A stretch of 64,000 bases of DNA from contig NZ_AP014637.1 in the NCBI RefSeq assembly GCF_000829415.1, forward strand, positions 248,001-312,000. Reading direction: 5' to 3'. The translations under genes were made by a program, and so were the position numbers. This DNA is from Pseudomonas sp. StFLB209 (GTDB lineage: Bacteria > Pseudomonadota > Gammaproteobacteria > Pseudomonadales > Pseudomonadaceae). The notes under the pieces are model-generated. The model had not been told where the DNA came from. It did not search any database and saw only the letters and a program-made list of their open reading frames with translations. Below are positions 1 through 64,000 of this stretch, in pieces. How positions within the stretch are numbered: position 1 is the stretch's first letter; each line of letters opens with the position of its first letter.

Positions 1-552
<552 letters not shown>

Positions 553-728
553 GGGAGGTTGCCGGAACAACGATATGGACGTCTCCCCCTGTGGGCGTCT
601 GTAAAACACATTGTGGCCAGCAGGCATATTCAGACCGGTCTGGCCCCGTGCCACGCCCCACACGGGATACAACAACGCCGCCTGAACACAAGGACGGCAT
701 TTATTCCCACGCGACACAGGCCTGATCT

Positions 729-1385
729 ATGCCTTGCCGAATTTTGCTCGCTGATGACTACCCACTGTTTCGGGCCGGTATCCGGGCGCTGCTGGAAAAA
801 CAACACGACTACGAGATCGTCGGTGAGACCGGCGATACGTTGAGCACTGTAGAACTGGCCGTGGTGCTGGCCCCGGAAATCGTCATGCTGGACATGTCCA
901 TAGAACGCACGGCCAGTGTGCACACACTCGAAGAACTGGCGCTGCATGCGCCGGCCTGCAAGGTTTTGATGCTGTCGATGCACACGGACTCGGAGTTCGT
1001 CATGAAATGCCTGCAACTGGGCGCCCATGGTTATCTGCTCAAGAGTGCCAGTGTGCTGGAACTGGAGCTGGCGCTGCAGTCGTTGCGCAGCGGCGGGCAG
1101 TATCTGTCGTCGGCAGTGGTGCCGATGGTGGTCAGCCAGGCGGTGAAAAAGACCCTGGTGCAGCCGACCCGCAGCAGTAATGTGGCGCTGACCGAACGCC
1201 AGCTGGAGATCCTGCGCCTGATCGCCCGTGGCGAGTCGACACGCTCGATTGCCGGCGGCCTGGGGTTGTCGGTCAAGACCGTCGAGGCCCATCGCTCGCA
1301 GGTCATGCATCGCCTGGGCATTCACGATATCGCCAGCCTGGTGTTGTTCGCGGTACGTGAAGGGATTATCGAAGTCAATGACTGA
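729..1385 (+). CDS. NarL/FixJ-family response regulator (receiver + LuxR HTH)
   Basis: A 218-residue two-domain DNA-binding response regulator. The receiver spans about residues 3-120, with the acidic pair D9-D10, the likely phosphoacceptor D55 (MLDMS) and the conserved lysine K105 (YLLKSAS). The C-terminal LuxR-type helix-turn-helix (about 150-212) has the typical LTERQLEILRLIARGES and LSVKTVEAHRSQVMHRLG pattern. No histidine kinase lies beside it on the right. The CheB-type gene upstream suggests a larger signalling locus to the left. An OprD porin follows 100 bp downstream on the same strand, but co-regulation is not shown. The family is certain; the target genes are unknown. Confidence 0.92.
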   Translation: MPCRILLADDYPLFRAGIRALLEKQHDYEIVGETGDTLSTVELAVVLAPEIVMLDMSIERTASVHTLEELALHAPACKVLMLSMHTDSEFVMKCLQLGAHGYLLKSASVLELELALQSLRSGGQYLSSAVVPMVVSQAVKKTLVQPTRSSNVALTERQLEILRLIARGESTRSIAGGLGLSVKTVEAHRSQVMHRLGIHDIASLVLFAVREGIIEVND

Positions 1386-1485
1386 GCGTTTTCAGGCTCA
1401 GCTAAAAACCGGACACGACACATCTGCTCAAGCCATGCCTGGTCAGCCGGGTCAAAGTTAGCGCTTTGATTCAGAGGCATCAGGC

Positions 1486-2796
1486 ATGCGCGGTTTGGTT
1501 CTGTTCAACGGGCTACTACTTACCGCCCTGGCTCATGGCGCGCAGGCTCAGGACAACAGCTTTTGGCAGGACGCCCAGGCTGGCGTACTGGCACGTAATT
1601 ACTTCCTGCACAACGACTACCGTAACGACCGGGTTCGCGAGCAGAACTACAGCCAGGAGTGGGCGCAGGGGTTTATCGGCCACTTCAATTCCGGCTTTAC
1701 CTCAGGCAACGTGGGCCTGGGAATCGATGCGCATGGTTTTTTCGGTCTGCGCCTGGACAGTGGTCGCGGCACGGCGGGTACCGGCCTGCTGCCGCTGGAC
1801 AGCGATGGCCGCGCCGAACCGGATTACTCCTCGGCAGGCGCGGCACTGAAGCTGCGCCTGGGCGCCACGCAGTTGCGGGTGGGCGAGATGGAGGTCGAGA
1901 CGCCAGTGTTCGACACCGCCGACAAGCGCCTGCAACCGGAGTACGCCACTGGCTGGTTGCTCGACAGCCTTGACGTGCCGGGCGTGCGCCTGGTGGCCGG
2001 GCGCTTTACCGCGTTCAAGAACCAGAACCAGTCCACCGGCCGTGGTGATCTGGAGGGCTACGGCGCCAGCACCGCCGGACAGAGCATCAGCCTGGCCGGG
2101 ATTGAAAGCCGCAGTGACCAGGCGCTGGGCGGTGCGTTGTATATCGGAGAGTTGAGCGACACCTGGCGGCAGTATTACGGCAACCTGCATGGCGGTCATC
2201 TGCTGGGTCCCCAGACGCGGTTTGACTGGGATGCCAACCTGTATCGCACACTGGACAGTGGTCAGGCGAGTGCCGGTGCGATTGCCAATACGGCGGCCAG
2301 CCTGCTGCTGAAACTGACCCATGCCCGGCAGGCTTTCAGTTTCGGTTACCAGAAGATCCATGGTGATACGCCGTTCGACTTTGTCGGCGGTGATTCGATC
2401 TATCTGGCCAACTCGATCAAGTACAACGACTTCAATGGCCCTGGCGAGCAGTCCTTTCAGGCGCGTTATGACCTGGATCTGGGTGATGTGTTTTCGGGTT
2501 TGAGTTTTATGGGCCGCTATGTGCGCGGCAGTGGTATCGATGGCACCGATGCGCCACGCGGTGGTGCGTACAACCGGTTTGCTGGCGCTGAGGATCGCTA
2601 TGTGCCGTTGCAAGGCAAAGGTGGCAGGCATTGGGAACGCGACCTGACTCTGGCCTACAAGGTCCCGGCAGGCGCCTTGCAGGGGCTGTCGGTGGAGTTG
2701 TCGTATGTGACCCATCGGGGCAATGCGGCGCAGGGTAATAACGATCTGGATCGGCTGTATGTGGTTGTGCAGTATCCGTTGGATATCTTGCGTTGA
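1486..2796 (+). CDS. OprD-family outer-membrane porin
   Basis: A 436-residue outer-membrane channel of the Pseudomonas OprD/OpdX family, which takes up small nutrients such as amino acids or carboxylates. Residues 1-21 form a Sec signal peptide ending HGAQA. The mature start (WQDAQAGVLARNYFLHNDYR) is the hallmark OprD N-terminus, and alternating amphipathic strands typical of an 18-stranded barrel run through to the end. The family's C-terminal region (YVTHRGNA, DLDRLYVVVQYPLDIL) is present. Length is normal for the family (420-450). The substrate cannot be assigned from sequence alone. The intergenic region to the right carries REP-like repeats rather than a clear terminator. Confidence 0.93.
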   Translation: MRGLVLFNGLLLTALAHGAQAQDNSFWQDAQAGVLARNYFLHNDYRNDRVREQNYSQEWAQGFIGHFNSGFTSGNVGLGIDAHGFFGLRLDSGRGTAGTGLLPLDSDGRAEPDYSSAGAALKLRLGATQLRVGEMEVETPVFDTADKRLQPEYATGWLLDSLDVPGVRLVAGRFTAFKNQNQSTGRGDLEGYGASTAGQSISLAGIESRSDQALGGALYIGELSDTWRQYYGNLHGGHLLGPQTRFDWDANLYRTLDSGQASAGAIANTAASLLLKLTHARQAFSFGYQKIHGDTPFDFVGGDSIYLANSIKYNDFNGPGEQSFQARYDLDLGDVFSGLSFMGRYVRGSGIDGTDAPRGGAYNRFAGAEDRYVPLQGKGGRHWERDLTLAYKVPAGALQGLSVELSYVTHRGNAAQGNNDLDRLYVVVQYPLDILR

Positions 2797-3139
2797 GCAG
2801 GAGCGGCCGTGCAACGATCCGCTTTAGCCGCAATACTGTTGATCGATTGTGGTTGCAGGAGATGGGCTGATCATACATTCACTTAGGCACTGTGTGCCCC
2901 CGGTGGGAGCGACCTTGGTCTGGGTGGCACTCCGACGAAGAGGCCAGTAAAAGCACTACATCTGCTGCGAATGTGCCGCCGTCTTCGCTAGCAACCGGAG
3001 CGCCGGCCGACAGCTCCCACCGGTCTAATTGAGCAGGAGCAGCCGGGCCGGTAAAACCGGTCCATCTGCTCGTTATGCACGACTGCATTCGCCAGCAGAG
3101 CTGGCTCCCACAAAGACCGCATCGACCTTAAATGATCAG
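2797..3139. repeat. Intergenic region with REP-like repeats
   Basis: This 343-bp gap separates the convergent OprD and LysR genes and I see no convincing gene in it. It holds a REP-type module at 3089-3112 (TCGCCAGCAGAGCTGGCTCC plus CACA; the reverse complement reads TGTGGGAGCCAGCTCTGCTG). A second repeated stretch at 2883-2928 (TTAGGCACTG...GGTGGGAGCGACC) recurs with small changes at 10187-10231. Such repeats are typical of Pseudomonas intergenic space. Confidence 0.6.
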
Positions 3140-4045
3140 CTACGGCCGATCCCCGGTTTCGATACTGCCTTGCAAGCGCTCCTTGAGAAACTCGATAAAC
3201 GCCTGCACCGGCCGGGAAGTCTGGCGGTGTTGCGGGTAGACCGCCGAGAGGGTCAGCGGTGGCGGGCACAAGTCGTCGAGGACCCGCACCAGGCTGCCGC
3301 TGCGCAGTGCCGCGCCAACGATGAAGGTCGGCAGGTAGGTGATGCCCAGCCCGGCAATCGCCGCGTCGCGCAGCAGGTCACCGTTGTTGACCCGCATGCG
3401 GCCGGTGACGTTGATCAGCGTCGGTTTGCCCGGCCCGTCGAAGCGCCATTGCACCTGGCGGCTGTGGCCATAGGGCAGGCAGTCATGCTCGTGCAGTTGT
3501 TCCGGTGCGGTCGGGTGGCCGCGTTCGGCCAGGTACACGGGGCTGGCGCAATACACCCGTTCGATACTCGCGATACGTCGGGCCACCAGCGACGAATCTT
3601 CCAGGGTGCCGATACGCAGCACCAGGTCGTAGCCTTCGCTGATCAGGTCCACCGGCCGGTCGCTGAGGTCCACTTCGATGCTCACGTCCTTGTAGCGTTG
3701 CAGGAACAACGGCACCAGGCAGCCAAGGTGGGCGATGGCGAATGACAGCGGTGCACTGACCCGGATAGTGCCGCGCGGTTCGTTGTTCTGGCCGGCGATG
3801 CCCTGTTCGACCTGCTCCACTTCACTGAGCAGGCGCAGCGATGATTCGTAGTAACTCTGCCCCAGTGGCGTGACGTCCAGGCGCCGGGTCGAACGGTTCA
3901 GCAAGCGGACCCCGAGGCGTTCTTCAAGCTGCATCAGGCGCCTGCTGACGAACTGCTTGGACAGGCCGAGTTTGTCGGACGCCGCCGTGAAACTGCCCGA
4001 TTCCATGACCTGGCAAAAGATACGCATGTCTTCAAACGGGTTCAT
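3140..4045 (-). CDS. LysR-family transcriptional regulator
   Basis: A 301-residue LysR-type regulator. The start at 4045 (MNPFEDMRIF) is preferred to the longer frame because the LysR N-terminal helix-turn-helix begins there and GGAAGAG lies upstream. Residues 1-60 form the winged helix (SFTAASDKLGLSKQFVSRR, then LEERLGVRLLNRSTRR), and the rest is the effector-binding domain. It reads away from the esterase gene at 4203 across a 157-bp gap, the classic LysR-target layout, so regulation of the esterase is a reasonable inference. The inducer is unknown. Confidence 0.9.
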   Translation of the reverse strand: MNPFEDMRIFCQVMESGSFTAASDKLGLSKQFVSRRLMQLEERLGVRLLNRSTRRLDVTPLGQSYYESSLRLLSEVEQVEQGIAGQNNEPRGTIRVSAPLSFAIAHLGCLVPLFLQRYKDVSIEVDLSDRPVDLISEGYDLVLRIGTLEDSSLVARRIASIERVYCASPVYLAERGHPTAPEQLHEHDCLPYGHSRQVQWRFDGPGKPTLINVTGRMRVNNGDLLRDAAIAGLGITYLPTFIVGAALRSGSLVRVLDDLCPPPLTLSAVYPQHRQTSRPVQAFIEFLKERLQGSIETGDRP

Positions 4046-4202
4046 TGTCTCTTCCAGATTGACAGTTAAACGCCTTATACCCGCTTTTTCCGGTTTCGAC
4101 AGCAAATTAATCTGTGTCCACGGTGCAGCTGAGGCCAGACGCCATCAGCCACACCGATTTTTCTACCTGATAACCCAACTCTGAATACCCAAGGACACTT
4201 TC

Positions 4203-5222
4203 ATGAAATCGATCAAGATCAGCCTCGTTGCCAGCCTGCTCGCCCTGTCGGTCAACAGCGCTTTCGCCGCTGGCAGCCCAGGCGTTGAACACGATACTCA
4301 GGCGTTTCTCGAAGCCCTCGCCGCCGGCGGTGGCAAGCCGCTTGAGCAACTGAGCCCCAAGGATGCCCGTGCGGTGCTGACCGGCGCCCAGGCCTCGGTG
4401 AAGGTTGATCTGTCGGGCGTTGAAGTGACGCCGCGGACCATCACGGTTGACGGTCAGGCGATCAACCTGCAGATCGTCCGCCCGGCCAAGGTCAAGGGTG
4501 ACTTGCCAGTGTTCATGTTCTTCCACGGCGGCGGCTGGGTGCTGGGCGACTTCCCGACCCACCAGCGGCTGATCCGCGACCTGGTGGTCGGCTCCGGCGC
4601 GGTGGCGGTGTATGTCGACTACACCCCGTCGCCTGAGGCTCAGTACCCGACCGCGATCAACCAGGCTTACGCCGCGACCCGCTGGGTGGCCGAGCATGGC
4701 AAGCAAATCGGCGTCGATGGCAAGCGCCTGGCAGTGGCTGGCAACAGTGTCGGCGGCAACATGGCCGCAGTGGTGGCGCTGATGGCCAAAGAACAGAAAG
4801 CCCCCGCACTGCGCTTCCAGTTGCTGCTGTGGCCGGTGACCGATGCCAACTTCGATAACGGCTCGTACAACCAGTTTGCCGAGGGCCACTTCCTGACCAA
4901 GGGCATGATGAAGTGGTTCTGGGACAACTACACCACCAACGCTGCCGAGCGCGCCCAGGTGCATGCCTCGCCGTTGCAGGCCAGCCCCGAGCAACTGCGC
5001 GGCCTGCCGCCAGCGCTGGTGCAGACCGCCGAGTTCGACGTGCTGCGTGACGAAGGCGAGGCTTACGCTCGCAAGCTTGATGCCGCCGGGGTGCCGGTCA
5101 CCGCAGTGCGCTACAACGGCATGATCCATGACTACGGCCTGCTCAACCCGTTGACCCACATCCCTGAAGTGCGCTCGGCCATGCGTCAGGCCGCCGGCGA
5201 ACTGAAAGCTCACCTGAACTGA
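4203..5222 (+). CDS. Exported alpha/beta hydrolase (HSL-family esterase)
   Basis: A 339-residue carboxylesterase of the hormone-sensitive-lipase group, predicted to be exported. Residues 1-22 are a Sec signal peptide ending NSAFA. The HGGGW oxyanion-hole motif is at 108-112, the nucleophile S182 lies in GNSVGG, and D279 (EFDVLRDE) and H309 (MIHDYGLL) complete the triad. The family hydrolyses short-chain acyl esters; the natural substrate is unknown. It is probably controlled by the divergent LysR gene. A strong intrinsic terminator follows the stop codon, so the gene is likely monocistronic. Confidence 0.9.
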   Translation: MKSIKISLVASLLALSVNSAFAAGSPGVEHDTQAFLEALAAGGGKPLEQLSPKDARAVLTGAQASVKVDLSGVEVTPRTITVDGQAINLQIVRPAKVKGDLPVFMFFHGGGWVLGDFPTHQRLIRDLVVGSGAVAVYVDYTPSPEAQYPTAINQAYAATRWVAEHGKQIGVDGKRLAVAGNSVGGNMAAVVALMAKEQKAPALRFQLLLWPVTDANFDNGSYNQFAEGHFLTKGMMKWFWDNYTTNAAERAQVHASPLQASPEQLRGLPPALVQTAEFDVLRDEGEAYARKLDAAGVPVTAVRYNGMIHDYGLLNPLTHIPEVRSAMRQAAGELKAHLN

Positions 5223-5230
5223 CCACTACC

Positions 5231-5269
5231 AGACCAGGCGCTGCCCTCACAGCGCCTGGTCTCTTTTTT
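5231..5269 (+). terminator. Rho-independent terminator after the esterase
   Basis: A perfect 13-bp inverted repeat, AGACCAGGCGCTG (5231-5243) and CAGCGCCTGGTCT (5250-5262), has a 6-nt loop and is followed by a run of six T (5264-5269). Confidence 0.92.
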
Positions 5270-5282
5270 CGGAGTCGCCACC

Positions 5283-6713
5283 ATGTCCTTCGTACTCAGC
5301 CATCCCCTGCTGTGGGGCGCCGTTATCCTGCTGGCCGATGTCTCGCTCTGGTATCTGGTGCCGCTGCATCTACGGGCCGCCCGGGTGGCCATGCGTCTGG
5401 CGCTGTTCGTGCTTTACACCAGCCTGTTGATCAACAGCGGCATCAGCCCGCTACTGGCGCCCAGCTGGCCTGACGACAGCGTGATGCAACTGGGCGCGAC
5501 GGCACTGGCGATTCTGTGGTGGCTGTTTGCGGCGCGGACCATGACCGTGCTGATCGGTCTGGCGCTGATGCGCCGGATCGGCCAGAGCGGCCGCTTGCTG
5601 CAGGACGTGTTCGGTGCGCTGATCTTCCTGGCCTGTGTGGTGGCCGCTGCCGGTTATGTGCTGGAGCTGCCGGTCAAGGGGTTGCTGGCGACTTCCGGGG
5701 CGATGGCGATCATCGTCGGTCTGGCCTTGCAGAGCACCCTGAGCGACGTATTCAGCGGCATCGTGCTCAACACCACCAAGCCCTATCAGGTGGATGACTG
5801 GGTGACCATCGACGGTGTGGAAGGCAAGGTGGTGGACGTCGACTGGCGCGCCACCCACTTGCAGACCAGCGCCGGTGCTACCGCCGTGGTCCCCAACTCG
5901 GTGGCGGCCAAGGCCAAAATCGTCAACCTCAGCCGGCCCAGCAACATGCACGGGGTGTCGATCAGCATTCAGGTGCCCAAGCATGTCCGCCCACGCCGGG
6001 TGCTCGACGCTCTGCAACGTGCCCTGCAAGGCAGCGACAGCCTGCTGCTGACTCCGGCGCCCAAAGCGGTGCTCAAGGAATCGGGCGAAACCATGGCCGA
6101 GTATGTGGCCAGCGGTTTCATCGCCGAACTGTCGCGCAAGGGTGAAGTACGCAACCAGTTGTTTGACCTGGCCCACCGGCACCTGGAAGCGGCCGGCATC
6201 ATCCGCCAGAGCGAGGGCAATGCGGTGCCGATTTCCCGGGCCAGGGCGCTGCTTGATGAGGTCAAGGTGTTCCGTTCACTGAGCGAGGAAGAACGCGATG
6301 CACTGGCCGAGGCCATGACCGCCGAGCAGTACGTCGCAGGCCAGGTGGTGCTGGATGTGAACGAGGTGTCCGAGTCGCTGTTTGTGATTGCCACAGGAGT
6401 GGTCAGTGCGGCGGTGCCCGATGGCGACAAACAGGTCGAAGCCGGGCGCATGGGGCCCAGCGAGATCATGGGTGAGCAGAGCGTGCTGGGCGATACCCCG
6501 TCCGAGGCCAGCTTCACCGCCATGACCTCAAGCATCATCTACCGCATCGACAAGGCCACCGCACGGGCCTGCCTGGAGAAATGCAAACAGGTCAACCGGG
6601 CCTTCAACAAGCTTCAGGCGGTGCGCCAGAACAACGCGCACAGTGTGTTACTGGCCCGCCCCGCACAAACCCGCAAAAACGGCTTCCTGAGTTGGTTGCA
6701 ACGCCGCAACTGA
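5283..6713 (+). CDS. MscS-family mechanosensitive channel with C-terminal cNMP-like domain
   Basis: A 476-residue inner-membrane protein. About five hydrophobic segments occupy residues 8-150. An MscS pore-lining and beta domain follows (GLALQSTLSDVFSGIVLNTTKPYQ region, then VDDWVTIDGVEGKVVDVDWR). The C-terminus (about 338-450) is a cyclic-nucleotide-binding fold (VFRSLSEEERDALAEAM ... ESLFVIATGVVS ... GEQSVLGD). MscS proteins release solutes on hypo-osmotic shock, and the fused domain suggests ligand modulation. The phosphate-binding cassette reads GEQSVLGDTPSEASFTA, without the usual Arg before the A-S/T pair, so canonical cAMP/cGMP binding is doubtful. GGAG lies 8 bp before the ATG. Confidence 0.88.
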   Translation: MSFVLSHPLLWGAVILLADVSLWYLVPLHLRAARVAMRLALFVLYTSLLINSGISPLLAPSWPDDSVMQLGATALAILWWLFAARTMTVLIGLALMRRIGQSGRLLQDVFGALIFLACVVAAAGYVLELPVKGLLATSGAMAIIVGLALQSTLSDVFSGIVLNTTKPYQVDDWVTIDGVEGKVVDVDWRATHLQTSAGATAVVPNSVAAKAKIVNLSRPSNMHGVSISIQVPKHVRPRRVLDALQRALQGSDSLLLTPAPKAVLKESGETMAEYVASGFIAELSRKGEVRNQLFDLAHRHLEAAGIIRQSEGNAVPISRARALLDEVKVFRSLSEEERDALAEAMTAEQYVAGQVVLDVNEVSESLFVIATGVVSAAVPDGDKQVEAGRMGPSEIMGEQSVLGDTPSEASFTAMTSSIIYRIDKATARACLEKCKQVNRAFNKLQAVRQNNAHSVLLARPAQTRKNGFLSWLQRRN

Positions 6714-6729
6714 TCCCGCCAATGCTCTA

Positions 6730-6752
6730 GCCCGCAGCCTTGCGGGCCGATT
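6730..6752 (+). terminator. Weak terminator-like hairpin after the MscS gene
   Basis: GCCCGCA (6730-6736) and TGCGGGC (6741-6747) form a 7-bp stem with a 4-nt loop. Only a short T run follows, so termination is likely but not strong. Confidence 0.5.
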
Positions 6753-6918
6753 TAAAAAGCAAAACGCCATCATCAGCGTTTGCAGAATTAACAACGATTA
6801 ACTCGTCAGCCACGTGTGTGCGACCAAGAATGGCGACCTCTGTGCAGACTTTTGCCCATGCAAAGTGCGGGTCCTGTTCAAGGCTCAAATGCCTCCCCGA
6901 GACTTACGGACAATTGCC

Positions 6919-7374
6919 ATGACTCAAGATTCCCGACCAACGCGCGTTCTTCCCTGTCAGATCTGTTTACGCCTGCACAGCCGCAAGCGCCCCGCGTCGG
7001 CAGACAGTGGTGGTTTGACACCCTGGCGCGAGAAGCTCGCCATGCAACTGATTCTGGACAACCTCAGTGAGAACATCGAAGTGACCGGGCTGGCCAAAGC
7101 CTGTGCGTTGTCACGCAGTTACTTCTCGCGGGCGTTCAAGGCCAGCACCGGCTTGTCACCTCAGGAATGGATCCGCGAACAGCGAATTCTGCGCGCCAAG
7201 TGCCTGATCGCCCATACCAGCATGAGCCTGACCCAGATCAGCCAGGAATGCGGGTTTTGCGATCAGTCACACTTTTCGCATATCTTCTCGCGCAGCGAAG
7301 GCATTACTCCGCTGACCTGGCGTGGCCATGCCTTGAAGAACCGTCATGATCACAGCTTGCGGATCGCCACCTGA
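6919..7374 (+). CDS. AraC-family regulator, HTH-only form
   Basis: A 151-residue protein that is little more than an AraC DNA-binding domain (about residues 40-140). It shows LAKACALSRSYFSRAFKAST in the first helix-turn-helix and ISQECGFCDQSHFSHIFSRS in the second. No ligand-binding domain is present, as in small MarA/SoxS-like proteins. A frame extending to 6814 exists, but the added segment is cysteine-rich and unlike the family, so the start at 6919 is favoured; its ribosome site is weak. ATTAAC occurs twice upstream (near 6785 and 6796). It ends 30 bp before the large ATPase regulator and may be co-transcribed with it. Confidence 0.82.
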   Translation: MTQDSRPTRVLPCQICLRLHSRKRPASADSGGLTPWREKLAMQLILDNLSENIEVTGLAKACALSRSYFSRAFKASTGLSPQEWIREQRILRAKCLIAHTSMSLTQISQECGFCDQSHFSHIFSRSEGITPLTWRGHALKNRHDHSLRIAT

Positions 7375-7404
7375 GACCATTCGCCCATGCCAAGGAGTGC
7401 GCTG

Positions 7405-10170
7405 ATGCCATCGACCCAGGAGCAGCCCCTGCAGTTAGGGCCCTTGCGCATCTACCCCGAACAACGCCTGGTGCTCGATGCCGACCAGCCGCTGCGCTTG
7501 TCTGGCCGGGCGCTGGACATTCTGCTGGTGCTGCTCGAACACCCCGGCGAAGTGGTCAGCCGTCAGACCCTGATGAGCCGGGTCTGGCCCACCAGCGTGG
7601 TCGAGGACAGCAACCTGCGCGTGCATATGGCAGCACTGCGCAAGGCACTTGGGGATGGCCAGGCCGGCCAGCGGTATATCGTCACCGTGGCCCAGCGCGG
7701 CTACAGCCTGGTCGCGCCGGTGGTGCGCCTGCAACAGCCCGCCCCCGGCCCGGACAGCGACACGCCGATTCATCTGAACCACAACCTGCCGGCGCGCCAG
7801 GCACGGATGATCGGCCGCCAGCCACTGGTCCAGGCCCTGGCGGTGAAGTTACAAAGCCAACGCCTGATCACCCTCACCGGCCCCGGCGGCATCGGCAAGA
7901 CCTCCGTGGCGTTGCACGTTGCACACTCGCTGGTCGGTGATTACCGCGACGGCATCCGCTGGCTGGACCTTGCCGCGCTCAGCGACCCATTGCTGGTCGC
8001 CGCACAACTGGCTGCGCTGCTCGATCAGGCCCCGGCCGACGGCGACGCACTGGGCCAGTTGTGCAACTGGTTACGCGACCGCCAACTGCTGCTGGTGATC
8101 GATAACTGCGAGCATCTGATCGATGCGATTGCCGTGCTTTGCGAGCGGCTTCTGCGCAGCGCACCGCAGGTTCATATTCTCACCACCAGCCGCGAGAGCC
8201 TGCGCGCCGAGGGCGAAGTCATTCAGCGCCTCAATGCCTTGGCCTGCCCGCCTACCGAATTGACCAGCCAGGTCGAAGCCATGGGCTTTGCCGCCTTGCA
8301 GTTGTTCGTCGAGCGCGCCATGCACAGCCAGGCGCATTTCGACCTGAGCCCGGCCAGCCTGGCGCTGGCCAGTGACATCTGTCGCCGCCTGGAGGGCATT
8401 CCGCTGGCCATCGAACTGGCCGCCGCGCAACTGGCCAGCCTGAGCCTGGAAGACCTGCAGACCCAACTGCAGGACAGTGTGGGATTGAGCATCACCGCTC
8501 ACCCGGACAGCACTGGCCGTCATCAGACCCTGCTGGCGACCCTGGACTGGAGCTTTAACCTGCTCGAACCGGCCGAGCAGCTCTGCCTGTGCCGGCTGGC
8601 CGTGTTCAAGAGCCGCTTCAGCCTGGAGTCGGCGCTGGCAGTGGCCGGCGACCCGGCGCTGTCGGCGGCGCTGCTGTGCAATACCATCAGCCAGTTGGCC
8701 AACAAATCGCTGCTGAGCGTCGAGGCCGGTGATGAAACGGTGTTCTACCGCCTGCTCGACACCACCCGCCATTACGCGCTGGCCAAGCTGCGCCAGCGCA
8801 ACGAACTGCCCGAGACCCTCAAACGCCATGCCGAACACTGCCTGGCGCTGATGCAGCAGGCACGCCACGACTGGCACAACCTGCCTACCCGGCAATGGAT
8901 GCAACGCTACACCCGCAGCCTGGAAGACATTCGCGAGGTGCTCGACTGGGGTTTGAATGGCGAGGGTCCGCAGGCCCTGGCGATTTCGCTGGTCGCGCAC
9001 TCGGCGCCGCTGTGGCAGGAACTGTCGCTGCTCAAGGAGCACGGTGTGTACGTGCGCAAGGCCTTGCAAGCGCTGCAACACAGTGACCAGCCATGCCCGC
9101 CACTGGAATTGCAACTGCGCCTGGCGCTGGGCAACTACAGCTACCACAGCCGCGGCGCCAGTCTTGAAACCGTCGACGCCTTCAATGAAGCAAGACGCCT
9201 GGCCGATCAGGCCGGTGACGCCGACGGCCGGTTACGTGCGGTGTCCGGGCTCACGGCGGTCAATCTGTGCGGCGGTGATTATCAGGCGGCGGTGTTGCAG
9301 AGCCAGCAGTTCGAGCAATTGGGTGACGCGCCGATCACCGACCTCAGCGCCCTGCGTCTGCAAGTATTGGCCCTGCACTACAGCGGTCAGCAGACCCAGG
9401 CACGCCAGTGCGCCGAGCAAGCCCTGCAGCGCCTGAGTCACAGCGGACACTTGAACCGCTTCAGCCATGGCTTTGGCATTCAGTACGATCAAAGTGTGGC
9501 GGCGCTGACGATTCTGGCGCGAATTCTCTGGCTGCAAGGCAGGCCCGCCGAAGCCCGGCGTACCGCAAACCAGGCACTGGAGATTGCTCTGCAGATCGAC
9601 CACGGCCTGTCGATCTGCTACACCCTGGCCCTGGCCGGCTGCCCGATTGCCCTGGCCGAAGGACAAACTCAACTGGCCCACCAACGGGTCCGGCAACTGC
9701 ATGCTCATGCCCACAAGCATTCGGTGTTGTTGTTCTACACCTGGGCCCAGCATTACGCCCGCCTGCTCGACTTGCCCGTGCAACCGGCCAGCCCGGCCAG
9801 CGGCCTGTTGCGCGACATTCTGCTGAGCCTGCGCGGCGGCACGGTGGACGCCCGGCAACTGGAACGTGCGCGCAGCGGCGAAGCGGGTTGGTGCGCAGCT
9901 GAAATACTGCGTTGTCATGCCCAGCAGCAACCGGATGAAATCGCTCAGGATCAACTGCAACAGGCGCTGGACCTCGCCCGCCAGCAAGGCGCTGTGCTTT
10001 GGGAGCTGCGCTGCGCGCTGAGCCTGGCACGGTTATGGTTGCGCCAGCAGCGCCCTGCCCAGGCCGCAGAGGTGCTGCAACAGGTGCTCAATAGCGGCGA
10101 GGCCGATTGCGATCTGGCCGAACAGCGGCTGGTCACAAGCCTGCTGCACAGTTTGCAGGAGCCGCTTTAG
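7405..10170 (+). CDS. OmpR-type winged-helix regulator fused to an NB-ARC-like ATPase and helical repeats
   Basis: A large signal-sensing transcription regulator of 921 residues. The start at 7405 is chosen because AAGGAG lies 8 bp upstream; an ATG at 7387 overlaps that site. Residues 10-105 are an OmpR-type winged helix (LSGRALDILLVLLEHPGEVVS ... AQRGYSLV). A STAND-type ATPase follows with Walker A GPGGIGKT near 159-166 and Walker B LLLVIDNCEH. The second half is TPR-like, with repeated Ala/Leu-rich helices. There is no receiver domain, so this is a one-component regulator. It is convergent with a shorter paralogue at 10236-11708. The signal and targets are unknown. Confidence 0.85.
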   Translation: MPSTQEQPLQLGPLRIYPEQRLVLDADQPLRLSGRALDILLVLLEHPGEVVSRQTLMSRVWPTSVVEDSNLRVHMAALRKALGDGQAGQRYIVTVAQRGYSLVAPVVRLQQPAPGPDSDTPIHLNHNLPARQARMIGRQPLVQALAVKLQSQRLITLTGPGGIGKTSVALHVAHSLVGDYRDGIRWLDLAALSDPLLVAAQLAALLDQAPADGDALGQLCNWLRDRQLLLVIDNCEHLIDAIAVLCERLLRSAPQVHILTTSRESLRAEGEVIQRLNALACPPTELTSQVEAMGFAALQLFVERAMHSQAHFDLSPASLALASDICRRLEGIPLAIELAAAQLASLSLEDLQTQLQDSVGLSITAHPDSTGRHQTLLATLDWSFNLLEPAEQLCLCRLAVFKSRFSLESALAVAGDPALSAALLCNTISQLANKSLLSVEAGDETVFYRLLDTTRHYALAKLRQRNELPETLKRHAEHCLALMQQARHDWHNLPTRQWMQRYTRSLEDIREVLDWGLNGEGPQALAISLVAHSAPLWQELSLLKEHGVYVRKALQALQHSDQPCPPLELQLRLALGNYSYHSRGASLETVDAFNEARRLADQAGDADGRLRAVSGLTAVNLCGGDYQAAVLQSQQFEQLGDAPITDLSALRLQVLALHYSGQQTQARQCAEQALQRLSHSGHLNRFSHGFGIQYDQSVAALTILARILWLQGRPAEARRTANQALEIALQIDHGLSICYTLALAGCPIALAEGQTQLAHQRVRQLHAHAHKHSVLLFYTWAQHYARLLDLPVQPASPASGLLRDILLSLRGGTVDARQLERARSGEAGWCAAEILRCHAQQQPDEIAQDQLQQALDLARQQGAVLWELRCALSLARLWLRQQRPAQAAEVLQQVLNSGEADCDLAEQRLVTSLLHSLQEPL

Positions 10171-10174
10171 CGGC
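10161..10174. other. Palindrome at the stop codon between convergent regulators
   Basis: GCCGCT-TT-AGCGGC spans the TAG stop of the large regulator. It could act as a small bidirectional stem between the convergent genes, but it lacks a T run. Confidence 0.4.
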
Positions 10175-10186
10175 AATCCTGGTCAA

Positions 10187-10231
10187 TTAGGCACTGCATA
10201 CCTCGGTGGGAGCGACCTGGGTCTGGGCGGC
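10187..10231. repeat. Repeat copy shared with 2883-2928
   Basis: TTAGGCACTG...GGTGGGAGCGACCTGGGTC matches the intergenic copy at 2883-2928 with a few changes. Flanking words (GCAGGAGC, GCTTTAGC) are also shared, so the repeat unit may be about 75 bp. Confidence 0.6.
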
Positions 10232-10235
10232 GATC

Positions 10236-11708
10236 CTACGCGCTCGCCAGGCTGTATTGCGGGTATCCCATGTAACGCTCGTAGCAAACCTGCAACGCCG
10301 GATATTCGCCACAGGCCTGCAAGCGACGCAAGGCATGTACCCGTACGGTATTGAGCAAGCGATAACGCACGGTCTGGTGATCGACCCTCACCGTCAACAA
10401 CGACTTTGCTTCAAGCAGCACCAGCACATTGCGCAATTGATCCGGCCCGAAATCCTCGCAACATACCACTGCGCTTGCTGCTTGCCAGGTGAAGTCCAGG
10501 GCGAAGATCGCCAGGCGGCGCAGCAGGGTTTGCTCTTGCTCGCTCAGGTGCGCATGACTCCAGTCCAGCGCGGCGCCCAGTGACTGATGGCGGGCTACGG
10601 CGGTGCGACGACCGAGGCTCAGCAGCCACTGGCCATTGCTCATTTGCGCACGCAGGCCCGACAGCGCGAATACATCAAGCTGCGAGGCAAGCAGTTCGAT
10701 TGCCAATGGCAGGCCGTCGAGCTGTCGGCAGATCTCGGTCACTGCGCTCAGATCCTGTTCACGCAGCCGATAATCCGGCTGACACGCCTGCACCCGGCTC
10801 ACCCATAACTGCACGGCCGAGCAGGCCAGCACCTGCTGCCGGTCGTGCATGGCGGCACGTGACGGCACCTCCAGTGCGGGCACCGGCAAACAGTATTCGC
10901 CACGCGCATACAACGGCTGCCTGCTGGTGGCCAGGATCGTCAGTTGCGGTGCCTGCGCCAGTAAGCCTTCACCCCACTGCCGGCAGACGTGGGGCAGGCA
11001 TTCGGCGCTGTCGAAGATCAACAGGCATTGGCGCACGGCCAAGGCTTCGCCCAGCACATCCAGCGCGGGTCGACCCGCCGCCTCGAGTTGCAGCAAGGCC
11101 ACCAGTTGCTCAAGCAGTTGCTCCGGCGCCGCGCTGGAACAGTCGAGCAGCCACACCCCATCCCGGTAATGCCCGACCAGTAGCTCAGCGACCCGACACG
11201 CCAGCCGGCTCTTGCCGACGCCCGCCGGGCCGGTGAGGGTTATCAGGCGCCGGGCAGACAACTGCCGGGCCAGGCTGGCCACCTGTTCATTGCGGCCGAT
11301 CAGCGGGGTCAGCATGGCCGGCAGGTTATGCTGCGCCACGACCTCACCGGTCGACCAGCCGGCATCTTCGCCTTGCGAAACCTGCGCGACAAAGCTGTAG
11401 CCGCGCTGCGCGACGGTTGCGATGTAACGCTGGCCATCGCGCCCGCCGCCCAGGGCGCGGCGCAATGCAGCGATGTGCACCCGCAGGTTGACCTCCTCGA
11501 CCACCGAGTCAGGCCAGACCTGTTCGATGATCTGCTGTTTGCTGAGCACTTGACCGGCCTGCTCGACCAGCACCTGAAGAATATCCAGGGCGCGCCCGCC
11601 CAGGGTCAACGCCACACCACTGCGCATGACTTGCCGCTGACGCACGTGCAACGCATAGGGACCGAACAGCAGCACCGCGTCGCCGGAGGTATTGTTCAGA
11701 CTGTTCAT
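10236..11708 (-). CDS. OmpR-type winged-helix regulator fused to a STAND-like ATPase (short paralogue)
   Basis: A 490-residue paralogue of the 7405 gene product with the same domain order but no long TPR tail. The winged helix is at about 10-105 (LGGRALDILQVLVEQAGQVLS ... AQRGYSFV). Walker A is GPAGVGKS and the Walker B-like stretch is CLLIFDSAECL. The start at 11708 is preferred because GGGAG lies 8 bp upstream; an ATG 21 bp earlier has no such site. The acidic end of Walker B (DSAE rather than DNCE) is slightly altered. The gene faces its paralogue tail to tail, which suggests a local inverted duplication followed by divergence. Confidence 0.83.
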   Translation of the reverse strand: MNSLNNTSGDAVLLFGPYALHVRQRQVMRSGVALTLGGRALDILQVLVEQAGQVLSKQQIIEQVWPDSVVEEVNLRVHIAALRRALGGGRDGQRYIATVAQRGYSFVAQVSQGEDAGWSTGEVVAQHNLPAMLTPLIGRNEQVASLARQLSARRLITLTGPAGVGKSRLACRVAELLVGHYRDGVWLLDCSSAAPEQLLEQLVALLQLEAAGRPALDVLGEALAVRQCLLIFDSAECLPHVCRQWGEGLLAQAPQLTILATSRQPLYARGEYCLPVPALEVPSRAAMHDRQQVLACSAVQLWVSRVQACQPDYRLREQDLSAVTEICRQLDGLPLAIELLASQLDVFALSGLRAQMSNGQWLLSLGRRTAVARHQSLGAALDWSHAHLSEQEQTLLRRLAIFALDFTWQAASAVVCCEDFGPDQLRNVLVLLEAKSLLTVRVDHQTVRYRLLNTVRVHALRRLQACGEYPALQVCYERYMGYPQYSLASA

Positions 11709-11765
11709 GCGCACTCCCGCGCGCTGCACGGGGGAACCGCCCGGTCAGCACCTGACTTTGAAGAA

Positions 11766-11781
11766 TTAACCAGTGTTAATC
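11766..11781. promoter_or_regulatory. Candidate operator ATTAAC-N4-GTTAAT upstream of the short ATPase regulator
   Basis: An inverted repeat ATTAAC / GTTAAT with a 4-bp spacer lies 58 bp upstream of the start at 11708. The same half-site occurs as a direct repeat before the AraC gene at 6919. A binding role is inferred only. Confidence 0.35.
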
Positions 11782-11912
11782 TTCGCAGCCACAGCGCGTG
11801 AGACAACCGCGCCGGGGGGCCCGATACGGTCAATCCGGTGCGCTATCCGGACACCGGGCTGGCTGAACGGCTGCTGAACGCATTGAGTTTGTGTGGCGAT
11901 AGTGTTCAACCG

Positions 11913-12863
11913 CTAGCTGAACTGCTCGCGATACTGATTAGGCGTCAGCCCCAACCGGGCGCTGAACAATGAACGCATGTGCCGCACGCTGCCAAAGCCG
12001 CTTTTATAAGCAATGGTCTTGAGCGGCAGGTCGGTGGTTTCCAGCAGGCTGCGGGCGCAATCGATGCGCGCACTCTGGAGGAACTCCATGGGTGTCATCT
12101 GTAGTTCGCGAACAAACAAACGAGAGAAGTGCCGGGCGCTCATGTTGGCCAGGGCCGCCATGCGCTCGACGGTAAACGGCTCGCCCAGTTGCTCCAGCAC
12201 CTGGTTCTGCACCTTGGTGACCACACTTTCCTGAGGGGCCACGGCAGTCATCAGCGGGCTGAACTGCGCCTGGCCGCCTTGGCGCTTCATTAGCACCAGC
12301 AGCACCTTGGCCACGTCCTGGGCAACTTTTTTGCCATGATCCCGGGCGACCACTGCCAGGGCCAGGTCGATGCCTGCCGTCACGCCGCCAGAGGTCAGCA
12401 GGTTGCGGTCCTGAATGTAGATCTGATCGGTTTCCACCCGCGCCTTGGGCACCCGCTTGATCAGCCGCTCGGTATAGTGCCAGTGAGTGGTGACCCGATA
12501 GCCATCGAGCAGCCCGGCATCCCCCAGAATGAACGCCCCGGTGCAGATTGAGCCAAACCACTGCGCGCGTTGCACTGCCTCCGGCAGCCAGGCAAGCACT
12601 TGCGGCATCTGCCGGTCATAAGCCCCCGGCCCGCCCGGAATCAACAGCAGATCGCAGGCATCGTTGGCCTGTTCGATCGCCAGGTCAGCCTGCACCACGA
12701 CCCCGTTAGAGGCCCGCAACGCACCGGGTTCGGAGCCGATGGTCACGATCCGGTAATGGTTTTCCGGCGCCAGGTAACGGTTGGCGATGGAAAACACCTC
12801 CAGCGGCCCGGACATATCGAGCAGCAGGAAATCGGGGAACAGCAGCATGGCCACGGTTTTCAT
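11913..12863 (-). CDS. GlxA-family regulator (DJ-1/PfpI domain + AraC HTH)
   Basis: A 316-residue regulator. Residues 1-170 form a DJ-1/PfpI amidotransferase-like fold (MKTVAMLLFPDFLLLDMSGP ... LLLIPGGPGAYD) with the elbow cysteine in GSICTGAF. Residues 220-316 form an AraC helix-turn-helix pair (MAALANMSARHFSRLFVREL; IAYKSGFGSVRHMRSLFSA). The start at 12863 is chosen by homology: the reading frame extends another 50 codons upstream, but that part does not match the family and the fold begins exactly here. The gene is divergent from the pirin gene at 13111 across 247 bp and is the natural candidate to control it. The sensed compound is unknown. Confidence 0.88.
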   Translation of the reverse strand: MKTVAMLLFPDFLLLDMSGPLEVFSIANRYLAPENHYRIVTIGSEPGALRASNGVVVQADLAIEQANDACDLLLIPGGPGAYDRQMPQVLAWLPEAVQRAQWFGSICTGAFILGDAGLLDGYRVTTHWHYTERLIKRVPKARVETDQIYIQDRNLLTSGGVTAGIDLALAVVARDHGKKVAQDVAKVLLVLMKRQGGQAQFSPLMTAVAPQESVVTKVQNQVLEQLGEPFTVERMAALANMSARHFSRLFVRELQMTPMEFLQSARIDCARSLLETTDLPLKTIAYKSGFGSVRHMRSLFSARLGLTPNQYREQFS

Positions 12864-13110
12864 GAGGGCTGGATCATGGCGGTAGCGGAGCTCATCAATG
12901 AATGTCTGGATCGCGTCAACTTGACCAAAAACGGACACAATTCTTAACGAGCGTTTTACCAGATAATTCAACGCGGGGAAAGAACTGTCAACTGCAAAGC
13001 GACAGTCATTCATGATTGAGCCACTTATTGCGACAGTCTGATCGCAGTAATCTTGTTCTCAACAGATCGGCACCTGAATCACCAGGGCCGACACCGATTG
13101 GAGAACCATC

Positions 13111-13833
13111 ATGCTCACTCTTCGCAAAGCTTCTGACCGCGGCGCCGCCAATCACGGCTGGCTCAACTCGCAGCACACCTTCTCGTTCGCCAACTACTAC
13201 AACCCGGACGAAATGGGCTTTTCCGATCTGCTGGTGATTAACGACGACCGCGTCGAAGCCGGCAAAGGCTTCGGTCAGCACCCACACCGCGACATGGAAA
13301 TTTTCTCCTACGTGCTCGAAGGTGCGCTGGAACACAAGGACACGCTGGGCACCGGCTCGGTGATCCGCCCAGGCGATGTGCAACTGATGAGCGCCGGCAG
13401 CGGTGTGGCGCACAGTGAGTTCAACCACTCGCATGAAGAGCGGGTGCACTTTCTGCAAATCTGGATCGTGCCCAACATCGCCGGTGCCACGCCGAACTAC
13501 CAGCAGCAGCACTTCAGCGCCGAAGACAAGCGCGGCCGCCTGAAGCTGATCATCTCGCCGGACGGCCGGGAAGGTTCGTTGCAGGTTCGCCAGGATGCCA
13601 ACGTGTATGCCGGCCTGTTCGACGGTGCCGAGTCTGCCGAGCTGAGCCTGGACGCCGACCGCTACGCCTACGTGCATGTTGCCCGTGGCAGCGTGGTCCT
13701 CAACGGCCAGGCCCTGGGCGAAGGTGATGGAGTAAAAGTGCGCAACGAACAGCGTCTGCAACTCAGCCAGGGCGTAGATGCAGAAGTGCTGGTCTTCGAC
13801 CTGCGCGCCCAGGACCGTCCACAGCGTCCATAA
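13111..13833 (+). CDS. Pirin-family protein (YhhW-like, possible quercetin 2,3-dioxygenase)
   Basis: A 240-residue bicupin of the pirin family. The metal-binding set H57, H59, H101 and E103 is present at the positions known for E. coli YhhW (HPHRDMEIFSYVLEG and SGVAHSEFNHS). YhhW and human pirin show quercetinase activity in vitro, but the physiological role is unclear. A ribosome site (GGAG) precedes the ATG. A GlxA-like regulator reads away upstream and an intrinsic terminator closes the gene, so it is probably a single-gene unit induced by an unknown, possibly aromatic, signal. Confidence 0.9.
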   Translation: MLTLRKASDRGAANHGWLNSQHTFSFANYYNPDEMGFSDLLVINDDRVEAGKGFGQHPHRDMEIFSYVLEGALEHKDTLGTGSVIRPGDVQLMSAGSGVAHSEFNHSHEERVHFLQIWIVPNIAGATPNYQQQHFSAEDKRGRLKLIISPDGREGSLQVRQDANVYAGLFDGAESAELSLDADRYAYVHVARGSVVLNGQALGEGDGVKVRNEQRLQLSQGVDAEVLVFDLRAQDRPQRP

Positions 13834-13871
13834 GGTGGCCGATCCCTTGCAAATTGCATGGTGCAACAGGC

Positions 13872-13910
13872 ACAACGCCGCGGCTGACGCGGCGTTGTCG
13901 TTTAATTTTT
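13872..13910 (+). terminator. Rho-independent terminator after the pirin gene
   Basis: An 11-bp stem ACAACGCCGCG (13872-13882) / CGCGGCGTTGT (13888-13898) with a 5-nt loop is followed by a T-rich tail to about 13910. Confidence 0.88.
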
Positions 13911-14014
13911 GTTACCCGTCTTGCGCAGATCTGCTGTAAGTCTGCAAGATGGCTCATCGCCTGTCCGACCGGTCAGATCGATGACCAGTGCCATGAACCG
14001 GACTTGCCTCTCCT

Positions 14015-14872
14015 ATGCCCGTCGACTTGCAAACGCTCTATCCCAGGCTGATCCATCTGATGCTGGATACGGTCTTCGTAGTCGACAGCAGCGACCGGAT
14101 CGTATTCGTCAGCGATGCCTGCGAAGCATTGCTGGGCTACCGGGCCGACGAGTTGATCGGCACCCTGATCACCGGCTACCTGCACCCTGACGACGTGCCC
14201 GCCACGCGCGGCTCGATTGAACGGGTCATGAACGGCCTGCCGCACGTCGACTTTCGCAACCGCTACATCCGCAAGGATGGCGCCGTGGTGTCAATCCTCT
14301 GGGCAGCGTTCTGGTCTGAAGAGTTCGATGCGCGCATCGGCGTGGCCCGCAACGTCACCGCACTGGCCGAGGCCGAGCAACAGCTGCGTTTTCTCGCCCA
14401 CCATGATCCGTTGACCGGGCTGACCAACCGGGCATTGTTCACCGACCGGCTGCAGACAGCCTTGAACGCAGCACAGCGTAATGAAAATACCGTGGCCTTG
14501 CTGTTTCTCGACGTCAACGGCTTCAAGGCCATCAACGATGTGCATGGGCATGCCGTCGGTGACCAGGTGCTCTGCGAGATTGCCAGGCGCCTGCAAGGCT
14601 GTGCGCGCAAGAGCGACACGGTGGCGCGCATGGGTGGCGATGAATTCACCGTGCTGCTGACCAACGTCCATTGCGGGGAGGGTATCGAAGCGAAAGTCGC
14701 GCAGCTCATCAGCGCCTTGGCCCAACCGCTGGGGCGAGAGTTCGGTGATCTGCAAATGCCGTCGTGCAGTATTGGCGTGGCGCGTTTTCCCGAGCATGGC
14801 ACCGACGCCGATGCGCTGCTCAGTCATGCCGATGGGGAGATGTATCGGGTCAAGCGCCAGCGCGGCAGATGA
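14015..14872 (+). CDS. PAS-GGDEF diguanylate cyclase
   Basis: A 285-residue cytoplasmic enzyme predicted to make cyclic di-GMP. A PAS sensor domain covers about residues 10-118 (DTVFVVDSSDRIVFVSDACEALLGY). The GGDEF domain covers 125-284, opening with HHDPLTGLTNRALF, with the intact active-site motif GGDEF at 207-211. RKSD at 198-201 is an RxxD inhibitory site, so product feedback is expected. There are no membrane segments. The gene appears monocistronic. A MITE lies just downstream of its stop codon, before the next gene on the other strand. Confidence 0.93.
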   Translation: MPVDLQTLYPRLIHLMLDTVFVVDSSDRIVFVSDACEALLGYRADELIGTLITGYLHPDDVPATRGSIERVMNGLPHVDFRNRYIRKDGAVVSILWAAFWSEEFDARIGVARNVTALAEAEQQLRFLAHHDPLTGLTNRALFTDRLQTALNAAQRNENTVALLFLDVNGFKAINDVHGHAVGDQVLCEIARRLQGCARKSDTVARMGGDEFTVLLTNVHCGEGIEAKVAQLISALAQPLGREFGDLQMPSCSIGVARFPEHGTDADALLSHADGEMYRVKRQRGR

Positions 14873-14906
14873 CGACCTGCAAGCCCTGCACAGCGCGACT
14901 TGCTAA

Positions 14907-15070
14907 CAGGCCGTTGAAAAACGTAGGCGAGGCAGCCAGTGCAAGGCAAAAACAGGCGAAAAAGCGGAGTTTACCGGTTGTAAATGAGCATTTTGAGCCT
15001 GTTTTTAACGTAGCAATGGCGCGCGTAGCGCCGTAGGCGCCCAGCCAGCAGGTAGTTTTTCAACAGCCTG
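14907..15070. mobile_element. MITE-like element with 16-bp inverted ends and CTAA target duplication
   Basis: A 164-bp non-coding element. The ends are near-perfect inverted repeats: CAGGCCGTTGAAAAAC at 14907 and, on the other strand, CAGGCTGTTGAAAAAC ending at 15070. Both ends are flanked by CTAA (14903-14906 and 15071-15074), a 4-bp duplication that fits the YTAR target preference of IS5-type transposases. No ORF lies inside. The right-hand CTAA contains the stop codon of the adjacent minus-strand membrane-protein gene. Confidence 0.8.
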
Positions 15071-15835
15071 CTAACGCGTCCTCACCAACCGGGCCAATCC
15101 CACCGTGACCAGCACCGCCAACACCACCGCCACGCTCAGCGACGCCCCCACGCCCCATTGCACAATCGAGTGCTGCAGCGCCAGGTAAAAGCCCACCACG
15201 CCCACCGCGCCGATGGCGTTGCCACGCACGATGGCGCCCAGTTCATAGCGCCCGCCCTGCACATGGGCAAATACTGCCAATGGCCAGGCAATCACCGGGA
15301 TCGGTGCCAGCAAGCCACTGATCACAGGACCCAGCCACTCGGCGCTGGCAGTAATTGCCAGCAACAACAGCGTTGCGGTGAGCATGCGCATCGGAATGAC
15401 CCACCGCGGCAGCGCCACATAGTTGGCCTTGCGGGTCTGCGCCTCTTTACCCGTGAACACGATGTTCGCCGCGACCAACAATAAGGTGGCGATGATCGAC
15501 ACCAGCGGCGCGCCCACGCCACTGATTGCCAAGGCGGTCGCCGCATAAGCCATCAGTGCCGTGATGCAGCCGATAAAGGCCCCGACTTTACGGGTCACCA
15601 GAAAGTAAAACAGGTAAGTCGCCTGAATTGCCGCCAACCCGGCCAGCGCCCCCGGCACCGCCTGCAAGGCAAACCCGGCGCCTTGTTCAAGACTGAGAAA
15701 CAGCATCACCAGCGCAGAAGTAATCGGCAGCCCGGACAGTAAACCGCCGATATGCGTACCCCAGCGTTTGGCCGCCAGAGAGATGACCAGCATCAGCGTG
15801 GGAGTGATGAGCAATTTTAGGTAGAAGGCGGTCAT
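15071..15835 (-). CDS. Multi-pass inner-membrane protein of unknown function
   Basis: A 254-residue hydrophobic protein with about eight predicted membrane segments (for example LLITPTLMLVISLAA, LAGLAAIQATYLFYFLV, VSIIATLLLVAANIVF, AVGVVGFYLALQHS). I do not recognise a named family with confidence. The gly-rich GGLLSGLPITSALVM start and the overall form resemble uncharacterised Proteobacterial membrane proteins. The start at 15835 is preferred because the longer frame (to 15958) adds a charged, non-family-like leader. The TAG stop lies in the target duplication of the adjacent MITE, so the natural end of the protein was kept after insertion. Confidence 0.7.
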   Translation of the reverse strand: MTAFYLKLLITPTLMLVISLAAKRWGTHIGGLLSGLPITSALVMLFLSLEQGAGFALQAVPGALAGLAAIQATYLFYFLVTRKVGAFIGCITALMAYAATALAISGVGAPLVSIIATLLLVAANIVFTGKEAQTRKANYVALPRWVIPMRMLTATLLLLAITASAEWLGPVISGLLAPIPVIAWPLAVFAHVQGGRYELGAIVRGNAIGAVGVVGFYLALQHSIVQWGVGASLSVAVVLAVLVTVGLARLVRTR

Positions 15836-16071
15836 CAACAAGACATCGAACCAGACAGGGAAAGACCGCCATCTTAACCGCAACGAAATGGCCAGGTGCC
15901 GACAGTTAAAAAAGAGACCCGAGCTTATCGGGCGGAACGGGCACGCATCACTCGCCACGGGTACCCGCTTGCTGAGCCCTTGAACCGACTCGCTGCTGTC
16001 TGGAAATCAACATGAATCGGCATCAATTGCGGGGAATGCCTCTGCGATTTGTTTAAATGCTGTGTGGCATC

Positions 16072-16383
16072 CTACCGAGACGTTTCAGACAGCGCTCTTG
16101 ACGACAGCTCTGTATGGCCGTTGCAACTCACCATCGCATAGTACTTGTTGTCAGGCACATCAACAGAAACTGACCAGAGCCGATGGGCCGGGTTGTAAGT
16201 GGCATCTGAAAGAATCCTGACGCCCTCCCCTCCACCCTTGGGAGGAAATCTGTCGAAGTAGGCGCGAATCGATTTCTCTAGAAAATCCTGCCCGGCCTCA
16301 GGACAAGGCGCGCTTTGTTGTTGCCCACACCCCACCACCATAATCAGCAGCGCGGCCATTGATAACGGTTTTAAAAATCGCAT
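16072..16383 (-). CDS. Small lipoprotein of unknown function
   Basis: A 103-residue exported protein. Residues 1-18 form a lipoprotein signal with lipobox VVGC (Cys19), followed by GQQQSAPC. The mature part has two further cysteines (APCPE, VSCNG) that could pair in the periplasm. I recognise no family. It reads away from the TonB-receptor gene at 16622, and the gap between them carries a Fur-like box. Confidence 0.65.
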   Translation of the reverse strand: MRFLKPLSMAALLIMVVGCGQQQSAPCPEAGQDFLEKSIRAYFDRFPPKGGGEGVRILSDATYNPAHRLWSVSVDVPDNKYYAMVSCNGHTELSSRALSETSR

Positions 16384-16566
16384 GATGATCCTTGTCCGCC
16401 AGTCTGGCCTTGAGTACGGATGTTATCGCGCAACGGATAAAAATGCCCATCGCCGGAAGATAGCTGCCCCCCTGCCAGTCAATATTCCCCGCAGCTCCTG
16501 CCTCTCATCTACCAGCCCTGCCTGCAGCGTTTTACAAACATTTACATTTGTGAAAATCCTGTCAAA

Positions 16567-16585
16567 ATAAATGCTAATCATTCTC
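16567..16585. promoter_or_regulatory. Fur box upstream of TonB receptor
   Basis: ATAAATGCTAATCATTCTC matches 14 of 19 positions of the Fur consensus and lies 37 bp before the receptor start at 16622. This predicts iron-repressed expression. Confidence 0.75.
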
Positions 16586-16621
16586 ATAGACATGATTTTT
16601 CACTTTTACAGGACGCTCCCC

Positions 16622-18796
16622 ATGTCGCGCTCTACCCCACATGCGTTTTTCCGCCCGACCCGTAATTTGCTGACCATGGCCATTTGCATGGCCTCCATGA
16701 CGCCTGCATGGGCGGTCGAAACCGGTGAGAAGCAAGAAACCGCCGCCCCCGCGGTGGTTGAACTGGGCGCGACCAAAATCGGTGATACCCAACTGGGCAG
16801 TACCACCGAGGGCAGCCAGTCGTACACCACCGGCTCCATGTCGACGGCCACCAAGCTGCCGCTGAGCCTGCGTGAAACGCCGCAAGCCGTGACGGTGATT
16901 ACCCGCCAGCGCATGGACGACCAAGGCATGACCAGCATCAATGATGTAGTCAACGCCACCCCCGGGCTGTTTCTCAGCTACGCCAACGGCCCGGGCCGTC
17001 AGGCCTATACCTCACGTGGGTTCGACATCGACAACCTGATGTATGACGGCATCCCCAGTGGCTACAACGGCGTATCGGTCGGTGCCCAGCCAAACCTGGC
17101 GATGTTCGACCGCGTCGAGGTGGTGCGGGGCGCCACAGGCCTGGTGACCGGTTCCGGTAACCCGTCGGCGGCCATCAATCTGGTGCGCAAGCGCCCGCTG
17201 GCCGAGCAGAAAGTCACCCTGACCGGCGCGGCCGGCAGTTGGGACGACTACCGTGGCGAGATCGATGCCTCCAGCCCGCTAAACAGCAGCGGCACGTTGC
17301 GTGGCCGGGTGGTGGCCTCATACCGGGATGCCAACAGCTTCATTGATGACCGCGAAGAAGATCACGGTCTGTTCTATGCGGTCACCGAAGCCGACCTGAG
17401 CGAAGACAGCACCCTGACCCTGGGTTTCTCGCACCAGAAGGACAAGACCAACTACTTCTGGGGCTCGTCGATGGTTGGCCTGGACGGTCATCACCTGAAC
17501 CTGCCGCGCTCGTATAACCCCGGCACCGACTGGGAAGACAAGGACCAGCAGATCAACACGCTATTCGCCGAGTTCCGTCAGCGCCTGGCCAACGACTGGA
17601 AGCTGCAAGTCAACGCCAACTACTCCGAGCAGGACGCGCTGTTTTCAGGCTCCTACCAATCGCGCTGGGCCGCCAACCGCGAGCTGCAGCGCACGGTTTA
17701 CCAGGCTTCATACGATGAAAATCAAATGGGCCTGGATGGCTTTGTCAGCGGCCCGTTCGACGCCTTCGGCCGTACTCATGAGCTGGTGGTCGGCGCCAGC
17801 AAGCGTGTCTATGACCGGACCACTCACAACTACAGCCCGTACAACCTCTACTGGCCGCTCGATGGCGCCAAGCCGGATTTCGTGCGCACCAACGACAGCC
17901 ATAACATCACCACCCAGGATGGCGTGTACCTGACCACTCGCCTGAACCTGGCCGACCCGCTGAAGTTGATTCTGGGCAGCCGCCTGGACTGGTACGACTA
18001 CGACAACCGCAGCGGCGCCGGCGACTACAAGGTGACCCGCAACGTCACCCGCTACGCCGGCCTGATCTACGACCTGGACGCGCACCACTCGGTATACGCC
18101 AGCTTCAGCGATATCTTCACCCCGCAAAGCTCGCTGGATACCTCCGGCACCCCGGTACGGCCCATCGTCGGCAAGAACTACGAGATCGGCATCAAGGGCG
18201 AGTACTTCGACGGTGCGTTGAATGCCAGCCTGGCTCTGTTCCGTGTCGACCAGCAAAACCGCGCGGTGCAGGTGTTCGTGCCGAACTGCCCGCAATCGGC
18301 CTGCTATGAAGCCTCCGGCGAAGTACGCAGCCAGGGTATCGATCTGGAACTGCAAGGCGCACTGACCGAAAACTGGCAGGTCGGCGGCGGCTATACCTAT
18401 GCCCGCGTGCACACCATCAAGGATGACGCCGCACCGCAGAACGTGAACCAGCGCTTTGATACCGACACGCCTGAGCACCTGTTCAAGCTGACCACCCGTT
18501 ATCAGTTCCAGGGCCAACTGGAAAAACTGCGCGTGGGCGGCAACCTGTCCTGGCAGAGCCGCATGTACAACGACTTCGCCGTGCTCAACGGCAACTACCG
18601 TCTGGAACAAGGCAGCTACGTGCTGACCGACCTGATGGCCGGCTACAAGGTCAACCAGAACCTGGACCTGCAAGTGAACGCCAACAACATTTTCGACCGT
18701 AAATACTATGCGTCGATTTCCAACGCAGTGACCTACGGCGGCGACACCTATGGCGCACCGCGTAACCTGATGCTGACCGCCAAATACAGCTTCTGA
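16622..18796 (+). CDS. TonB-dependent siderophore receptor (no signalling domain)
   Basis: A 724-residue outer-membrane receptor that imports a ferric siderophore using TonB energy. Residues 1-31 form a signal peptide ending TPAWA. A plug domain follows (LSLRETPQAVTVITRQRMDDQ ... TSRGFDIDNLMYDGIP ... VEVVRGATGLVTGSGNPS), then a 22-strand barrel ending in the family signature YGAPRNLMLTAKYSF with terminal Phe. The N-terminal STN signalling domain is absent, so it does not drive a FecR/FecI cascade. The start at 16622 is chosen by the signal peptide; the upstream ATG at 16571 falls inside the Fur box. The siderophore is unknown, but the closest-looking families are FhuE/FoxA-type. A subtilase gene follows after 96 bp. 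Confidence 0.92.
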   Translation: MSRSTPHAFFRPTRNLLTMAICMASMTPAWAVETGEKQETAAPAVVELGATKIGDTQLGSTTEGSQSYTTGSMSTATKLPLSLRETPQAVTVITRQRMDDQGMTSINDVVNATPGLFLSYANGPGRQAYTSRGFDIDNLMYDGIPSGYNGVSVGAQPNLAMFDRVEVVRGATGLVTGSGNPSAAINLVRKRPLAEQKVTLTGAAGSWDDYRGEIDASSPLNSSGTLRGRVVASYRDANSFIDDREEDHGLFYAVTEADLSEDSTLTLGFSHQKDKTNYFWGSSMVGLDGHHLNLPRSYNPGTDWEDKDQQINTLFAEFRQRLANDWKLQVNANYSEQDALFSGSYQSRWAANRELQRTVYQASYDENQMGLDGFVSGPFDAFGRTHELVVGASKRVYDRTTHNYSPYNLYWPLDGAKPDFVRTNDSHNITTQDGVYLTTRLNLADPLKLILGSRLDWYDYDNRSGAGDYKVTRNVTRYAGLIYDLDAHHSVYASFSDIFTPQSSLDTSGTPVRPIVGKNYEIGIKGEYFDGALNASLALFRVDQQNRAVQVFVPNCPQSACYEASGEVRSQGIDLELQGALTENWQVGGGYTYARVHTIKDDAAPQNVNQRFDTDTPEHLFKLTTRYQFQGQLEKLRVGGNLSWQSRMYNDFAVLNGNYRLEQGSYVLTDLMAGYKVNQNLDLQVNANNIFDRKYYASISNAVTYGGDTYGAPRNLMLTAKYSF

Positions 18797-18892
18797 GCCT
18801 CTTGCCCGGCGCAAGGAAGCGCCACTGGGCAGTGAACAAACCCGCCATGCCCGCAGTCCGAACAGCACCCCGCTGATCCAGGACCCTGCGCC

Positions 18893-20653
18893 ATGCCTTT
18901 GCGCCCTGCCGCTCTGACCACTTTTCTTGCACTGTCCGGTATGGCTGTGGCCCAAGAACCCTTGCGCCTGGAGCAACTGGCGCGCTGCGGCGATCTGCTC
19001 GACAGCCAGCGCCAGACCTGGTGCCTGACGGTACGCGGTCTGTCGCCAGCAACGCCCACCTTGAAGCTTGGCGGCCAGAGCCTGCCGGCAAACGCGGTGC
19101 AACGCGACGGCCAGAACCTGCGCCTGACCCTCGACAGCCATGGCCGGCAGAGCGGCCCGCTGTGGCTGGAAGACGGCACGCGGGCCAGCAATGCGGCCTG
19201 GCTGACCCTGCGCAACAGTCATGTAGTGGCGGCCAAAGCGGATGAAGTGGCGAACAACATGGATGGCCTGACCACCTACGTGAATCTGGTCAGCGTGTTG
19301 ATCGAAGAAAATCAGGATGGCCGCCTGGCCGCGCAGCAGTTGGCCGACAAATATGGCGCTACGGTGGTCGGCAGCATTGCGCCGCTCAACCTGTATCAAC
19401 TGCGCCTGCCCGCCACCGATCTGGTGCAGCGCGATGCCTTGGTGCTGCGTCTGGGCAGTGAGATCAGTGTCGATGCGGTGGTGATTGAAGAGTCGGCTGC
19501 CGAGGAGGCTGAACAGCCGCCGGTACGCCGGCAAGAACCGCGTAAACCCGCGCCGGACTCGGACGAGTGGGCTGCCAATCGCTTTGTCGATGCCGTCAAT
19601 TACTACCAGCGGCGCATCCCCGGCCGCCAGTCGCCCATCCAGCCGCAACCGGTGCGTATCGGCCTGATCGAGCGCAGTGTGGATTTCGACACCGCCGATT
19701 TTAGCGACTATATCGGCGCCTGCGCGCTGCCGCGCACCTGCGTCTATGCCCGTGACGCCAGCAAGCCGGACAGCCACGGCACCACCGTGGCGGGGATTCT
19801 CGCTGCCGGTTGGGACAACGGCGGCAATACCGGCCTGTTGCGCGGCCTGGACAAGCATTCCGGCGGTTTCGAGGTGATCGTGGAGCGTAATTCTGATGCC
19901 GGGATCACCGCCAATATCGCCGCCTCGGTGAACCTGGTCGAAGACGGCGTGCGGGTGCTCAACTGGAGCTGGGGCATTCACCGGGTCGGGGCCAAGACCG
20001 TGGACGGCACCGAGGTGGATTCACTGTTGCGCTCGGGGCTGGCCATGAGTGGTTATGAAGAGCTGCTCGAAGAGTTCTTCTTCTGGCTGCGCCGCGAACA
20101 CCCGGACGTGCTGGTGGTGAACTCGGCGGGTAACGGCTCGTCGTTTTCCAGCACCGACGAATACCGCCTGCCCTCCTCGTTCGTCACCGAACAACTGCTG
20201 GTGGTCGGCGGCCATCAGCGCAGCGAGCAGCCTGGCCTGGCCGTGCAAGACCCTGGCTATGCGGTCAAACGCAGTTCATCGAACATTGATAAGCGCGTCG
20301 ACATCACCGCTGCCGCCTGCGCCCATGCCTCGACCCGCGACGCCGGGCAGACCGGTAGCGTGCATTGCGGCACCTCCTATGCCACGCCAATGGTCGCCGG
20401 CCTTGTGGCGACCATGCTGTCGATCAATGCGCAGTTGCAACCGGCGCAACTGCGCATGCTGCTGCGCCGCAGCTCGATGACCATCGGTGACAACTACGAC
20501 TTCGAGCCCACCGATGCCGAAGACCTCACCGCACCGATCCTGCCGTCCGAACGCAGCTACCAACTGGACAACCAGGACGTCGGCCGCTCGGCACGCCTGG
20601 ACATGCAGCAGGCTCTGGATCTTACGGTGCAGAGCCGTGAGCGGGTGCGCTGA
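18893..20653 (+). CDS. S8 subtilisin-like serine protease, exported, with Glu at the Asp position
   Basis: A 586-residue secreted or periplasmic protease. Residues 1-20 are a signal peptide (AVA cleavage). An uncharacterised N-terminal region reaches about residue 240, and the peptidase S8 domain occupies about 254-525. His295 (DSHGTTVAGI), the oxyanion Asn414 (SAGN) and Ser495 (GTSYATP) are canonical. The first strand reads IGLIERSVDF, placing Glu260 where subtilases have the catalytic Asp. A nearby Asp264 might substitute, or the enzyme may be weak. It lies 96 bp after a Fur-boxed siderophore receptor and may share its transcript. The substrate is unknown. Confidence 0.85.
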   Translation: MPLRPAALTTFLALSGMAVAQEPLRLEQLARCGDLLDSQRQTWCLTVRGLSPATPTLKLGGQSLPANAVQRDGQNLRLTLDSHGRQSGPLWLEDGTRASNAAWLTLRNSHVVAAKADEVANNMDGLTTYVNLVSVLIEENQDGRLAAQQLADKYGATVVGSIAPLNLYQLRLPATDLVQRDALVLRLGSEISVDAVVIEESAAEEAEQPPVRRQEPRKPAPDSDEWAANRFVDAVNYYQRRIPGRQSPIQPQPVRIGLIERSVDFDTADFSDYIGACALPRTCVYARDASKPDSHGTTVAGILAAGWDNGGNTGLLRGLDKHSGGFEVIVERNSDAGITANIAASVNLVEDGVRVLNWSWGIHRVGAKTVDGTEVDSLLRSGLAMSGYEELLEEFFFWLRREHPDVLVVNSAGNGSSFSSTDEYRLPSSFVTEQLLVVGGHQRSEQPGLAVQDPGYAVKRSSSNIDKRVDITAAACAHASTRDAGQTGSVHCGTSYATPMVAGLVATMLSINAQLQPAQLRMLLRRSSMTIGDNYDFEPTDAEDLTAPILPSERSYQLDNQDVGRSARLDMQQALDLTVQSRERVR

Positions 20654-20728
20654 CCATCGGCGCTCGACAAGCCCCGCCGTTCAGGGCGGGGAAGGATAGC
20701 GCGGACGGCGTAGCCGTCCCTGGTTGCA

Positions 20729-20791
20729 GTGGGGTGCCTGCTGCTGTTCGATGTACGCACCGCCACAGGATGATGCGAAGTAATATGGCGA
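20729..20791 (-). pseudogene. tnpA: tnpA (IS200 Y1 transposase) C-terminal remnant
   Basis: On the minus strand the frame reads SPYYFASSCGGA-YIEQQQAPH. This aligns with the last residues of the intact TnpA (SPSYFASSCGGA...QYIEEQQTPH) after loss of seven codons just before the catalytic tyrosine. There is no N-terminal HUH region, so it is inactive. Confidence 0.7.
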
Positions 20792-20917
20792 CACAGATAC
20801 CCTTCTACGGCGGTATTTCGTTACAAAGACCCCATGGGCATGCACCTTGAAAACACCGTGCCGTCGGCGCCTAATGTCGTCTTCCTAGCTCATGGCTCAA
20901 GAGCAGCATGTAACGAC

Positions 20918-21433
20918 TTCCAGCGCATTCACTCCCGCATCGGCAATGCCCGCTGAGACTATCTGCACAAGTGCTCGACCACGATCAGCCAAAACCACGC
21001 GATGGTGTGTATCGAGGACTTGCAGGTACGCAATATGTCCAGGTCGGCGGCAGGCACGGCAGAGGCACCGGGAAGAAACGTTCGGGCCAAATCTGGCCTG
21101 AACAGGGCCATCCTCGATCAGGGCTGGTTCGAGCTCCGCCGGCAACTGGACTACAAGCTGGCGTGGCGCGGCGGCTGGCTGATTGCCGTGCCGCCGCACA
21201 ATACCAGCCGCACGTGCCCGAGTTGCGGCCACGTGTCGGCGGCCAACCGCCAGACGCAAGCGCTGTTCAGGTGTGTGGGATGTGGTTTCGAAGGCAACGC
21301 TGATGTGGTCGGCGCAATCAATGTACTAAGGGCGGGACACGCCCGGTTAGCCTGTGAAGTGAGCGCAGAGGTCATGGCGCCAGCAGCAGGAACCCACCGA
21401 AGCGACTCAGGGGCGGCTCGATGCTGCGCCTGA
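20918..21433 (+). pseudogene. tnpB: tnpB remnant (C-terminal half)
   Basis: This frame encodes the RuvC/zinc-ribbon half of an OrfB/TnpB nuclease: the AMVCIEDLQVRNMS strand, the zinc ribbon CPSCGHVSAANR...FRCVGCGF, and the final acidic motif NADVVGAINVLRAG. The reading starts inside the gene (FQRIHSRIGNAR) and meets a TGA at 20954-20956. An open frame resumes from 21002 (143 residues). The N-terminal domain is missing, so this copy is broken. It belongs to a different TnpB subgroup from the intact gene at 27864, because its RuvC-II glutamate (IEDL) is canonical. Confidence 0.82.
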
Positions 21434-21555
21434 GCGCCGTAGGAATCTCCGGCCTTCAGGCCGGGGAGGATGTCAAAGACCGTTGAAAAACAAGCTGACT
21501 GGTACCGATGAGTTAAAGCGACTTGGCATGCTCCCACGCTTGCTGATTTGAAATA

Positions 21556-21581
21556 CTGTGGGAACGAGCCAGCTCGTGAAT
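21556..21581. repeat. REP-type repeat
   Basis: CTGTGGGAACGAGCCAGCTC plus GTGAAT, a variant of the Pseudomonas REP core. TTGAAATACTGTGGGA here is repeated at 21693-21708, so the two REP copies share longer flanks. Confidence 0.7.
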
Positions 21582-21700
21582 AGGCCAATCCCGACACACA
21601 CCCTGTAGCGCTTGGAAAACAGCCTTCACGACCCAGGTCGTTCCCACCTCGACCCTGATCTGAAATACGGCCGCTCCCACCCGGATCCTGCCTTGAAATA

Positions 21701-21726
21701 CTGTGGGAGCAAGCTTGCTCGCGAAA
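21701..21726. repeat. REP-type repeat
   Basis: CTGTGGGAGCAAGCTTGCTC plus GCGAAA is the consensus Pseudomonas REP and forms a short stem. It lies at the 3' end of the BCCT transporter gene. A partial inverted copy (GGCCGCTCCCACCC) sits at 21669-21682. Confidence 0.85.
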
Positions 21727-21734
21727 AAGCCGGA

Positions 21735-23483
21735 TCAGGCGCTGGTGCTCTCACTGTTTTCAGGCTGCGTCTGGGTGCTGGTCTTCTTCTCCTGGACCAC
21801 GATGTAGAACTCTTCGCCGTGCTTGACCGCGCCGTACAGCACGGCTTTTTCGATCAGCTCGTTGCCGCGCAGGTGGCGCAGCATCATCGGGTCTTTGCGC
21901 AAGTCGCGGTACAGCGCCACACACAGCAGGACCATGACAATCACGAACGGCAAGGCCACCACGATGGTCAGGTTCTGCAACCCGGTCAGTGCCTCGCCCG
22001 GATTACGCGGGTCACCGATGGCCAGCATGATCGCCGCCACCGTACCGGTCAGTGCGCCCCAGAAAATCACGGTTCTGCGCGACGGTTCGGTGGTGCCGTG
22101 CTCTGACAGCGTGCCCATCACCAGCGATGCAGCATCGGCGCCGGAGACAAAGAAAATCGCCACCAGAATCATCACCAGCACCGAGGTGGCCGAGGCCCAC
22201 GGATAACTGTCGAGCAACTGATACAGCGCGGTGTTGCTATTGACCGCGCCCTCAATCAGGGTGAAGGAGCCGTCGCGCAGTGCATCGATACCGGCACCGC
22301 CGAAGATGGTGAACCACACCAGGCTGACCAGGCTCGGCACCAGCAACACCCCGCTGACGAACTGGCGAATGGTCCGGCCACGGCTGATGCGGGCAATGAA
22401 CATGCCCACGAAGGGTGTCCAGGATATCCACCAGGCCCAGTAGAACACGGTCCAGCCGGCCAGCCAGCTGTCCATCTGCTGACCGCCGCTGGCACTGGTG
22501 CGGGCCATCATTTCTGGCAGCAGCTTGATGTAGATGCCCAGCGAGGTCGGCAGCAGGTTGAGCATCAGCAGGGTCGGGCCGACGATAAACACAAACAGCG
22601 CCATGACCAGCGCCAGCACCATGTTGGTGTTGGACAGCCACTGGATCCCCTTGCCGATACCGGACACCGCCGAGGCGATGAAGGCGATGGTCAACAGGGT
22701 GATGATTGATACGTAGAACAGCTTGCCGGGATGCTCGATCCAGCCGTTGTACTCAAGGCCACCGGCGATCTGCAAGGCGCCCAGCCCCAGCGACGCGGCC
22801 GAGCCGAACAGCGTGGCGAAGATCGCCATCATGTCGATCAGCCGCCCCAGCGGGCCATTGGCATGGCGACCGATCAATGGCCGGAAGGCAGTGGAAATCA
22901 ACTGCGAGCGGCCACGGCGAAAGGTGCCGTAGGCAATCACCAGGCCGATGATCGCGTACATTGCCCAGGGGTGCAGGGTCCAGTGGAACAGCGTGGTCGC
23001 CATGGCCACCTGCATCGCCTCGCTGGACTGCGCCACCGCCGAACCCGGCGGCGGGTTGACGTAGTGCGACAGCGGCTCGGCAACCCCGAAGAACATCAGG
23101 CCGATGCCCATGCCGGCGCTGAACATCATCGCCACCCACGACACGGTGCGAAACTCCGGCGCTTCACCATCGCGGCCCAGCGGCACCTTGCCGTAACGGC
23201 TGGCCGCCAGCCACAACACGAAAATCACGAACAGCGTCGAGGTCAGCACGAAGAACCAGCCGAAGTGCACGATGACCCACGATTGCGCCGTGGAGGCACT
23301 GGCCGCCAGACTCGCCTGGTTGATAAAGCCCCAGGCGATGAACGCGATGGCCAGCACACTGGTGACACCAAACACGATCCAGTCGATGGTGCCTTCCAGA
23401 TGCCGGTCACGGAAGGCTTCTTCGGTTTGCGAGGGATCGGTTACGCCGAGGGCCAGCGTATCCGGGTTGTATTCTTGTGCCAT
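21735..23483 (-). CDS. BCCT-family transporter (choline/betaine/carnitine type)
   Basis: A 582-residue inner-membrane transporter with 12 predicted membrane segments. The BCCT glycine stretch is present (FSAGMGIGLMFFGVAEP), as is the conserved tryptophan-rich signature (WTVFYWAWWISWTPFVGMFIARISRGRT). The family moves quaternary ammonium compounds such as betaine, choline or carnitine, driven by Na+ or H+. The C-terminal tail is about 60 residues and charged, as in the osmoregulated members, but substrate and osmosensing are not proven. The gene stands alone. REP repeats lie behind it and a long intergenic region lies before it. Confidence 0.92.
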   Translation of the reverse strand: MAQEYNPDTLALGVTDPSQTEEAFRDRHLEGTIDWIVFGVTSVLAIAFIAWGFINQASLAASASTAQSWVIVHFGWFFVLTSTLFVIFVLWLAASRYGKVPLGRDGEAPEFRTVSWVAMMFSAGMGIGLMFFGVAEPLSHYVNPPPGSAVAQSSEAMQVAMATTLFHWTLHPWAMYAIIGLVIAYGTFRRGRSQLISTAFRPLIGRHANGPLGRLIDMMAIFATLFGSAASLGLGALQIAGGLEYNGWIEHPGKLFYVSIITLLTIAFIASAVSGIGKGIQWLSNTNMVLALVMALFVFIVGPTLLMLNLLPTSLGIYIKLLPEMMARTSASGGQQMDSWLAGWTVFYWAWWISWTPFVGMFIARISRGRTIRQFVSGVLLVPSLVSLVWFTIFGGAGIDALRDGSFTLIEGAVNSNTALYQLLDSYPWASATSVLVMILVAIFFVSGADAASLVMGTLSEHGTTEPSRRTVIFWGALTGTVAAIMLAIGDPRNPGEALTGLQNLTIVVALPFVIVMVLLCVALYRDLRKDPMMLRHLRGNELIEKAVLYGAVKHGEEFYIVVQEKKTSTQTQPENSESTSA

Positions 23484-23899
23484 AAATGATGACGCCCCTG
23501 TGTGGGTTCCTGGACGCTGCAGGTTTTTTTGTTATTGGGTTCAGCAGCCTTGTGCCAAATCCTTGCGGGCGTAAAAGCCACTTGCATTCAGCGCGCATCG
23601 CGACGTCCGGGACCGACGTGTACGGGTTGCCGGAGGCGATTATGCGGCGCTGACGGACGCCGCCTGTTCCGATACCGGCGTGGGGCATTCATTGCGCGAC
23701 TCGCCTGTGGATAAAATGAGATCCGACAGAGACACCGCTGCAAGCAATGGCATGGAAGTCCATGCTCATCAATAAAGTCGCATGCGCTGCATGCTGGTAT
23801 GAGTTCGCCAAACTACGGCTGTCCGCCTGTCATCACACAGTGGTACCTTAAATTAACCTCCGCGTATCCCGCCCTGTAGACGATCAACAAGGATGAGCC
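23484..23899. other. Divergent intergenic region, BCCT / HKD gene
   Basis: 416 bp between two divergent genes. It should hold both promoters, but I see no strong operator. A short GC-poor stretch precedes the HKD gene (from about 23720). No convincing ORF is present. Confidence 0.5.
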
Positions 23900-25213
23900 A
23901 TGAAGAAGCTGGCCTCGGTAGATGCCGATATCTACCATAAGCACTACGCTGACAACGCCTTTGGCAGGACGCATCAACAGGCGCGACTGGAAAATACCCA
24001 CATCGTTACTTATGCCCACTATGAAAAGTTGCGCAACACCGGCTATTTTCTCAATCAGCATTTTTTCAAGAAATCCTGGCGACCCAAGGTCATCATCGGC
24101 ATTGGTGGCCTAGGCCACAAACTCCAGCGAGATACGTTTGAAGAACAACTCAGGTTGCTCATTAAATTTCTGCCCGCTCATGTCGAACTTTACGTTCATG
24201 CTGCCTGCCATGTGAAGATGCTCAGTCACGACACTGACACGGTACTGGGTTCACAGAATATCTCAGGCACCTCGATGCCCTATCTTGAGTCCGGCTCAAG
24301 CTCTGGCACCCGTCACCATGAGGTACAGATCCAGTTTAAAGATGAGTCTTTGTCCTGCGCCAAAGCACTTTTTGAGGAAATACTCTGTGACCCGAGCCTG
24401 CACCTGAGGCTTTCCAGAAACAGTGACGCTACTGCCGTCGCGACCCATTTAATAGCCGGCTTCGCACTTGAGGGTCATCGACGCAAGATCGACTTCACCC
24501 GAAACTTGGGTGTACTTCTAGGCCAGGATATCGAACCCCCCTCTCATATCGATTACGAACCGACGCTTGAAAAAAACCATTATCTGGTAACGGCAGCAGC
24601 AAAGATCTACGGCGCAGCAGCTGTCACAAAAATTCATCTGAATGAGTTATTCGATATCCTCTACGCCGACGGTGACGATTTTCCATTGAATGAAGCGTTC
24701 ACTAACTATGTGTTCGAAGTATCAAGTTTGCTGGAAGCTGTCAGCGAGGACACCGTACCGGACAAAGCGTCGCTACTGGATGTGTTAAGAGCGGTCTACT
24801 CTCGGGAAATGCCAGTGGTCGAAGGCGAACCGCTGGATGAGTTCGTCGATATGCTCAAAACCGTTATCGAGCGCCATCACGCCACGGAGCGAGGTGAGTT
24901 CGTCAATCGTCATCAACATCGGCTAACTCATCAGGTCATGGAAAATCCGGACTATGCGGAACGGGCTGTTTCCATGGCTCGGGATGCCGACGGAAACCTG
25001 GATGAGTATGAGGTGCGTAGCGCGCTGTTGAACGACGCTATTGATCCGCGACGCTACATGGATGTACTGGATCTGTCAGACTTTGTCGCCGACGTACACA
25101 AGGAGATCGAAAAGGCTTATATCGCAGCGGTGGCCAGCACGTTCGCAGCACTTCATGAAAGACATGCAGCGTTGCTGCAAATCTATCAGCGTGAACTGAT
25201 CAGCCAACCGTGA
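23900..25213 (+). CDS. Orphan phospholipase-D-like (single HKD motif) protein
   Basis: A 437-residue cytoplasmic protein; I do not recognise a named family. It contains one HKD-type motif: H104 and K106 (CHVKMLSHD), D111, then GSQN (117-120), and an acidic HHEVQIQF (E141) as seen after the motif in PLD nucleases and lipases. A single motif implies dimerisation, as in the Nuc and BfiI nucleases. The C-terminal half is helical and charged, with no membrane segment or signal peptide. Base composition is clearly lower in GC than the neighbours, which suggests transfer. AAGGATGA precedes the ATG. No partner gene is adjacent. A nuclease role in defence is possible but unproven. Confidence 0.6.
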   Translation: MKKLASVDADIYHKHYADNAFGRTHQQARLENTHIVTYAHYEKLRNTGYFLNQHFFKKSWRPKVIIGIGGLGHKLQRDTFEEQLRLLIKFLPAHVELYVHAACHVKMLSHDTDTVLGSQNISGTSMPYLESGSSSGTRHHEVQIQFKDESLSCAKALFEEILCDPSLHLRLSRNSDATAVATHLIAGFALEGHRRKIDFTRNLGVLLGQDIEPPSHIDYEPTLEKNHYLVTAAAKIYGAAAVTKIHLNELFDILYADGDDFPLNEAFTNYVFEVSSLLEAVSEDTVPDKASLLDVLRAVYSREMPVVEGEPLDEFVDMLKTVIERHHATERGEFVNRHQHRLTHQVMENPDYAERAVSMARDADGNLDEYEVRSALLNDAIDPRRYMDVLDLSDFVADVHKEIEKAYIAAVASTFAALHERHAALLQIYQRELISQP

Positions 25214-25324
25214 GGTGAGTCGATGATCAAGGCATGAAGCCCTCGCTTCACGAACTAAAGCCATTGGCCACAGTCAGCGTATCAAGATGTTTCACTGCTC
25301 CGCTGACCTGCCGAGATTATCCAC

Positions 25325-26575
25325 TTGAACGACCAGACCAAGAACCGTCGCAATGAGCTGTCGCTGGATGGGCTGAACTTCTTTCTCGCTGACGTGCGCG
25401 ACGGATTGGGGCCGTATCTGGCGATTTACCTGCTGGCCGTGCACAACTGGGAGCCAGCCAGTATCGGTCTGGTGATGACCGTTGCCGCAGTGGCAGCGCT
25501 GCTGACCCAGGCACCGGCGGGCGCGTTGATCGACCGCACCACCGCCAAGCGTGCCGTGGTGGTGCTTGCCGCGCTGCTGGTGACCGGCAGTTGCCTGCTG
25601 CTGCCGTGGCTGACATCGTTCGGCCTGGTGGCGCTGACCCAGGCTGTCAGCGCCATCGCCGGCTCGGTGTTCGCCCCGGCCATCGCGGCGATCACCTTGG
25701 GCATCACCGGCCCGCGGGCCTTTACCCGCCGTACCGGGCGCAACGAGACCTTCAACCATGCCGGTAATGCCTGTGCCGCGCTGCTGGCCGGCGGCTTTGC
25801 CTGGCTGTTCGGCCCGGTGGCGGTGTTTTACCTGATGGCGGTGATGACGCTGGGCAGCATTGTCGCGGTCAGCCTGGTATCGGCCAAGGCCATTGACCAT
25901 GATCTCGCGCGGGGCTTCACCCCGGAGTCGGCGGGCAGTCACGGCCAGCCGTCCGGGCTGCGGATCTTGCTCAGCAACCGGCCGCTGCTGTGGTTCGCGG
26001 TGTGTTGCGCACTGTTTCACCTGGCCAATGCGGCGATGCTGCCACTGGTCAGCCAGAAGCTGGCGCAGGTCAATCTGCAACTGGCCACCCCACTGACCTC
26101 AGCGTGCATCGTCGCCGCACAACTGGTCATGGTGCCCATGGCGCTGCTGGCCGGTGCCCGTGCCGACCAGTGGGGGCGCAAGCCACTGCTGATGGCCGGT
26201 TTTTTGATTCTGCCGCTGCGCGGTGCGCTGTACGTGGTCTCTGATGAACCATTCTGGCTGCTGGCGGTGCAGTTGCTCGATGGCATCGGTGCCGGGCTGT
26301 TTGGCGCGTTGTTTCCGGTGGTGGTCAAAGACCTGACCCAAGGCACCGGGCGTTTCAACGTCAGCCTGGGCGCCTTGTCAGCGGCATTCGGCCTGGGCGC
26401 GGCACTCAGCCCTGGCCTGGCCGGCCTGGTGGTCCAGGCGGCAGGCTACAATGCCGCGTTCCTGACCCTGGCGGCGATTGCCGGGGTAGCCTTTGTGCTG
26501 CTGTGGCTGACCGTGCCGGAAACCTCCACGCGCACTTCCAACAGCGCCGCGGCCCAGCCTGCCGCCACCCTCTGA
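25325..26575 (+). CDS. MFS transporter
   Basis: A 416-residue major-facilitator protein with about 12 membrane segments. The loop 2-3 motif reads GALIDRTTAKR and the 8-9 loop reads GARADQWGRKP. The start is TTG at 25325; no ATG or GTG with a good ribosome site is close, and the family N-terminus (LSLDGLNFFLADVRDGLGPYLA) begins a few codons in. The N-terminal signature resembles uncharacterised MFS proteins that neighbour metal or oxyanion exporters. Only 9 bp separate it from the ArsB-like gene, so the two are probably one operon. The substrate is unknown. Confidence 0.85.
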   Translation: MNDQTKNRRNELSLDGLNFFLADVRDGLGPYLAIYLLAVHNWEPASIGLVMTVAAVAALLTQAPAGALIDRTTAKRAVVVLAALLVTGSCLLLPWLTSFGLVALTQAVSAIAGSVFAPAIAAITLGITGPRAFTRRTGRNETFNHAGNACAALLAGGFAWLFGPVAVFYLMAVMTLGSIVAVSLVSAKAIDHDLARGFTPESAGSHGQPSGLRILLSNRPLLWFAVCCALFHLANAAMLPLVSQKLAQVNLQLATPLTSACIVAAQLVMVPMALLAGARADQWGRKPLLMAGFLILPLRGALYVVSDEPFWLLAVQLLDGIGAGLFGALFPVVVKDLTQGTGRFNVSLGALSAAFGLGAALSPGLAGLVVQAAGYNAAFLTLAAIAGVAFVLLWLTVPETSTRTSNSAAAQPAATL

Positions 26576-26584
26576 GTACCTGCC

Positions 26585-27838
26585 ATGCCTGCATTAGACC
26601 CGACGACGGGGATCTGGACCGTTGCCGCCCTCGCAACCGCCGCAGTGATCCTGCGCCCCTGGCGGGTGCCGGAATTTGTCTGGGCGCTCGGCGGCGCGGT
26701 GCTGTTGATTCTGCTCGGCTGGCTGCCGCTGCCTGCCGCGCTCAAAGCCGTGGCCGAAGGCGGCGATGTGTATCTGTTTCTGATCGGCATGATGGTCCTG
26801 GCGGAACTGGCCCGCCAGCAGGGGCTGTTCGACTGGCTGGCGATGTATGCGGTACAGCACGCCAAAGGCTCTGGCCAGCGGCTGTTCAACCTGGTGTTTC
26901 TGGTTGGCACGCTGGTTACGGTGTTTCTGTCCAACGATGCCACCGCCGTGGTCCTGACCCCGGCGGTGTACGCCGCCTGCCGCGCCGCCAAGGCCGAGCC
27001 GCTGCCTTATCTGTTCATTTGCGCGTTTATCGCCAACGCGGCCAGCTTCGTACTGCCGATTTCCAACCCGGCCAACCTGGTAGTGTTTGGCAGCCAGATG
27101 CCGCCACTGCTCGACTGGCTTCGGCAATTCAGCTTGCCGTCACTGGCCGCCATTGGCCTGACTTACCTGATGCTGCGCCTGGCCCAACGCAAACAGATTC
27201 GCCAGCCGCTGGCCACCTGCATCGACCTGCAGCCGCTGCCTGGCGGCGCGCGCCTGTGTGCGTTCGGCCTGGTCCTGACCGGCATCGTGCTGCTCAGTGC
27301 CTCGGCGCTGGACCGGCCACTGGGCCTGCCGACCTTTTGCGCGGGTCTGGCCACCGCCGGGCTGATCCACCTGCGTCAGCGGCGCAGCCCGCTGCCGGTG
27401 CTCAAGGGCGTGGCCTGGGGCGTGCTGCCGCTGGTGGCCGGGCTGTTCATGCTGGTCGAAGCGGTGGCACACACCGGCCTGACTCAACGTCTGGCCCACG
27501 GCCTCGCGGCACTGGCGCAACACTCCGAAGCCCAGGCCGGCTGGGCTGCCGGCATCGCTGCAGCACTGGCCGGCAACCTGATGAACAACCTGCCGGCCGG
27601 CTTGATCGCAGGCTCCATGGGCCAGATGGCCGAACTGCCCGGCAGTACCACTGCGGCGCTGTTGATCGGCATCGACCTGGGGCCGAACCTGTCGATCACC
27701 GGGTCACTGGCGACCTTGTTGTGGCTGGCAGCGATTCGCCGCGAGGGCGAGCATGTGGGGGCGTGGGGGTTTCTGAAACTGGGCGTGCTGGTAATGCCAC
27801 CGGCGTTGGTCGCGGCGTTGGCGGCGTTGTTGGTTTAA
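26585..27838 (+). CDS. ArsB/NhaD-superfamily anion transporter
   Basis: A 417-residue inner-membrane transporter of the ion-transporter superfamily that includes ArsB arsenite pumps. It has 11-12 hydrophobic segments and the family motifs FLSNDATAVVLTP and LPISNPANLVVFG, with a second internal half ending NLMNNLPAGLIAGS. No arsR, arsC or arsH lies nearby, so arsenite is not assured; other oxyanions or organic anions are possible. It follows the MFS gene closely. The IS605-like element begins a few bases after its stop codon. Confidence 0.85.
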   Translation: MPALDPTTGIWTVAALATAAVILRPWRVPEFVWALGGAVLLILLGWLPLPAALKAVAEGGDVYLFLIGMMVLAELARQQGLFDWLAMYAVQHAKGSGQRLFNLVFLVGTLVTVFLSNDATAVVLTPAVYAACRAAKAEPLPYLFICAFIANAASFVLPISNPANLVVFGSQMPPLLDWLRQFSLPSLAAIGLTYLMLRLAQRKQIRQPLATCIDLQPLPGGARLCAFGLVLTGIVLLSASALDRPLGLPTFCAGLATAGLIHLRQRRSPLPVLKGVAWGVLPLVAGLFMLVEAVAHTGLTQRLAHGLAALAQHSEAQAGWAAGIAAALAGNLMNNLPAGLIAGSMGQMAELPGSTTAALLIGIDLGPNLSITGSLATLLWLAAIRREGEHVGAWGFLKLGVLVMPPALVAALAALLV

Positions 27839-27863
27839 AAGGGGCGTTGACATCCTCCCCGCC

Positions 27864-28934
27864 CTAAAGAGCGGGGATTCCTACCGCTAGACGGCGATGC
27901 CCCGCCGCGAGAATGTTCCGGGCCGCGTCTACATCGCGGTCGTGGGCTGTACCGCAGCACACGCAGGTCCATTCTCTTATTCGCAAACCGGCTCTACCTT
28001 TCGGACTGCTGGTGGAAATGCTTCCACAGCACGAGCAGGTCTGGGTGGTATAGCGCTCGGCTACAACCTCAAAAACAACGCCTGCCCGTTGGCATTTCTG
28101 CTCCAGCATTGTCTTGAGTTGGCCCCATCCTGCATCAAGCGTGGATTTGGCCATTTGAGTCTTTACGAGTTTGGCGCTGGCTACATCGCCAACGAAAATG
28201 GCGGCGCAGCGCTCAACCAGAGCGGTTGAGAACTTGTGTTGCGCATCCTTGCGCCGGTTCCTGATCCTGGCATGGAGGGCGCGAACACGTGCCCTCTTGC
28301 CAGCACGCTGAGCGATGCCCAGCTTCTGCTCCAGGGTGCGATATTCGCGCCCGACCAGCACCTGGCCCTCAGACGTTGTAGCTGCCGCTTTAAGGCCCAG
28401 GTCGATGCCAACTGCGGCAGTGCCGATACACGGCTTGCTCTCAACCTGCACGCAGATATTGAGATACCAGCGCCCCCTGGAATCTTCACTGAAGCTTCCG
28501 GCCCGCAGGGCGTACTGGCTTAAACCGTAGCTGTCCCACAGACCAAACCTGAACCCGGCGAACTGAATCTGACCGTTCTTGTATTGCAAGGCACGAGCCT
28601 TGAATGGAATCCAGCCCAGGCTGTATTTGGGGCTGCTCCTGCTGGACACCCGCCAATTGAGCCTGGAACGCTTGAACTGCTTGCGTGCCTTAGCGTAGTC
28701 CTCGCAAACCTGCTGCACGGTTGGCGAGCCGATCTGCACGCCGTCGCATTTGCTTAATCCATTGGTCAGCTTTTGCAGGTCAAAACCGGAGAGCCACTGG
28801 TGGCGTTCCCGGATGGCGCGATGACTCGTTTCATTGCAGTAGTTCCACACCATATTGACCTCGCGCGCCATCGCAAGCAGCGTTTTCGCGTGCTTGTCTT
28901 TGATTCGGAGTTTAAGGGTCTTGGTGTGGGTCAT
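27864..28934 (-). CDS. tnpB: TnpB, RNA-guided nuclease of IS605-type element
   Basis: A 356-residue OrfB/TnpB protein, the RNA-guided endonuclease family ancestral to Cas12. The start at 28934 (MTHTKTLKLRIKDKHAK) is the family start; the frame is open further upstream but reads into tnpA. RuvC-I Asp178 (VGIDLGLK), the zinc-ribbon cysteines C300, C303, C324 and C327, and the final HDRDVDAARNIL motif (Asp334) are present. At the RuvC-II position the sequence reads FVGDVASAKL (Asp250) instead of the usual glutamate. This is a known feature of a TnpB branch thought to have a rearranged active site. Its guide RNA should come from the right end, at about 27840-27960. Confidence 0.9.
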   Translation of the reverse strand: MTHTKTLKLRIKDKHAKTLLAMAREVNMVWNYCNETSHRAIRERHQWLSGFDLQKLTNGLSKCDGVQIGSPTVQQVCEDYAKARKQFKRSRLNWRVSSRSSPKYSLGWIPFKARALQYKNGQIQFAGFRFGLWDSYGLSQYALRAGSFSEDSRGRWYLNICVQVESKPCIGTAAVGIDLGLKAAATTSEGQVLVGREYRTLEQKLGIAQRAGKRARVRALHARIRNRRKDAQHKFSTALVERCAAIFVGDVASAKLVKTQMAKSTLDAGWGQLKTMLEQKCQRAGVVFEVVAERYTTQTCSCCGSISTSSPKGRAGLRIREWTCVCCGTAHDRDVDAARNILAAGHRRLAVGIPAL

Positions 28935-28964
28935 CGAATGAATTATGGTTTGGTCTTTCAAACC

Positions 28965-29411
28965 ATGGCAAGGGATATCTACGTGGCGAGGCCTCGCAAG
29001 AATGATGGTGATTTGCGGCATGGAAGGCATTGCGTATTTGCCTTGCATGCTCATTTGGTCTTTGTAACAAAATATCGACGCAACGTGTTCAAGAAAGAAC
29101 ACCTGGATGCCATGCAAATTATTCTTGCCAACGTCTGCAAGGATTTCGACGCGCAGTTGGTCGAGTTCAACGGCGAACACGATCATGTTCACCTGCTGAT
29201 CAACTATCCGCCGAAGGTGGCGTTGTCGAATCTGGTGGCTTCACTCAAGGGGGTATCATCCAGACTGCTGCGTAAGCAGTTCGGGGATTTCCACCCCTGG
29301 CTCAAGCGAAGAGGTGTCCTCTGGTCACCATCCTATTTCGCCTCTAGCTGCGGCGGTGCGCCGATTGAAATCCTGCGCCAATACATTGAAGAACAGCAGA
29401 CTCCCCACTAG
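28965..29411 (+). CDS. tnpA: TnpA, IS200-type Y1 HUH transposase
   Basis: A 148-residue single-strand transposase. The HUH motif is HDHVH (H74, H76) and the catalytic tyrosine is Y140 in ILRQYIEEQQ. The N-terminal HAHLVFVTKYR is typical of the family. Starts at 28938 and 28965 are both possible; 28965 gives the normal family length. It reads away from tnpB with about 30 bp between start codons. All key residues are intact, so the element may still be mobile and could also move the decayed copies at 20668 and 44690 if their ends are recognised. Confidence 0.9.
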   Translation: MARDIYVARPRKNDGDLRHGRHCVFALHAHLVFVTKYRRNVFKKEHLDAMQIILANVCKDFDAQLVEFNGEHDHVHLLINYPPKVALSNLVASLKGVSSRLLRKQFGDFHPWLKRRGVLWSPSYFASSCGGAPIEILRQYIEEQQTPH

Positions 29412-29486
29412 GACGCCTGCGGCGTCCGCGCTCTCGACCTCGGGCTAAACCCTCGAGGCTTCTCGCGCATATGGTGAATAGTGATT

Positions 29487-29600
29487 TCAGCTACTGAGGT
29501 GTCCAGAGCCACTAGACCAATGCACCTGATCATCAGCCTCAATCACGATTCCAGTGCACATTTCCTGGTCGCCCAGACGAATGAAAAACTCCTTGAACAT
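29487..29600 (-). CDS. Possible small protein, 37 residues
   Basis: An ORF starting MFKEFFIRLGDQEMC and ending GSGHLSS. A consensus ribosome site, AAGGAGA, lies 7 bp before the ATG, which is better than that of many genes in the window. I recognise no family. It lies between the IS605-like element and the C4-like RNA, in a lower-GC stretch, and could be a real small gene or the tail of a lost one. Confidence 0.4.
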   Translation of the reverse strand: MFKEFFIRLGDQEMCTGIVIEADDQVHWSSGSGHLSS

Positions 29601-29869
29601 GTGTATCTCTCCTTGAAATGGCTGAACGAGTACAAGCATGAGAAAAAAGACTGACATCCTGACCAGCGTACTGCTGAACGTTGATTGAGAAACGGGCTAC
29701 ATACTCGTAGGCAGCGTCGGTGGCCATCACCTGCTGCACTCTTTCCAGTCTGGTTAATCTGCGCAGCACTCACTGCAAAATCAGTAAGTCGGGTTTGGCG
29801 ACCTGAATTTCTAACCCCCACCGACTTCCCCATAACGTTGCAGGTATCATCCTGCCCGTTAGTCCGTTA

Positions 29870-29982
29870 TGGCTGTTGTACGTGGGAGACCTGCGGGTCT
29901 GCCGGGGTTGGGGCGTGACCTGGTTCGCCAACCCGCGTACAACTGCCACCCTTATCGTTTGGCGACGGTCCGTGGCAGTTTC
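29870..29982 (+). ncRNA. C4-antisense-RNA-like structured leader
   Basis: A strongly structured segment directly upstream of a Bro-N gene. Outer arms GTTGTACGTGGG (29875-29886) and CCCGCGTACAAC (29932-29943) enclose two hairpins: AGACC-TGCG-GGTCT, and GGGTTGG...CCAACCC. A further stem AACTGCCAC (29941-29949) / GTGGCAGTT (29972-29980) overlaps the 3' arm and ends 10 bp before the GAGGAAA ribosome site. This arrangement matches C4 antisense RNAs that control phage P1-type antirepressors. The family assignment is by structure and context, without a covariance search. Confidence 0.6.
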
Positions 29983-30001
29983 ACTCCCCGAGGAAACGCT
30001 T

Positions 30002-30532
30002 ATGACTGCTATTAACCCAAACAATCCCTGTACCGAACACTTCGAAGCCATTCCCTTCATCCGTCACCACCGCCAGTTGCGCACCACCCTGAGCGACGGT
30101 CAGGCGTGGTTCTGCCTGAGCGATCTTGCCCGCCTGATGGGCCGGCGCCTCGACGAACGCTCCACGCTGAAACTCGACCCCGACCAGCGCCGCACGGCCT
30201 GGCTGGAAACTTTCGGCGAGTATGAGCGCTGCACGCTGGTCAGTGAGTCCGGCGTCTTCGCCCTGCTGGTCCACCACTACGTGCCGGAAAACCGCACCCT
30301 GCGCCGTTGGCTGACCCACGAAGTGCTACCGGAACTGCACCGGCGTCATGACCGGTTCATCGAGTTGCCGAGCGTGAACAGCCTGGACTGGCTGGGCAAC
30401 TCGTTGCAGTTGCTGCACTGGCGCAATGAAAGCTGGGTGCGCTGGAAGGACATGACGGGGGTGCTGGTGGAGATGCCTGAGCGCAGACCCCTGAGCCTGT
30501 GGCGGCGTGTGCTGCGCTGGGTCCAAGGCTAG
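30002..30532 (+). CDS. Bro-N domain protein, phage antirepressor-like
   Basis: A 176-residue protein. The BRO N-terminal domain (about 12-115) is recognisable from FIRHHRQLRTTLSDGQAWFC, LSDLARLMGRRL, and the closing LVSESGVFALLVHHYVPENR and FRRWL-like (LRRWLTHEVLPEL) motifs. The domain occurs in phage antirepressors that lift repression of lytic genes. The start at 30002 has GAGGAAA 7 bp upstream. The rest of a prophage is absent, so this is either a relic or a domesticated regulator. The C4-like structured leader just upstream is its probable translational control. Confidence 0.82.
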   Translation: MTAINPNNPCTEHFEAIPFIRHHRQLRTTLSDGQAWFCLSDLARLMGRRLDERSTLKLDPDQRRTAWLETFGEYERCTLVSESGVFALLVHHYVPENRTLRRWLTHEVLPELHRRHDRFIELPSVNSLDWLGNSLQLLHWRNESWVRWKDMTGVLVEMPERRPLSLWRRVLRWVQG

Positions 30533-30550
30533 GGCTCGCCAGCCCTTCAA

Positions 30551-30655
30551 TCAGACCTTGAAACTACGGCTACACCGATCGATAAACGCGCGCAGCTTGG
30601 GCTGGTTTCTGGCCGTTTTCGAGAAGTACAGGAACAGCCCGTGGCTGCCGGGTGA
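30551..30655 (-). pseudogene. LysR-family regulator, C-terminal fragment
   Basis: The minus-strand frame ends SPGSHGLFLYFSKTARNQPK, then about 15 residues and a TGA at 30553-30551, matching the end of a LysR effector domain (FLYFSKRxRNxPKLRAFID). Everything upstream is missing. The fragment meets a second gene fragment at about 30655. Confidence 0.6.
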
Positions 30656-30780
30656 GCAAAGCACCGCTGTTTGAAAACCGGGTGGTGGTCGATGGGCGAT
30701 TGATTACCGGCCAGAATCCGGCTTCGGCGACGGCGCTGGGTGAGGCCGTGGTCAAGGCGCTGCAAGCCAGGGCCAAGTGA
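30652..30780 (+). pseudogene. DJ-1/PfpI-family protein, C-terminal fragment
   Basis: The plus-strand frame reads SKAPLFENRVVVDGRLITGQ, then NPASATALGEAVVKAL, and stops at 30778. This is the typical end of a DJ-1/PfpI amidotransferase-like protein. The N-terminus is absent. With the adjoining LysR tail it marks the scar of a deletion that removed a LysR/DJ-1 divergent pair. Confidence 0.65.
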
Positions 30781-30808
30781 GGACAAACCATCGCCGGGGC
30801 CGGCGCTT

Positions 30809-31198
30809 CTAGGCTCTACCCGGCTTACGCCCCCGCGGGCTGGCCTTGGCCGGCACACTATTGCCGTAGGTCTGCCACCAGACGGTCAAGGCCTCCATGG
30901 TCGGCCCCAATGCCCGCGCTTTGTCGGTCATCGCGTACTCCACCCGTGGCGGGACTTCGGCATACACCGTGCGGGTGATCAATCCGTCGTTTTCCAGCTC
31001 GCGAAGTTGCGCAGTCAGCATGTGCTGGGTGATGCCGCCAATGGCCTTGCGCAGTTCGCCAAAACGATAAATGCGCTCGTTCAACAGCCACATGATTTCC
31101 AGTTTCCACTTGCCGGAAAGCAGCGCAAAGGCGCGGCGCATTTCTTCGTGCATGTTGATGGCCGGGGCTTCAATAGTCTGGTTTTCCATACTAGGCAT
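30809..31198 (-). CDS. HxlR-family transcriptional regulator
   Basis: A 129-residue winged-helix regulator. The conserved HxlR core is visible (LLSGKWKLEIMWLLNERIYRF, then ITQHMLTAQLRELENDGLI and VPPRVEYAMTDKARAL). The usual start-proximal cysteine of redox-sensing members (YodB/QorR type) is absent, so the signal is something else. The start is ambiguous: GTG at 31201, ATG at 31198 or ATG at 31189. AGGAT lies 8-11 bp upstream of the first two. It reads away from a DoxX-like gene and an SDR gene, its probable targets. Confidence 0.85.
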   Translation of the reverse strand: MPSMENQTIEAPAINMHEEMRRAFALLSGKWKLEIMWLLNERIYRFGELRKAIGGITQHMLTAQLRELENDGLITRTVYAEVPPRVEYAMTDKARALGPTMEALTVWWQTYGNSVPAKASPRGRKPGRA

Positions 31199-31279
31199 CA
31201 CTATTTCATCCTACTTGTGGATATTCATCTTAGCCGACATTGTTGGTTAAAGACTCTGTTGAATACCGCGAGGAACACC

Positions 31280-31687
31280 ATGTTTGAACTGTCTCTGTAT
31301 TGGCTCAGTACGTTGTTGCTGGCACTGCTGTATCTGCTTTCGGCCACTCTGTATGTCGTGCGCCGCGACTGGGCGCGCCAGGGGCTGGTGGACCTGGGCT
31401 ACCCGGACCATCTGATGAACGTTCTCACCGCCGTGAAGTTGCTGGCGGTGATTGCGATTCTGTCGCGCGTCAGTGTGGCGCTGAGTGATCTGGCGTATGC
31501 CGGGGTGCTCTACCACCTGCTGTTATCGGCGCAGGCTTACTTCGGCGTGCGCAATCCTCGGGGTGCGCTGCCGGCGTTGATCGGCCTGGTACTGCTGGCG
31601 GTTTCCTTTACCACCCAGAACAGCGCACGCGAAATCCCCTCGCCTTACCTGCCGGCCACAGCGGCCTATTCCCAGCCTTCACACTGA
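31280..31687 (+). CDS. DoxX-like small membrane protein
   Basis: A 135-residue integral membrane protein with four predicted segments, matching the DoxX-like/DUF family size and layout (LLLALLYLLSATLYVV; LTAVKLLAVIAILSRV; LPALIGLVLLAVSF). GAGGAA lies 6 bp before the ATG. It lies 14 bp upstream of the SDR gene, so the two form one transcript, divergent from HxlR. DoxX-like proteins often accompany redox enzymes; the exact role here is unknown. Confidence 0.75.
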   Translation: MFELSLYWLSTLLLALLYLLSATLYVVRRDWARQGLVDLGYPDHLMNVLTAVKLLAVIAILSRVSVALSDLAYAGVLYHLLLSAQAYFGVRNPRGALPALIGLVLLAVSFTTQNSAREIPSPYLPATAAYSQPSH

Positions 31688-31701
31688 ACGGAGAACTTGC
31701 C

Positions 31702-32442
31702 ATGTCACGTCTTGACGGAAAAGTAGCGATTGTTACCGGTGCCGGTCGCGGCATTGGTCGCGCCACAGCCCTGTTGTTTGCCGCCGAAGGTGCCAGCGTC
31801 GCGGTGCTGTCACGCACAGCGGAAAATGTGCAGCAGGTGGTCGCGCAGATTCAGGCCGCAGGCGGCAAGGCGCACGGCGTGGTGTGTGACCTGGCAGAGC
31901 CAGAACAGATCACTGCAGCGATCGCGCAAGTGGTCAGTGTCTACGGGCAGATTGATATTCTGGTCAACAACGCTTTCGACCCGGCGCAGGTCTCTGCTTC
32001 GGTGCTTGAGCTGTCAGCGGAGCAACTGCAACGCAATTTCGAGCTGGGACCGGTGGCTTACCTGCGCACCATGCAGGTTTGCTATCCCTGGCTCAAAGCC
32101 AGTGGCGCAGGTCGGGTCATCAACTTTGCCTCACTGGCCGGGGTGGTCGGCCTGCCGGGCTATGCGCCGTACAACATGGCCAAGGAAGCGGTGCGCGCCC
32201 TGACCCGCTCGGCGGCGCGTGAGTGGGGGGCCGACGCGATTACCGTCAACAACGTGCTGCCAGTGGCTGAAACCTGGGGCGATGCCGTGGTACCACCACC
32301 CAGTAATGTACTGGGCCGTTATGGTTCACCGGAACACGACATCGCACCGGTGGTGCTGTTTCTGGCCAGCAAGGATGCCCAGTACCTCACCGGCTACAGC
32401 CTGACGCCCGATGGCGGGCAGATCATCGACAGCGCGCGCTAG
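31702..32442 (+). CDS. Short-chain dehydrogenase/reductase (SDR)
   Basis: A 246-residue classical SDR. The Rossmann motif TGAGRGIG (residues 13-20) binds NAD(P)H. NNAFD fills the NNAG position, the catalytic set includes Ser in NFASLAG, and the active-site YNMAK (YxxxK) is intact. Specificity cannot be read directly; Arg after the glycine motif (VLSRT) hints at NADP(H). It is second in a two-gene unit with the DoxX-like protein, under the divergent HxlR regulator. Confidence 0.9.
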   Translation: MSRLDGKVAIVTGAGRGIGRATALLFAAEGASVAVLSRTAENVQQVVAQIQAAGGKAHGVVCDLAEPEQITAAIAQVVSVYGQIDILVNNAFDPAQVSASVLELSAEQLQRNFELGPVAYLRTMQVCYPWLKASGAGRVINFASLAGVVGLPGYAPYNMAKEAVRALTRSAAREWGADAITVNNVLPVAETWGDAVVPPPSNVLGRYGSPEHDIAPVVLFLASKDAQYLTGYSLTPDGGQIIDSAR

Positions 32443-32570
32443 CCTGCGCGCCCTGCCGCGCCACGGTTGGTAATGCAGCACCGCCAGCACGTTGAGGTCG
32501 CCGTTTATCTGCCTGAGCACTACCATGAGCCAACCGGTCCGCAGGACGCAAAAGCGCTATAAGGAAAGCC

Positions 32571-33251
32571 ATGCCCTACCGCACCCAGCTTCACCACAAC
32601 GGCTACGCCCTGCTGCGCCAGGCCATCCCCGGCCAATGGCTGGCGCAGTTGCGTCACACCTTTGACAGTGGTCTGCGCCCTTCAGACCAGTGGCCTGTGC
32701 CACGCGGCGCTGACTGGCGGCATTCGATGCTCGATGACGATGCGCAAGTCCAGGCGCTGTGCCGGTTGCCACAGTTGCTGGCGGTGGTGGGCGAGTTGCT
32801 TGGCGAACGGTTCTTTCTGACTCAGGTCGAGGGTCGCGAGCCGGTTGCCGGGGGCGGTCATCAGCGCTTGCACCGCGACCTTTCAGCGCAGCGGCCGGGG
32901 GATACAGTGAGCGTGCTGGCCTATCTGGATGACTATGGCCCGGACAACGGCGCCACCCGCATTGTGCCTGCCAGCCATCGACCCATACCGCAGGCGCCGC
33001 CGTTCGATTTCACCGATGAGTCAGGCGCCATACAGTTGAGCGGCTCGGCGGGGGACATGCTGGTGTTCGATGTCGACCTGGTCCACGCGGGCAGCCTGAA
33101 CCACAACGGTGCCCGGCGGCGGACGCTGTTGATTGGCTATGCGGTAGAACAGCTGCGCGACGCGTACGCGCAGACCGCGAGCCTGCGCAATGTGCGCATG
33201 GACACCGGCGAGAGTTTTGCACCTGCGGATTTTGCCCTGCCGCGCACCTGA
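32571..33251 (+). CDS. Phytanoyl-CoA dioxygenase (PhyH)-family oxygenase
   Basis: A 226-residue Fe(II)/2-oxoglutarate-dependent oxygenase. The iron-binding facial triad is visible as HRD (RLHRDLSAQRPGD) and a distal His in DLVHAGSLNHN, with the 2-oxoglutarate-binding Arg in ARRRTLLIGYA. AAGGAAAG precedes the ATG. It appears to be alone; a small basic protein follows after 34 bp. PhyH members hydroxylate varied small molecules, so the substrate is open. Confidence 0.82.
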   Translation: MPYRTQLHHNGYALLRQAIPGQWLAQLRHTFDSGLRPSDQWPVPRGADWRHSMLDDDAQVQALCRLPQLLAVVGELLGERFFLTQVEGREPVAGGGHQRLHRDLSAQRPGDTVSVLAYLDDYGPDNGATRIVPASHRPIPQAPPFDFTDESGAIQLSGSAGDMLVFDVDLVHAGSLNHNGARRRTLLIGYAVEQLRDAYAQTASLRNVRMDTGESFAPADFALPRT

Positions 33252-33285
33252 TATCATGCCGGCCTGCCCACGCCGAGTAGCAACC

Positions 33286-33453
33286 ATGAATCGCCAGAAA
33301 AAGATCAAGCAGCTGTTGAAGGCCCATGCCAAAAAGGCCAGTGCCAAGCTGGCACCGAAAAAGAAATGCACTTACGTCAGCAAGGCTGATCGCTTGAAAC
33401 TGGCGGCTGAGGCTCAAGCCGATGTTCAGACGCCGGTGTCTGCGCCAGACTGA
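33286..33453 (+). CDS. Small basic protein (DUF2986-like)
   Basis: A 55-residue lysine-rich protein starting MNRQKKIKQLLKAHAKKASA, resembling the DUF2986 family of short conserved proteins found in gamma-proteobacteria. Its function is unknown; the charge suggests nucleic-acid or ribosome contact. The ribosome site is weak, so the start is by family resemblance. Confidence 0.7.
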   Translation: MNRQKKIKQLLKAHAKKASAKLAPKKKCTYVSKADRLKLAAEAQADVQTPVSAPD

Positions 33454-33467
33454 AGGCCCTGCCCTGA

Positions 33468-34367
33468 TCAAGCATCCAACTGATGCTGCTCCAGCAAAAA
33501 GTCGACAAATACCCGAACCCGCGCCGGCATCGCCTGGCCGCCGACGAACACGGCATGAATCGGCTCGACGTCGCCGGGGTTGTAGGCATCGAGCAATGGC
33601 ACCAGTTCACCGCGCTTGAGGTCTTCAGCCACGCTGAAGGTGCCGATCCGGGCGATGCCGGCACCGACTCTGGCCAGTTGCGCCAGCGCCTCACCACTGC
33701 TGCATTCAATATTGCCGGTGATCTTAAGGGCAAACGGCTGCCCGTCACGCACAAATGGCCAATCGGGTTCGGCCCGGCGAAAGTTGAAGCGCAGGCAGTT
33801 GTGTTGCAGTAAATCTTCCGGTGCTGTCGGGGTGCCGTGGCGTTGCAGGTAATCGGGGGATGCGACCACCACCTGACCGGTTTCGCCAATTCTTCGAGCG
33901 GTCAGCGGGCTGTCGGGCAAGTTGCCGAAACGTATCGCCACATCCGCCTCACCGGCGAGGATATCGACCACTTCATCGCCCAGGGTCAGGTCGACGACGA
34001 TCTGTGGATAGCGCGCACTGAACGCTGCCACCAGCGGCACGATGGCCAACCGGCCGTGCCCCAGGGCGGCGCTGACCCGCAAGCGGCCCTTCGGTACGCC
34101 CTGGGCGGCGATCGCTTCTTCGACCTCGGACATGTCGGCCAGAATCCGCCGGGCACCGCGCAGGTAGGCTTCGCCTTCGCAGGTCAGGGTCATCGCCCGG
34201 GTGGTGCGCAACAGCAAGCGGGTGCCGATGCGCTGCTCGGTACGGGCAATAATGCGGCTCACCGCTGAGGGCGTCAGCCCCAGGGTGCGTGCGGCTGCCG
34301 ACAGGCTGCCTTCTTGTGCCACGGTGGCGAACACCTGCATTTCACCGGACCGGCCATTGACGTCCAT
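33468..34367 (-). CDS. LysR-family transcriptional regulator
   Basis: A 299-residue LysR regulator. The helix-turn-helix is at about 8-65 (GEMQVFATVAQEGSLSAAARTLGLTPSAVSRII). The effector domain follows, with the GEVDIAIRFG-like motif GEADVAIRFGNLP. It belongs to the large CrgA/DmlR-like subgroup. It reads away from the MFS gene at 34464 across 96 bp that contain a GCGCT-CT-AGCGC palindrome, so it likely controls that transporter and itself. Confidence 0.9.
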   Translation of the reverse strand: MDVNGRSGEMQVFATVAQEGSLSAAARTLGLTPSAVSRIIARTEQRIGTRLLLRTTRAMTLTCEGEAYLRGARRILADMSEVEEAIAAQGVPKGRLRVSAALGHGRLAIVPLVAAFSARYPQIVVDLTLGDEVVDILAGEADVAIRFGNLPDSPLTARRIGETGQVVVASPDYLQRHGTPTAPEDLLQHNCLRFNFRRAEPDWPFVRDGQPFALKITGNIECSSGEALAQLARVGAGIARIGTFSVAEDLKRGELVPLLDAYNPGDVEPIHAVFVGGQAMPARVRVFVDFLLEQHQLDA

Positions 34368-34401
34368 TTGTGCCCCTCACGCAAAGGTGTTTGAACTCAA
34401 A

Positions 34402-34413
34402 GCGCTCTAGCGC
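34402..34413. promoter_or_regulatory. Candidate operator, LysR/MFS intergenic region
   Basis: GCGCT-CT-AGCGC is a perfect short palindrome in the 96-bp divergent promoter region. It is a possible LysR site, but it does not fit T-N11-A well. Confidence 0.35.
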
Positions 34414-34463
34414 ACTTTAAAGGTGGATCGTAGCATTTAGCGCACAGATCCAGGAGCCTTCTC

Positions 34464-35645
34464 ATGCGTATCAATCCCCCTCTTATCGCCCTCGCCATGG
34501 GTGCCTTTGGCATCGGCGTCACCGAGTTCGCCCCGATGGGCATGTTGCCTGGCATCGCGACCGACCTGGGTGTGTCGATTCCGGCCGCCGGCCTGCTGGT
34601 CAGTGCCTACGCGCTCGGCGTGCTGATCGGCGCGCCGCTGATGACCCTGACCACCGGCAGGATCCCGCGTCGCTACCTGTTGATCGGCCTGATGGCGATC
34701 TTCACCTTGGGCAACCTGATGTCGGCGCTGGCCAGCGACTACCAGAGCCTGCTCATCGCCCGGGTGGTGACCTCCCTGAACCACGGCGCGTTCTTCGGCG
34801 TTGGCTCGATTGTCGCGGCCAGTGTGGTGCCGCCAGACAAACGTGCCGGGGCGGTTGCTGCGATGTTCATGGGCCTGACCCTGGCGACCATTGGCGGCGT
34901 GCCGCTGGCCAGTTGGTTTGGTGAATTGCTCGGCTGGCGCACCGCGTTCTGGGGCATTGCCGGCCTCGGTGTGCTGGCGATGGCGGCGCTGTGGTTCGCC
35001 CTGCCGGATCTGCCGCTGGCCAAAAGTGACGGCGTGCTGGCCGAGATCCGCGTGCTGGGCCGCGCGCCGGTGCTGGCCGCACTGGCCCTGACCGTCATCG
35101 GTTCGGGGGCGATGTTCACCGTGTTCACCTACATCGCGCCGATCCTGCACAGCGAAACCCAGGCCTCGACCGCCTTTATCACGGCCATGCTGGTGCTGTT
35201 CGGGGTGGGTCTGACGCTGGGCAATATCTGGGGCGGCAAGGCTGCTGACCGCTCAGTAGACCGCACGCTGATCGTGTCACTGAGTGTGCTGATCGCCATC
35301 TTGCTGGCCTTCACCGTGTTGATGCGCTGGCCGCTGCCGGCGGCGGTCGCCATTCTGATCTGGGGCGCCGCCAGCTTTGCGCTGGTGCCACCGTTGCAGA
35401 TGCGCGTGATGGAAGCTGCCAAAGACGCGCCGAACCTTGCCTCGGCCGTAAACATCGGCGCGTTCAACCTCGGCAATGCCATCGGCGCCGCGTTGGGGGG
35501 TGCAGTGATCAATGCCGGGCTGGGTTATCCGGCGATTTCCCTGGCCGGTGCGGTGATGGCCGCGCTGGGGCTGCTGATGGTGCTGGTTCTGGCCTGGCGC
35601 TCCAGATCCGCTGCGGCGGCGCAGCATGAGGCGAACGCGGCTTGA
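34464..35645 (+). CDS. MFS efflux transporter (AraJ/DHA1 type)
   Basis: A 393-residue 12-segment DHA1-family exporter. The start region IALAMGAFGIGVTEFAPMG is typical of the AraJ/YdhP-like group, with antiporter motif C (GGVPLASWFG) in the fifth segment. CCAGGAG lies 9 bp before the ATG. It is divergent from the LysR gene at 33468, the likely regulator. Substrate range (sugars, antibiotics or arabinose-like compounds in relatives) is unknown. It meets the DUF2252 gene tail to tail with a 5-bp gap. Confidence 0.88.
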   Translation: MRINPPLIALAMGAFGIGVTEFAPMGMLPGIATDLGVSIPAAGLLVSAYALGVLIGAPLMTLTTGRIPRRYLLIGLMAIFTLGNLMSALASDYQSLLIARVVTSLNHGAFFGVGSIVAASVVPPDKRAGAVAAMFMGLTLATIGGVPLASWFGELLGWRTAFWGIAGLGVLAMAALWFALPDLPLAKSDGVLAEIRVLGRAPVLAALALTVIGSGAMFTVFTYIAPILHSETQASTAFITAMLVLFGVGLTLGNIWGGKAADRSVDRTLIVSLSVLIAILLAFTVLMRWPLPAAVAILIWGAASFALVPPLQMRVMEAAKDAPNLASAVNIGAFNLGNAIGAALGGAVINAGLGYPAISLAGAVMAALGLLMVLVLAWRSRSAAAAQHEANAA

Positions 35646-35650
35646 GCGCC

Positions 35651-36838
35651 TTAGTCATGCTCCAAAGCATAACGCCGACAATGCGCCAGATAGCCCATTT
35701 CATGCGCGCCAACCAGTTGCACCACGCTGCTCCATAACCATGACGGCGCATCCAGGCTGCGGGTACGGTTGCTTTGCAGCACATCCATCCACTCCAGCCG
35801 GGTGGCGAGGTCCATCTGCCGGGCATGCGCCTGACCGACCACCCGCGCCAGGTAACCGGCCGCCTCCATGGCCTGGCGCGAATCAAGTTGATCCAGTTCC
35901 AGTTTGAGGTCTTGGGGCAGCAGTTCACGGATGAAAAACGAATGCTCCAGCAACCGCACCGCCAACATCCGGTTACCCAGCCCCGGTGATAACTGCCGGG
36001 CACCCTCGACCACCCGTTTGCCGTTATCACGCGGCATCCCGACCCGGGCGGCACGCGGCGCAGCGGCCGCTACGGCTTGCTTGATGTCCAGCAGGCAATA
36101 ATCCACGCCATCACCGTCGTCCACACTCAGCAGCACCGCATAACGGCGCAGCCCCAACGAGCTGCAACCCTTGACCCAATAGGCGCAGTCGAGCAGTTCA
36201 ACTTCACTGGCATGGCTGCGGCCTTTAAGTGAGGTGACCAAGGCGTGGATTTCAGGGGTCACGCACAGCAGCTCAATGGCTTGACGCTCGGCTTTGCTGA
36301 GTTTCCAGAAATGCTTGCCCAATGGCAGGGTCAAGCGCGCGCCCTCGATGCGCTCTTTGGCCAGATGCTTCCAGGTACGCTGCACGGCGCTGCGCATACC
36401 GGCCTTGACCTGCGCCGGGCGTGGCGGCTCGCGCTCCAGGCTGGTTTCAAAGGCCAGTTCGTAGCCACGGACCATTTCTTCGAGCATCCGCGCGGTGGTC
36501 ACCCCCGGCAGGTCGGAGCCACGTGCGGCGGTGGCAAGCGACAGTGCCAGACGCACCAGGTCATGCACAGGGTTGCCGACCACGGCCTGGTCCAGGTCGC
36601 GGATATGCACATCGATGCCACCCTTCAGATCACCAGTCGGCCCCAGATTACCGGCATGGCAATCCCCGCAGATCCATACCGCCGGGCCGCTGGGCAGACG
36701 CCGCCCCGGCTGGCTATGCAGCCACTCGTAAAAATGCACGGTGCTGCCCCGCACGAAGGCATGGGCAGAGCGGGCCATTTTCAGGTTACGCAGTTGATTG
36801 AGGTGCGGCAGACGATCAGCGGGTCTGGGTGTTTTCAT
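35651..36838 (-). CDS. DUF2252 family protein
   Basis: A 395-residue protein of the kinase-like DUF2252 family. The phosphotransfer-like core is recognisable as VWICGDCHAGNLGP and VHIRDLDQAVVGNP, the equivalents of the kinase HxD and DxD regions, and the N-terminal KMARSAHAFVRG is typical. Members are often found in stress or desiccation contexts, but the substrate is unknown. The gene appears alone. About 105 bp of low-GC sequence separates it from the MFS gene on its other side. Confidence 0.85.
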   Translation of the reverse strand: MKTPRPADRLPHLNQLRNLKMARSAHAFVRGSTVHFYEWLHSQPGRRLPSGPAVWICGDCHAGNLGPTGDLKGGIDVHIRDLDQAVVGNPVHDLVRLALSLATAARGSDLPGVTTARMLEEMVRGYELAFETSLEREPPRPAQVKAGMRSAVQRTWKHLAKERIEGARLTLPLGKHFWKLSKAERQAIELLCVTPEIHALVTSLKGRSHASEVELLDCAYWVKGCSSLGLRRYAVLLSVDDGDGVDYCLLDIKQAVAAAAPRAARVGMPRDNGKRVVEGARQLSPGLGNRMLAVRLLEHSFFIRELLPQDLKLELDQLDSRQAMEAAGYLARVVGQAHARQMDLATRLEWMDVLQSNRTRSLDAPSWLWSSVVQLVGAHEMGYLAHCRRYALEHD

Positions 36839-36943
36839 GCAGGGCTGGCTAGTAATGGCTATGCGCTATTGACCACAGTAGCGTCACAGTTGTTTCAAAG
36901 TATTTCACAAAACAAATCTTTCACTCCCCGCGTCACGTGACGA

Positions 36944-38158
36944 TCACGGCTCGACACAGCGCCTGTTCAAGCCGAACAACAACAGCGCGATCAGGCAAGC
37001 AGTGGCCTGGATCGCCCCCAAAGTAACCACCGGGGCAAATTCCAGCACCGACCCCAGCCAGGTCGTAAAGGCCGCCGCCGTCATGGTCAGAAAGCCCAGC
37101 AGTGCAGAAGCCAGGCCGGCCTGTTTGCCAAACGGGCTCAGGGTAAGCGCGGTGCCCAATGGATTGGCCAGGCCCATGCCCCACAGGAAGATCACCATCG
37201 ACAGTGAATACCAGCCCAGCCCCGGATCCCTCGGGCCAAGCCACAGCAGGCATCCGGCCAATAACGCTGTGGCCAGCCCCGAGGCGGTAATGGTGCGGCT
37301 GCCAAAGCGCCCGGCCAGCCGTGGCGCAGCCAGGCCGGCGGCGAAGACGACAAATACCGTGGCCGCGAAATACAACCCGGTCTGTAGCGAGGACAAGCCC
37401 ATGCCGTCCATCAAAATTGCCGGGGAGGCGCCGAAGCTGGCGAACAGGCCGCTCATCAACAGGCTCATCGCGGCCGCCGGCAAGATAAACGCAGGGTTAC
37501 CAAGCAACCCGCCGTAGGCGCCCAGCACCTGGGCCGCTGGCAACGCCACACGGCGCTGCACCGGCAGTGTTTCGCCAAGACCGCGTGCATAGCTGAGCGC
37601 GATGATCAGCGCGGCGATGCCGACCATGATAAAGATCGTCCGCCAGCCCAGCGTGTTGCTCAGCAGGCTGCCGAGCAACGGCGAAAAACCGGGAGCGGTC
37701 GCGGTGGCGATCATGGTCAGCGACAACGCCCGGGCCAGGGTCTCGCCCTCGAACAGGTCGCGGGCGATGGCTCGTGCCAGCACTGCGGCGGCGCACGCTC
37801 CGAGGGCCTGAATCACCCGCCCGGCAATCAGCACGTCAAACGAGCCGGCCAGGCCGGCAACCAGCGTGCCGACCACAAACAACGCCAGACCACCGAGCAC
37901 CAGAGGCAGGCGGCCAAACCGATCGGCCAGTGGCCCGACCAGCAACTGCGCCAGCGCAAAGGTGATGAAGAAGCTCGACAAGGTCAGGCCCAGCTCTCGT
38001 GCAGAGACGCCCAGCTCCTGGCCAATCTGCGCAAAGGCCGGGAGGATGATATTGGTCGACAGCACGCTGATGGCCGACAAGCCGGCCAGCAAGGCCACGA
38101 CTTTACCGTTTAGCGCAGGCCCCTGCTGCACCGCCGCAACCTCGCTTTGCGTTTTCAT
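36944..38158 (-). CDS. Bcr/CflA-family MFS drug exporter
   Basis: A 404-residue 12-segment multidrug exporter. It shows motif A (GPLADRFGRLPLVL) and the DHA1 fifth-segment region (TAPGFSPLLGSLLSNTLGWR) of the Bcr/CmlA group, whose members export bicyclomycin, chloramphenicol or sulfonamides. The ATG at 38158 overlaps the stop codon of the ketosynthase gene by 4 bp (ATGA), so translation is coupled. It is the last gene of the TetR-RND operon, and a second drug exporter here suggests a shared protective role. Confidence 0.88.
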   Translation of the reverse strand: MKTQSEVAAVQQGPALNGKVVALLAGLSAISVLSTNIILPAFAQIGQELGVSARELGLTLSSFFITFALAQLLVGPLADRFGRLPLVLGGLALFVVGTLVAGLAGSFDVLIAGRVIQALGACAAAVLARAIARDLFEGETLARALSLTMIATATAPGFSPLLGSLLSNTLGWRTIFIMVGIAALIIALSYARGLGETLPVQRRVALPAAQVLGAYGGLLGNPAFILPAAAMSLLMSGLFASFGASPAILMDGMGLSSLQTGLYFAATVFVVFAAGLAAPRLAGRFGSRTITASGLATALLAGCLLWLGPRDPGLGWYSLSMVIFLWGMGLANPLGTALTLSPFGKQAGLASALLGFLTMTAAAFTTWLGSVLEFAPVVTLGAIQATACLIALLLFGLNRRCVEP

Positions 38159-39471
38159 GACTGAGCCTGCCAATGGCGAAACAGCACACTGGCATTGACC
38201 CCGCCAAAGCCAAAGCCATTTGACAATGCATGGGTCAACGCCATCGGCCGGGCGTGACAGGCGACCACATCAAGGCCGGTGGCGGCGTCATCAGGGTGGT
38301 CGAGGTTAAGGGTCGGCGGGACGATCTGGTCACGCAACGCCAGCACCGTGAAGATCGCCTCGATACCGCCGGCAGCGCCCAGCAAGTGGCCGGTGGCGGA
38401 CTTGGTGGAACTGATCGCCACCTTGGAATCGGTGCCGAACAGCGCCCGAATCGCCGCCAGTTCGCCCTTGTCGCCGACCGGTGTCGAGGTCGCATGGGCA
38501 TTAATGTGCTGCACCTCGTCGACGCTCACCCCGGCCTGTTGCAGCGCTTGCTGCATGGCGCGCCACGCCCCGCTGCCATCTTCAGGGCCGGCGGTCAGAT
38601 GCCAGGCGTCAGCGCTGGTGCCGTAACCCACCAGCTCGGCCAAGGGCGTAGCACCACGGGCCAGGGCATGTTCCAGCGACTCGATGACCAGCAACCCCGC
38701 GCCCTCGGCCATGACGAAACCGTCACGCGCCTGGTCGAACGGCCGTGATGCGCGCCGGGCATCTTCGGCAGGCGCGGTAGACAACGCCCGCGCCGCAGCA
38801 AAACAGCCGAGGGTGACCCGATCAATCGCCGCCTCGGTGCCGCCACATATCGCGATATCAGCTTCGCCGCTGCGGATCAGCCGTGCCGCGTCACCGATGG
38901 CCTGCACCCCCGCCGCACAGGCGGTGACCGGCGCGCCCAGCGGTCCTTTGAAACCATGGCGGATAGACACATGCCCGGCGGCCATATTGGCGAGAAACGA
39001 CGGCGCGGTGAACGGTGACAACCGTTTTGGCCCGCGGCCATCGGTGGTGCGCACCGCCTCGGCCATGGCCCCGAAGCCGCCTACGCCCGAGGCGATGATG
39101 GTGGCGGTGCGTTGCTGCTGCGCTTCGCTGACCGGGTGCCAGTCGGCCTGCTCCAGTGCCTCATGGGCCGCGATCAGGGCGAACTCGATAAAGCGGTCCA
39201 TCTTCTTGCGTTCTTTGGCCGGGATCACCTGCTCGGGCTGATAGCCGCCCAGGGGGTCTTGCGCAAGGCTCGGCACCTGACCGCCAACCGCGACCCCGGT
39301 GCCGGCAGTAATCTCATCCGCCAGCTTGTCGATACCCGACTGGCCTTCGAGCAGCCGTTGCCAGACCCGCTCTACCCCGCAGCCAAGCGGGCCGACGATG
39401 CCGGTGCCGGTGACCACGATACGTTTGCCACTCTGAGAATGGGTCATGGGTGTCGCTGCTGAATGTGTCAT
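38155..39471 (-). CDS. FabF-like beta-ketoacyl-ACP synthase, operon-borne
   Basis: A 438-residue condensing enzyme of fatty-acid synthesis. The catalytic set is complete: Cys185 (VTACAAGVQ), His326 (NAHATSTPVGD), Lys357 and His362 (STKSATGHLLGAAGG), as in E. coli FabF (C163, H303, K335, H340). No fabG, acpP or fabD lies nearby, so this is not the housekeeping copy. It lies 16 bp after the RND pump gene and overlaps the MFS gene. Extra KAS enzymes linked to exporters can serve as drug-insensitive targets for thiolactomycin, cerulenin or platensimycin; that role is inferred here. The start could also be at 39447. Confidence 0.88.
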   Translation of the reverse strand: MTHSAATPMTHSQSGKRIVVTGTGIVGPLGCGVERVWQRLLEGQSGIDKLADEITAGTGVAVGGQVPSLAQDPLGGYQPEQVIPAKERKKMDRFIEFALIAAHEALEQADWHPVSEAQQQRTATIIASGVGGFGAMAEAVRTTDGRGPKRLSPFTAPSFLANMAAGHVSIRHGFKGPLGAPVTACAAGVQAIGDAARLIRSGEADIAICGGTEAAIDRVTLGCFAAARALSTAPAEDARRASRPFDQARDGFVMAEGAGLLVIESLEHALARGATPLAELVGYGTSADAWHLTAGPEDGSGAWRAMQQALQQAGVSVDEVQHINAHATSTPVGDKGELAAIRALFGTDSKVAISSTKSATGHLLGAAGGIEAIFTVLALRDQIVPPTLNLDHPDDAATGLDVVACHARPMALTHALSNGFGFGGVNASVLFRHWQAQS

Positions 39472-39487
39472 CTAGGTTGCCCCCGGT

Positions 39488-42400
39488 TCAGGTAGTGAGT
39501 TGAGTCTTGCTGCGAGGAGAGTGAATCTTGAAAGCGATCGCATACATCGCCGGGAGAAACACCAGGGTCATCAGCGTACCGACCAGCGTGCCGCCGATCA
39601 GGGTGTAGGCCAGCGTGCCCCAGAACACCGACTGGGTCAGTGGCACAAAAGCCAGGATCGCGGCCAGCGCCGTCAGCAACACCGGTCGGGCGCGCTGCAC
39701 GGTGGCCTCGACCACCGAATTGAACGGGTCGAGACCTTCCTGTTGGTTGTGATGGATCTGGCCGATCAGGATCAAGGTGTTGCGCATCAGGATGCCTGAG
39801 AGGGCGATCAGCCCGACCAGTGCGTTGATCCCGAATGGCTGCTGAAACAGCAGCAGGGTCGGCACCACACCGATCAGGCCCAGCGGCGCGGTAAGAAACA
39901 CCATGACCATCGCCGCCATCGAGCGCACCTGAACAATGATGATCAGCAAGGTCAGGGCGAGCATGATCGGCAGCAGCGGCGCGATGGCCTTGCTGGCCTT
40001 GAGCGACTCTTCGATGGAACCGGCCATTTCGATCCGGTAGCCCGGCGGCAGAGTCGCGATGACCGGCTGCAGGTCGTTCCAGATCAGCGCCGAGACATCC
40101 GGCGGTTGCAGACCCTCGGCAATGTCGCCGCGCACGGTAATGGTCGGGGTGCGGTCACGGCGGCGCAGCACGGGCTCTTCCATGCGCACCTCGACCTCGC
40201 CGACCTGCGACAGCGCAATGCGCTGGCCGGCCGCACCGACCAAGGTGAAACCGGCGATCTTCGCAGGATCGAGGCGGATATCACCGGCGGCCCGCGCCAA
40301 CAGTTGCACAGAGCGAATGTCTTCGCGCACCGCGCTGACCGCCACCCCGGACAACAGAAACTGCAGTTGTTGGGCAACGCTACTGGAGGTCAGGCCGAAT
40401 GCTTGCAGGCGATCCTGATCCAGCGCGAAATGCAGGGTCGGCACCCGCGCGCCCCAGTCGCTGTTGACGGTTCTCATCATCGGGCTGGCCTGCAGCACGC
40501 CCTGCACCTGAGTGGCGATCAGGCGCAGTTGCTGCGGGTCAGGCCCCATCACCCGATAAGCGACCGGGAACGGCGAGTACGGACCGAACACCAGTTGCGT
40601 GACCCGCACCCGCGCCTGCGGCGCCAGACCGTCGGCCACTGCGGCACGCAGGCGCTGCTTGAGCGCATCACGCGCAGCCTGGCTGTCGGTCAGCACCACA
40701 AGCTTGGCAAAGGACGGGTCAGGCAGTTCCGGGGCCATCGCCAAATAGAAACGCGGCGGTCCCTGGCCGACATAGGTGGTGACGATCTGCGCCTCTTGCT
40801 GCTCGCGCAGCCACGACTCGACCTTGATCGCGGTGGCATGGGTCTGTTCGATGGAAGTGCCGTACGGCATCTGTACCTCAACCAGCACCTCGGGGCGGTC
40901 GGAGGTCGGGAAGAACTGCTTTTTCACCAGCCCCATACCCAGCAGCGCAACGATGAACGCAACGATCACCGCCCCCGCGACCGACCATTTACCTGCGATG
41001 ACCCTGCTCAGCAGCCGACGAAAACGGTTGTAGTGGCGGGTGTCATAGATGGCCGCATGACCGCCGGCAACCTGTTTGATCTCCGGCAGCAGCTTGACAC
41101 CCAGATACGGCGTGAAGGCCACCGCGACCAGCCAGGACGCGATCAGGCCGATGCCCACGATCCAGAACATGTTGCTGGTGTATTCACCGGCCGTGGAGTG
41201 AGCAAAACCGTTGGGCATGAAGCCGATGGCGGTGACCAGCGTGCCGGACAGCATCGGCGCTGCGGTATGGCTCCAGGCGTAGGCCGAGGCCTTGAGACGG
41301 TCATAGCCCTCCTCCATTTTCACGACCATCATCTCGATGGCGATGATCGCGTCGTCGACCAGCAAACCCAGCGCCAGAATCAGCGAGCCCAGGGTAATGC
41401 GGTCAAAGTTCTTGCCCGTGGCAGCCATGACCACGAACACCACCGCCAGGGTCAAAGGCACAGCTGCCGCGACCACCACGCCAACGCGCCAGCCCATGCT
41501 GATAAAGCAGACCAGCATGACCACCAGCAAGGCGACCACGAACTTGACCATGAACTCGTTGACCGACGAGCTGATGTTCACCGACTGATCAGTGACCTTG
41601 GCCAGGGTCATGCCCAGTGGCATAGCGGCGTTGATCTGCGCCGTTTCCGCGTCCAGCGCCTTGCCAAGGTCCAGCCCGTTCCAGCCATCACGCATCACGA
41701 TACCGAGCAACAACGCCGGCTCGCCGCCGTTACGGACCAGCAATGTCGCGGGGTCTTCGTAACCCCGTTCAACCGTCGCCACATCGGACAACTTCAAGGT
41801 CCGCCCGTTGACCACCACTGGCGTGCTGCGAATGGTCTCCAGCTTGTCGAACGCCCCCTCCAGACGCACGATCACCTGCGGCCCGCCGGTTTCGATCGAG
41901 CCGGCGGGGGTCAGCGCATTCTGGTTATTGAGCGCCGCAAAGATCGCCTGCGGCGCAATACCCAGCGTGGCCAGCCGCTCATGGGAAAACGACACGAAAA
42001 TGCGCTCGGCCTGCTCACCGATGATGTTGACCTTCTTCACGCCAGGGACGTGCAACAGCCGCTGGCGCAGTGCCTCGGCATCACGCACAAGCTGGCGCGG
42101 CGGCTCACCTTTGGCTTTCAGGGCGAACAACGCGAACGTCACGTCAGCAAACTCGTCGTTGATCATCGGACCGATGACACCTGCCGGCAGATTTCGCGCC
42201 TCGTCGCCCAGCTTCTTGCGCGCCTGATAAAACTCTTCCTGGACTTGCCCGGGAGGGGTGCTGTCGAGTAGCGAGACCATGGTGAACGCCAGCCCTGCAC
42301 GGGTGTAGGTTTCACTGCGGTCGTACCACTTGAGCTCCTGCATGCGCTTTTCCAGCGGCTCGGCCACCAGATCCTGCATCTGCTGCGCCGTCGCGCCGGG

Positions 42401-42568
42401 CCAGGCACTGATGATGGTCAGTTGCTTTACGGTAAAGGGCGGATCCTCGGCACGCCCCAACTGCAAGAACGCGAGAATTCCGGCCCCGGCAATCAGCACG
42501 ATGACGAACAGGGTGACCGCGCGCTCGCGCACCGCCAAAGCAGACAGATTGAAACGCCCTGCGCTCAT
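39488..42568 (-). CDS. RND-family inner-membrane efflux pump
   Basis: A 1026-residue proton-driven exporter with the 12-segment, two-fold repeat layout of the AcrB/MexB superfamily. The paired proton-relay acidic residues in TM4 are present (ILALGLLVDDAIIAIEMM). Porter-domain motifs appear in both halves, and the final segments read RPVLLTALAAILAFVPL. No outer-membrane channel gene is in the operon, so it must borrow TolC/OprM. The start overlaps the adaptor gene by 4 bp. The closest subgroup looks like MexK/VexF-type, but substrate assignment is not safe. Confidence 0.9.
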   Translation of the reverse strand: MSAGRFNLSALAVRERAVTLFVIVLIAGAGILAFLQLGRAEDPPFTVKQLTIISAWPGATAQQMQDLVAEPLEKRMQELKWYDRSETYTRAGLAFTMVSLLDSTPPGQVQEEFYQARKKLGDEARNLPAGVIGPMINDEFADVTFALFALKAKGEPPRQLVRDAEALRQRLLHVPGVKKVNIIGEQAERIFVSFSHERLATLGIAPQAIFAALNNQNALTPAGSIETGGPQVIVRLEGAFDKLETIRSTPVVVNGRTLKLSDVATVERGYEDPATLLVRNGGEPALLLGIVMRDGWNGLDLGKALDAETAQINAAMPLGMTLAKVTDQSVNISSSVNEFMVKFVVALLVVMLVCFISMGWRVGVVVAAAVPLTLAVVFVVMAATGKNFDRITLGSLILALGLLVDDAIIAIEMMVVKMEEGYDRLKASAYAWSHTAAPMLSGTLVTAIGFMPNGFAHSTAGEYTSNMFWIVGIGLIASWLVAVAFTPYLGVKLLPEIKQVAGGHAAIYDTRHYNRFRRLLSRVIAGKWSVAGAVIVAFIVALLGMGLVKKQFFPTSDRPEVLVEVQMPYGTSIEQTHATAIKVESWLREQQEAQIVTTYVGQGPPRFYLAMAPELPDPSFAKLVVLTDSQAARDALKQRLRAAVADGLAPQARVRVTQLVFGPYSPFPVAYRVMGPDPQQLRLIATQVQGVLQASPMMRTVNSDWGARVPTLHFALDQDRLQAFGLTSSSVAQQLQFLLSGVAVSAVREDIRSVQLLARAAGDIRLDPAKIAGFTLVGAAGQRIALSQVGEVEVRMEEPVLRRRDRTPTITVRGDIAEGLQPPDVSALIWNDLQPVIATLPPGYRIEMAGSIEESLKASKAIAPLLPIMLALTLLIIIVQVRSMAAMVMVFLTAPLGLIGVVPTLLLFQQPFGINALVGLIALSGILMRNTLILIGQIHHNQQEGLDPFNSVVEATVQRARPVLLTALAAILAFVPLTQSVFWGTLAYTLIGGTLVGTLMTLVFLPAMYAIAFKIHSPRSKTQLTT

Positions 42569-43671
42569 GGCTGGCTCCCGGCAACCCGGTTGGCGTCGAG
42601 CGACTCACGCCGGACCGACTCACCGTCATGCAGCAGGTGCGCACCCAACGCCACGACCTGCTCTCCCACCGCGAGCTGGCCGACGACACGCGCCGTGTCG
42701 TCGCCAACAGCCAGCACCTGCACGTTACGCCAGGCCACCTTGGTCGGCTCACCGGCAATCAGCCAAACGCCGGGACCACTGCCGGGATCGTAAAGGGCCG
42801 CAATCGGCACCTGCACTGCGCCGCTGCCGGGCGAGTCCTGGGCGATATCGAGTGTGACGGTCGCCCCGAGCGGCGCCTGGGCCAGCGCGCCCTGCAGCAC
42901 ATAGCGGGCTTCGAAGGTACGGGTGGTGGCATCGGCCGCCGCAGACAGCAGCCGCAGGGTTGCAGGCAGCGCCGGGTCACGGCTGCCGTACAGCGACGCC
43001 TGCGCCGTCGAGCCGGTGGCCGGGCGCAGCGTCTCGGGCAAATAGACAATCGCCTCACGTTGCCCGGCCCGTGCCAGCCGGACCACCGTTTGCCCGGCGC
43101 TGACCACCTGCCCCGGTTCGGCCAGAGTCTCGACCACCACGCCGTCAGCGTCAGCCAGCAGCACCGCGTAGCTGGTTGCATTACGCGCCACATCGGCCTG
43201 GGCTTGCGCGGCACTGAGCTGTGCCCGAGCCGCGTCGGCAGCCGCCTTGCTCTGGTCGTAAGTGGATGCCGAAACGGCGCCTGCGGCAACCAGCCGGCGA
43301 TAGCGCACCTCGTCCTGGGCCGTCTGCCTGGCAAGTGCGCTGGCCGAGGCGACCGCTTCGAGCTGCGCTCGCGCCTGGAGCTGGAGATCCACAGGATCAA
43401 GGCGCAGCAGCGGCTGACCACGCTTGACCGTTTGCCCGGTATCGACCAGCCGCTCCAGCACCTTGCCTGACACACGAAAACCCAGGTCACTCTGGGTACG
43501 TGCGACCACCACACCGCTGAACGAGCGATTTGTCTCAACGGCGCGCGTCACCGTTGCAGCCCGGACCAGCGGCGGCTGGGTACGCGGATCGTCGCTGACC
43601 GCTGGATCGCCACACGCCGTCAACAGGACGGGCAGCACGCAACCGACAAGCAGGAGAGATTTGAGGCGCAT
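42565..43671 (-). CDS. RND periplasmic adaptor lipoprotein
   Basis: A 368-residue membrane-fusion protein that joins an RND pump to an outer-membrane channel. Residues 1-20 form a lipoprotein signal with lipobox LTAC (Cys20). The lipoyl half-motifs (SGKVLERLVDTGQTVKRGQPL and ADGVVVETLAEPGQVVSAGQ) flank a helical hairpin rich in Ala and Gln, followed by the beta-barrel. It is the first structural gene after tetR. A GTGACCA-N10-TGGTCAC palindrome lies about 50-70 bp upstream of its start. Confidence 0.9.
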   Translation of the reverse strand: MRLKSLLLVGCVLPVLLTACGDPAVSDDPRTQPPLVRAATVTRAVETNRSFSGVVVARTQSDLGFRVSGKVLERLVDTGQTVKRGQPLLRLDPVDLQLQARAQLEAVASASALARQTAQDEVRYRRLVAAGAVSASTYDQSKAAADAARAQLSAAQAQADVARNATSYAVLLADADGVVVETLAEPGQVVSAGQTVVRLARAGQREAIVYLPETLRPATGSTAQASLYGSRDPALPATLRLLSAAADATTRTFEARYVLQGALAQAPLGATVTLDIAQDSPGSGAVQVPIAALYDPGSGPGVWLIAGEPTKVAWRNVQVLAVGDDTARVVGQLAVGEQVVALGAHLLHDGESVRRESLDANRVAGSQP

Positions 43672-43716
43672 GGGATCCCTTACTCAAGAGCAATACGAGA
43701 CCCACATTCTTTTACT

Positions 43717-43742
43717 AGTGACCAATATTGTCAATGGTCACT
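43717..43742. promoter_or_regulatory. TetR-type operator upstream of the RND adaptor gene
   Basis: Perfect 8-bp arms AGTGACCA (43717-43724) and TGGTCACT (43735-43742) with a 10-bp spacer, in the 77-bp gap between tetR and the adaptor gene. An almost identical site lies upstream of tetR. Confidence 0.72.
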
Positions 43743-43748
43743 TATTAT

Positions 43749-44363
43749 TTACGGCGCCAGGCTACGCAAGATCATGGCCGGCAATTGCACGGTCGCTTCA
43801 CCGGTAGCGTCGAGGTTGTATTGCAGTTGTGCAGGGTTGATGTAGGGACGCATGACCAGACAGATCGCGCTGACCACATCATCCAGCGGGGTCTTGCGCT
43901 CAAATTCGCCGGCTTCGCGGCCATCAACCACGATCTGCTGGATAATTGCGCGAATTCGCGCTTCATGTTCAAGCACCGACGGCCACTGCTCACGTGATGC
44001 AACAGCAGCAATGTCGTAAAGCTTGCGGTCATGGAAAAACAGGTCGCTGCCCGCTTCGCAAAGCGTCCGGAACAGGCACCTCAAGCGCTCCGAGGCAGAC
44101 GAGGCACCGGCAGTCGCAGCCTCAATGGCCTGCATGATCATCGCCAGACGGTTGGCGCAGATCACCTGGCCGATGGCCTGCTTTGAGTCGAAAAACTTAT
44201 AGATGTAGGCCTTGGAAAAACCGATGGCCTTGGCAAGGTCCGACACCGTGGTCTTCTCATAGCCGTAATGCGCGAAATGGCGGCCTGCCGCCTCGATGAC
44301 CTGATCGCGGACACTGTGATCAAGGGGGCCGCGGGTAGGCGCTGGGGGGGTATTTTCATTCAT
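43749..44363 (-). CDS. TetR-family repressor of the RND/KAS/MFS operon
   Basis: A 204-residue repressor. Residues 15-65 form the TetR helix-turn-helix (VIEAAGRHFAHYGYEKTTVSDLAKAIGFSKAYIYKFF), followed by a mostly helical ligand domain. It precedes the adaptor gene by 77 bp on the same strand. The same palindrome GTGACCR-N10-TGGTCAC lies upstream of both genes, so TetR autoregulation plus control of the pump operon is predicted. The inducing ligand is unknown. Confidence 0.9.
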   Translation of the reverse strand: MNENTPPAPTRGPLDHSVRDQVIEAAGRHFAHYGYEKTTVSDLAKAIGFSKAYIYKFFDSKQAIGQVICANRLAMIMQAIEAATAGASSASERLRCLFRTLCEAGSDLFFHDRKLYDIAAVASREQWPSVLEHEARIRAIIQQIVVDGREAGEFERKTPLDDVVSAICLVMRPYINPAQLQYNLDATGEATVQLPAMILRSLAP

Positions 44364-44708
44364 GTGCGCAGCTTGACTCCATGATGACTCGAAAGACCGT
44401 TAGGTGACCGATCAATAATATGGTCACAATCTATCTGTGTCCAAAAAGGGCGCGAAGTTCTGTTGACCGGCAAATACTGCCCTCAATGTGACGCCCTGCA
44501 ATGGCCGCTATGGTAATGGCTATTCAGACAGGCCGGGCGCTGCGCCGGGCGATCAGAGGTTTTTCGCGCGAACGCAGGCATAATGCCTACACTTGGCTGC
44601 GGGCCAGAATCATCGACTGTTCTGGCCCGCAACTGCCATGAGCCGGTGCATCGGAATGGCTGCACTGACACGTTAATCCGTAGTTACGACTGACAAGGCA
44701 GTGATCGT
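44364..44708. other. Intergenic region between tetR and the decayed tnpB
   Basis: 345 bp without a convincing gene. It holds the tetR operator (44404-44427) and a perfect 12-bp stem, TGCGGGCCAGAA (44598-44609) / TTCTGGCCCGCA (44620-44631), with a 10-nt loop. That stem could be a terminator remnant, though no T run follows. Confidence 0.5.
44404..44427. promoter_or_regulatory. TetR-type operator upstream of tetR
   Basis: GTGACCG at 44404 and TGGTCAC ending 44427 with a 10-bp spacer, 40 bp upstream of the tetR start. It shares half-sites and spacing with the site at 43717-43742. Confidence 0.68.
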
Positions 44709-45231
44709 CGCGACTATCTGCACAAGTGCTCCACCACGATCAGCCAAAACCACGCGATGGTGTGTATCGAGGACTTGCAGGTACGCAATATGTCCAGGTC
44801 GGCGGCAGGCACGGCCGAGGCGCCGGGAAGAAACGTTCGGGCCAAGTCTGGCCTGAACAGGACCATCCTCGATCAGGGCTGGTTCGAGTTCCGCCGCCAA
44901 CTGGACTAAAAGCTGGCGTGGCGCGGCGGCTGGCTGATTGCCGTGCCGCCGCAAAATACCAGCCGCACGTGCCCTAGTTGCGGCCATGTGTCGGCGGCCA
45001 ACCGCCAGACGCAGGCGCTGTTCAGGTGCGTGGGATGTGGTTTTGAAGGCAACGCCGATGTGGTCGGCGCGATCAATGTACTAAGGGCGGGACACGCCCG
45101 GTTAGCCTGTGAAGTGAGCGCAGAGGTCATGGCGCCAGCAGCAGGAACCTACCGAAGCGACTCGCGGGCGGCTCGATGCCGCGCCTGAGCGCCGTAGGAA
45201 TCTCTGGTCTTCAGGCCGGGGAGGATGTCAA
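44690..45231. mobile_element. Decayed IS605-like element, copy 2
   Basis: A copy nearly identical to the tnpB half of copy 1 (20918-21475), cut at its left side near 44700. The right end TAGGAATC-hairpin-GAGGATGTCA is at 45196-45230 and runs straight into a GGDEF coding sequence. The tnpA part is gone. The two decayed copies clearly arose from one element by recent duplication. Confidence 0.75.
44709..45188 (+). pseudogene. tnpB: tnpB remnant with internal stop
   Basis: The frame begins inside the gene (RDYLHKCSTTISQNHAMVCI) and follows copy 1 almost residue for residue. A TAA at 44907-44909 replaces a tyrosine codon (CTGGACTAA versus CTGGACTAC). The zinc ribbon (CPSCGHVSAANR, FRCVGCGF) and the terminal NADVVGAINVLRAG are intact after it. 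No product of full length is possible. Confidence 0.82.
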
Positions 45232-45233
45232 AT

Positions 45234-45724
45234 GGCCTACAAGGACACCTTGACCGGGCTGCCCAACCGCCGGGCGTTCATGGACCGCCTCGGCACGACC
45301 CTGACAGACGCAACGAGCGCCGCACCGCTGTTTTTCCTGATGCTCGATATCGACGACTTCAAAAAGGTCAATGACGGCTTCGGCCATGACGTGGGCGATC
45401 AGGTGCTGATCGCGGTGGCCGCAATCCTGCGCGAGCATAGCCATGGGAATAACTACGCACGCATGGGCGGCGAAGAGTTTGCCGTGGCCGCGCAGGTCGC
45501 GGATGCCGCCCCAGGCGCAGGCGCTGGCCCGCACCATTGTCGCGGCGGTCAACTCGGCTCAGGTGTGCGACCTGTCCCTCTCGATCAGCATCGGCCTGGC
45601 CGATCACCAACCGCAAGAATCGCTGCTGAGCCTGATGCATCGCGCCGACCAGGCGCTGTACGACGCCAAGAGCGACGGCAAGAACCGCTATGCGATGGCC
45701 CGGCAGGTGGTGATGGTGGTCTGA
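45234..45724 (+). pseudogene. GGDEF diguanylate cyclase, truncated and frameshifted
   Basis: A diguanylate cyclase domain starting at its opening motif (AYKDTLTGLPNRRAF), directly against the right end of the decayed IS605-like copy; everything upstream is lost. The first part continues through DIDDFKKVNDGFGHDVGDQ to the active site GGEEF. A frameshift near 45500 then moves the reading to another frame, where the rest of the domain (LSISIGLADHQ, LMHRADQALYDAKSDGKNRY) ends at 45724. Both the lost N-terminus and the frameshift make it non-functional. Confidence 0.8.
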
Positions 45725-45874
45725 GTCATCTGATGCGGCGTGCATGAACCAACCTCGCCCTGGCAGGTCGAAGGCCGACGACGATGCCACGCAGGGCTCA
45801 GGTTCTGCACAGCGCCGCCCCACCCTGGCACGGCAATCGTGCAAATCTTTCCGGGTGATAACAGGTTCTAAAAG

Positions 45875-46333
45875 ATGAAAAAAATCGTTCTGCCAGTTCT
45901 GGCGCTGCTGTTTTTGCATGGCTGCGCGCAGATGCCCGACTACTCCAATGTCGAGGGTGACAAACCGGTCGACGAGTCGCGTTACACCGTGCTCGAAACC
46001 GAGACCTGGGCCACCCGCGAGCAGCGCAGCCTTCTGGATGATCGGCCGAATCTGAACATCATCAGAATCAACGACAAGAAGGTCGGCAACATCCCCTTCT
46101 CCACCTACTACTACAAGAACGACTCTCCGCAACGTGCCGTGCTGCAACCGGGGACTTACACCATCCAGCTGGAATACCGGCTGCCGCTGCATTTCATGTT
46201 CACCGACCTGAAATTCAACGCCAAAGCGGGCCAGAAGGTCATTGCCCGCTCCAAATACGTGGGCGTCAGCCGGCTGGAAATCTGGCTGGAAGATGCCGCC
46301 ACCGGTGAAGTGGTAAGTACCCGGGTGCATTGA
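45875..46333 (+). CDS. Lipoprotein of unknown function
   Basis: A 152-residue exported lipoprotein with lipobox LHGC (Cys17). The mature region contains beta-rich stretches (IIRINDKKVGN, GTYTIQLEYRLPLHFMF), as in periplasmic or surface lipoproteins. I recognise no family. It is convergent with the sensor kinase gene at 46348 and has no partner on its own strand. Confidence 0.75.
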   Translation: MKKIVLPVLALLFLHGCAQMPDYSNVEGDKPVDESRYTVLETETWATREQRSLLDDRPNLNIIRINDKKVGNIPFSTYYYKNDSPQRAVLQPGTYTIQLEYRLPLHFMFTDLKFNAKAGQKVIARSKYVGVSRLEIWLEDAATGEVVSTRVH

Positions 46334-46347
46334 CCCGCCGCGCACGG

Positions 46348-47805
46348 CTAGCCGCGCAGGCTCAAGCCGAAACGAAACACCGCGCCCTGCCCCGGCACGT
46401 CCAGCAGTTCGATCCCGGCGCCATGCAGTTGCAGAATCTGATAGACGATCCGCAACCCCAGGCCGCCATCACGCCGCGCACCGCCGATGGTAAACGGGCG
46501 CAGAAACAGCCCCTCGCGTAGCTCTGGGGCAATTCCCGGTCCGCTGTCGGCAACGATGAAGTTCAGTTGTTCTGCGGTCGGCTCCAGTTGCAGGGTTACG
46601 CTGCCGCCCTGCGGGGTATGGCGCAGGGCGTTGTCGAGCAGGTTGGTCAGCACCCGCTCGATCAGGCCGAGATCGGCATACACGTCCGGCACACTGCGGG
46701 GCATCTTGGCCTCCAGGGTGATGCCCTTGGTCGCAGCAGTGAGTTCGAATTTCTGCAATACGTCCTGCAGCAAGTCCGCTGCCGAGAAGCGTTCGATCAC
46801 CGGTTTGACGAAGCCGTGTTCCAGACGCACCAGTTCCAGCAGTGCCTGGGCCAGGCCGCCGACCTTGTGGCTCTGGTCCAGGGCGATGCCCAGGTAGCGG
46901 CGGCGTTCTTGCGGGCTCAGGCGTTCACCTTTAACCGACAACACTTCCAGGTAGCCATGCAGTGAAGCCAGCGGGGTGCGCAGGTCGTGGGAGATATTGG
47001 CCACCAGTTCGCGGCGTTCCTGTTCCTGGCGATTGAGGGCACGCAGCTGTTCGGCCAGGCGCTGTTGCATCTGCGCAAAGGTACGCTCCAGAGCGCCGAT
47101 TTCATCGTTGCGCGGGCGCGCTTCGGGCACGGCTGGCGGCTCGGCGCTGGCGTCGATATCGAAGCGTTCCAGCGCAGTGGTCAGGCGGCGCAACGGCCGG
47201 GTGATCCAGGCAAATGCCGCAAGGCCGGCCAGCAGGCACAGCGCGGCGATCAGGCCGATGGCCCACACCGCCGTGCTCAAGGCCTCGCTGGTGGCACCTC
47301 GGGCGGCAAACCGGTCATGCGCTTCACCGAGCAGCACCACGTAGAGAAAGCCGGCCCGCTGACCGGCGACCATCAGCGGCGCAACGCTGAACACCTTGCG
47401 GGCATCGAGGCTGCGCGGGTCATCACCAACGATCGGCAGCGGCTCACCGGCGATGAAGCGCTTGATCGGTGCCAGATCGACCTGGTCGCGCAGCAAACGG
47501 TCGCGGGGCGCGGCGTCGCCGATGATGCGCCCGTCGATGTCCAGCAGGTACACCTCAACGCTGGGGTTGACCAGCATCAATTGGCTGAACAGCTCGCGCA
47601 CCGCGCCGGGCATCAGGCCGTTGGCGTCCATCAGTTGCGTATCGCTGGCAATATGGCGGGCCAGGTCGCGGGACAGCCCTTGCACCACTTCCAGCTCATG
47701 CATGCGGCTGGAGCGCACTTGCAGCCAGATCGAGGTGCCGCTGCACACCAGCAGCAGCACGGCGAACACCAGTGCCAGGCGGCGGGTCAGGCTAAGCGAA
47801 AACAT
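46348..47805 (-). CDS. Sensor histidine kinase
   Basis: A 485-residue membrane kinase. A first membrane segment at about 8-27 and a second near 185-207 bracket a periplasmic sensor of about 155 residues. A HAMP linker follows, then the dimerisation/phosphoacceptor motif ISHDLRTPLASLHGYLEVL and the ATPase motifs (NLLDNALRHTP, DSGPGIAP, GLGLRIV). It overlaps the response-regulator gene by one base (TGATG). It lies divergent from the Msr operon and may sense periplasmic oxidants; that signal is inferred, not seen. Confidence 0.9.
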   Translation of the reverse strand: MFSLSLTRRLALVFAVLLLVCSGTSIWLQVRSSRMHELEVVQGLSRDLARHIASDTQLMDANGLMPGAVRELFSQLMLVNPSVEVYLLDIDGRIIGDAAPRDRLLRDQVDLAPIKRFIAGEPLPIVGDDPRSLDARKVFSVAPLMVAGQRAGFLYVVLLGEAHDRFAARGATSEALSTAVWAIGLIAALCLLAGLAAFAWITRPLRRLTTALERFDIDASAEPPAVPEARPRNDEIGALERTFAQMQQRLAEQLRALNRQEQERRELVANISHDLRTPLASLHGYLEVLSVKGERLSPQERRRYLGIALDQSHKVGGLAQALLELVRLEHGFVKPVIERFSAADLLQDVLQKFELTAATKGITLEAKMPRSVPDVYADLGLIERVLTNLLDNALRHTPQGGSVTLQLEPTAEQLNFIVADSGPGIAPELREGLFLRPFTIGGARRDGGLGLRIVYQILQLHGAGIELLDVPGQGAVFRFGLSLRG

Positions 47806-48518
47806 CAGGCTTCACCGGCGGCTGCGAATTTATAACCGCGCCCCCAAACGGTGAGGATCCGCGCAGGGCTGGCGGGGTCGGCTTCGATCTTGGCGCGCAG
47901 GCGGTTGATGTGGGTATTGACCGTGTGCTCATAGCCGTCATGGCTGTAGCCCCACACAGCATCGAGCAGCTCCATGCGCGAGAACACCTTGCCCGGCTGA
48001 CGGGCGAAAAAGTACAGCAAATCGAACTCCCGTGGCGTGAGGTCCAGGCTTCGAGCATCAAGTGTCGCTTCACGGGTAATGGGGTCGATGCGTAAACCGG
48101 CGATCTCCAGGCCGCCGCTGTCCAGGCGCAGATTGTTCGCCAGCGCCTCGACCCGGCGCAGCAACGCCTTGACCCGCGCGACCAGTTCCATCATCGAGAA
48201 CGGCTTGGCCAGATAGTCGTCAGCGCCCAGTTCCAGGCCGAGAATGCGGTGCATTTCACTGGAGCGCGCGCTGGTGATGATGATCGGCGTGTAGCGGGTC
48301 ATGGCCCGGGCGCGGCGGCAGATTTCCAGGCCATCGACCCCAGGCAGCATCAGGTCGAGGATCAAGGCGTCCCAGCCGCCTTGCTCCAGCAGGCGCAGGC
48401 CCTGTTCGCCATCGGCGCTGTGTACCACCTCGAACCGCTCATCGCGCAGGTGCAGGCAGATCAGCTCGGCGATGTGTTCGTCGTCTTCCACCACCAGCAC
48501 GCGTTTGACCTGCTCCAT
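47805..48518 (-). CDS. OmpR-family response regulator
   Basis: A 237-residue response regulator. The receiver has the acidic pair (VVEDDEH), phosphoacceptor D55 (LILDLMLPGVDG), and KPF lysine (YLAKPFSMMEL). The winged helix is typical of OmpR/PhoB (LDLTPREFDLLYFFARQPG ... RGYKF). The start at 48518 is supported by GGAGGGG at 10-12 bp; the longer frame adds an unlike leader. It is cognate to the kinase that follows it and lies 157 bp from the divergent msrB-dipZ-msrA operon, which it probably controls. Confidence 0.9.
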   Translation of the reverse strand: MEQVKRVLVVEDDEHIAELICLHLRDERFEVVHSADGEQGLRLLEQGGWDALILDLMLPGVDGLEICRRARAMTRYTPIIITSARSSEMHRILGLELGADDYLAKPFSMMELVARVKALLRRVEALANNLRLDSGGLEIAGLRIDPITREATLDARSLDLTPREFDLLYFFARQPGKVFSRMELLDAVWGYSHDGYEHTVNTHINRLRAKIEADPASPARILTVWGRGYKFAAAGEA

Positions 48519-48675
48519 TGCGCTAGCCCCTCCGGTATCGATTCGCTGGTCATTCTCACACAGCGCTGCCCGTGCAGTTATCACGAATTGTTTAACTCTG
48601 CGTGAGGATTCGGCGAAGCGCCGGGGCGTAGCCTGAGTCCATCAAAAAATTGGCCGTAGCGCACAGGAGACCACC

Positions 48676-49188
48676 ATGCTCTCAAGACGAAAACTACTGC
48701 TCAGCGCCGGCTCATTCGGGGTCGCCGCCACCGCCTTTGCCGTGCTGCCACGGCTGGCCGACAGTCAGGTTCTGAATGTCGCAGATGACGACATCGGCAG
48801 CTTCGAGGTCAGCCATAGCGACGCTGAGTGGCGCCAACGGCTGACCGCCGAGCAATACCGCATCCTGCGCCAGGAAGGCACCGAACGCTCTTACAGTAGC
48901 CCGCTCAATAACGAGCACCGCGCAGGCACTTTTGCCTGTGCCGGTTGCCAGTTACCGCTGTTTTCGTCCGCCACCAAGTTTGACAGTCACACCGGCTGGC
49001 CGAGTTTCTGGCAACCGCTGGACAACGCCGTGGGGCAACACACCGACCGCAGCTACGGCATGTTGCGCATTTCAGTGCATTGCCGGCGCTGCGGCGGCCA
49101 CCTGGGTCATGTGTTCGATGACGGCCCGCGCCCTACCGGTCTGCGCTATTGCATCAATGGCGCCGCCATGACTTTCACGCCGGCTTGA
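48676..49188 (+). CDS. msrB: Tat-exported methionine-(R)-sulfoxide reductase MsrB
   Basis: A 170-residue MsrB that reduces methionine-R-sulfoxide in proteins. The N-terminus SRRKLLLSAG is a twin-arginine-type leader, so the enzyme is predicted outside the cytoplasm. Zinc sites C88/C91 (CAGC) and C136/C139 (CRRC) and the catalytic C159 (RYCIN) are present, as are GWPSFW and HLGHVF. CAGGAGA precedes the ATG. It starts a three-gene operon with a DipZ-like electron donor and an MsrA lipoprotein. Confidence 0.92.
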   Translation: MLSRRKLLLSAGSFGVAATAFAVLPRLADSQVLNVADDDIGSFEVSHSDAEWRQRLTAEQYRILRQEGTERSYSSPLNNEHRAGTFACAGCQLPLFSSATKFDSHTGWPSFWQPLDNAVGQHTDRSYGMLRISVHCRRCGGHLGHVFDDGPRPTGLRYCINGAAMTFTPA

Positions 49189-49198
49189 GGACAACCCC

Positions 49199-50971
49199 AT
49201 GCTATTGCTGACACTCGCCTACCTGGGCGGCCTGCTGACCATCCTCAGCCCGTGCATCCTGCCAGTGCTGCCCTTTGTGTTTGCCCGTGGCGGGCGGCCG
49301 TTGCTGCGCAATGGCCTGCCATTGCTGGCCGGCATGGCCCTGACCTTCGCTCTGGTCGCTACCCTGGCGGCGGTCGGCGGGGCCTGGGTGGTGCGTCTGA
49401 ACCAATATGGTCGCTGGCTGGCGCTGGCGTTCATCACCCTGTTCGCCCTGACCCTGCTGCTGCCGCAACTGGCCGAACGCCTGACCCGGCCACTGGTGGC
49501 AGCAGGCAATCGTCTTAACGCAGCTGCAGGTCACGACCAGCAGCCACGCGCTGGCACCTCATTGCTGATCGGCATCGCCACCGGCCTGCTGTGGGCGCCC
49601 TGCGCTGGTCCCATTCTGGGCCTGGTACTCACCGGCGCCGCGCTGCAAGGCGCCAACATCGGCAGCAGCTTGCTGTTGCTGGCCTACGCCGCCGGTGCCG
49701 CCACCTCGCTGGGCCTGGCCCTGCTGGTGGGCGGCAAGCTGTTCGAGGCCATGAAGCGCGGCCTGGGTGCCGGTGAATGGCTGCGCCGTGGGCTTGGCGC
49801 AGTCATGCTGGTCGGGGTGGCGGCCATTGCTTCGGGGCTCGACACCGGCCTGCTGACCCGTTTGTCGACCGCGACCACGGCTGGGCTGGAACAACATCTG
49901 GTAGATCGCTTGACCGGCCAGCAAGACGACGGCGCAATGATGATGCGCGCCACCGACAGCCACAGCGGCGAACTGCCGGTGGAAGGTAACCTGCCCGCCC
50001 TCGACGGCGCGGTGCAGTGGCTCAACTCACCGCCGCTGAGCGCCGAAGCACTGAAAGGCAAAGTGGTGCTGAGCGCCGAAGCACTGAAAGGCAAAGTGGT
50101 GCTGGTCGATTTCTGGACCTACTCGTGCATCAACTGCCTGCGCAGCCTGCCCTACGTCAAAGCCTGGGCCGAGAAATACCGCGACCAGGGTCTGGTGGTG
50201 ATTGGCGTGCATGCCCCGGAGTTCGCCTTCGAGCGTGACATCGACAACGTCAAAAAAGCCAGCCGTGACCTTGGCATCACCTACCCGGTGGCCATCGACA
50301 ACGACTTCGCCATCTGGAAAGGCTTCAACAATCAATACTGGCCGGCGCATTACTTCATCGATGGCCAGGGCAAGATCCGTTACCACCACTTTGGCGAGGG
50401 CCGTTACGACGAGTCCGAGCGGGTCATCCAGCAGTTGCTGCGCGAAGCCGGGCAGCACGACGTTGCCAGCGGCATGGTCAAGGTCGCTGCCAGCGGTGCT
50501 CAACAAGCCGCCACCCAGGGCATTCGCTCGCCGGAAACCTACCTGGGCTACGACCGCGCCCAACACTTTGTCTCGCCCGGTGGCGCCCGCCAAGACCGTG
50601 TGGCCAGCTACAACCTGCCAGGCAGCCTCAAGCTCAACGACTGGGGCCTGAGCGGCGCATGGCAAATCAACGAACAAGAAGCCGTGTTGGCCCAGGCCGG
50701 CGGGCATATCGCCTACCGCTTCAAGGCCCGCGACCTGCATCTGGTGCTCGGCCCGTCTGCCGACGGCAAGCCGGTACGCTTCAAGGTCAGCATCGACGGC
50801 AAAACTCCGGGCGAGGCCCACGGAGTGGACATCGATGCCGATGGTAACGGCACGGTGAACGAACAGCGCCTCTACCAGTTATTGCGCGTGCCCGGCGACG
50901 CCGCCGAACACAGCTTCGATATCGAGTTCCTCGACCCCGGCGTGCATGCCTACGCCTTCACCTTCGGCTGA
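49199..50971 (+). CDS. DipZ-like thiol-disulfide electron carrier (CcdA + TlpA-like domains)
   Basis: A 590-residue fusion that carries reducing power across the membrane. Residues 1-215 are a CcdA/DsbD-type transmembrane domain with paired cysteines C19 (LSPCILP) and C135 (WAPCAGP). A TlpA/thioredoxin-like domain follows (about 270-440) with SCINC (C310, C313). A C-terminal jelly-roll-like domain runs to 590. A perfect in-frame 33-bp tandem repeat at 50036-50101 doubles the 11-residue block LSAEALKGKVV just before the thioredoxin fold. It should feed electrons to the MsrB and MsrA encoded on either side. Confidence 0.88.
   Translation: MLLLTLAYLGGLLTILSPCILPVLPFVFARGGRPLLRNGLPLLAGMALTFALVATLAAVGGAWVVRLNQYGRWLALAFITLFALTLLLPQLAERLTRPLVAAGNRLNAAAGHDQQPRAGTSLLIGIATGLLWAPCAGPILGLVLTGAALQGANIGSSLLLLAYAAGAATSLGLALLVGGKLFEAMKRGLGAGEWLRRGLGAVMLVGVAAIASGLDTGLLTRLSTATTAGLEQHLVDRLTGQQDDGAMMMRATDSHSGELPVEGNLPALDGAVQWLNSPPLSAEALKGKVVLSAEALKGKVVLVDFWTYSCINCLRSLPYVKAWAEKYRDQGLVVIGVHAPEFAFERDIDNVKKASRDLGITYPVAIDNDFAIWKGFNNQYWPAHYFIDGQGKIRYHHFGEGRYDESERVIQQLLREAGQHDVASGMVKVAASGAQQAATQGIRSPETYLGYDRAQHFVSPGGARQDRVASYNLPGSLKLNDWGLSGAWQINEQEAVLAQAGGHIAYRFKARDLHLVLGPSADGKPVRFKVSIDGKTPGEAHGVDIDADGNGTVNEQRLYQLLRVPGDAAEHSFDIEFLDPGVHAYAFTFG
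50036..50101 (+). repeat. 33-bp perfect in-frame tandem duplication
   Basis: Two identical 33-bp units (50036-50068 and 50069-50101) encode residues 280-290 and 291-301 of the DipZ-like protein. Zero differences indicate recent slippage. Confidence 0.95.
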
Positions 50972-50981
50972 GACCACCACC

Positions 50982-51674
50982 ATGCGAATGATCAAACGCT
51001 TTACCTTACAAGCCCTCGCCGGCCTGGCCTTTATCCAGATCAGCGCCTGCTCAATGGCCGCGGAAGATGCCGTAGTGATTCCCGCACCGGCCCATGACCT
51101 GAGCAGTACGGCTTCGACAGCCACTGCGGTGTTTGCCGGCGGCTGTTTCTGGGGTGTGCAGGGGGTGTTCCAGCACCTGCACGGCGTGACCCAGGCGGTG
51201 TCCGGCTATGCCGGCGGCAGCGCCAATACCGCGCACTATGAGCAAGTCGGCAGCGGCGACACCGGGCATGCCGAAGCGGTGCAGATCAGCTACGACCCGC
51301 AGCAAATCAGCTACGGCAAGCTGCTGCAGGTGTTCTTCTCGGTGGCCCACGACCCGACCCAGCTCGACCGCCAGGGCCCGGACCGGGGCACCCAATACCG
51401 CTCGGCGATCTTCGTGCACAACGACGAACAAAAGGCCGTGGCCCAGGACTACATCAAGCAGCTCGACGCTGCCCATGTCTATGCCAAGCCCATCGTCACC
51501 CGCCTGGAACCGCTGACTGCTTTTTACCCCGCCGAGGACTACCACCAGAACTACCTGACCAACCACCCGAACAACGGCTACATCGTGGTCAACGACCTGC
51601 CCAAGGTGATGAACCTCAAGCAGTTGTTTGGTGAGTTGTATGTGCAGCAGCCGGTGTTGGTGAAGGTGCCCTGA
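50982..51674 (+). CDS. msrA: Lipoprotein methionine-(S)-sulfoxide reductase MsrA
   Basis: A 230-residue MsrA that reduces methionine-S-sulfoxide. The start at 50982 gives a lipoprotein signal with lipobox ISAC (Cys23), so the enzyme is anchored on the periplasmic side. The catalytic motif GGCFWG (Cys55) is intact, as are the family motifs SGYAGG and DRGTQYRSAIF. It starts 10 bp after the DipZ gene. Together with MsrB it handles both sulfoxide isomers, like a split form of Neisseria PilB. Confidence 0.92.
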   Translation: MRMIKRFTLQALAGLAFIQISACSMAAEDAVVIPAPAHDLSSTASTATAVFAGGCFWGVQGVFQHLHGVTQAVSGYAGGSANTAHYEQVGSGDTGHAEAVQISYDPQQISYGKLLQVFFSVAHDPTQLDRQGPDRGTQYRSAIFVHNDEQKAVAQDYIKQLDAAHVYAKPIVTRLEPLTAFYPAEDYHQNYLTNHPNNGYIVVNDLPKVMNLKQLFGELYVQQPVLVKVP

Positions 51675-51829
51675 GGTATCCGGCGTGAGCAGTTCCCTCC
51701 CACAGGGGCACACTTCATACCTCTGCGGGAGGCTCATCTGGCGACAAAGGGCTTCGCGGATAAATCCGCTCCTGCGCGCCGGGTGAGACAAGCTTCACCT
51801 TGCAATATCGCTACAACATCGCCACCATT
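51675..51829. repeat. Intergenic REP-like repeats after msrA
   Basis: Degenerate REP words CCCTCCCACAGG (51699), TGCGGGAGGCTCATCTGGCG (51723) and TTCGCGGATAAATCCGCTCC (51753) fill the space between msrA and the ECF sigma gene. No gene is seen. Confidence 0.5.
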
Positions 51830-51848
51830 GCGAATAGTTGTCATTCGC
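51830..51848. promoter_or_regulatory. Possible Fur box upstream of the ECF sigma gene
   Basis: GCGAATAGTTGTCATTCGC has perfect GCGAAT/ATTCGC arms and 11 of 19 matches to the Fur consensus. It ends directly at the sigma-factor start codon. It is moderate in score but well placed. Confidence 0.5.
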
Positions 51849-51849
51849 C

Positions 51850-52374
51850 ATGGTCATCTCCGCCGTGATTGCTCCTCCCGCCGATACGCGTCAGCAAGTC
51901 CTCCATCGCCTGTTCGGCGACCATCACAGCTGGTTGCTCGACCGGTTGCGCTTGCGCCTGCGCTGCCGCGAAGACGCTGCCGATCTGGCCGCCGAGACCT
52001 TCGCTCAGGTGGTGGAGATGCCCGACCCGCAGAGCATCCGCGAGCCACGGGCGCTGTTGAGCACCATCGGCAAGCGGCTGATCTTCGCCCGCTGGCGGCG
52101 CAACGATATCGAGCAGGCGTATCTGCAGGCCTTGGCCGAACAGCCAGAACCGCTCGCGCCATCGCCGCAGGAACACTGGCTGGTGATGGAGGCGCTGCTG
52201 GAGGTCGACCGGTTGCTCGACGGGTTGTCGTCCAAAGCGCGGGCAGCCTTTCTCTATAGCCAGCTCGACGGCCTGACCTATGCGCAGATCGCCGCTGAAT
52301 TGGGTGTGTCGGTCACCCGCGTGCATCAGTACATGGTTCAGGGGCTGACCGCCTGTTATCGGGCGGCGCCGTGA
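51850..52374 (+). CDS. FecI-like ECF sigma factor
   Basis: A 174-residue extracytoplasmic-function sigma factor. Region 2 (LLDRLRLRLRCREDAADLAAETFAQV) and region 4 (LSSKARAAFLYSQLDGLTYAQIAAELGVSVTRVHQYM) are both recognisable, and the family is the iron-starvation FecI/PvdS type. The ATG at 51850 is preferred; a TTG 12 bp upstream is possible. It overlaps the FecR-like gene by 4 bp (GTGA) and belongs to a sigma/anti-sigma/receptor set. Confidence 0.9.
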   Translation: MVISAVIAPPADTRQQVLHRLFGDHHSWLLDRLRLRLRCREDAADLAAETFAQVVEMPDPQSIREPRALLSTIGKRLIFARWRRNDIEQAYLQALAEQPEPLAPSPQEHWLVMEALLEVDRLLDGLSSKARAAFLYSQLDGLTYAQIAAELGVSVTRVHQYMVQGLTACYRAAP

Positions 52375-53318
52375 GCGGGTTGCCGCCGGCGGTCAGCCAG
52401 GCAATTGAATGGTACGCAAGGCGGGCATCGGGCAGTTTCGATGAGGCCGCGCAACGTCAGTGGCAAAGCTGGCTGGACGCCGATGCCAGTCATCAGCAGG
52501 CCTGGCAGAGCTTGCAGCAGCAACTCAATCGCACCCTGACACCGCTGGCGCAACAGCCTGGCACGGCGCGGGCCTTGCGTGCTAGCGGTCACTCGCGGCG
52601 ACGCTTGCTGCGCGGCGCGCTGGGGCTTGGCGGTCTGGCAGTGGCTGCGCATCTGCTGAGCTGGCGCGGCGGGCCGCTGCACGAGCGCTGGGGCAGTGAC
52701 CTGCGCACCGGCACTGCCGAACGTCGCACGTTCCATCTCGACGACGGCTCGACCCTGCTGCTCAATGCCGAAAGCGCGGTGGACCTGAACTTCAATGCCA
52801 GCCAGCGGCGTGTGCAGTTGCTGCGCGGCGCGGTGCTGGCTGAGGTCAGCAAGGAGGCGGCGCCAGCCCGACCGTTCGTACTCGCCTGCCCTTGGGGTGA
52901 AGCGTGGCTGGACGGCGGCAGTTGCCTGTTGTCGCGGCAGGGTAATCAAGCCCAGGTGTGGGCCATGAGCGGCGAGCTGGAATGGCGCACGCCGCAGCAA
53001 CGTCAACACCTGAGTGCAGGCCAGGGCCTGGCCTTCGACGGTCAGCGCTGGCAGCCAATTACGCCGCAGCACACCCATCAGCGCAGCTGGATCAGCGGTT
53101 TGCTGGAGGTGCATAACCAGTCGCTGGGCGAGGTGATCGAACACCTCAAGCCTTATCACCATGGGCTGTTGCAGGTGTCTGATGGCGCTGCCGGACTAAG
53201 GATTTCCGGGGTATTTACCCTGGATGACAGCCACAGTGCGCTGGCGGCGCTCAAGGATGTGCTGCCACTGCGCATCGACAGTTATCTGGGGTTGTGGACG
53301 CGGATCGACCGGGCGTAG
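52371..53318 (+). CDS. FecR-like anti-sigma regulator
   Basis: A 315-residue membrane sensor. The cytoplasmic N-terminal part (residues 1-80, with AIEWYARRASGSFDEAAQRQWQ) binds the sigma factor. One membrane segment lies at about 81-98 (LLRGALGLGGLAVAAHLL), and a periplasmic FecR domain follows (TAERRTFHLDDGSTLLLNAES ... RGAVLAEV). The gene starts with GTG overlapping the sigma stop codon. It transmits the ligand-bound state of the receptor encoded at 53479 to the sigma factor. Confidence 0.9.
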   Translation: MSGLPPAVSQAIEWYARRASGSFDEAAQRQWQSWLDADASHQQAWQSLQQQLNRTLTPLAQQPGTARALRASGHSRRRLLRGALGLGGLAVAAHLLSWRGGPLHERWGSDLRTGTAERRTFHLDDGSTLLLNAESAVDLNFNASQRRVQLLRGAVLAEVSKEAAPARPFVLACPWGEAWLDGGSCLLSRQGNQAQVWAMSGELEWRTPQQRQHLSAGQGLAFDGQRWQPITPQHTHQRSWISGLLEVHNQSLGEVIEHLKPYHHGLLQVSDGAAGLRISGVFTLDDSHSALAALKDVLPLRIDSYLGLWTRIDRA

Positions 53319-53330
53319 GGGTTGAGGCTG

Positions 53331-53356
53331 TCGCCAGCAGAGCTTGCCTCCCACAG
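53331..53356. repeat. REP-type repeat
   Basis: TCGCCAGCAGAGCTTGCCTC plus CCACAG, the same REP family as at 3089-3112, lies in the gap before the receptor gene. Confidence 0.7.
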
Positions 53357-53397
53357 GGTGCAGCCCTGAGAGCGAAAAGTTTTTTCACATCACCCCT

Positions 53398-53419
53398 GAA
53401 AATTTTCCAGGCTCGCGTC
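53398..53419 (+). promoter_or_regulatory. Candidate ECF-sigma promoter for the receptor gene
   Basis: GAAAAT (53398-53403) and CGTC (53416-53419) resemble the -35 and -10 words of FecI-type promoters, 60-80 bp upstream of the receptor start. The spacing is shorter than usual, so this is tentative. Confidence 0.3.
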
Positions 53420-53478
53420 ACATACCAGGCAGTCACGCGTTTTGCGCGTCCCGCACCGTCCTTTGCCGAGTCTCTTTC

Positions 53479-55818
53479 ATGCATTTGAATACCCTCTTCC
53501 CGCTGGTACTCAGCGGTTGCCTGGCCAGTGCCAGCAGCTTCGCCAGTGACGCGCTGTACGACTTCAATATCGAGGCCGGGCCGTTGGCCAGAACGCTGAT
53601 CAGCATCGGCCAGGTCAGTGGTCGTCAGGTGCTGTTCGTGCCTGCCGATGTCGAAGGTCGTCAGGCGCGGGCACTGCGTGGCCAGTTCAGCAGCCAGGAG
53701 GCGGTCCGCCAGAGCTTGCAGGGCAGCGGGCTGGCCTTGCTGGTAACTGCCAGCGGAGCACTGAGTGTGCAGCCGCTCAACCGTGACGGCCTGACCCTGG
53801 ATGCGACGGTGATCGATGCCAACCGCCAGGGCGCCACAGCCGATGAAGTGATCGCCCGCCGCACCCCGGCGGCCAGCACCACGCGGCTGGGCCTGAGCAA
53901 CCGCGAAACACCGCAGGCGATCAGTACCGTGACCCGCCAGCAGATCGATGACTTCAAGCTGACCAGCGTCAAGGATGCGCTGCGCAGTGCGCCGACCGTC
54001 ACCGTGGAGCAATTTGAGACCGATCGTACGGCATTCACCTCGCGCGGCTTTATCATCGACAACTTCGAGTACGACGGCATGGGCATGCCCTTCTCGTCCG
54101 GTGTATTACTCGGTGACCAGGACCTGGCCGAGTTCGAGCAGATCGACGTGTTGCACGGCGCCAACGGCCTGATGAGCGGCGCGGGTAACCCGTCTGCCAC
54201 GGTCAATGCGGTGCGCAAACGGCCGACCGAAACCTTCCAGGCGCAGATCAACAGCAGTGTCGGTTCGTGGGACAACCGCCGCCTGGACTTCGATGTCAGC
54301 GGCCCGCTCAGTGAAAACGGCAAAGTGCGCGGGCGCTTTATCTATGCCCACGACAAGGGCAACTCTTATCTGGACCGCTACAGCCATGAGATCAACCTGG
54401 CCGCCGGACTGCTGGCCTTCGACCTGTCGGCGGCCGATACCCTGACCGTGGGTTACTCGGACCAGAAGAGCAATTCCAATGGCAGCACCTGGGGCGCACT
54501 GCCGATTGCCGACTACGCCGGCAATCGCATTCACTACAGCAGCCGTAGCTCAAGCATCGGCCAGCCCTGGAGCTACTGGAACATCCACACCCAGCGCGCC
54601 TTCGCCGAGTGGATCCATGAGTTCGACGGGGGCTGGAAAAGTACCCTCACTGTCACCGGGGTGAACCAGCATCAGGACACCCAGATGCTCTATGCCATCC
54701 CCGCCACCGCCACTGACGTGTTCGCCTACGTCAACCGCACCACCAGTACCGAGCATCAGCTGACCGGCGAACTGCAACTGGCCGGGCCGTTCAATCTGTT
54801 CGGCCGCGAGCACGAGCTGACCCTGGGCGCCAACTACGGCCGCAGCCGTCACGACGAAACCGGACACTACCAGGACGCCTCGGGCTACATCATGGCCAGT
54901 TTGACCGACGCTCTGGCCGGCCGCGTGGTGAAGCCGCCGTTCACCTATACCGATAGCCTCAACACCCAGCTGTTCACCGACCGACAAAAGAGTGTGTATG
55001 CCGGGGCACGCTTCAGCCTGAGCGATGACCTGCACTGGATTGCCGGTGCACGAATGCTCAGCGCCGACGGTGACGGCATGGGCTACGGCTCGCCGCACGA
55101 CACCCGGGTGCATGGCAAGGTCACGCCTTACACCGGGGTGGTCTACGACCTGACTGCGCAGTGGAGCCTGTACGCCAGCTGGACCGAAATCTTCAAGCCG
55201 CAGTACCTGCGCAGCACCGCCGGCGGCGTGATCGAACCGCTTGAAGGCAAAAGCACTGAGCTGGGCATCAAAGGCAGCCTGTTCGACGACCGCCTGAGCC
55301 TGACTGGCGCAGTGTTCAAGACCGACCAGCAGAACGTCGCCGAGACCACCGGCGAAATCATCGGCGGCCAGTACGCCTATCGGGGCGTGGACTTCAAGAG
55401 CCATGGCGTGGAACTCGAAGCCCACGGCGAAGCACTGCCCGGCCTGGAGCTGGCTGGCGGCTATACCTGGGTGCGCATCGAAGACAACAATGGCGACAAG
55501 GCGCGCCGCTACGTGCCCAACCACACCCTGCGCGCCAGCCTGACCTGGCGTCTGCCGAACCTGCCACAAGCCAAAGTCGGCAGCCGCGTGCAATGGCAGA
55601 GCGCAACCGAGGCCGATTCCAACAGCCGCGTAAGCCAGGACGCCTACACCTTGGTCGACCTGATGGCCAGCTACGACTTCGGCGAACACTGGAGCACGTC
55701 GCTGAACCTCAACAACCTGTTCGATCAGAAGTACTTGTTGTCGCTGTACCAGACCGCCGGGTCCACCAACTATGGCGCGCCGCGCAATGTCATGGCTTCG
55801 GTGAGCTGGAAGTACTGA
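53479..55818 (+). CDS. TonB-dependent siderophore receptor with STN signalling domain
   Basis: A 779-residue receptor. Residues 1-23 are a signal peptide (SFAS). An STN secretin/TonB short domain (about 28-100, DFNIEAGPLARTLISIGQVSGRQ) signals to FecR. The plug domain follows (NRETPQAISTVTRQQIDD ... FTSRGFIIDNFEYDGMG ... VLHGANGLMSGAGNPS), then the barrel ending YGAPRNVMASVSWKY. The start at 53479 fits the signal peptide; the frame is open for 45 codons before it. With the ECF sigma and FecR genes it forms a complete cell-surface signalling system for one siderophore, probably a xenosiderophore. Confidence 0.93.
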   Translation: MHLNTLFPLVLSGCLASASSFASDALYDFNIEAGPLARTLISIGQVSGRQVLFVPADVEGRQARALRGQFSSQEAVRQSLQGSGLALLVTASGALSVQPLNRDGLTLDATVIDANRQGATADEVIARRTPAASTTRLGLSNRETPQAISTVTRQQIDDFKLTSVKDALRSAPTVTVEQFETDRTAFTSRGFIIDNFEYDGMGMPFSSGVLLGDQDLAEFEQIDVLHGANGLMSGAGNPSATVNAVRKRPTETFQAQINSSVGSWDNRRLDFDVSGPLSENGKVRGRFIYAHDKGNSYLDRYSHEINLAAGLLAFDLSAADTLTVGYSDQKSNSNGSTWGALPIADYAGNRIHYSSRSSSIGQPWSYWNIHTQRAFAEWIHEFDGGWKSTLTVTGVNQHQDTQMLYAIPATATDVFAYVNRTTSTEHQLTGELQLAGPFNLFGREHELTLGANYGRSRHDETGHYQDASGYIMASLTDALAGRVVKPPFTYTDSLNTQLFTDRQKSVYAGARFSLSDDLHWIAGARMLSADGDGMGYGSPHDTRVHGKVTPYTGVVYDLTAQWSLYASWTEIFKPQYLRSTAGGVIEPLEGKSTELGIKGSLFDDRLSLTGAVFKTDQQNVAETTGEIIGGQYAYRGVDFKSHGVELEAHGEALPGLELAGGYTWVRIEDNNGDKARRYVPNHTLRASLTWRLPNLPQAKVGSRVQWQSATEADSNSRVSQDAYTLVDLMASYDFGEHWSTSLNLNNLFDQKYLLSLYQTAGSTNYGAPRNVMASVSWKY

Positions 55819-55948
55819 GCGTCACGGTTGGCGGCGCTGACGGTGAAACCCCCTTCACGTTCAGCGCCAGTTCATGGAACGGCCTGCCAGAGCGGCGTAT
55901 AAAGCGCAGGCCTTACCGAAACATCCTGTAACTACTTTGACGAGAGCC

Positions 55949-56068
55949 ATGGACAGTTATCCCGGTAGTCGCGCCCCGGCCCTTTTGCGAAAGGCCGGGC
56001 GCGCGATCAACACAGACACACGACAGTGCCCGCAACGGGCCGGTCGGTTGAGCCGCATGCCGGGCTGA
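55949..56068 (+). CDS. Possible leader peptide, 39 residues
   Basis: A short ORF starting MDSYPGSRAPALLRKAG. GAGAG lies 3-7 bp before its ATG, and a CCCGGCC/GGCCGGG stem sits inside it. It ends 50 bp before the ABC permease gene. It may be a small translated leader or chance. I recognise no family. Confidence 0.3.
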   Translation: MDSYPGSRAPALLRKAGRAINTDTRQCPQRAGRLSRMPG

Positions 56069-56117
56069 GCCTCGTACGCGACTTGCCTGCCGGCGCGGCC
56101 GGGCCGAGGTAAGTCGA

Positions 56118-57842
56118 ATGCCATTTTCCATTCGCCAACAGGCCTTGCGCCTGGGTCACGTTGCACCCAATCGTTGGGACTGGCTTATGCTGCCATTGGT
56201 CCTGGCGCTGATTGTTCTGCTCGCCTGGGGCGCCATGCAGATGAGTCGACCGTTTGTAGTCGGTGAAGCCACACCGGTATCACTGGACCCGACCGAGCTG
56301 CCCTATTACCTGCTGCGCACGATGCTGCGTATGTTCATCGCGCTGGGGATTTCGCTGCTGTTCGCCTTTGCCTTCGCCGCGCTTGCCGCCCGCTATCGTG
56401 CAGCAGAAAAGATCATGATCCCGTTGCTGGATGTACTGCAGTCAGTGCCGATCCTGGGGTTTCAGGCCATCGCTATCGCACCTTTCATAGCCCTGTTTCC
56501 CGGCAACCTGCTGGGTGTGGAGTGCGCGGCGATCTTTGCCATCTTCACCTCCCAGGCCTGGAACATGGCGCTGAGTCTTTATCAGTCGCTGCGCAACATC
56601 CCCGGTGAGCTGGAAGAAGCCGCACGCGTTTTCCGGCTCTCACCCTGGCAGCGCTTCTGGCGGCTTGAACTGCCATTCGCCATGCCTGGGCTGCTGTGGA
56701 ACATGATGATGTCGATGTCCGGTGGCTGGTTCTTTCTGGTGGCGGCCGAAGCCATCTCCGTCGCCGGGCAGGACATCAAGCTGCCGGGCATTGGCTCATA
56801 CATTGCCGTAGCCATCGAACAAAGCAATCAGCAGGCGATCGGTTGGGCCATCGCCGCGATGCTGCTGGGCATCGTCATTTACGATCAGTTGTTCTTCCGT
56901 CCGCTACTGGCTTGGGCTGATCGATTTCGTTTCGAAGAAACCGCTGGCGAAACCGCCCAGCGCTCCTGGCTGCTGGAGTGGGGCCGGCGCAGCCACTGGC
57001 TGCGAGCCGCCAGCCTGCGCCTGGCCGCGACCCTGCACGCGGTGACCGGCGGGTTTGCATTGCGCCACGACGGTTCGGTGCCACCGCGTCGGCGCCTGTC
57101 AGTGCCACGCCTGTGGTCACAGGTGGGCAAGGCTGTGCTGGCCCTGATCAGCCTGGGCGCACTGGGGGGCCTCACCCTGTTTATCCATCAGGCCGTTGGC
57201 TGGGCCGAGGTATTGCACGTGCTCTGGCTGGGGCTGCTGACCCTCACCCGGGTCATCGTGCTGATCATTCTCGCCTCGCTGGTCTGGGTACCGCTGTCGA
57301 TCTGGATCGGCTTGCGCCCGCGCTACTCGCAAAAGGTCCAGGCACTGGCGCAGTTCCTGGCCGCATTCCCGGTCAACCTTCTATTTGCGCTGGTGGTCGT
57401 TCTGCTGGTCAGGCTGGACCTGAACCCGAATATCTGGCTCAGCCCGCTGATGGTGTTTGGCACCCAGTGGTACATCCTGTTCAACGTGGTGGCCGGAGCG
57501 AACGGCATCCCCAATGAACTGCGCCTGGCCGCCGAGAACATGGGCCTGACAGGCTGGCTGAAATGCAAACGCCTGTATCTGCCGGCGGTGTTCCCCAGCT
57601 TTCTGACCGGTGCGATGACCGCCAGCGGCGGCTCGTGGAACGCCAGTATCGTGGCCGAATACGTGACTTGGGGCGACATCACCCTGCAAGCCCAGGGGCT
57701 GGGCAGCTACATCAAACAAATGACCGATGCCGGAGATTTTCATCGCATCGCCCTGGGCATCGGGGTGATGTGCCTCTACGTCATGGTGTTCAACCGTCTC
57801 GTCTGGCGCCAGCTGTTGCTGCGCGCCGCAACCCGTCGTTGA
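56118..57842 (+). CDS. ABC transporter permease, fused double permease (NitT/TauT type)
   Basis: A 574-residue membrane protein in which two permease halves are joined. Each half has about six segments and an EAA-type loop: ELEEAARVFRLSPWQRFWRLELPFAMPG (first) and ELRLAAENMGLTGWLKCKRLYLPAVFPS (second). A charged linker at about 265-330 separates them. Fused pairs occur in some nitrate/sulfonate/taurine-like importers. GAGGTAAG precedes the ATG. The ATPase gene follows after 11 bp. No substrate-binding gene of the NMT1 type is directly adjacent. Confidence 0.87.
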   Translation: MPFSIRQQALRLGHVAPNRWDWLMLPLVLALIVLLAWGAMQMSRPFVVGEATPVSLDPTELPYYLLRTMLRMFIALGISLLFAFAFAALAARYRAAEKIMIPLLDVLQSVPILGFQAIAIAPFIALFPGNLLGVECAAIFAIFTSQAWNMALSLYQSLRNIPGELEEAARVFRLSPWQRFWRLELPFAMPGLLWNMMMSMSGGWFFLVAAEAISVAGQDIKLPGIGSYIAVAIEQSNQQAIGWAIAAMLLGIVIYDQLFFRPLLAWADRFRFEETAGETAQRSWLLEWGRRSHWLRAASLRLAATLHAVTGGFALRHDGSVPPRRRLSVPRLWSQVGKAVLALISLGALGGLTLFIHQAVGWAEVLHVLWLGLLTLTRVIVLIILASLVWVPLSIWIGLRPRYSQKVQALAQFLAAFPVNLLFALVVVLLVRLDLNPNIWLSPLMVFGTQWYILFNVVAGANGIPNELRLAAENMGLTGWLKCKRLYLPAVFPSFLTGAMTASGGSWNASIVAEYVTWGDITLQAQGLGSYIKQMTDAGDFHRIALGIGVMCLYVMVFNRLVWRQLLLRAATRR

Positions 57843-57853
57843 AGGAGGCTGTG

Positions 57854-59149
57854 ATGAAAGCCAAGGCATTGATCGAACTCAAAGCAGTCAACAAAGGCTT
57901 CAAGGCCGCCGACGGCACGTCGCGCACAGTGCTCCAGGGCGTGGACCTGGCATTGCATGACGGTGAGATCGTCGCCCTGCTGGGCCGCTCCGGCTCAGGC
58001 AAATCCACCCTGCTACGGGTGATTGCCGGGCTGGTAAAGGCCGACCAGGGCCAGGTTCACTATCAGGGCCACCCCATCTACGGCCCGGTCAACGGCATCG
58101 CGATGGTGTTTCAGTCGTTCGCGCTGTTTCCCTGGCTGAGCGTGCAACAGAACGTCGAACTGGGCCTGGAAGCTCAGGGCGTCAAGCCGGCCGAGCGCGA
58201 ACGGCTGGCCAGCGCCGCGCTGGAAATGATTGGCCTGGCCGGTTTCAGCGGTGCCCTGCCGCGCGAACTGTCTGGCGGCATGCGCCAGCGGGTAGGCATT
58301 GCTCGTGCACTGGTGACCAATCCGCAGGTGCTGCTGATGGACGAGGCATTCTCGGCGCTGGACGTGCTGACCGGGCAGAGCTTGCGCGACGACATACTCG
58401 AACTCTGGCAAGAACGGCGCATGGCTACACGCTGCATGCTGGTGGTGTCGCACAACATCGAAGAGACCGTAATGATGGCCGACCGTATTGTGGTCTTCGA
58501 CAGCGACCCCGGTCGGGTGCGCTCTGAGTTGCACATCGACCTGCCCCGCCCGCGCAACGCCGACTCGCCACAGGTGCGCGCCCTGGTGGCGCAGGTTTAT
58601 GCGCTGATGACTCAACCGTCAGCGGCGATTCACACAGCGGACAGCAGCGCACCGTTGGCGGCGCCATTGAGCTACAGGCTGCCTGAGGCTGATGTCGCAC
58701 GGCTCGAAAGCGTGCTGGAGCGCCTGGCTGCCGAGCCGTTCAACGGCACTGCCAGCCTGCCGGCCCTGGCCGCCGAAACCGGGCTGCCCGACGAGGAATT
58801 GCTGCCGGTCTGCGAAGCCTTGGCGTTGCTGGGCCTGGCGCATATCGACCATGGTCATCTACGCCTGGACCGCCATGGGCGGCAATACTTGACCACACGC
58901 CAGGCACGCCGTCAGGATCTGTTCGCCCGTCAATGCCGGGGACGCATTGCACTGGTGAATTTCATTCTGGACCGTCTGCATCTTGAACCGGGTGCCAGCC
59001 TGGCCAGAACCGTGGTGCTTGGCAGGCTGGCAGAGTGGATGGATGAAGAACAGGCCGAGCGGGTCTTGAACGTTGCCATCGAATGGGGCCGCTACAGCGA
59101 GCTGTTCGAGTACAGCTTCCATAACCACTGCTTCACCCTGACCTCCTGA
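57854..59149 (+). CDS. ABC transporter ATPase with AAA-associated C-terminal domain
   Basis: A 431-residue nucleotide-binding subunit of a NitT/TauT-type importer. Walker A (LLGRSGSGKST), signature (LSGGMRQRVGI) and Walker B (VLLMDEAFSALD) are complete. Residues 300-431 match the AAA-associated domain found on such ATPases (EEQAERVLNVAIEWGRYSELF). GAAGGAGG lies 6 bp before the ATG, one of the best ribosome sites in the window. It works with the fused permease upstream. Confidence 0.9.
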   Translation: MKAKALIELKAVNKGFKAADGTSRTVLQGVDLALHDGEIVALLGRSGSGKSTLLRVIAGLVKADQGQVHYQGHPIYGPVNGIAMVFQSFALFPWLSVQQNVELGLEAQGVKPAERERLASAALEMIGLAGFSGALPRELSGGMRQRVGIARALVTNPQVLLMDEAFSALDVLTGQSLRDDILELWQERRMATRCMLVVSHNIEETVMMADRIVVFDSDPGRVRSELHIDLPRPRNADSPQVRALVAQVYALMTQPSAAIHTADSSAPLAAPLSYRLPEADVARLESVLERLAAEPFNGTASLPALAAETGLPDEELLPVCEALALLGLAHIDHGHLRLDRHGRQYLTTRQARRQDLFARQCRGRIALVNFILDRLHLEPGASLARTVVLGRLAEWMDEEQAERVLNVAIEWGRYSELFEYSFHNHCFTLTS

Positions 59150-59157
59150 TACGGCGG

Positions 59158-59958
59158 TCACGGCAGGCGGCTGGCTTGCGGACCCGGCAAGTCGTGCAGG
59201 TAGCTATCGATGATGCGCTCAATACTGCCGTCGTCGCGCAAGCGTTCGACGGCCTTTTTCAGCCGCTGGACCATCGGCTCGGCACAGCTTTTCGAGCAGG
59301 CCAGGTACAGGTTGGTCGGCATCATCGGCGGGCTCATCAGCAATGGCCTACTGGACACGTCGCGCCAGATGTAGCGGGTTTCCGGCACCCCGTTGAACCA
59401 GGCATCGACCCGGCCCAGCAAGAGCATCTGCGCCGGGTTCTCGCCGATTTTCAACGGGTAGATCTGCTCATCGGCGAAGCCTTGTTCGCGCAGCATCTGC
59501 TCTTGGGCACTGCCCAGCCCTACGGCAATGCGCCGGTAGCTGCGGCGGGCCTCGTCGAAATTCTCCACCCGTTTATCGAGGCTGAAGAACGCCCGTTGCA
59601 TGGTCATGATCGGCACGATCCAGGTGTAGCTGTTTTCCCGCGACGGGATGCGCGACAGGGGGATGATCAGCAGGTTCTCGCCCATCTGGACCGTACGCTG
59701 CGCGCGGTTCCAGGGCATGGATCGAACGTTCAGCTCATAGCCTGCCAGAGCGGCGGCCTTCTGCGAGACGTCGCCCAGAATGCCGCTGCGGCCAACCGGG
59801 CCAGACATGGTCAGCGGCGGCGCCTCAAGCAGGTAGATATCCGCCGGGGCCGCGAGCAGGGTCTGCCATGGGCAGAGCACGCCGACCGTCAAGGCTGCGC
59901 AAAACCGCTTCAAGGCTCGCAAGCCTGTGTAGCGCAGGGAATTGGTCGAGAAGTGCAT
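59158..59958 (-). CDS. Periplasmic binding-protein-like (SBP_bac_3 type)
   Basis: A 266-residue exported protein of the amino-acid-binding/MltF-like group. The start at 59958 (MHFSTNSLRYTGLRALKR) gives a signal peptide with a hydrophobic core LTVGVLCPWQTLLA. The fold is indicated by APPLTMSGPVGRSGILGDV, NRAQRTVQMGENLLIIPLSR and the closing helix SIERIIDSYLHDL. It is convergent with the ABC ATPase gene, so it is not an obvious partner of that transporter. Ligand unknown; such orphans often serve as sensors. Confidence 0.8.
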   Translation of the reverse strand: MHFSTNSLRYTGLRALKRFCAALTVGVLCPWQTLLAAPADIYLLEAPPLTMSGPVGRSGILGDVSQKAAALAGYELNVRSMPWNRAQRTVQMGENLLIIPLSRIPSRENSYTWIVPIMTMQRAFFSLDKRVENFDEARRSYRRIAVGLGSAQEQMLREQGFADEQIYPLKIGENPAQMLLLGRVDAWFNGVPETRYIWRDVSSRPLLMSPPMMPTNLYLACSKSCAEPMVQRLKKAVERLRDDGSIERIIDSYLHDLPGPQASRLP

Positions 59959-60056
59959 CAGGGTAACCTGAGAGTGGACGACAAGCTGACATGGCAAGCA
60001 TAGTTGCAAATACCTGATAGCGCATTGCCCTGCCCAATAAAGGAGCACTACCGCCC

Positions 60057-60176
60057 ATGATCAGACAGCAGCGTTACGAAGCCGGCTTGCAGGCGCTGAG
60101 CGATGCAGGCGCGCATGTGCGCACCACCGTGGGGGTGTACCAGCTGAAGGTCGATCTGCTGGCGATTGCGCAGTAG
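60057..60176 (+). CDS. Small hypothetical protein, 39 residues
   Basis: Starts MIRQQRYEAGLQALSDAGAH and ends LLAIAQ. AAAGGAG lies 12 bp before the ATG. It is followed after 9 bp by an 86-residue gene and may be translated with it. No family recognised. Confidence 0.45.
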   Translation: MIRQQRYEAGLQALSDAGAHVRTTVGVYQLKVDLLAIAQ

Positions 60177-60185
60177 GTCCTCGCC

Positions 60186-60446
60186 ATGGCGCACTTGATC
60201 AGGATCAGCGATGTACCGCGCGCCCGATGGATCGCCTTGCGCGATCAACTGGCCGCCGATGGCTGGACGTTGATCAGGGGTGGCGGGCTGGATCACTCAT
60301 GGGCAACGTTGCACCGCGGTGAGCCGGTGATTGAAATGCAATGGGACAACTGGACCGAAGGTGAGATCACCTACGCGCAGGAGCAGGCCGGGTTGATCGA
60401 GGCCCAATTGCCAGAGGACATCAGGGCGTTGCCAAAGGCGCCCTGA
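60186..60446 (+). CDS. Small hypothetical protein, 86 residues
   Basis: Starts MAHLIRISDVPRARWIALRD. It is acidic and soluble, and has no signal peptide or membrane segment. It lies 9 bp after the 39-residue ORF and is convergent with the TctC gene. I recognise no family; it resembles short conserved Pseudomonas proteins of unknown role. Confidence 0.6.
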   Translation: MAHLIRISDVPRARWIALRDQLAADGWTLIRGGGLDHSWATLHRGEPVIEMQWDNWTEGEITYAQEQAGLIEAQLPEDIRALPKAP

Positions 60447-60465
60447 ATGCAGCCAGCAGGTTGCC

Positions 60466-61464
60466 TTACTCGATTTTCACCTTCGCCGCACGAATCACCT
60501 CGCCCCAGCGCTGATGGTCATCGGCAATCACCTTGGCAAAGCCGGCCGGGGTGCTTTTTTCAAGGCTGATGCCGTTCTGCGTGAAACGCTCGGCGGTTGC
60601 CGGGGCATTGGCGATCACTTCGATGGCCTTGCTCAGGCGCTCGACGATCGGCGCCGGGGCGTCCTTGGGCAGCACCACGCCGAACCAGCCGGAAGCCACG
60701 AAACCTGGCAAGCCGGCCTCGACGGCACCGGGCACGCCCGGCAGCAGCGGCGAACGCTCGGCACTGCTGAGCACCAGACCCTTGAGTTTGCCGGCCTTGA
60801 TCTGCGGCGCCAGCACGGTCAGGGTGTCGACCGCGATGTCCACTTCCCCGCCCAGCAACCCGGTGACCGCCGGAGCACTGCCTTTGTAGGGCACATGCAG
60901 CAGGTCGATCTGCGCCTGGTTTTTCAGCAGTTCTCCGGACAGGTGGCACAGCGTGCCGTTGCCGCAGGAGGAATAACTCAATGCGCCGGGGCGGGCCTTG
61001 GCGTTGCTGATCAGCTCTTGCAGGTTGTTGATCTTGCTGCTGGCATTCACCGCCACCACGTTGGGCACCGAGGCGACTACGGCCACCGGGGTGAAATCCT
61101 TCTGATAGTCGTAACGCAGGTCATTCTGCAGGTTGGGCAGAATGGTCAACTGGCCGGCGGTGGCCAGCGACAAGGTGTAGCCATCAGGTTTGGCCTTGGC
61201 CACATACTCGGCAGCAATGGCAGTGCCGGCACCGGGTTTGTTTTCGACCACCACTGGCTGGCCCAGTGAGGTGGACAATTGTTCGGCGTAGTAACGGCCG
61301 ACGGTGTCTGCCGCGCCGCCCGGCGGAAACGGCACGATCAAGGTCAACGGACGGCTGGGCCAGTTCTGTTCAACAGCAGTATCGGCATGCACCAGGCTGC
61401 TCAGCACACCCAGGGTCAGGCCGGCCAGGGCGGCAGTGAAGGTACGGGTCTTGTTCATGGACAT
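60466..61464 (-). CDS. tctC: Bug/TctC-family solute-binding protein
   Basis: A 332-residue periplasmic binding protein of the Bug family, which pairs with TctA/TctB. Signal peptide at residues 1-27 (LGVLSSLVHA). The family hallmarks are visible: WPSRPLTLIVPFPPGGAADT, ENKPGAGTAIAAEYVAKAKPDGYT, and ADDHQRWGEVIRAAKV at the end. It is the last of four genes on the minus strand. Bug proteins bind carboxylates such as citrate, glutarate or aromatic acids; the ligand here is open. Confidence 0.92.
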   Translation of the reverse strand: MSMNKTRTFTAALAGLTLGVLSSLVHADTAVEQNWPSRPLTLIVPFPPGGAADTVGRYYAEQLSTSLGQPVVVENKPGAGTAIAAEYVAKAKPDGYTLSLATAGQLTILPNLQNDLRYDYQKDFTPVAVVASVPNVVAVNASSKINNLQELISNAKARPGALSYSSCGNGTLCHLSGELLKNQAQIDLLHVPYKGSAPAVTGLLGGEVDIAVDTLTVLAPQIKAGKLKGLVLSSAERSPLLPGVPGAVEAGLPGFVASGWFGVVLPKDAPAPIVERLSKAIEVIANAPATAERFTQNGISLEKSTPAGFAKVIADDHQRWGEVIRAAKVKIE

Positions 61465-61497
61465 CTCGTTTTTCAGTGTTGGGCAAAAAGCGCAGGG

Positions 61498-63000
61498 TCA
61501 GTCTTCGTTGAACGCCACTTGGCGGGTGGCGCGAAAACGCGGCAACAGCAGCAAGGTCACGATCAACAGGGTCACAATCAGCAGGCTCAGGCTCAGCGGG
61601 CGCTGCACGAATACCAACGGGTCGCCGCGCGACAGCAACATGGCGCGGCGCAGGTTCTCTTCCATCATCGGCCCGAGGATGTAGCCCAGCAGCAGCGGTG
61701 CCGGTTCGCAGCGCAGCTTGATGAACAGGTAGCCAAGCAGGCCGAAGCCGACGGTGAGCAGCACATCGAACAGGCTGTTGTTGACGCTGTACACGCCAAT
61801 GCAACAGAACAACAGAATCGCCGGGTACAGCAGGCGGTAAGGCACCGACAGCAGCTTCACCCAGATACCTACCAGCGGCAGGTTGAGCACCAGCAACAGC
61901 AAATTGCCGATCCACATGCTGACGATCAGCCCCCAGAACAACTCCGGGCGCTCGTCGAGCACCTGCGGCCCGGGCACGATGCCGTGGATCATCATTGCGC
62001 CGGCCATCAGCGCCATCACCGCGTTGGACGGCAAGCCCATGACCAGCATCGGGATGAATGAGGTCTGCGCCCCGGCGTTGTTGGCCGACTCCGGACCCGC
62101 GACACCTTCGATGGCGCCCTGGCCGAAGCGCGCAGGGTCCTTGGCCAGACGTTTTTCGAGCATGTACGAGGCAAACGAGCCGAGCATCGCCCCGCCACCC
62201 GGCAGTACGCCCAACAGCGAACCCAGGCCGGTGCCGCGCAGAATCGGCTTCCAGGCGCGGCGGTAGTCATCGCGGCTGGGCAACAGGCGTCCGACCGGGG
62301 CGATCTGGCTTTTGCCGCTGTGGTCACGCTCCAGGTTGGCGATGATTTCGGCGATGCCGAAGATGCCCATGGAGATCACCACAAAGCTGATGCCGTCACT
62401 CAGTTGCGGCAGGCCGAAGGTGAAGCGCTCGGCCCCGGAGTTGACGTCAGTGCCCACCATGCCCAGCAACAGACCGAGGACGGTCATCGCCAGTGCCCGC
62501 AGCACGTCGCCCTGGGCCAGCACGATGGCCGCCACCAGGCCCAGCAGCATCAGCGAGAAGTAATCGGCCGGGCCGAATTTGAGCGCGAACTCCGCCAGCG
62601 GTGCCGCCGCGGCGGCCAGCAGCAGGATCGCCAGGCTGCCGGCAATGAACGAGCCGATCGCCGCGATGGCCAGCGCCGCCCCTGCCCGGCCCTTGCGCGC
62701 CATGGCATGACCGTCGATGCAGGTCACCACCGAGGACGACTCGCCCGGCAAGTTGACCAGAATCGCGGTGGTCGAACCGCCGTACTGCGCGCCGTAGTAG
62801 ATGCCCGAGAGCATGATCAACGCCGCCGAAGGTGTCAGGCCATAAGTGATCGGCAACAGCATGGCGATGGTCGCCACCGGCCCCAGCCCTGGCAACACGC
62901 CAATCAGGGTGCCGAGGGTTACGCCCAGCAGGCAGTAGAGCAAATTGTTGACGGTAAAGGCTGCGTCCAGGCCGAGACTCAGGTGGGCGAGCAGTTCCAT
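61498..63000 (-). CDS. tctA: Tripartite tricarboxylate transporter, large membrane subunit TctA
   Basis: A 500-residue inner-membrane subunit with about 12 segments. The TctA signature is clear: GVLPGLGPVATIAMLLPITYGLTP near the N-terminus, YGGSTTAILVNLPGE, and GLGSLLGVLPGGGAML in the second half. It works with TctB and the TctC binding protein to import a carboxylate using the ion gradient. The gene lies 9 bp downstream of tctB. Confidence 0.93.
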   Translation of the reverse strand: MELLAHLSLGLDAAFTVNNLLYCLLGVTLGTLIGVLPGLGPVATIAMLLPITYGLTPSAALIMLSGIYYGAQYGGSTTAILVNLPGESSSVVTCIDGHAMARKGRAGAALAIAAIGSFIAGSLAILLLAAAAAPLAEFALKFGPADYFSLMLLGLVAAIVLAQGDVLRALAMTVLGLLLGMVGTDVNSGAERFTFGLPQLSDGISFVVISMGIFGIAEIIANLERDHSGKSQIAPVGRLLPSRDDYRRAWKPILRGTGLGSLLGVLPGGGAMLGSFASYMLEKRLAKDPARFGQGAIEGVAGPESANNAGAQTSFIPMLVMGLPSNAVMALMAGAMMIHGIVPGPQVLDERPELFWGLIVSMWIGNLLLLVLNLPLVGIWVKLLSVPYRLLYPAILLFCCIGVYSVNNSLFDVLLTVGFGLLGYLFIKLRCEPAPLLLGYILGPMMEENLRRAMLLSRGDPLVFVQRPLSLSLLIVTLLIVTLLLLPRFRATRQVAFNED

Positions 63001-63009
63001 GGGGCTTCC

Positions 63010-63477
63010 TCAGACCGGCAGTACAGGCAGATTCAGGCCCAGTGCCCACGTGAACACCAGGGCACTGAAGCCGCCCAGCACACTGCCCAGCACGGTCAGT
63101 TCCTTGAAACTGGGTTTGCGCCGCGCCAGCCCGCTGAGCAGGGTCATGACCAACGTCGCCAGGGCCAGCCCCAGACTGGGCAGCAACAGCGCGAAAGCCA
63201 CCACACTGCCGATGATCGATAACCCCGCACGCACGCTGAACAGCCCGCCCAGGCCGACCTGCTCACTGGAAAACGCCAGCCCGCGCAACAGGATCAACAC
63301 CCCCAGCGCACTGAGCACAGTACCAATCAGCAACGGAAAGTAGCCGGCGCCCATGCGCATTGTCGTACCCACGCTGTAGCCCCCGGCCAGGCTCAGGGCG
63401 ACGCCGCCGAAGCCGAGAAACAATAGCCCGGCGCACACGTCACGGGCATCGCTGACCCGCGCCGGCCAGCGTTTCAT
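63010..63477 (-). CDS. tctB: Tripartite tricarboxylate transporter, small membrane subunit TctB
   Basis: A 155-residue four-segment membrane protein matching TctB (GLLFLGFGGVALSLAGGY ... MGAGYFPLLIGTVLSALG). Its start codon overlaps the stop of the ABC-type binding-protein gene by 4 bp, so the two are translationally coupled. It completes the TctABC set. Confidence 0.88.
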   Translation of the reverse strand: MKRWPARVSDARDVCAGLLFLGFGGVALSLAGGYSVGTTMRMGAGYFPLLIGTVLSALGVLILLRGLAFSSEQVGLGGLFSVRAGLSIIGSVVAFALLLPSLGLALATLVMTLLSGLARRKPSFKELTVLGSVLGGFSALVFTWALGLNLPVLPV

Positions 63478-64000
63478 GGCGTGGTCCTGGCACTGGCGGT
63501 CGCAGCCGCGACGCCCGGTTGCAGTGCCGCCGAGAACGACAGGTCGAACAGGCTGGCGGCCGGATAGGACTTGATCAGGCCCAGCCCGCTGAAAAACTCG
63601 ATGGTCTGCTGCGCACCGGCAATCACCTGCTCGTTGAGCGGCCCAAGATCGGTTTTGGCCCGGACAAACCAGACCCGTGCAATGTCAGCGTCGGCGCGGG
63701 TACGCTTCGCCCAACTGTCGGCATACTGCTCACTGTGGGCCTGATCGCGCTGAGCCCAGTCACGGGCCTTTTTCAGGCGCTGCAGAAAATCTTCGATGGC
63801 CGCGCGCTTCTCGGCGATGGCCTTGTCGTTGGCCACCACGAAGCTTTGTGCCGGGATCAGGTCCTTGGCCGTGGCCAGTACCCGCGCACCCTGGCGCTCT
63901 TGCTGGGTGACATAGGGCTCCCAGGTGGCAATCACGTCCACCGAGCCGCCGTCCAGGGCATGTGAGGCATCCAGTGCGCTGAGGTAGCGCAGCTCCAGCG
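63474..64000 (-). CDS. ABC-type sulfonate/nitrate-like binding protein (N-terminus outside window)
   Basis: The C-terminal 175 residues of an SsuA/TauA/NMT1-like periplasmic binding protein. The frame stays open to the window edge. Visible family features include SVDVIATWEPYV, FVVANDKAIAEKRAAIEDFL and the helical RTRADADIARVWF stretch near the end. It is the first gene in view of the operon that continues with tctB, tctA and tctC. An ABC-type binding protein in a tripartite-carboxylate operon is unusual, because the ABC genes at 56118-59149 lie elsewhere. Confidence 0.85.
   Translation of the reverse strand, partial: LELRYLSALDASHALDGGSVDVIATWEPYVTQQERQGARVLATAKDLIPAQSFVVANDKAIAEKRAAIEDFLQRLKKARDWAQRDQAHSEQYADSWAKRTRADADIARVWFVRAKTDLGPLNEQVIAGAQQTIEFFSGLGLIKSYPAASLFDLSFSAALQPGVAAATASARTTP

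What the first reader, a model, noticed from the sequence alone, without database searches (positions are those of the whole stretch)
36944..44363. Five-gene TetR operon joining RND and MFS exporters to a spare FabF-type ketosynthase
The genes tetR, RND adaptor, RND pump, KAS and Bcr/CflA pump are tightly spaced or overlapping (4-bp overlaps at two junctions, 16 bp at a third). The KAS has all catalytic residues yet no fatty-acid genes nearby. A drug-insensitive target plus two pumps would protect against a KAS inhibitor such as thiolactomycin, cerulenin or platensimycin. Alternatively the KAS may adjust lipids for pump function.
Basis: partly seen in the sequence, partly recalled or inferred. 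Interest (0 to 1): 0.72.

Follow-up and report, generated by a model that had tools for sequence, protein, structure and literature searches.

The report
Inducible spare fatty-acid synthase with exporters
A Pseudomonas-type bacterium carries a spare copy of an essential fatty-acid-building enzyme in one operon with two export pumps, and relatives of this unit occur in other bacteria and on plasmids, which suggests an inducible way to survive a natural inhibitor of that enzyme, though no inhibitor has yet been shown.

Summary
The five-gene operon is real. Its core (TetR, adaptor, RND pump, KAS) is not new to print: Dong et al. 2021 (PMC8319022) showed in P. putida F1 that the TetR represses such an operon and that its KAS, FabF2, can replace FabB once derepressed. 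They called the pump unrelated; I found no KAS-inhibitor test in the main text. New here: (1) a 22-bp palindrome, TGAC-N14-GTCA, overlaps both promoter matches and precedes the adaptor gene in 44 of 45 loci; in three loci where KAS lies apart from the pump, a copy precedes KAS. (2) The KAS family is one clade apart from FabF1 and FabB, with changed residues around kept catalytic ones. (3) It sits beside alternative regulators and exporters: TetR with RND, HxlR with EmrAB, MFS pumps. (4) It is on plasmids (103 of 128 records hit at 60-80% identity), including multidrug-resistance plasmids and, in some rhizobia, beside a second FtsZ. (5) Pump and KAS co-occur even when unlinked. Best reading: an inducible efflux-plus-target-bypass unit against an unknown KAS inhibitor (0.55). 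Main evidence against: a 62%-identical Burkholderia relative was crystallised with platencin, so insensitivity to that class is doubtful.

The parts
43749..44363 (-). TetR/AcrR-family repressor gene (TetR-A), first gene of the operon
   Evidence: ORF; TetR_N 45.3 bits over cut-off 24, TetR_C_27 43.0 over 26.1; a TetR-A match in 38 of 45 adaptor-bearing loci
42565..43671 (-). RND periplasmic adaptor (membrane fusion protein) gene
   Evidence: TIGR01730 194.8 bits over 94.9
39488..42568 (-). RND pump gene; nearest solved relatives MexK and PDB entry 6vej (TriC by my recall)
   Evidence: ACR_tran 476.6 bits; MexK 825 bits, 6vej 739 bits, next 197 bits
38155..39471 (-). spare beta-ketoacyl-ACP synthase (KAS, PRK06333 subfamily, FabF2-like)
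   Evidence: NF004970 710.8 bits over 525 and TIGR03150 529.9 over 493.75; tree; residues
36944..38158 (-). Bcr/CflA-type MFS drug exporter gene, overlapping the KAS stop codon by 4 bp
   Evidence: TIGR00710 204.2 bits over 200.9; for the ATGA overlap
44405..44426 (.). operator 1, TGAC-N14-GTCA palindrome upstream of tetR, covering the -10 hexamer of the promoter match
43719..43740 (.). operator 2, TGAC-N14-GTCA palindrome between tetR and the adaptor, covering the -35 hexamer TTGACA
44415..44443 (-). promoter-like site before tetR (TGGACA-17-TATTAT)
   Evidence: one of 2 found in 36700-44700, mean of shuffles 1.0
43706..43734 (-). promoter-like site before the adaptor (TTGACA-17-AAGAAT)
   Evidence: the other of the 2

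Best explanation
An inducible resistance unit of the efflux-plus-target-bypass type. Without inducer the TetR sits on two operators and keeps its own promoter and the adaptor promoter off. A toxic environmental compound that blocks the housekeeping condensing enzymes FabB and FabF (or the acyl imbalance it causes) releases the TetR. The RND pump (with an outer-membrane channel, encoded beside the unit in many relatives but not within the 22 kb around this one) and the Bcr/CflA pump lower the compound, while the derepressed KAS, which can do the work of FabB and partly of FabF, keeps fatty-acid synthesis going. Shown in print for P. putida F1: repression by the TetR, cotranscription of KAS with tetR, FabB replacement by the KAS, weak FabF activity. 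Shown here: operator palindromes on both promoter matches, KAS phylogeny and changed residues, exporter and regulator swapping, plasmid carriage, co-occurrence. Inferred: that the window operon behaves like the P. putida one, the identity of the inducer, insensitivity of the KAS to it, and its transport by the pumps.
For: Spare copy beside intact FabF1 and FabB (in one search, 13 of 13 same-genus genomes with a copy of 70% or more also show a 48-49% FabF1-like and a 34-37% FabB-like protein). The KAS subfamily is one clade, 96 rows, SH-aLRT 100, own FabF1 and E. coli FabF outside. Changed residues: F111, F137 and A304 in 95 of 95, T133 and V403 in 94 of 95, G272 in 92 of 95, catalytic residues kept; the same set in 15 of 15 plasmid copies except S304 in 2. 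Exporters of several kinds in the loci of 52 of the 96 rows: RND 43, HxlR+EmrAB 6, MFS alone 3. Operator before the adaptor in 44 of 45 loci, and before KAS in three loci where KAS lies apart from the pump: L168, L013, Pantoea pPag1 L207. Plasmid carriage; a Bosea plasmid has the same five functions in another order. Pump-KAS co-occurrence: 58 of 66 pump genomes have a subfamily KAS versus 53 of 133 without the pump; leaving out the 28 genomes with the first KAS type, 30 of 38 versus 53 of 133. Print: silent, repressed, replaces FabB. The nearest solved pump is MexK; MexJK can extrude triclosan according to the abstract of PMC9323910; that triclosan acts on FabI, another fatty-acid enzyme, is mostly recall (a passage of PMC5206705, names its derivatives as FabI inhibitors).
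Against: No inhibitor has been tested in anything I read. PDB 4F32 is a platencin complex of a 62%-identical relative; 4DDO and 4F32 share one sequence with the catalytic Cys present. In P. putida F1 the fabF2 deletion made cells more, not less, resistant to ampicillin, erythromycin and carbenicillin, and deleting the pump genes did not change the fabB-deletion phenotype. MexJK overexpression did not change antibiotic susceptibility in a wild-type background (abstract). 44 of 96 KAS rows have no exporter among my reference genes in the locus. Some loci add a short-chain dehydrogenase or thioesterase, which resistance does not need. 38 of 66 pump genomes have the pump without a nearby KAS. The co-occurrence statistics are not corrected for shared ancestry.
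Confidence: 0.55

Rival explanations
1. Envelope-lipid homeostasis. The TetR senses an acyl compound, solvent or membrane stress; the KAS raises unsaturated fatty acid synthesis and the pumps remove the stressor (free fatty acids, solvents). The KAS is a lipid-tuning enzyme, not an insensitive target.
For: P. putida FabF2 restores unsaturated fatty acid synthesis, and fabA expression also rises when the repressor is lost. PMC8319022 notes that several TetR proteins regulate fatty acid synthesis. The window TetR scores weakly with a FadR model (38.5 bits, far under the cut-off 200).
Against: In P. putida F1 the gene is cryptic in the wild type. The operator pattern has no match in the 10 kb around own fabB (none of the 35 sites lies in 5528000-5538000). 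Carriage next to drug-resistance genes and a co-located second FtsZ are not what lipid tuning predicts.
Confidence: 0.25
2. Biosynthesis and export. The KAS, with a short-chain dehydrogenase and a hotdog thioesterase where present, makes a fatty-acid-derived metabolite that the pumps export.
For: SDR or thioesterase genes lie next to KAS or between pump and KAS in L020, L021, L023, L024, L026, L027, L041, L065, L178, L180, L181, L211 and L218, and an SDR is upstream of KAS in 17 of the 27 TetR-D rows. Pantoea pVag1 has a luxI/luxR-like pair next to the unit. The MexJK abstract links that pump to quorum sensing.
Against: No acyl-carrier-protein gene is annotated in the 15 plasmid stretches read. 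The one SDR scanned (L122) is below every NCBIfam cut-off shown (25 of 115 matches). The window and most RND loci have neither gene between pump and KAS. KAS stands beside a regulator with no reference exporter, SDR or thioesterase in Yersinia, Comamonas and several Pseudomonas loci.
Confidence: 0.12
3. Chance or hitch-hiking: a multidrug RND operon and a paralogous KAS joined without functional link.
For: The pump lacks a nearby KAS in 38 of 66 pump genomes of 199 (27 linked, plus G120 with KAS 3.6 kb away), and the authors of PMC8319022 called the pump unrelated.
Against: Pump-KAS neighbourhood persists in alpha- and gammaproteobacteria with about 64% pump identity but different regulators, the operator precedes KAS in loci where it lies apart from the pump, and co-occurrence holds when unlinked.
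Confidence: 0.08

Closest known systems
Pseudomonas putida F1 fabF2 operon Pput_2425-2424-2423-2422 (Dong et al. 2021, PMC8319022)
   Same: TetR gene first, two efflux-pump genes, then a FabF-type KAS; the repressor acts on its own and on the Pput_2424 promoter, matching the two palindromes here; KAS 45.7% to E. coli FabF there, 45.6% here.
   Different: The text calls fabF2 the last gene of the operon, with drug-transport genes downstream; here a Bcr/CflA gene overlaps the KAS stop codon. The paper says all such clusters contain a TetR; I find HxlR-type ones. The sequences were not aligned directly here.
MexJK / TriABC-type RND pumps of P. aeruginosa
   Same: Nearest solved pumps by sequence (825 and 739 bits, next 197). 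MexJK is regulated by MexL (section title; a TetR protein by recall).
   Different: No KAS in those operons as far as I recall; the window pump is under the NCBIfam RND_permease cut-off (395 of 1250 bits).
Target-bypass resistance genes with a spare insensitive enzyme (sul1; KAS genes of platensimycin and thiolactomycin producers, recalled)
   Same: Spare copy of an essential target, regulated or mobile, with export. sul1 lies in the same P. paraeruginosa plasmid stretch as the KAS.
   Different: No antibiotic biosynthesis cluster was noticed near the copies read, so defence against others' compounds rather than self-protection; insensitivity not shown.
Burkholderia vietnamiensis 3-oxoacyl-ACP synthase II, PDB 4DDO/4F32
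   Different: 4F32 holds platencin, so it binds that inhibitor; genomic setting not examined.

Membership tests
P. putida FabF2 operon family | gene order TetR, adaptor, RND, KAS on one strand | tested here: met
P. putida FabF2 operon family | TetR controls its own promoter and the adaptor promoter | tested here: inconclusive
   same palindrome on both promoter matches; binding not measured
P. putida FabF2 operon family | KAS can replace FabB | not testable with these tools
   shown for P. putida only
P. putida FabF2 operon family | direct sequence orthology to Pput_2422 | not tested
   the P. putida F1 sequence was not fetched; in KT2440 PP_3302 is named an RND transporter and PP_3303 a putative KAS
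FabF (TIGR03150) and subfamily PRK06333 (NF004970) | score over the curated cut-off | tested here: met
   529.9 over 493.75 and 710.8 over 525 bits
FabF (TIGR03150) and subfamily PRK06333 (NF004970) | Cys-His-His triad, Lys335, Phe400 | tested here: met
Housekeeping FabF1 | groups with own FabF1 / E. coli FabF | tested here: not met
   separate clade
Bcr/CflA MFS (TIGR00710) | score over the curated cut-off | tested here: met
   204.2 over 200.9 bits
MexK/TriC branch of RND pumps | closest to MexK and 6vej among solved pumps | tested here: met
MexK/TriC branch of RND pumps | exports triclosan or other fatty-acid-synthesis inhibitors | not testable with these tools
   no assay
Target-bypass resistance unit | spare copy beside intact housekeeping target | tested here: met
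Target-bypass resistance unit | accessory, mobile distribution | tested here: met
   28 of 199 genus genomes with the first type (75-85%, own included), 83 with the 67-74% type, 88 with neither; plasmids
Target-bypass resistance unit | spare enzyme insensitive to the inhibitor | tested here: inconclusive
   changed residues but platencin complex of a relative
Target-bypass resistance unit | induced by the inhibitor | not testable with these tools
   inducer unknown

The most novel reading that the evidence does not exclude
The KAS clade is a mobile, inducible target-replacement gene, the core of 'spare-target islands' that recombine with different regulators and exporters, and in some rhizobia and a Methylovirgula with a spare FtsZ. 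A widespread natural compound, perhaps from plants or fungi, that hits condensing enzymes (and in some settings FtsZ) selects for these islands, which have also entered multidrug-resistance plasmid regions.
Probability: 0.25. Interest if true: 0.82.

Novelty: new variant of a known kind. Interest (0 to 1): 0.6.

Why it matters
FabB and FabF are drug targets. If the unit is a bypass, environmental bacteria and plasmids already hold a ready, inducible answer to KAS inhibitors, and the inducer would point to a natural KAS inhibitor of ecological weight. It would also explain why P. putida keeps a silent, FabB-capable enzyme, for which the 2021 paper could only suggest a role. The question can be tested directly with laboratory P. 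putida mutants already made in that paper.

Tried and rejected
Biosynthetic-cluster self-resistance: no antibiotic biosynthesis cluster was noticed in the 15 annotated KAS stretches read, though L216 of Eleftheria terrae has a radical-SAM and a DegT-type aminotransferase gene near and was not followed.

KAS as the genome's only FabF: rejected. Operon unique to the strain: rejected.

The TetR-A operator as a genome-wide regulon: TGACY-N12-RGTCA occurs 35 times in the genome against 31 for the reversed-pattern control; only the two AT-rich operon sites stand out by eye, and no further regulon is claimed. In 33 loci of the second KAS type no AT-rich TGAC-N14-GTCA lies before KAS (L123 and L134 have one far downstream; L126 and L136 have one GC-rich match each whose place was not printed); they use other regulators.

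FtsZ link as a general rule: rejected; of five plasmid FtsZ stretches read without choosing by KAS, one (L224) had KAS beside it and four (L221, L222, L223, L225) did not.

Mutual exclusion of the two KAS types in the genus sample (0 shared between 28 and 83 genomes, expected 11.7) is not absolute elsewhere: Klebsiella grimontii L017 has both.

Limits. Neighbour annotation used 16 reference proteins taken from the KAS loci and the window, so other exporters nearby could be missed, and the 44 distant-FabF loci (one weak MFS match, no RND, EmrAB or HxlR match) are a limited control. Loci near contig ends are truncated; two pairs of loci (L043/L171, L016/L175) have identical KAS and count once in the tree. 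Only every second of the 44 distant FabFs went into the tree, which is a quick search with long branches. Loci found with the KAS as query cannot show pumps without KAS; the reverse search by pump was done for that, keeping the 66 genomes whose best RND match is 67% or more and dropping the group near 58-60%. The TetR search of the same genomes was not used for a count. In one search the MFS query was out of frame by my mistake; its MFS rows were not used and one search replaced them. Which residues touch thiolactomycin is from recall; only the roles of Ile108, Gly198 and Phe400 were read.

Literature: what I say is not in print rests in one open-licence library; supplements were not seen.
Full report
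What is there. Five genes lie head to tail on the - strand, 44363 to 36944: TetR, RND adaptor, RND pump, KAS, Bcr/CflA MFS pump. Two junctions overlap by 4 bp, one has a 16-bp gap, and tetR and adaptor are 77 bp apart. The host genome is 6.33 Mb in one contig; that it is a Pseudomonas is inferred from the closest named relatives of the KAS (six of the best seven, 80-84%, are Pseudomonas, the other is Klebsiella grimontii).

Already in print. Dong et al. 2021 (PMC8319022; I read the abstract with the start of the introduction, passages, and sections 4, 9, 10 and 19) described the P. putida F1 operon TetR Pput_2425, two efflux genes, fabF2. RT-PCR showed cotranscription; lacZ fusions showed that the TetR represses its own promoter and that of Pput_2424; loss of the TetR lets FabF2 replace FabB; FabF2 has weak FabF activity. 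The authors call the pump unrelated, suggest that other bacteria too may compensate defects of unsaturated fatty acid synthesis this way, and say that all such clusters contain a TetR. They tested ampicillin, erythromycin and carbenicillin, to which the fabF2 deletion became more resistant. In the main text cerulenin occurs once, in the reference list, and thiolactomycin not at all.

Control region. The window has TGACCATATTATTGATCGGTCA before tetR (44405-44426) and TGACCATTGACAATATTGGTCA between tetR and adaptor (43719-43740). A promoter scan of 36700-44700 finds two sigma-70-like sites (mean of shuffles 1.0); each overlaps one palindrome, the first at its -10, the second at its -35. TGAC-N14-GTCA lies before the adaptor in 44 of 45 adaptor-bearing loci, the window included, and before tetR in 32 of 38 loci with this TetR. 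Where the outer-membrane channel gene lies upstream of and divergent from the adaptor, the gap often holds two sites. In the whole genome the looser pattern TGACY-N12-RGTCA is near background (35 sites, control 31).

The KAS. It scores 710.8 bits with NF004970 and 529.9 with FabF TIGR03150, and is 46% identical to E. coli FabF and 37% to FabB. In a quick maximum-likelihood tree of 124 rows, 96 subfamily rows form one clade (SH-aLRT 100, stem 1.51), with own FabF1 beside E. coli FabF outside (long branches, several open forks). All 95 rows counted keep the catalytic residues, and nearly all share F111, T133, F137, A304, V403 and G272 where E. coli FabF has L, F, T, G, T and P. Of 44 distant FabFs, 9 also have A304, 4 T133 and 4 F111, and 36 keep P272. 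Ile108 and Phe400 are described as controlling access to the pocket (PMC5206705 passages); this family has V108 in 73 rows and I108 in 22. The role of position 272 in thiolactomycin binding is recalled, not read. The predicted model (mean pLDDT 91.9) matches 4DDO and 4F32 best. 4F32 is a platencin complex: the strongest single fact against insensitivity to that class.

Context of relatives. Of 96 rows, 43 are in loci with the RND pump; 6 in HxlR-EmrA-EmrB-KAS operons of Enterobacter, Kosakonia, Pantoea and Erwinia; 13 beside an HxlR regulator without EmrAB (Yersinia 4, Pseudomonas-sample genomes 6, and one each of Pantoea, Kosakonia and Klebsiella); 27 in a TetR-D group (17 with an SDR upstream of KAS, 21 with a wbpM-like gene); 3 beside a thioesterase; 4 other. 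The Bcr/CflA gene follows KAS on the same strand in 7 of the 43 RND loci (window, L011, L044, L156, L157, L158, L179). So the statement that all clusters have a TetR does not hold.

Distribution. In 199 genus genomes, 28 have a first-type copy (75-85%; own 100%), 83 a 67-74% copy, none both (expected 11.7, P 6e-8), 88 neither. The pump at 67% or more is in 66: 28 with the first KAS type (27 linked), 30 with the second type (one of them, G120, 3.6 kb away, the rest not near), 8 without. Any KAS versus pump: odds ratio 10.9, P 3e-11; leaving out first-type genomes: 5.7, P 2e-5. Shared ancestry is not corrected for. In G112 the KAS and MFS genes are on another contig than the pump, yet an operator stands about 90 bp before the matched KAS start (L168). 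L013 and the Pantoea plasmid pPag1 (L207) show TetR, operator, KAS with no pump between; in L207 another adaptor-RND pair lies about 5.6 kb downstream. In a wider class sample, 7 of 274 genomes, own included, had a match at E 1e-130.

Plasmids. KAS matches 128 of 72,556 plasmid records at E 1e-100, 103 of them at 60-80% identity; 50 of the 128 are Pantoea. I read 15 annotated KAS stretches. Pantoea vagans pVag1 has the window's five-gene order plus a divergent TolC gene (L208). P. oryzihabitans has TetR-adaptor-RND-SDR-MFS-KAS (L211). A Pantoea plasmid has an HTH gene, HlyD, DHA2 pump and KAS in a row (L217). A Bosea plasmid has the same five functions in another order (L212). Rhizobium and Agrobacterium plasmids have RND-adaptor divergent from TetR-KAS (L213, L214, L215, L219, L224; not L220, which has TetR and KAS without a pump in the stretch). 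The alphaproteobacterial pumps compared are about 64% identical to the window's; the TetRs compared are of another kind, and the six stretches scanned lack the operator. In L213, L214, L218 and L224 a 330-335-aa FtsZ with intact GGGTGTG follows KAS. In E. hormaechei pKPC_CAV1176 and a P. paraeruginosa plasmid an HxlR gene plus KAS stands beside LysR, tet(G), tetR(G) and floR, in the latter also near a class 1 integron with sul1. DNA of that unit covers most of the query in 8 plasmid records (six at 100%, two at 90%) and megablast found none in 20,395 E. coli records.

Pump. The nearest solved pumps are MexK (825, 824 bits) and 6vej (739), the next 197 bits. [quoted passage not shown] In P. putida KT2440, deletion of the RND gene PP_3302 had a minor effect on growth of a pyoverdine-secretion mutant (PMC10715066 passages).

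Interpretation. The part kept constant across settings is the KAS, partly because it was the query; regulators and exporters vary. A silent enzyme able to stand in for FabB, turned on together with pumps, and carried on mobile DNA, is what an inducible bypass would look like. The lipid-homeostasis reading remains open, and platencin-type insensitivity is unlikely to be the point. I put the bypass reading at 0.55.

Noticed in passing
L213, L214, L218, L224: A second, short FtsZ (330-335 aa, GTPase motif intact) follows the KAS gene in rhizobial and Methylovirgula plasmids with a divergent RND pump.
   Followed up: partly
L209:6487-8260 and L210:6484-8260: An HxlR regulator plus KAS unit stands next to tet(G), floR and, in L210, a class 1 integron on resistance plasmids.
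   Followed up: partly
L208:12055-13399: A luxI/luxR-like pair lies just beyond the five-gene unit on Pantoea vagans pVag1.
   Followed up: no
L017: Klebsiella grimontii carries both the RND-KAS operon and an HxlR-KAS pair within one 17-kb stretch.
   Followed up: no
window 33468-35645: A LysR-type regulator gene and a divergent MFS transporter gene lie just downstream of the operon and a DUF2252 gene (35651-36838).
   Followed up: no
L121-L132, L183-L186: The second KAS type in the genus sits in a recurring place near a wbpM-like gene, often with an SDR upstream and a convergent TetR.
   Followed up: partly
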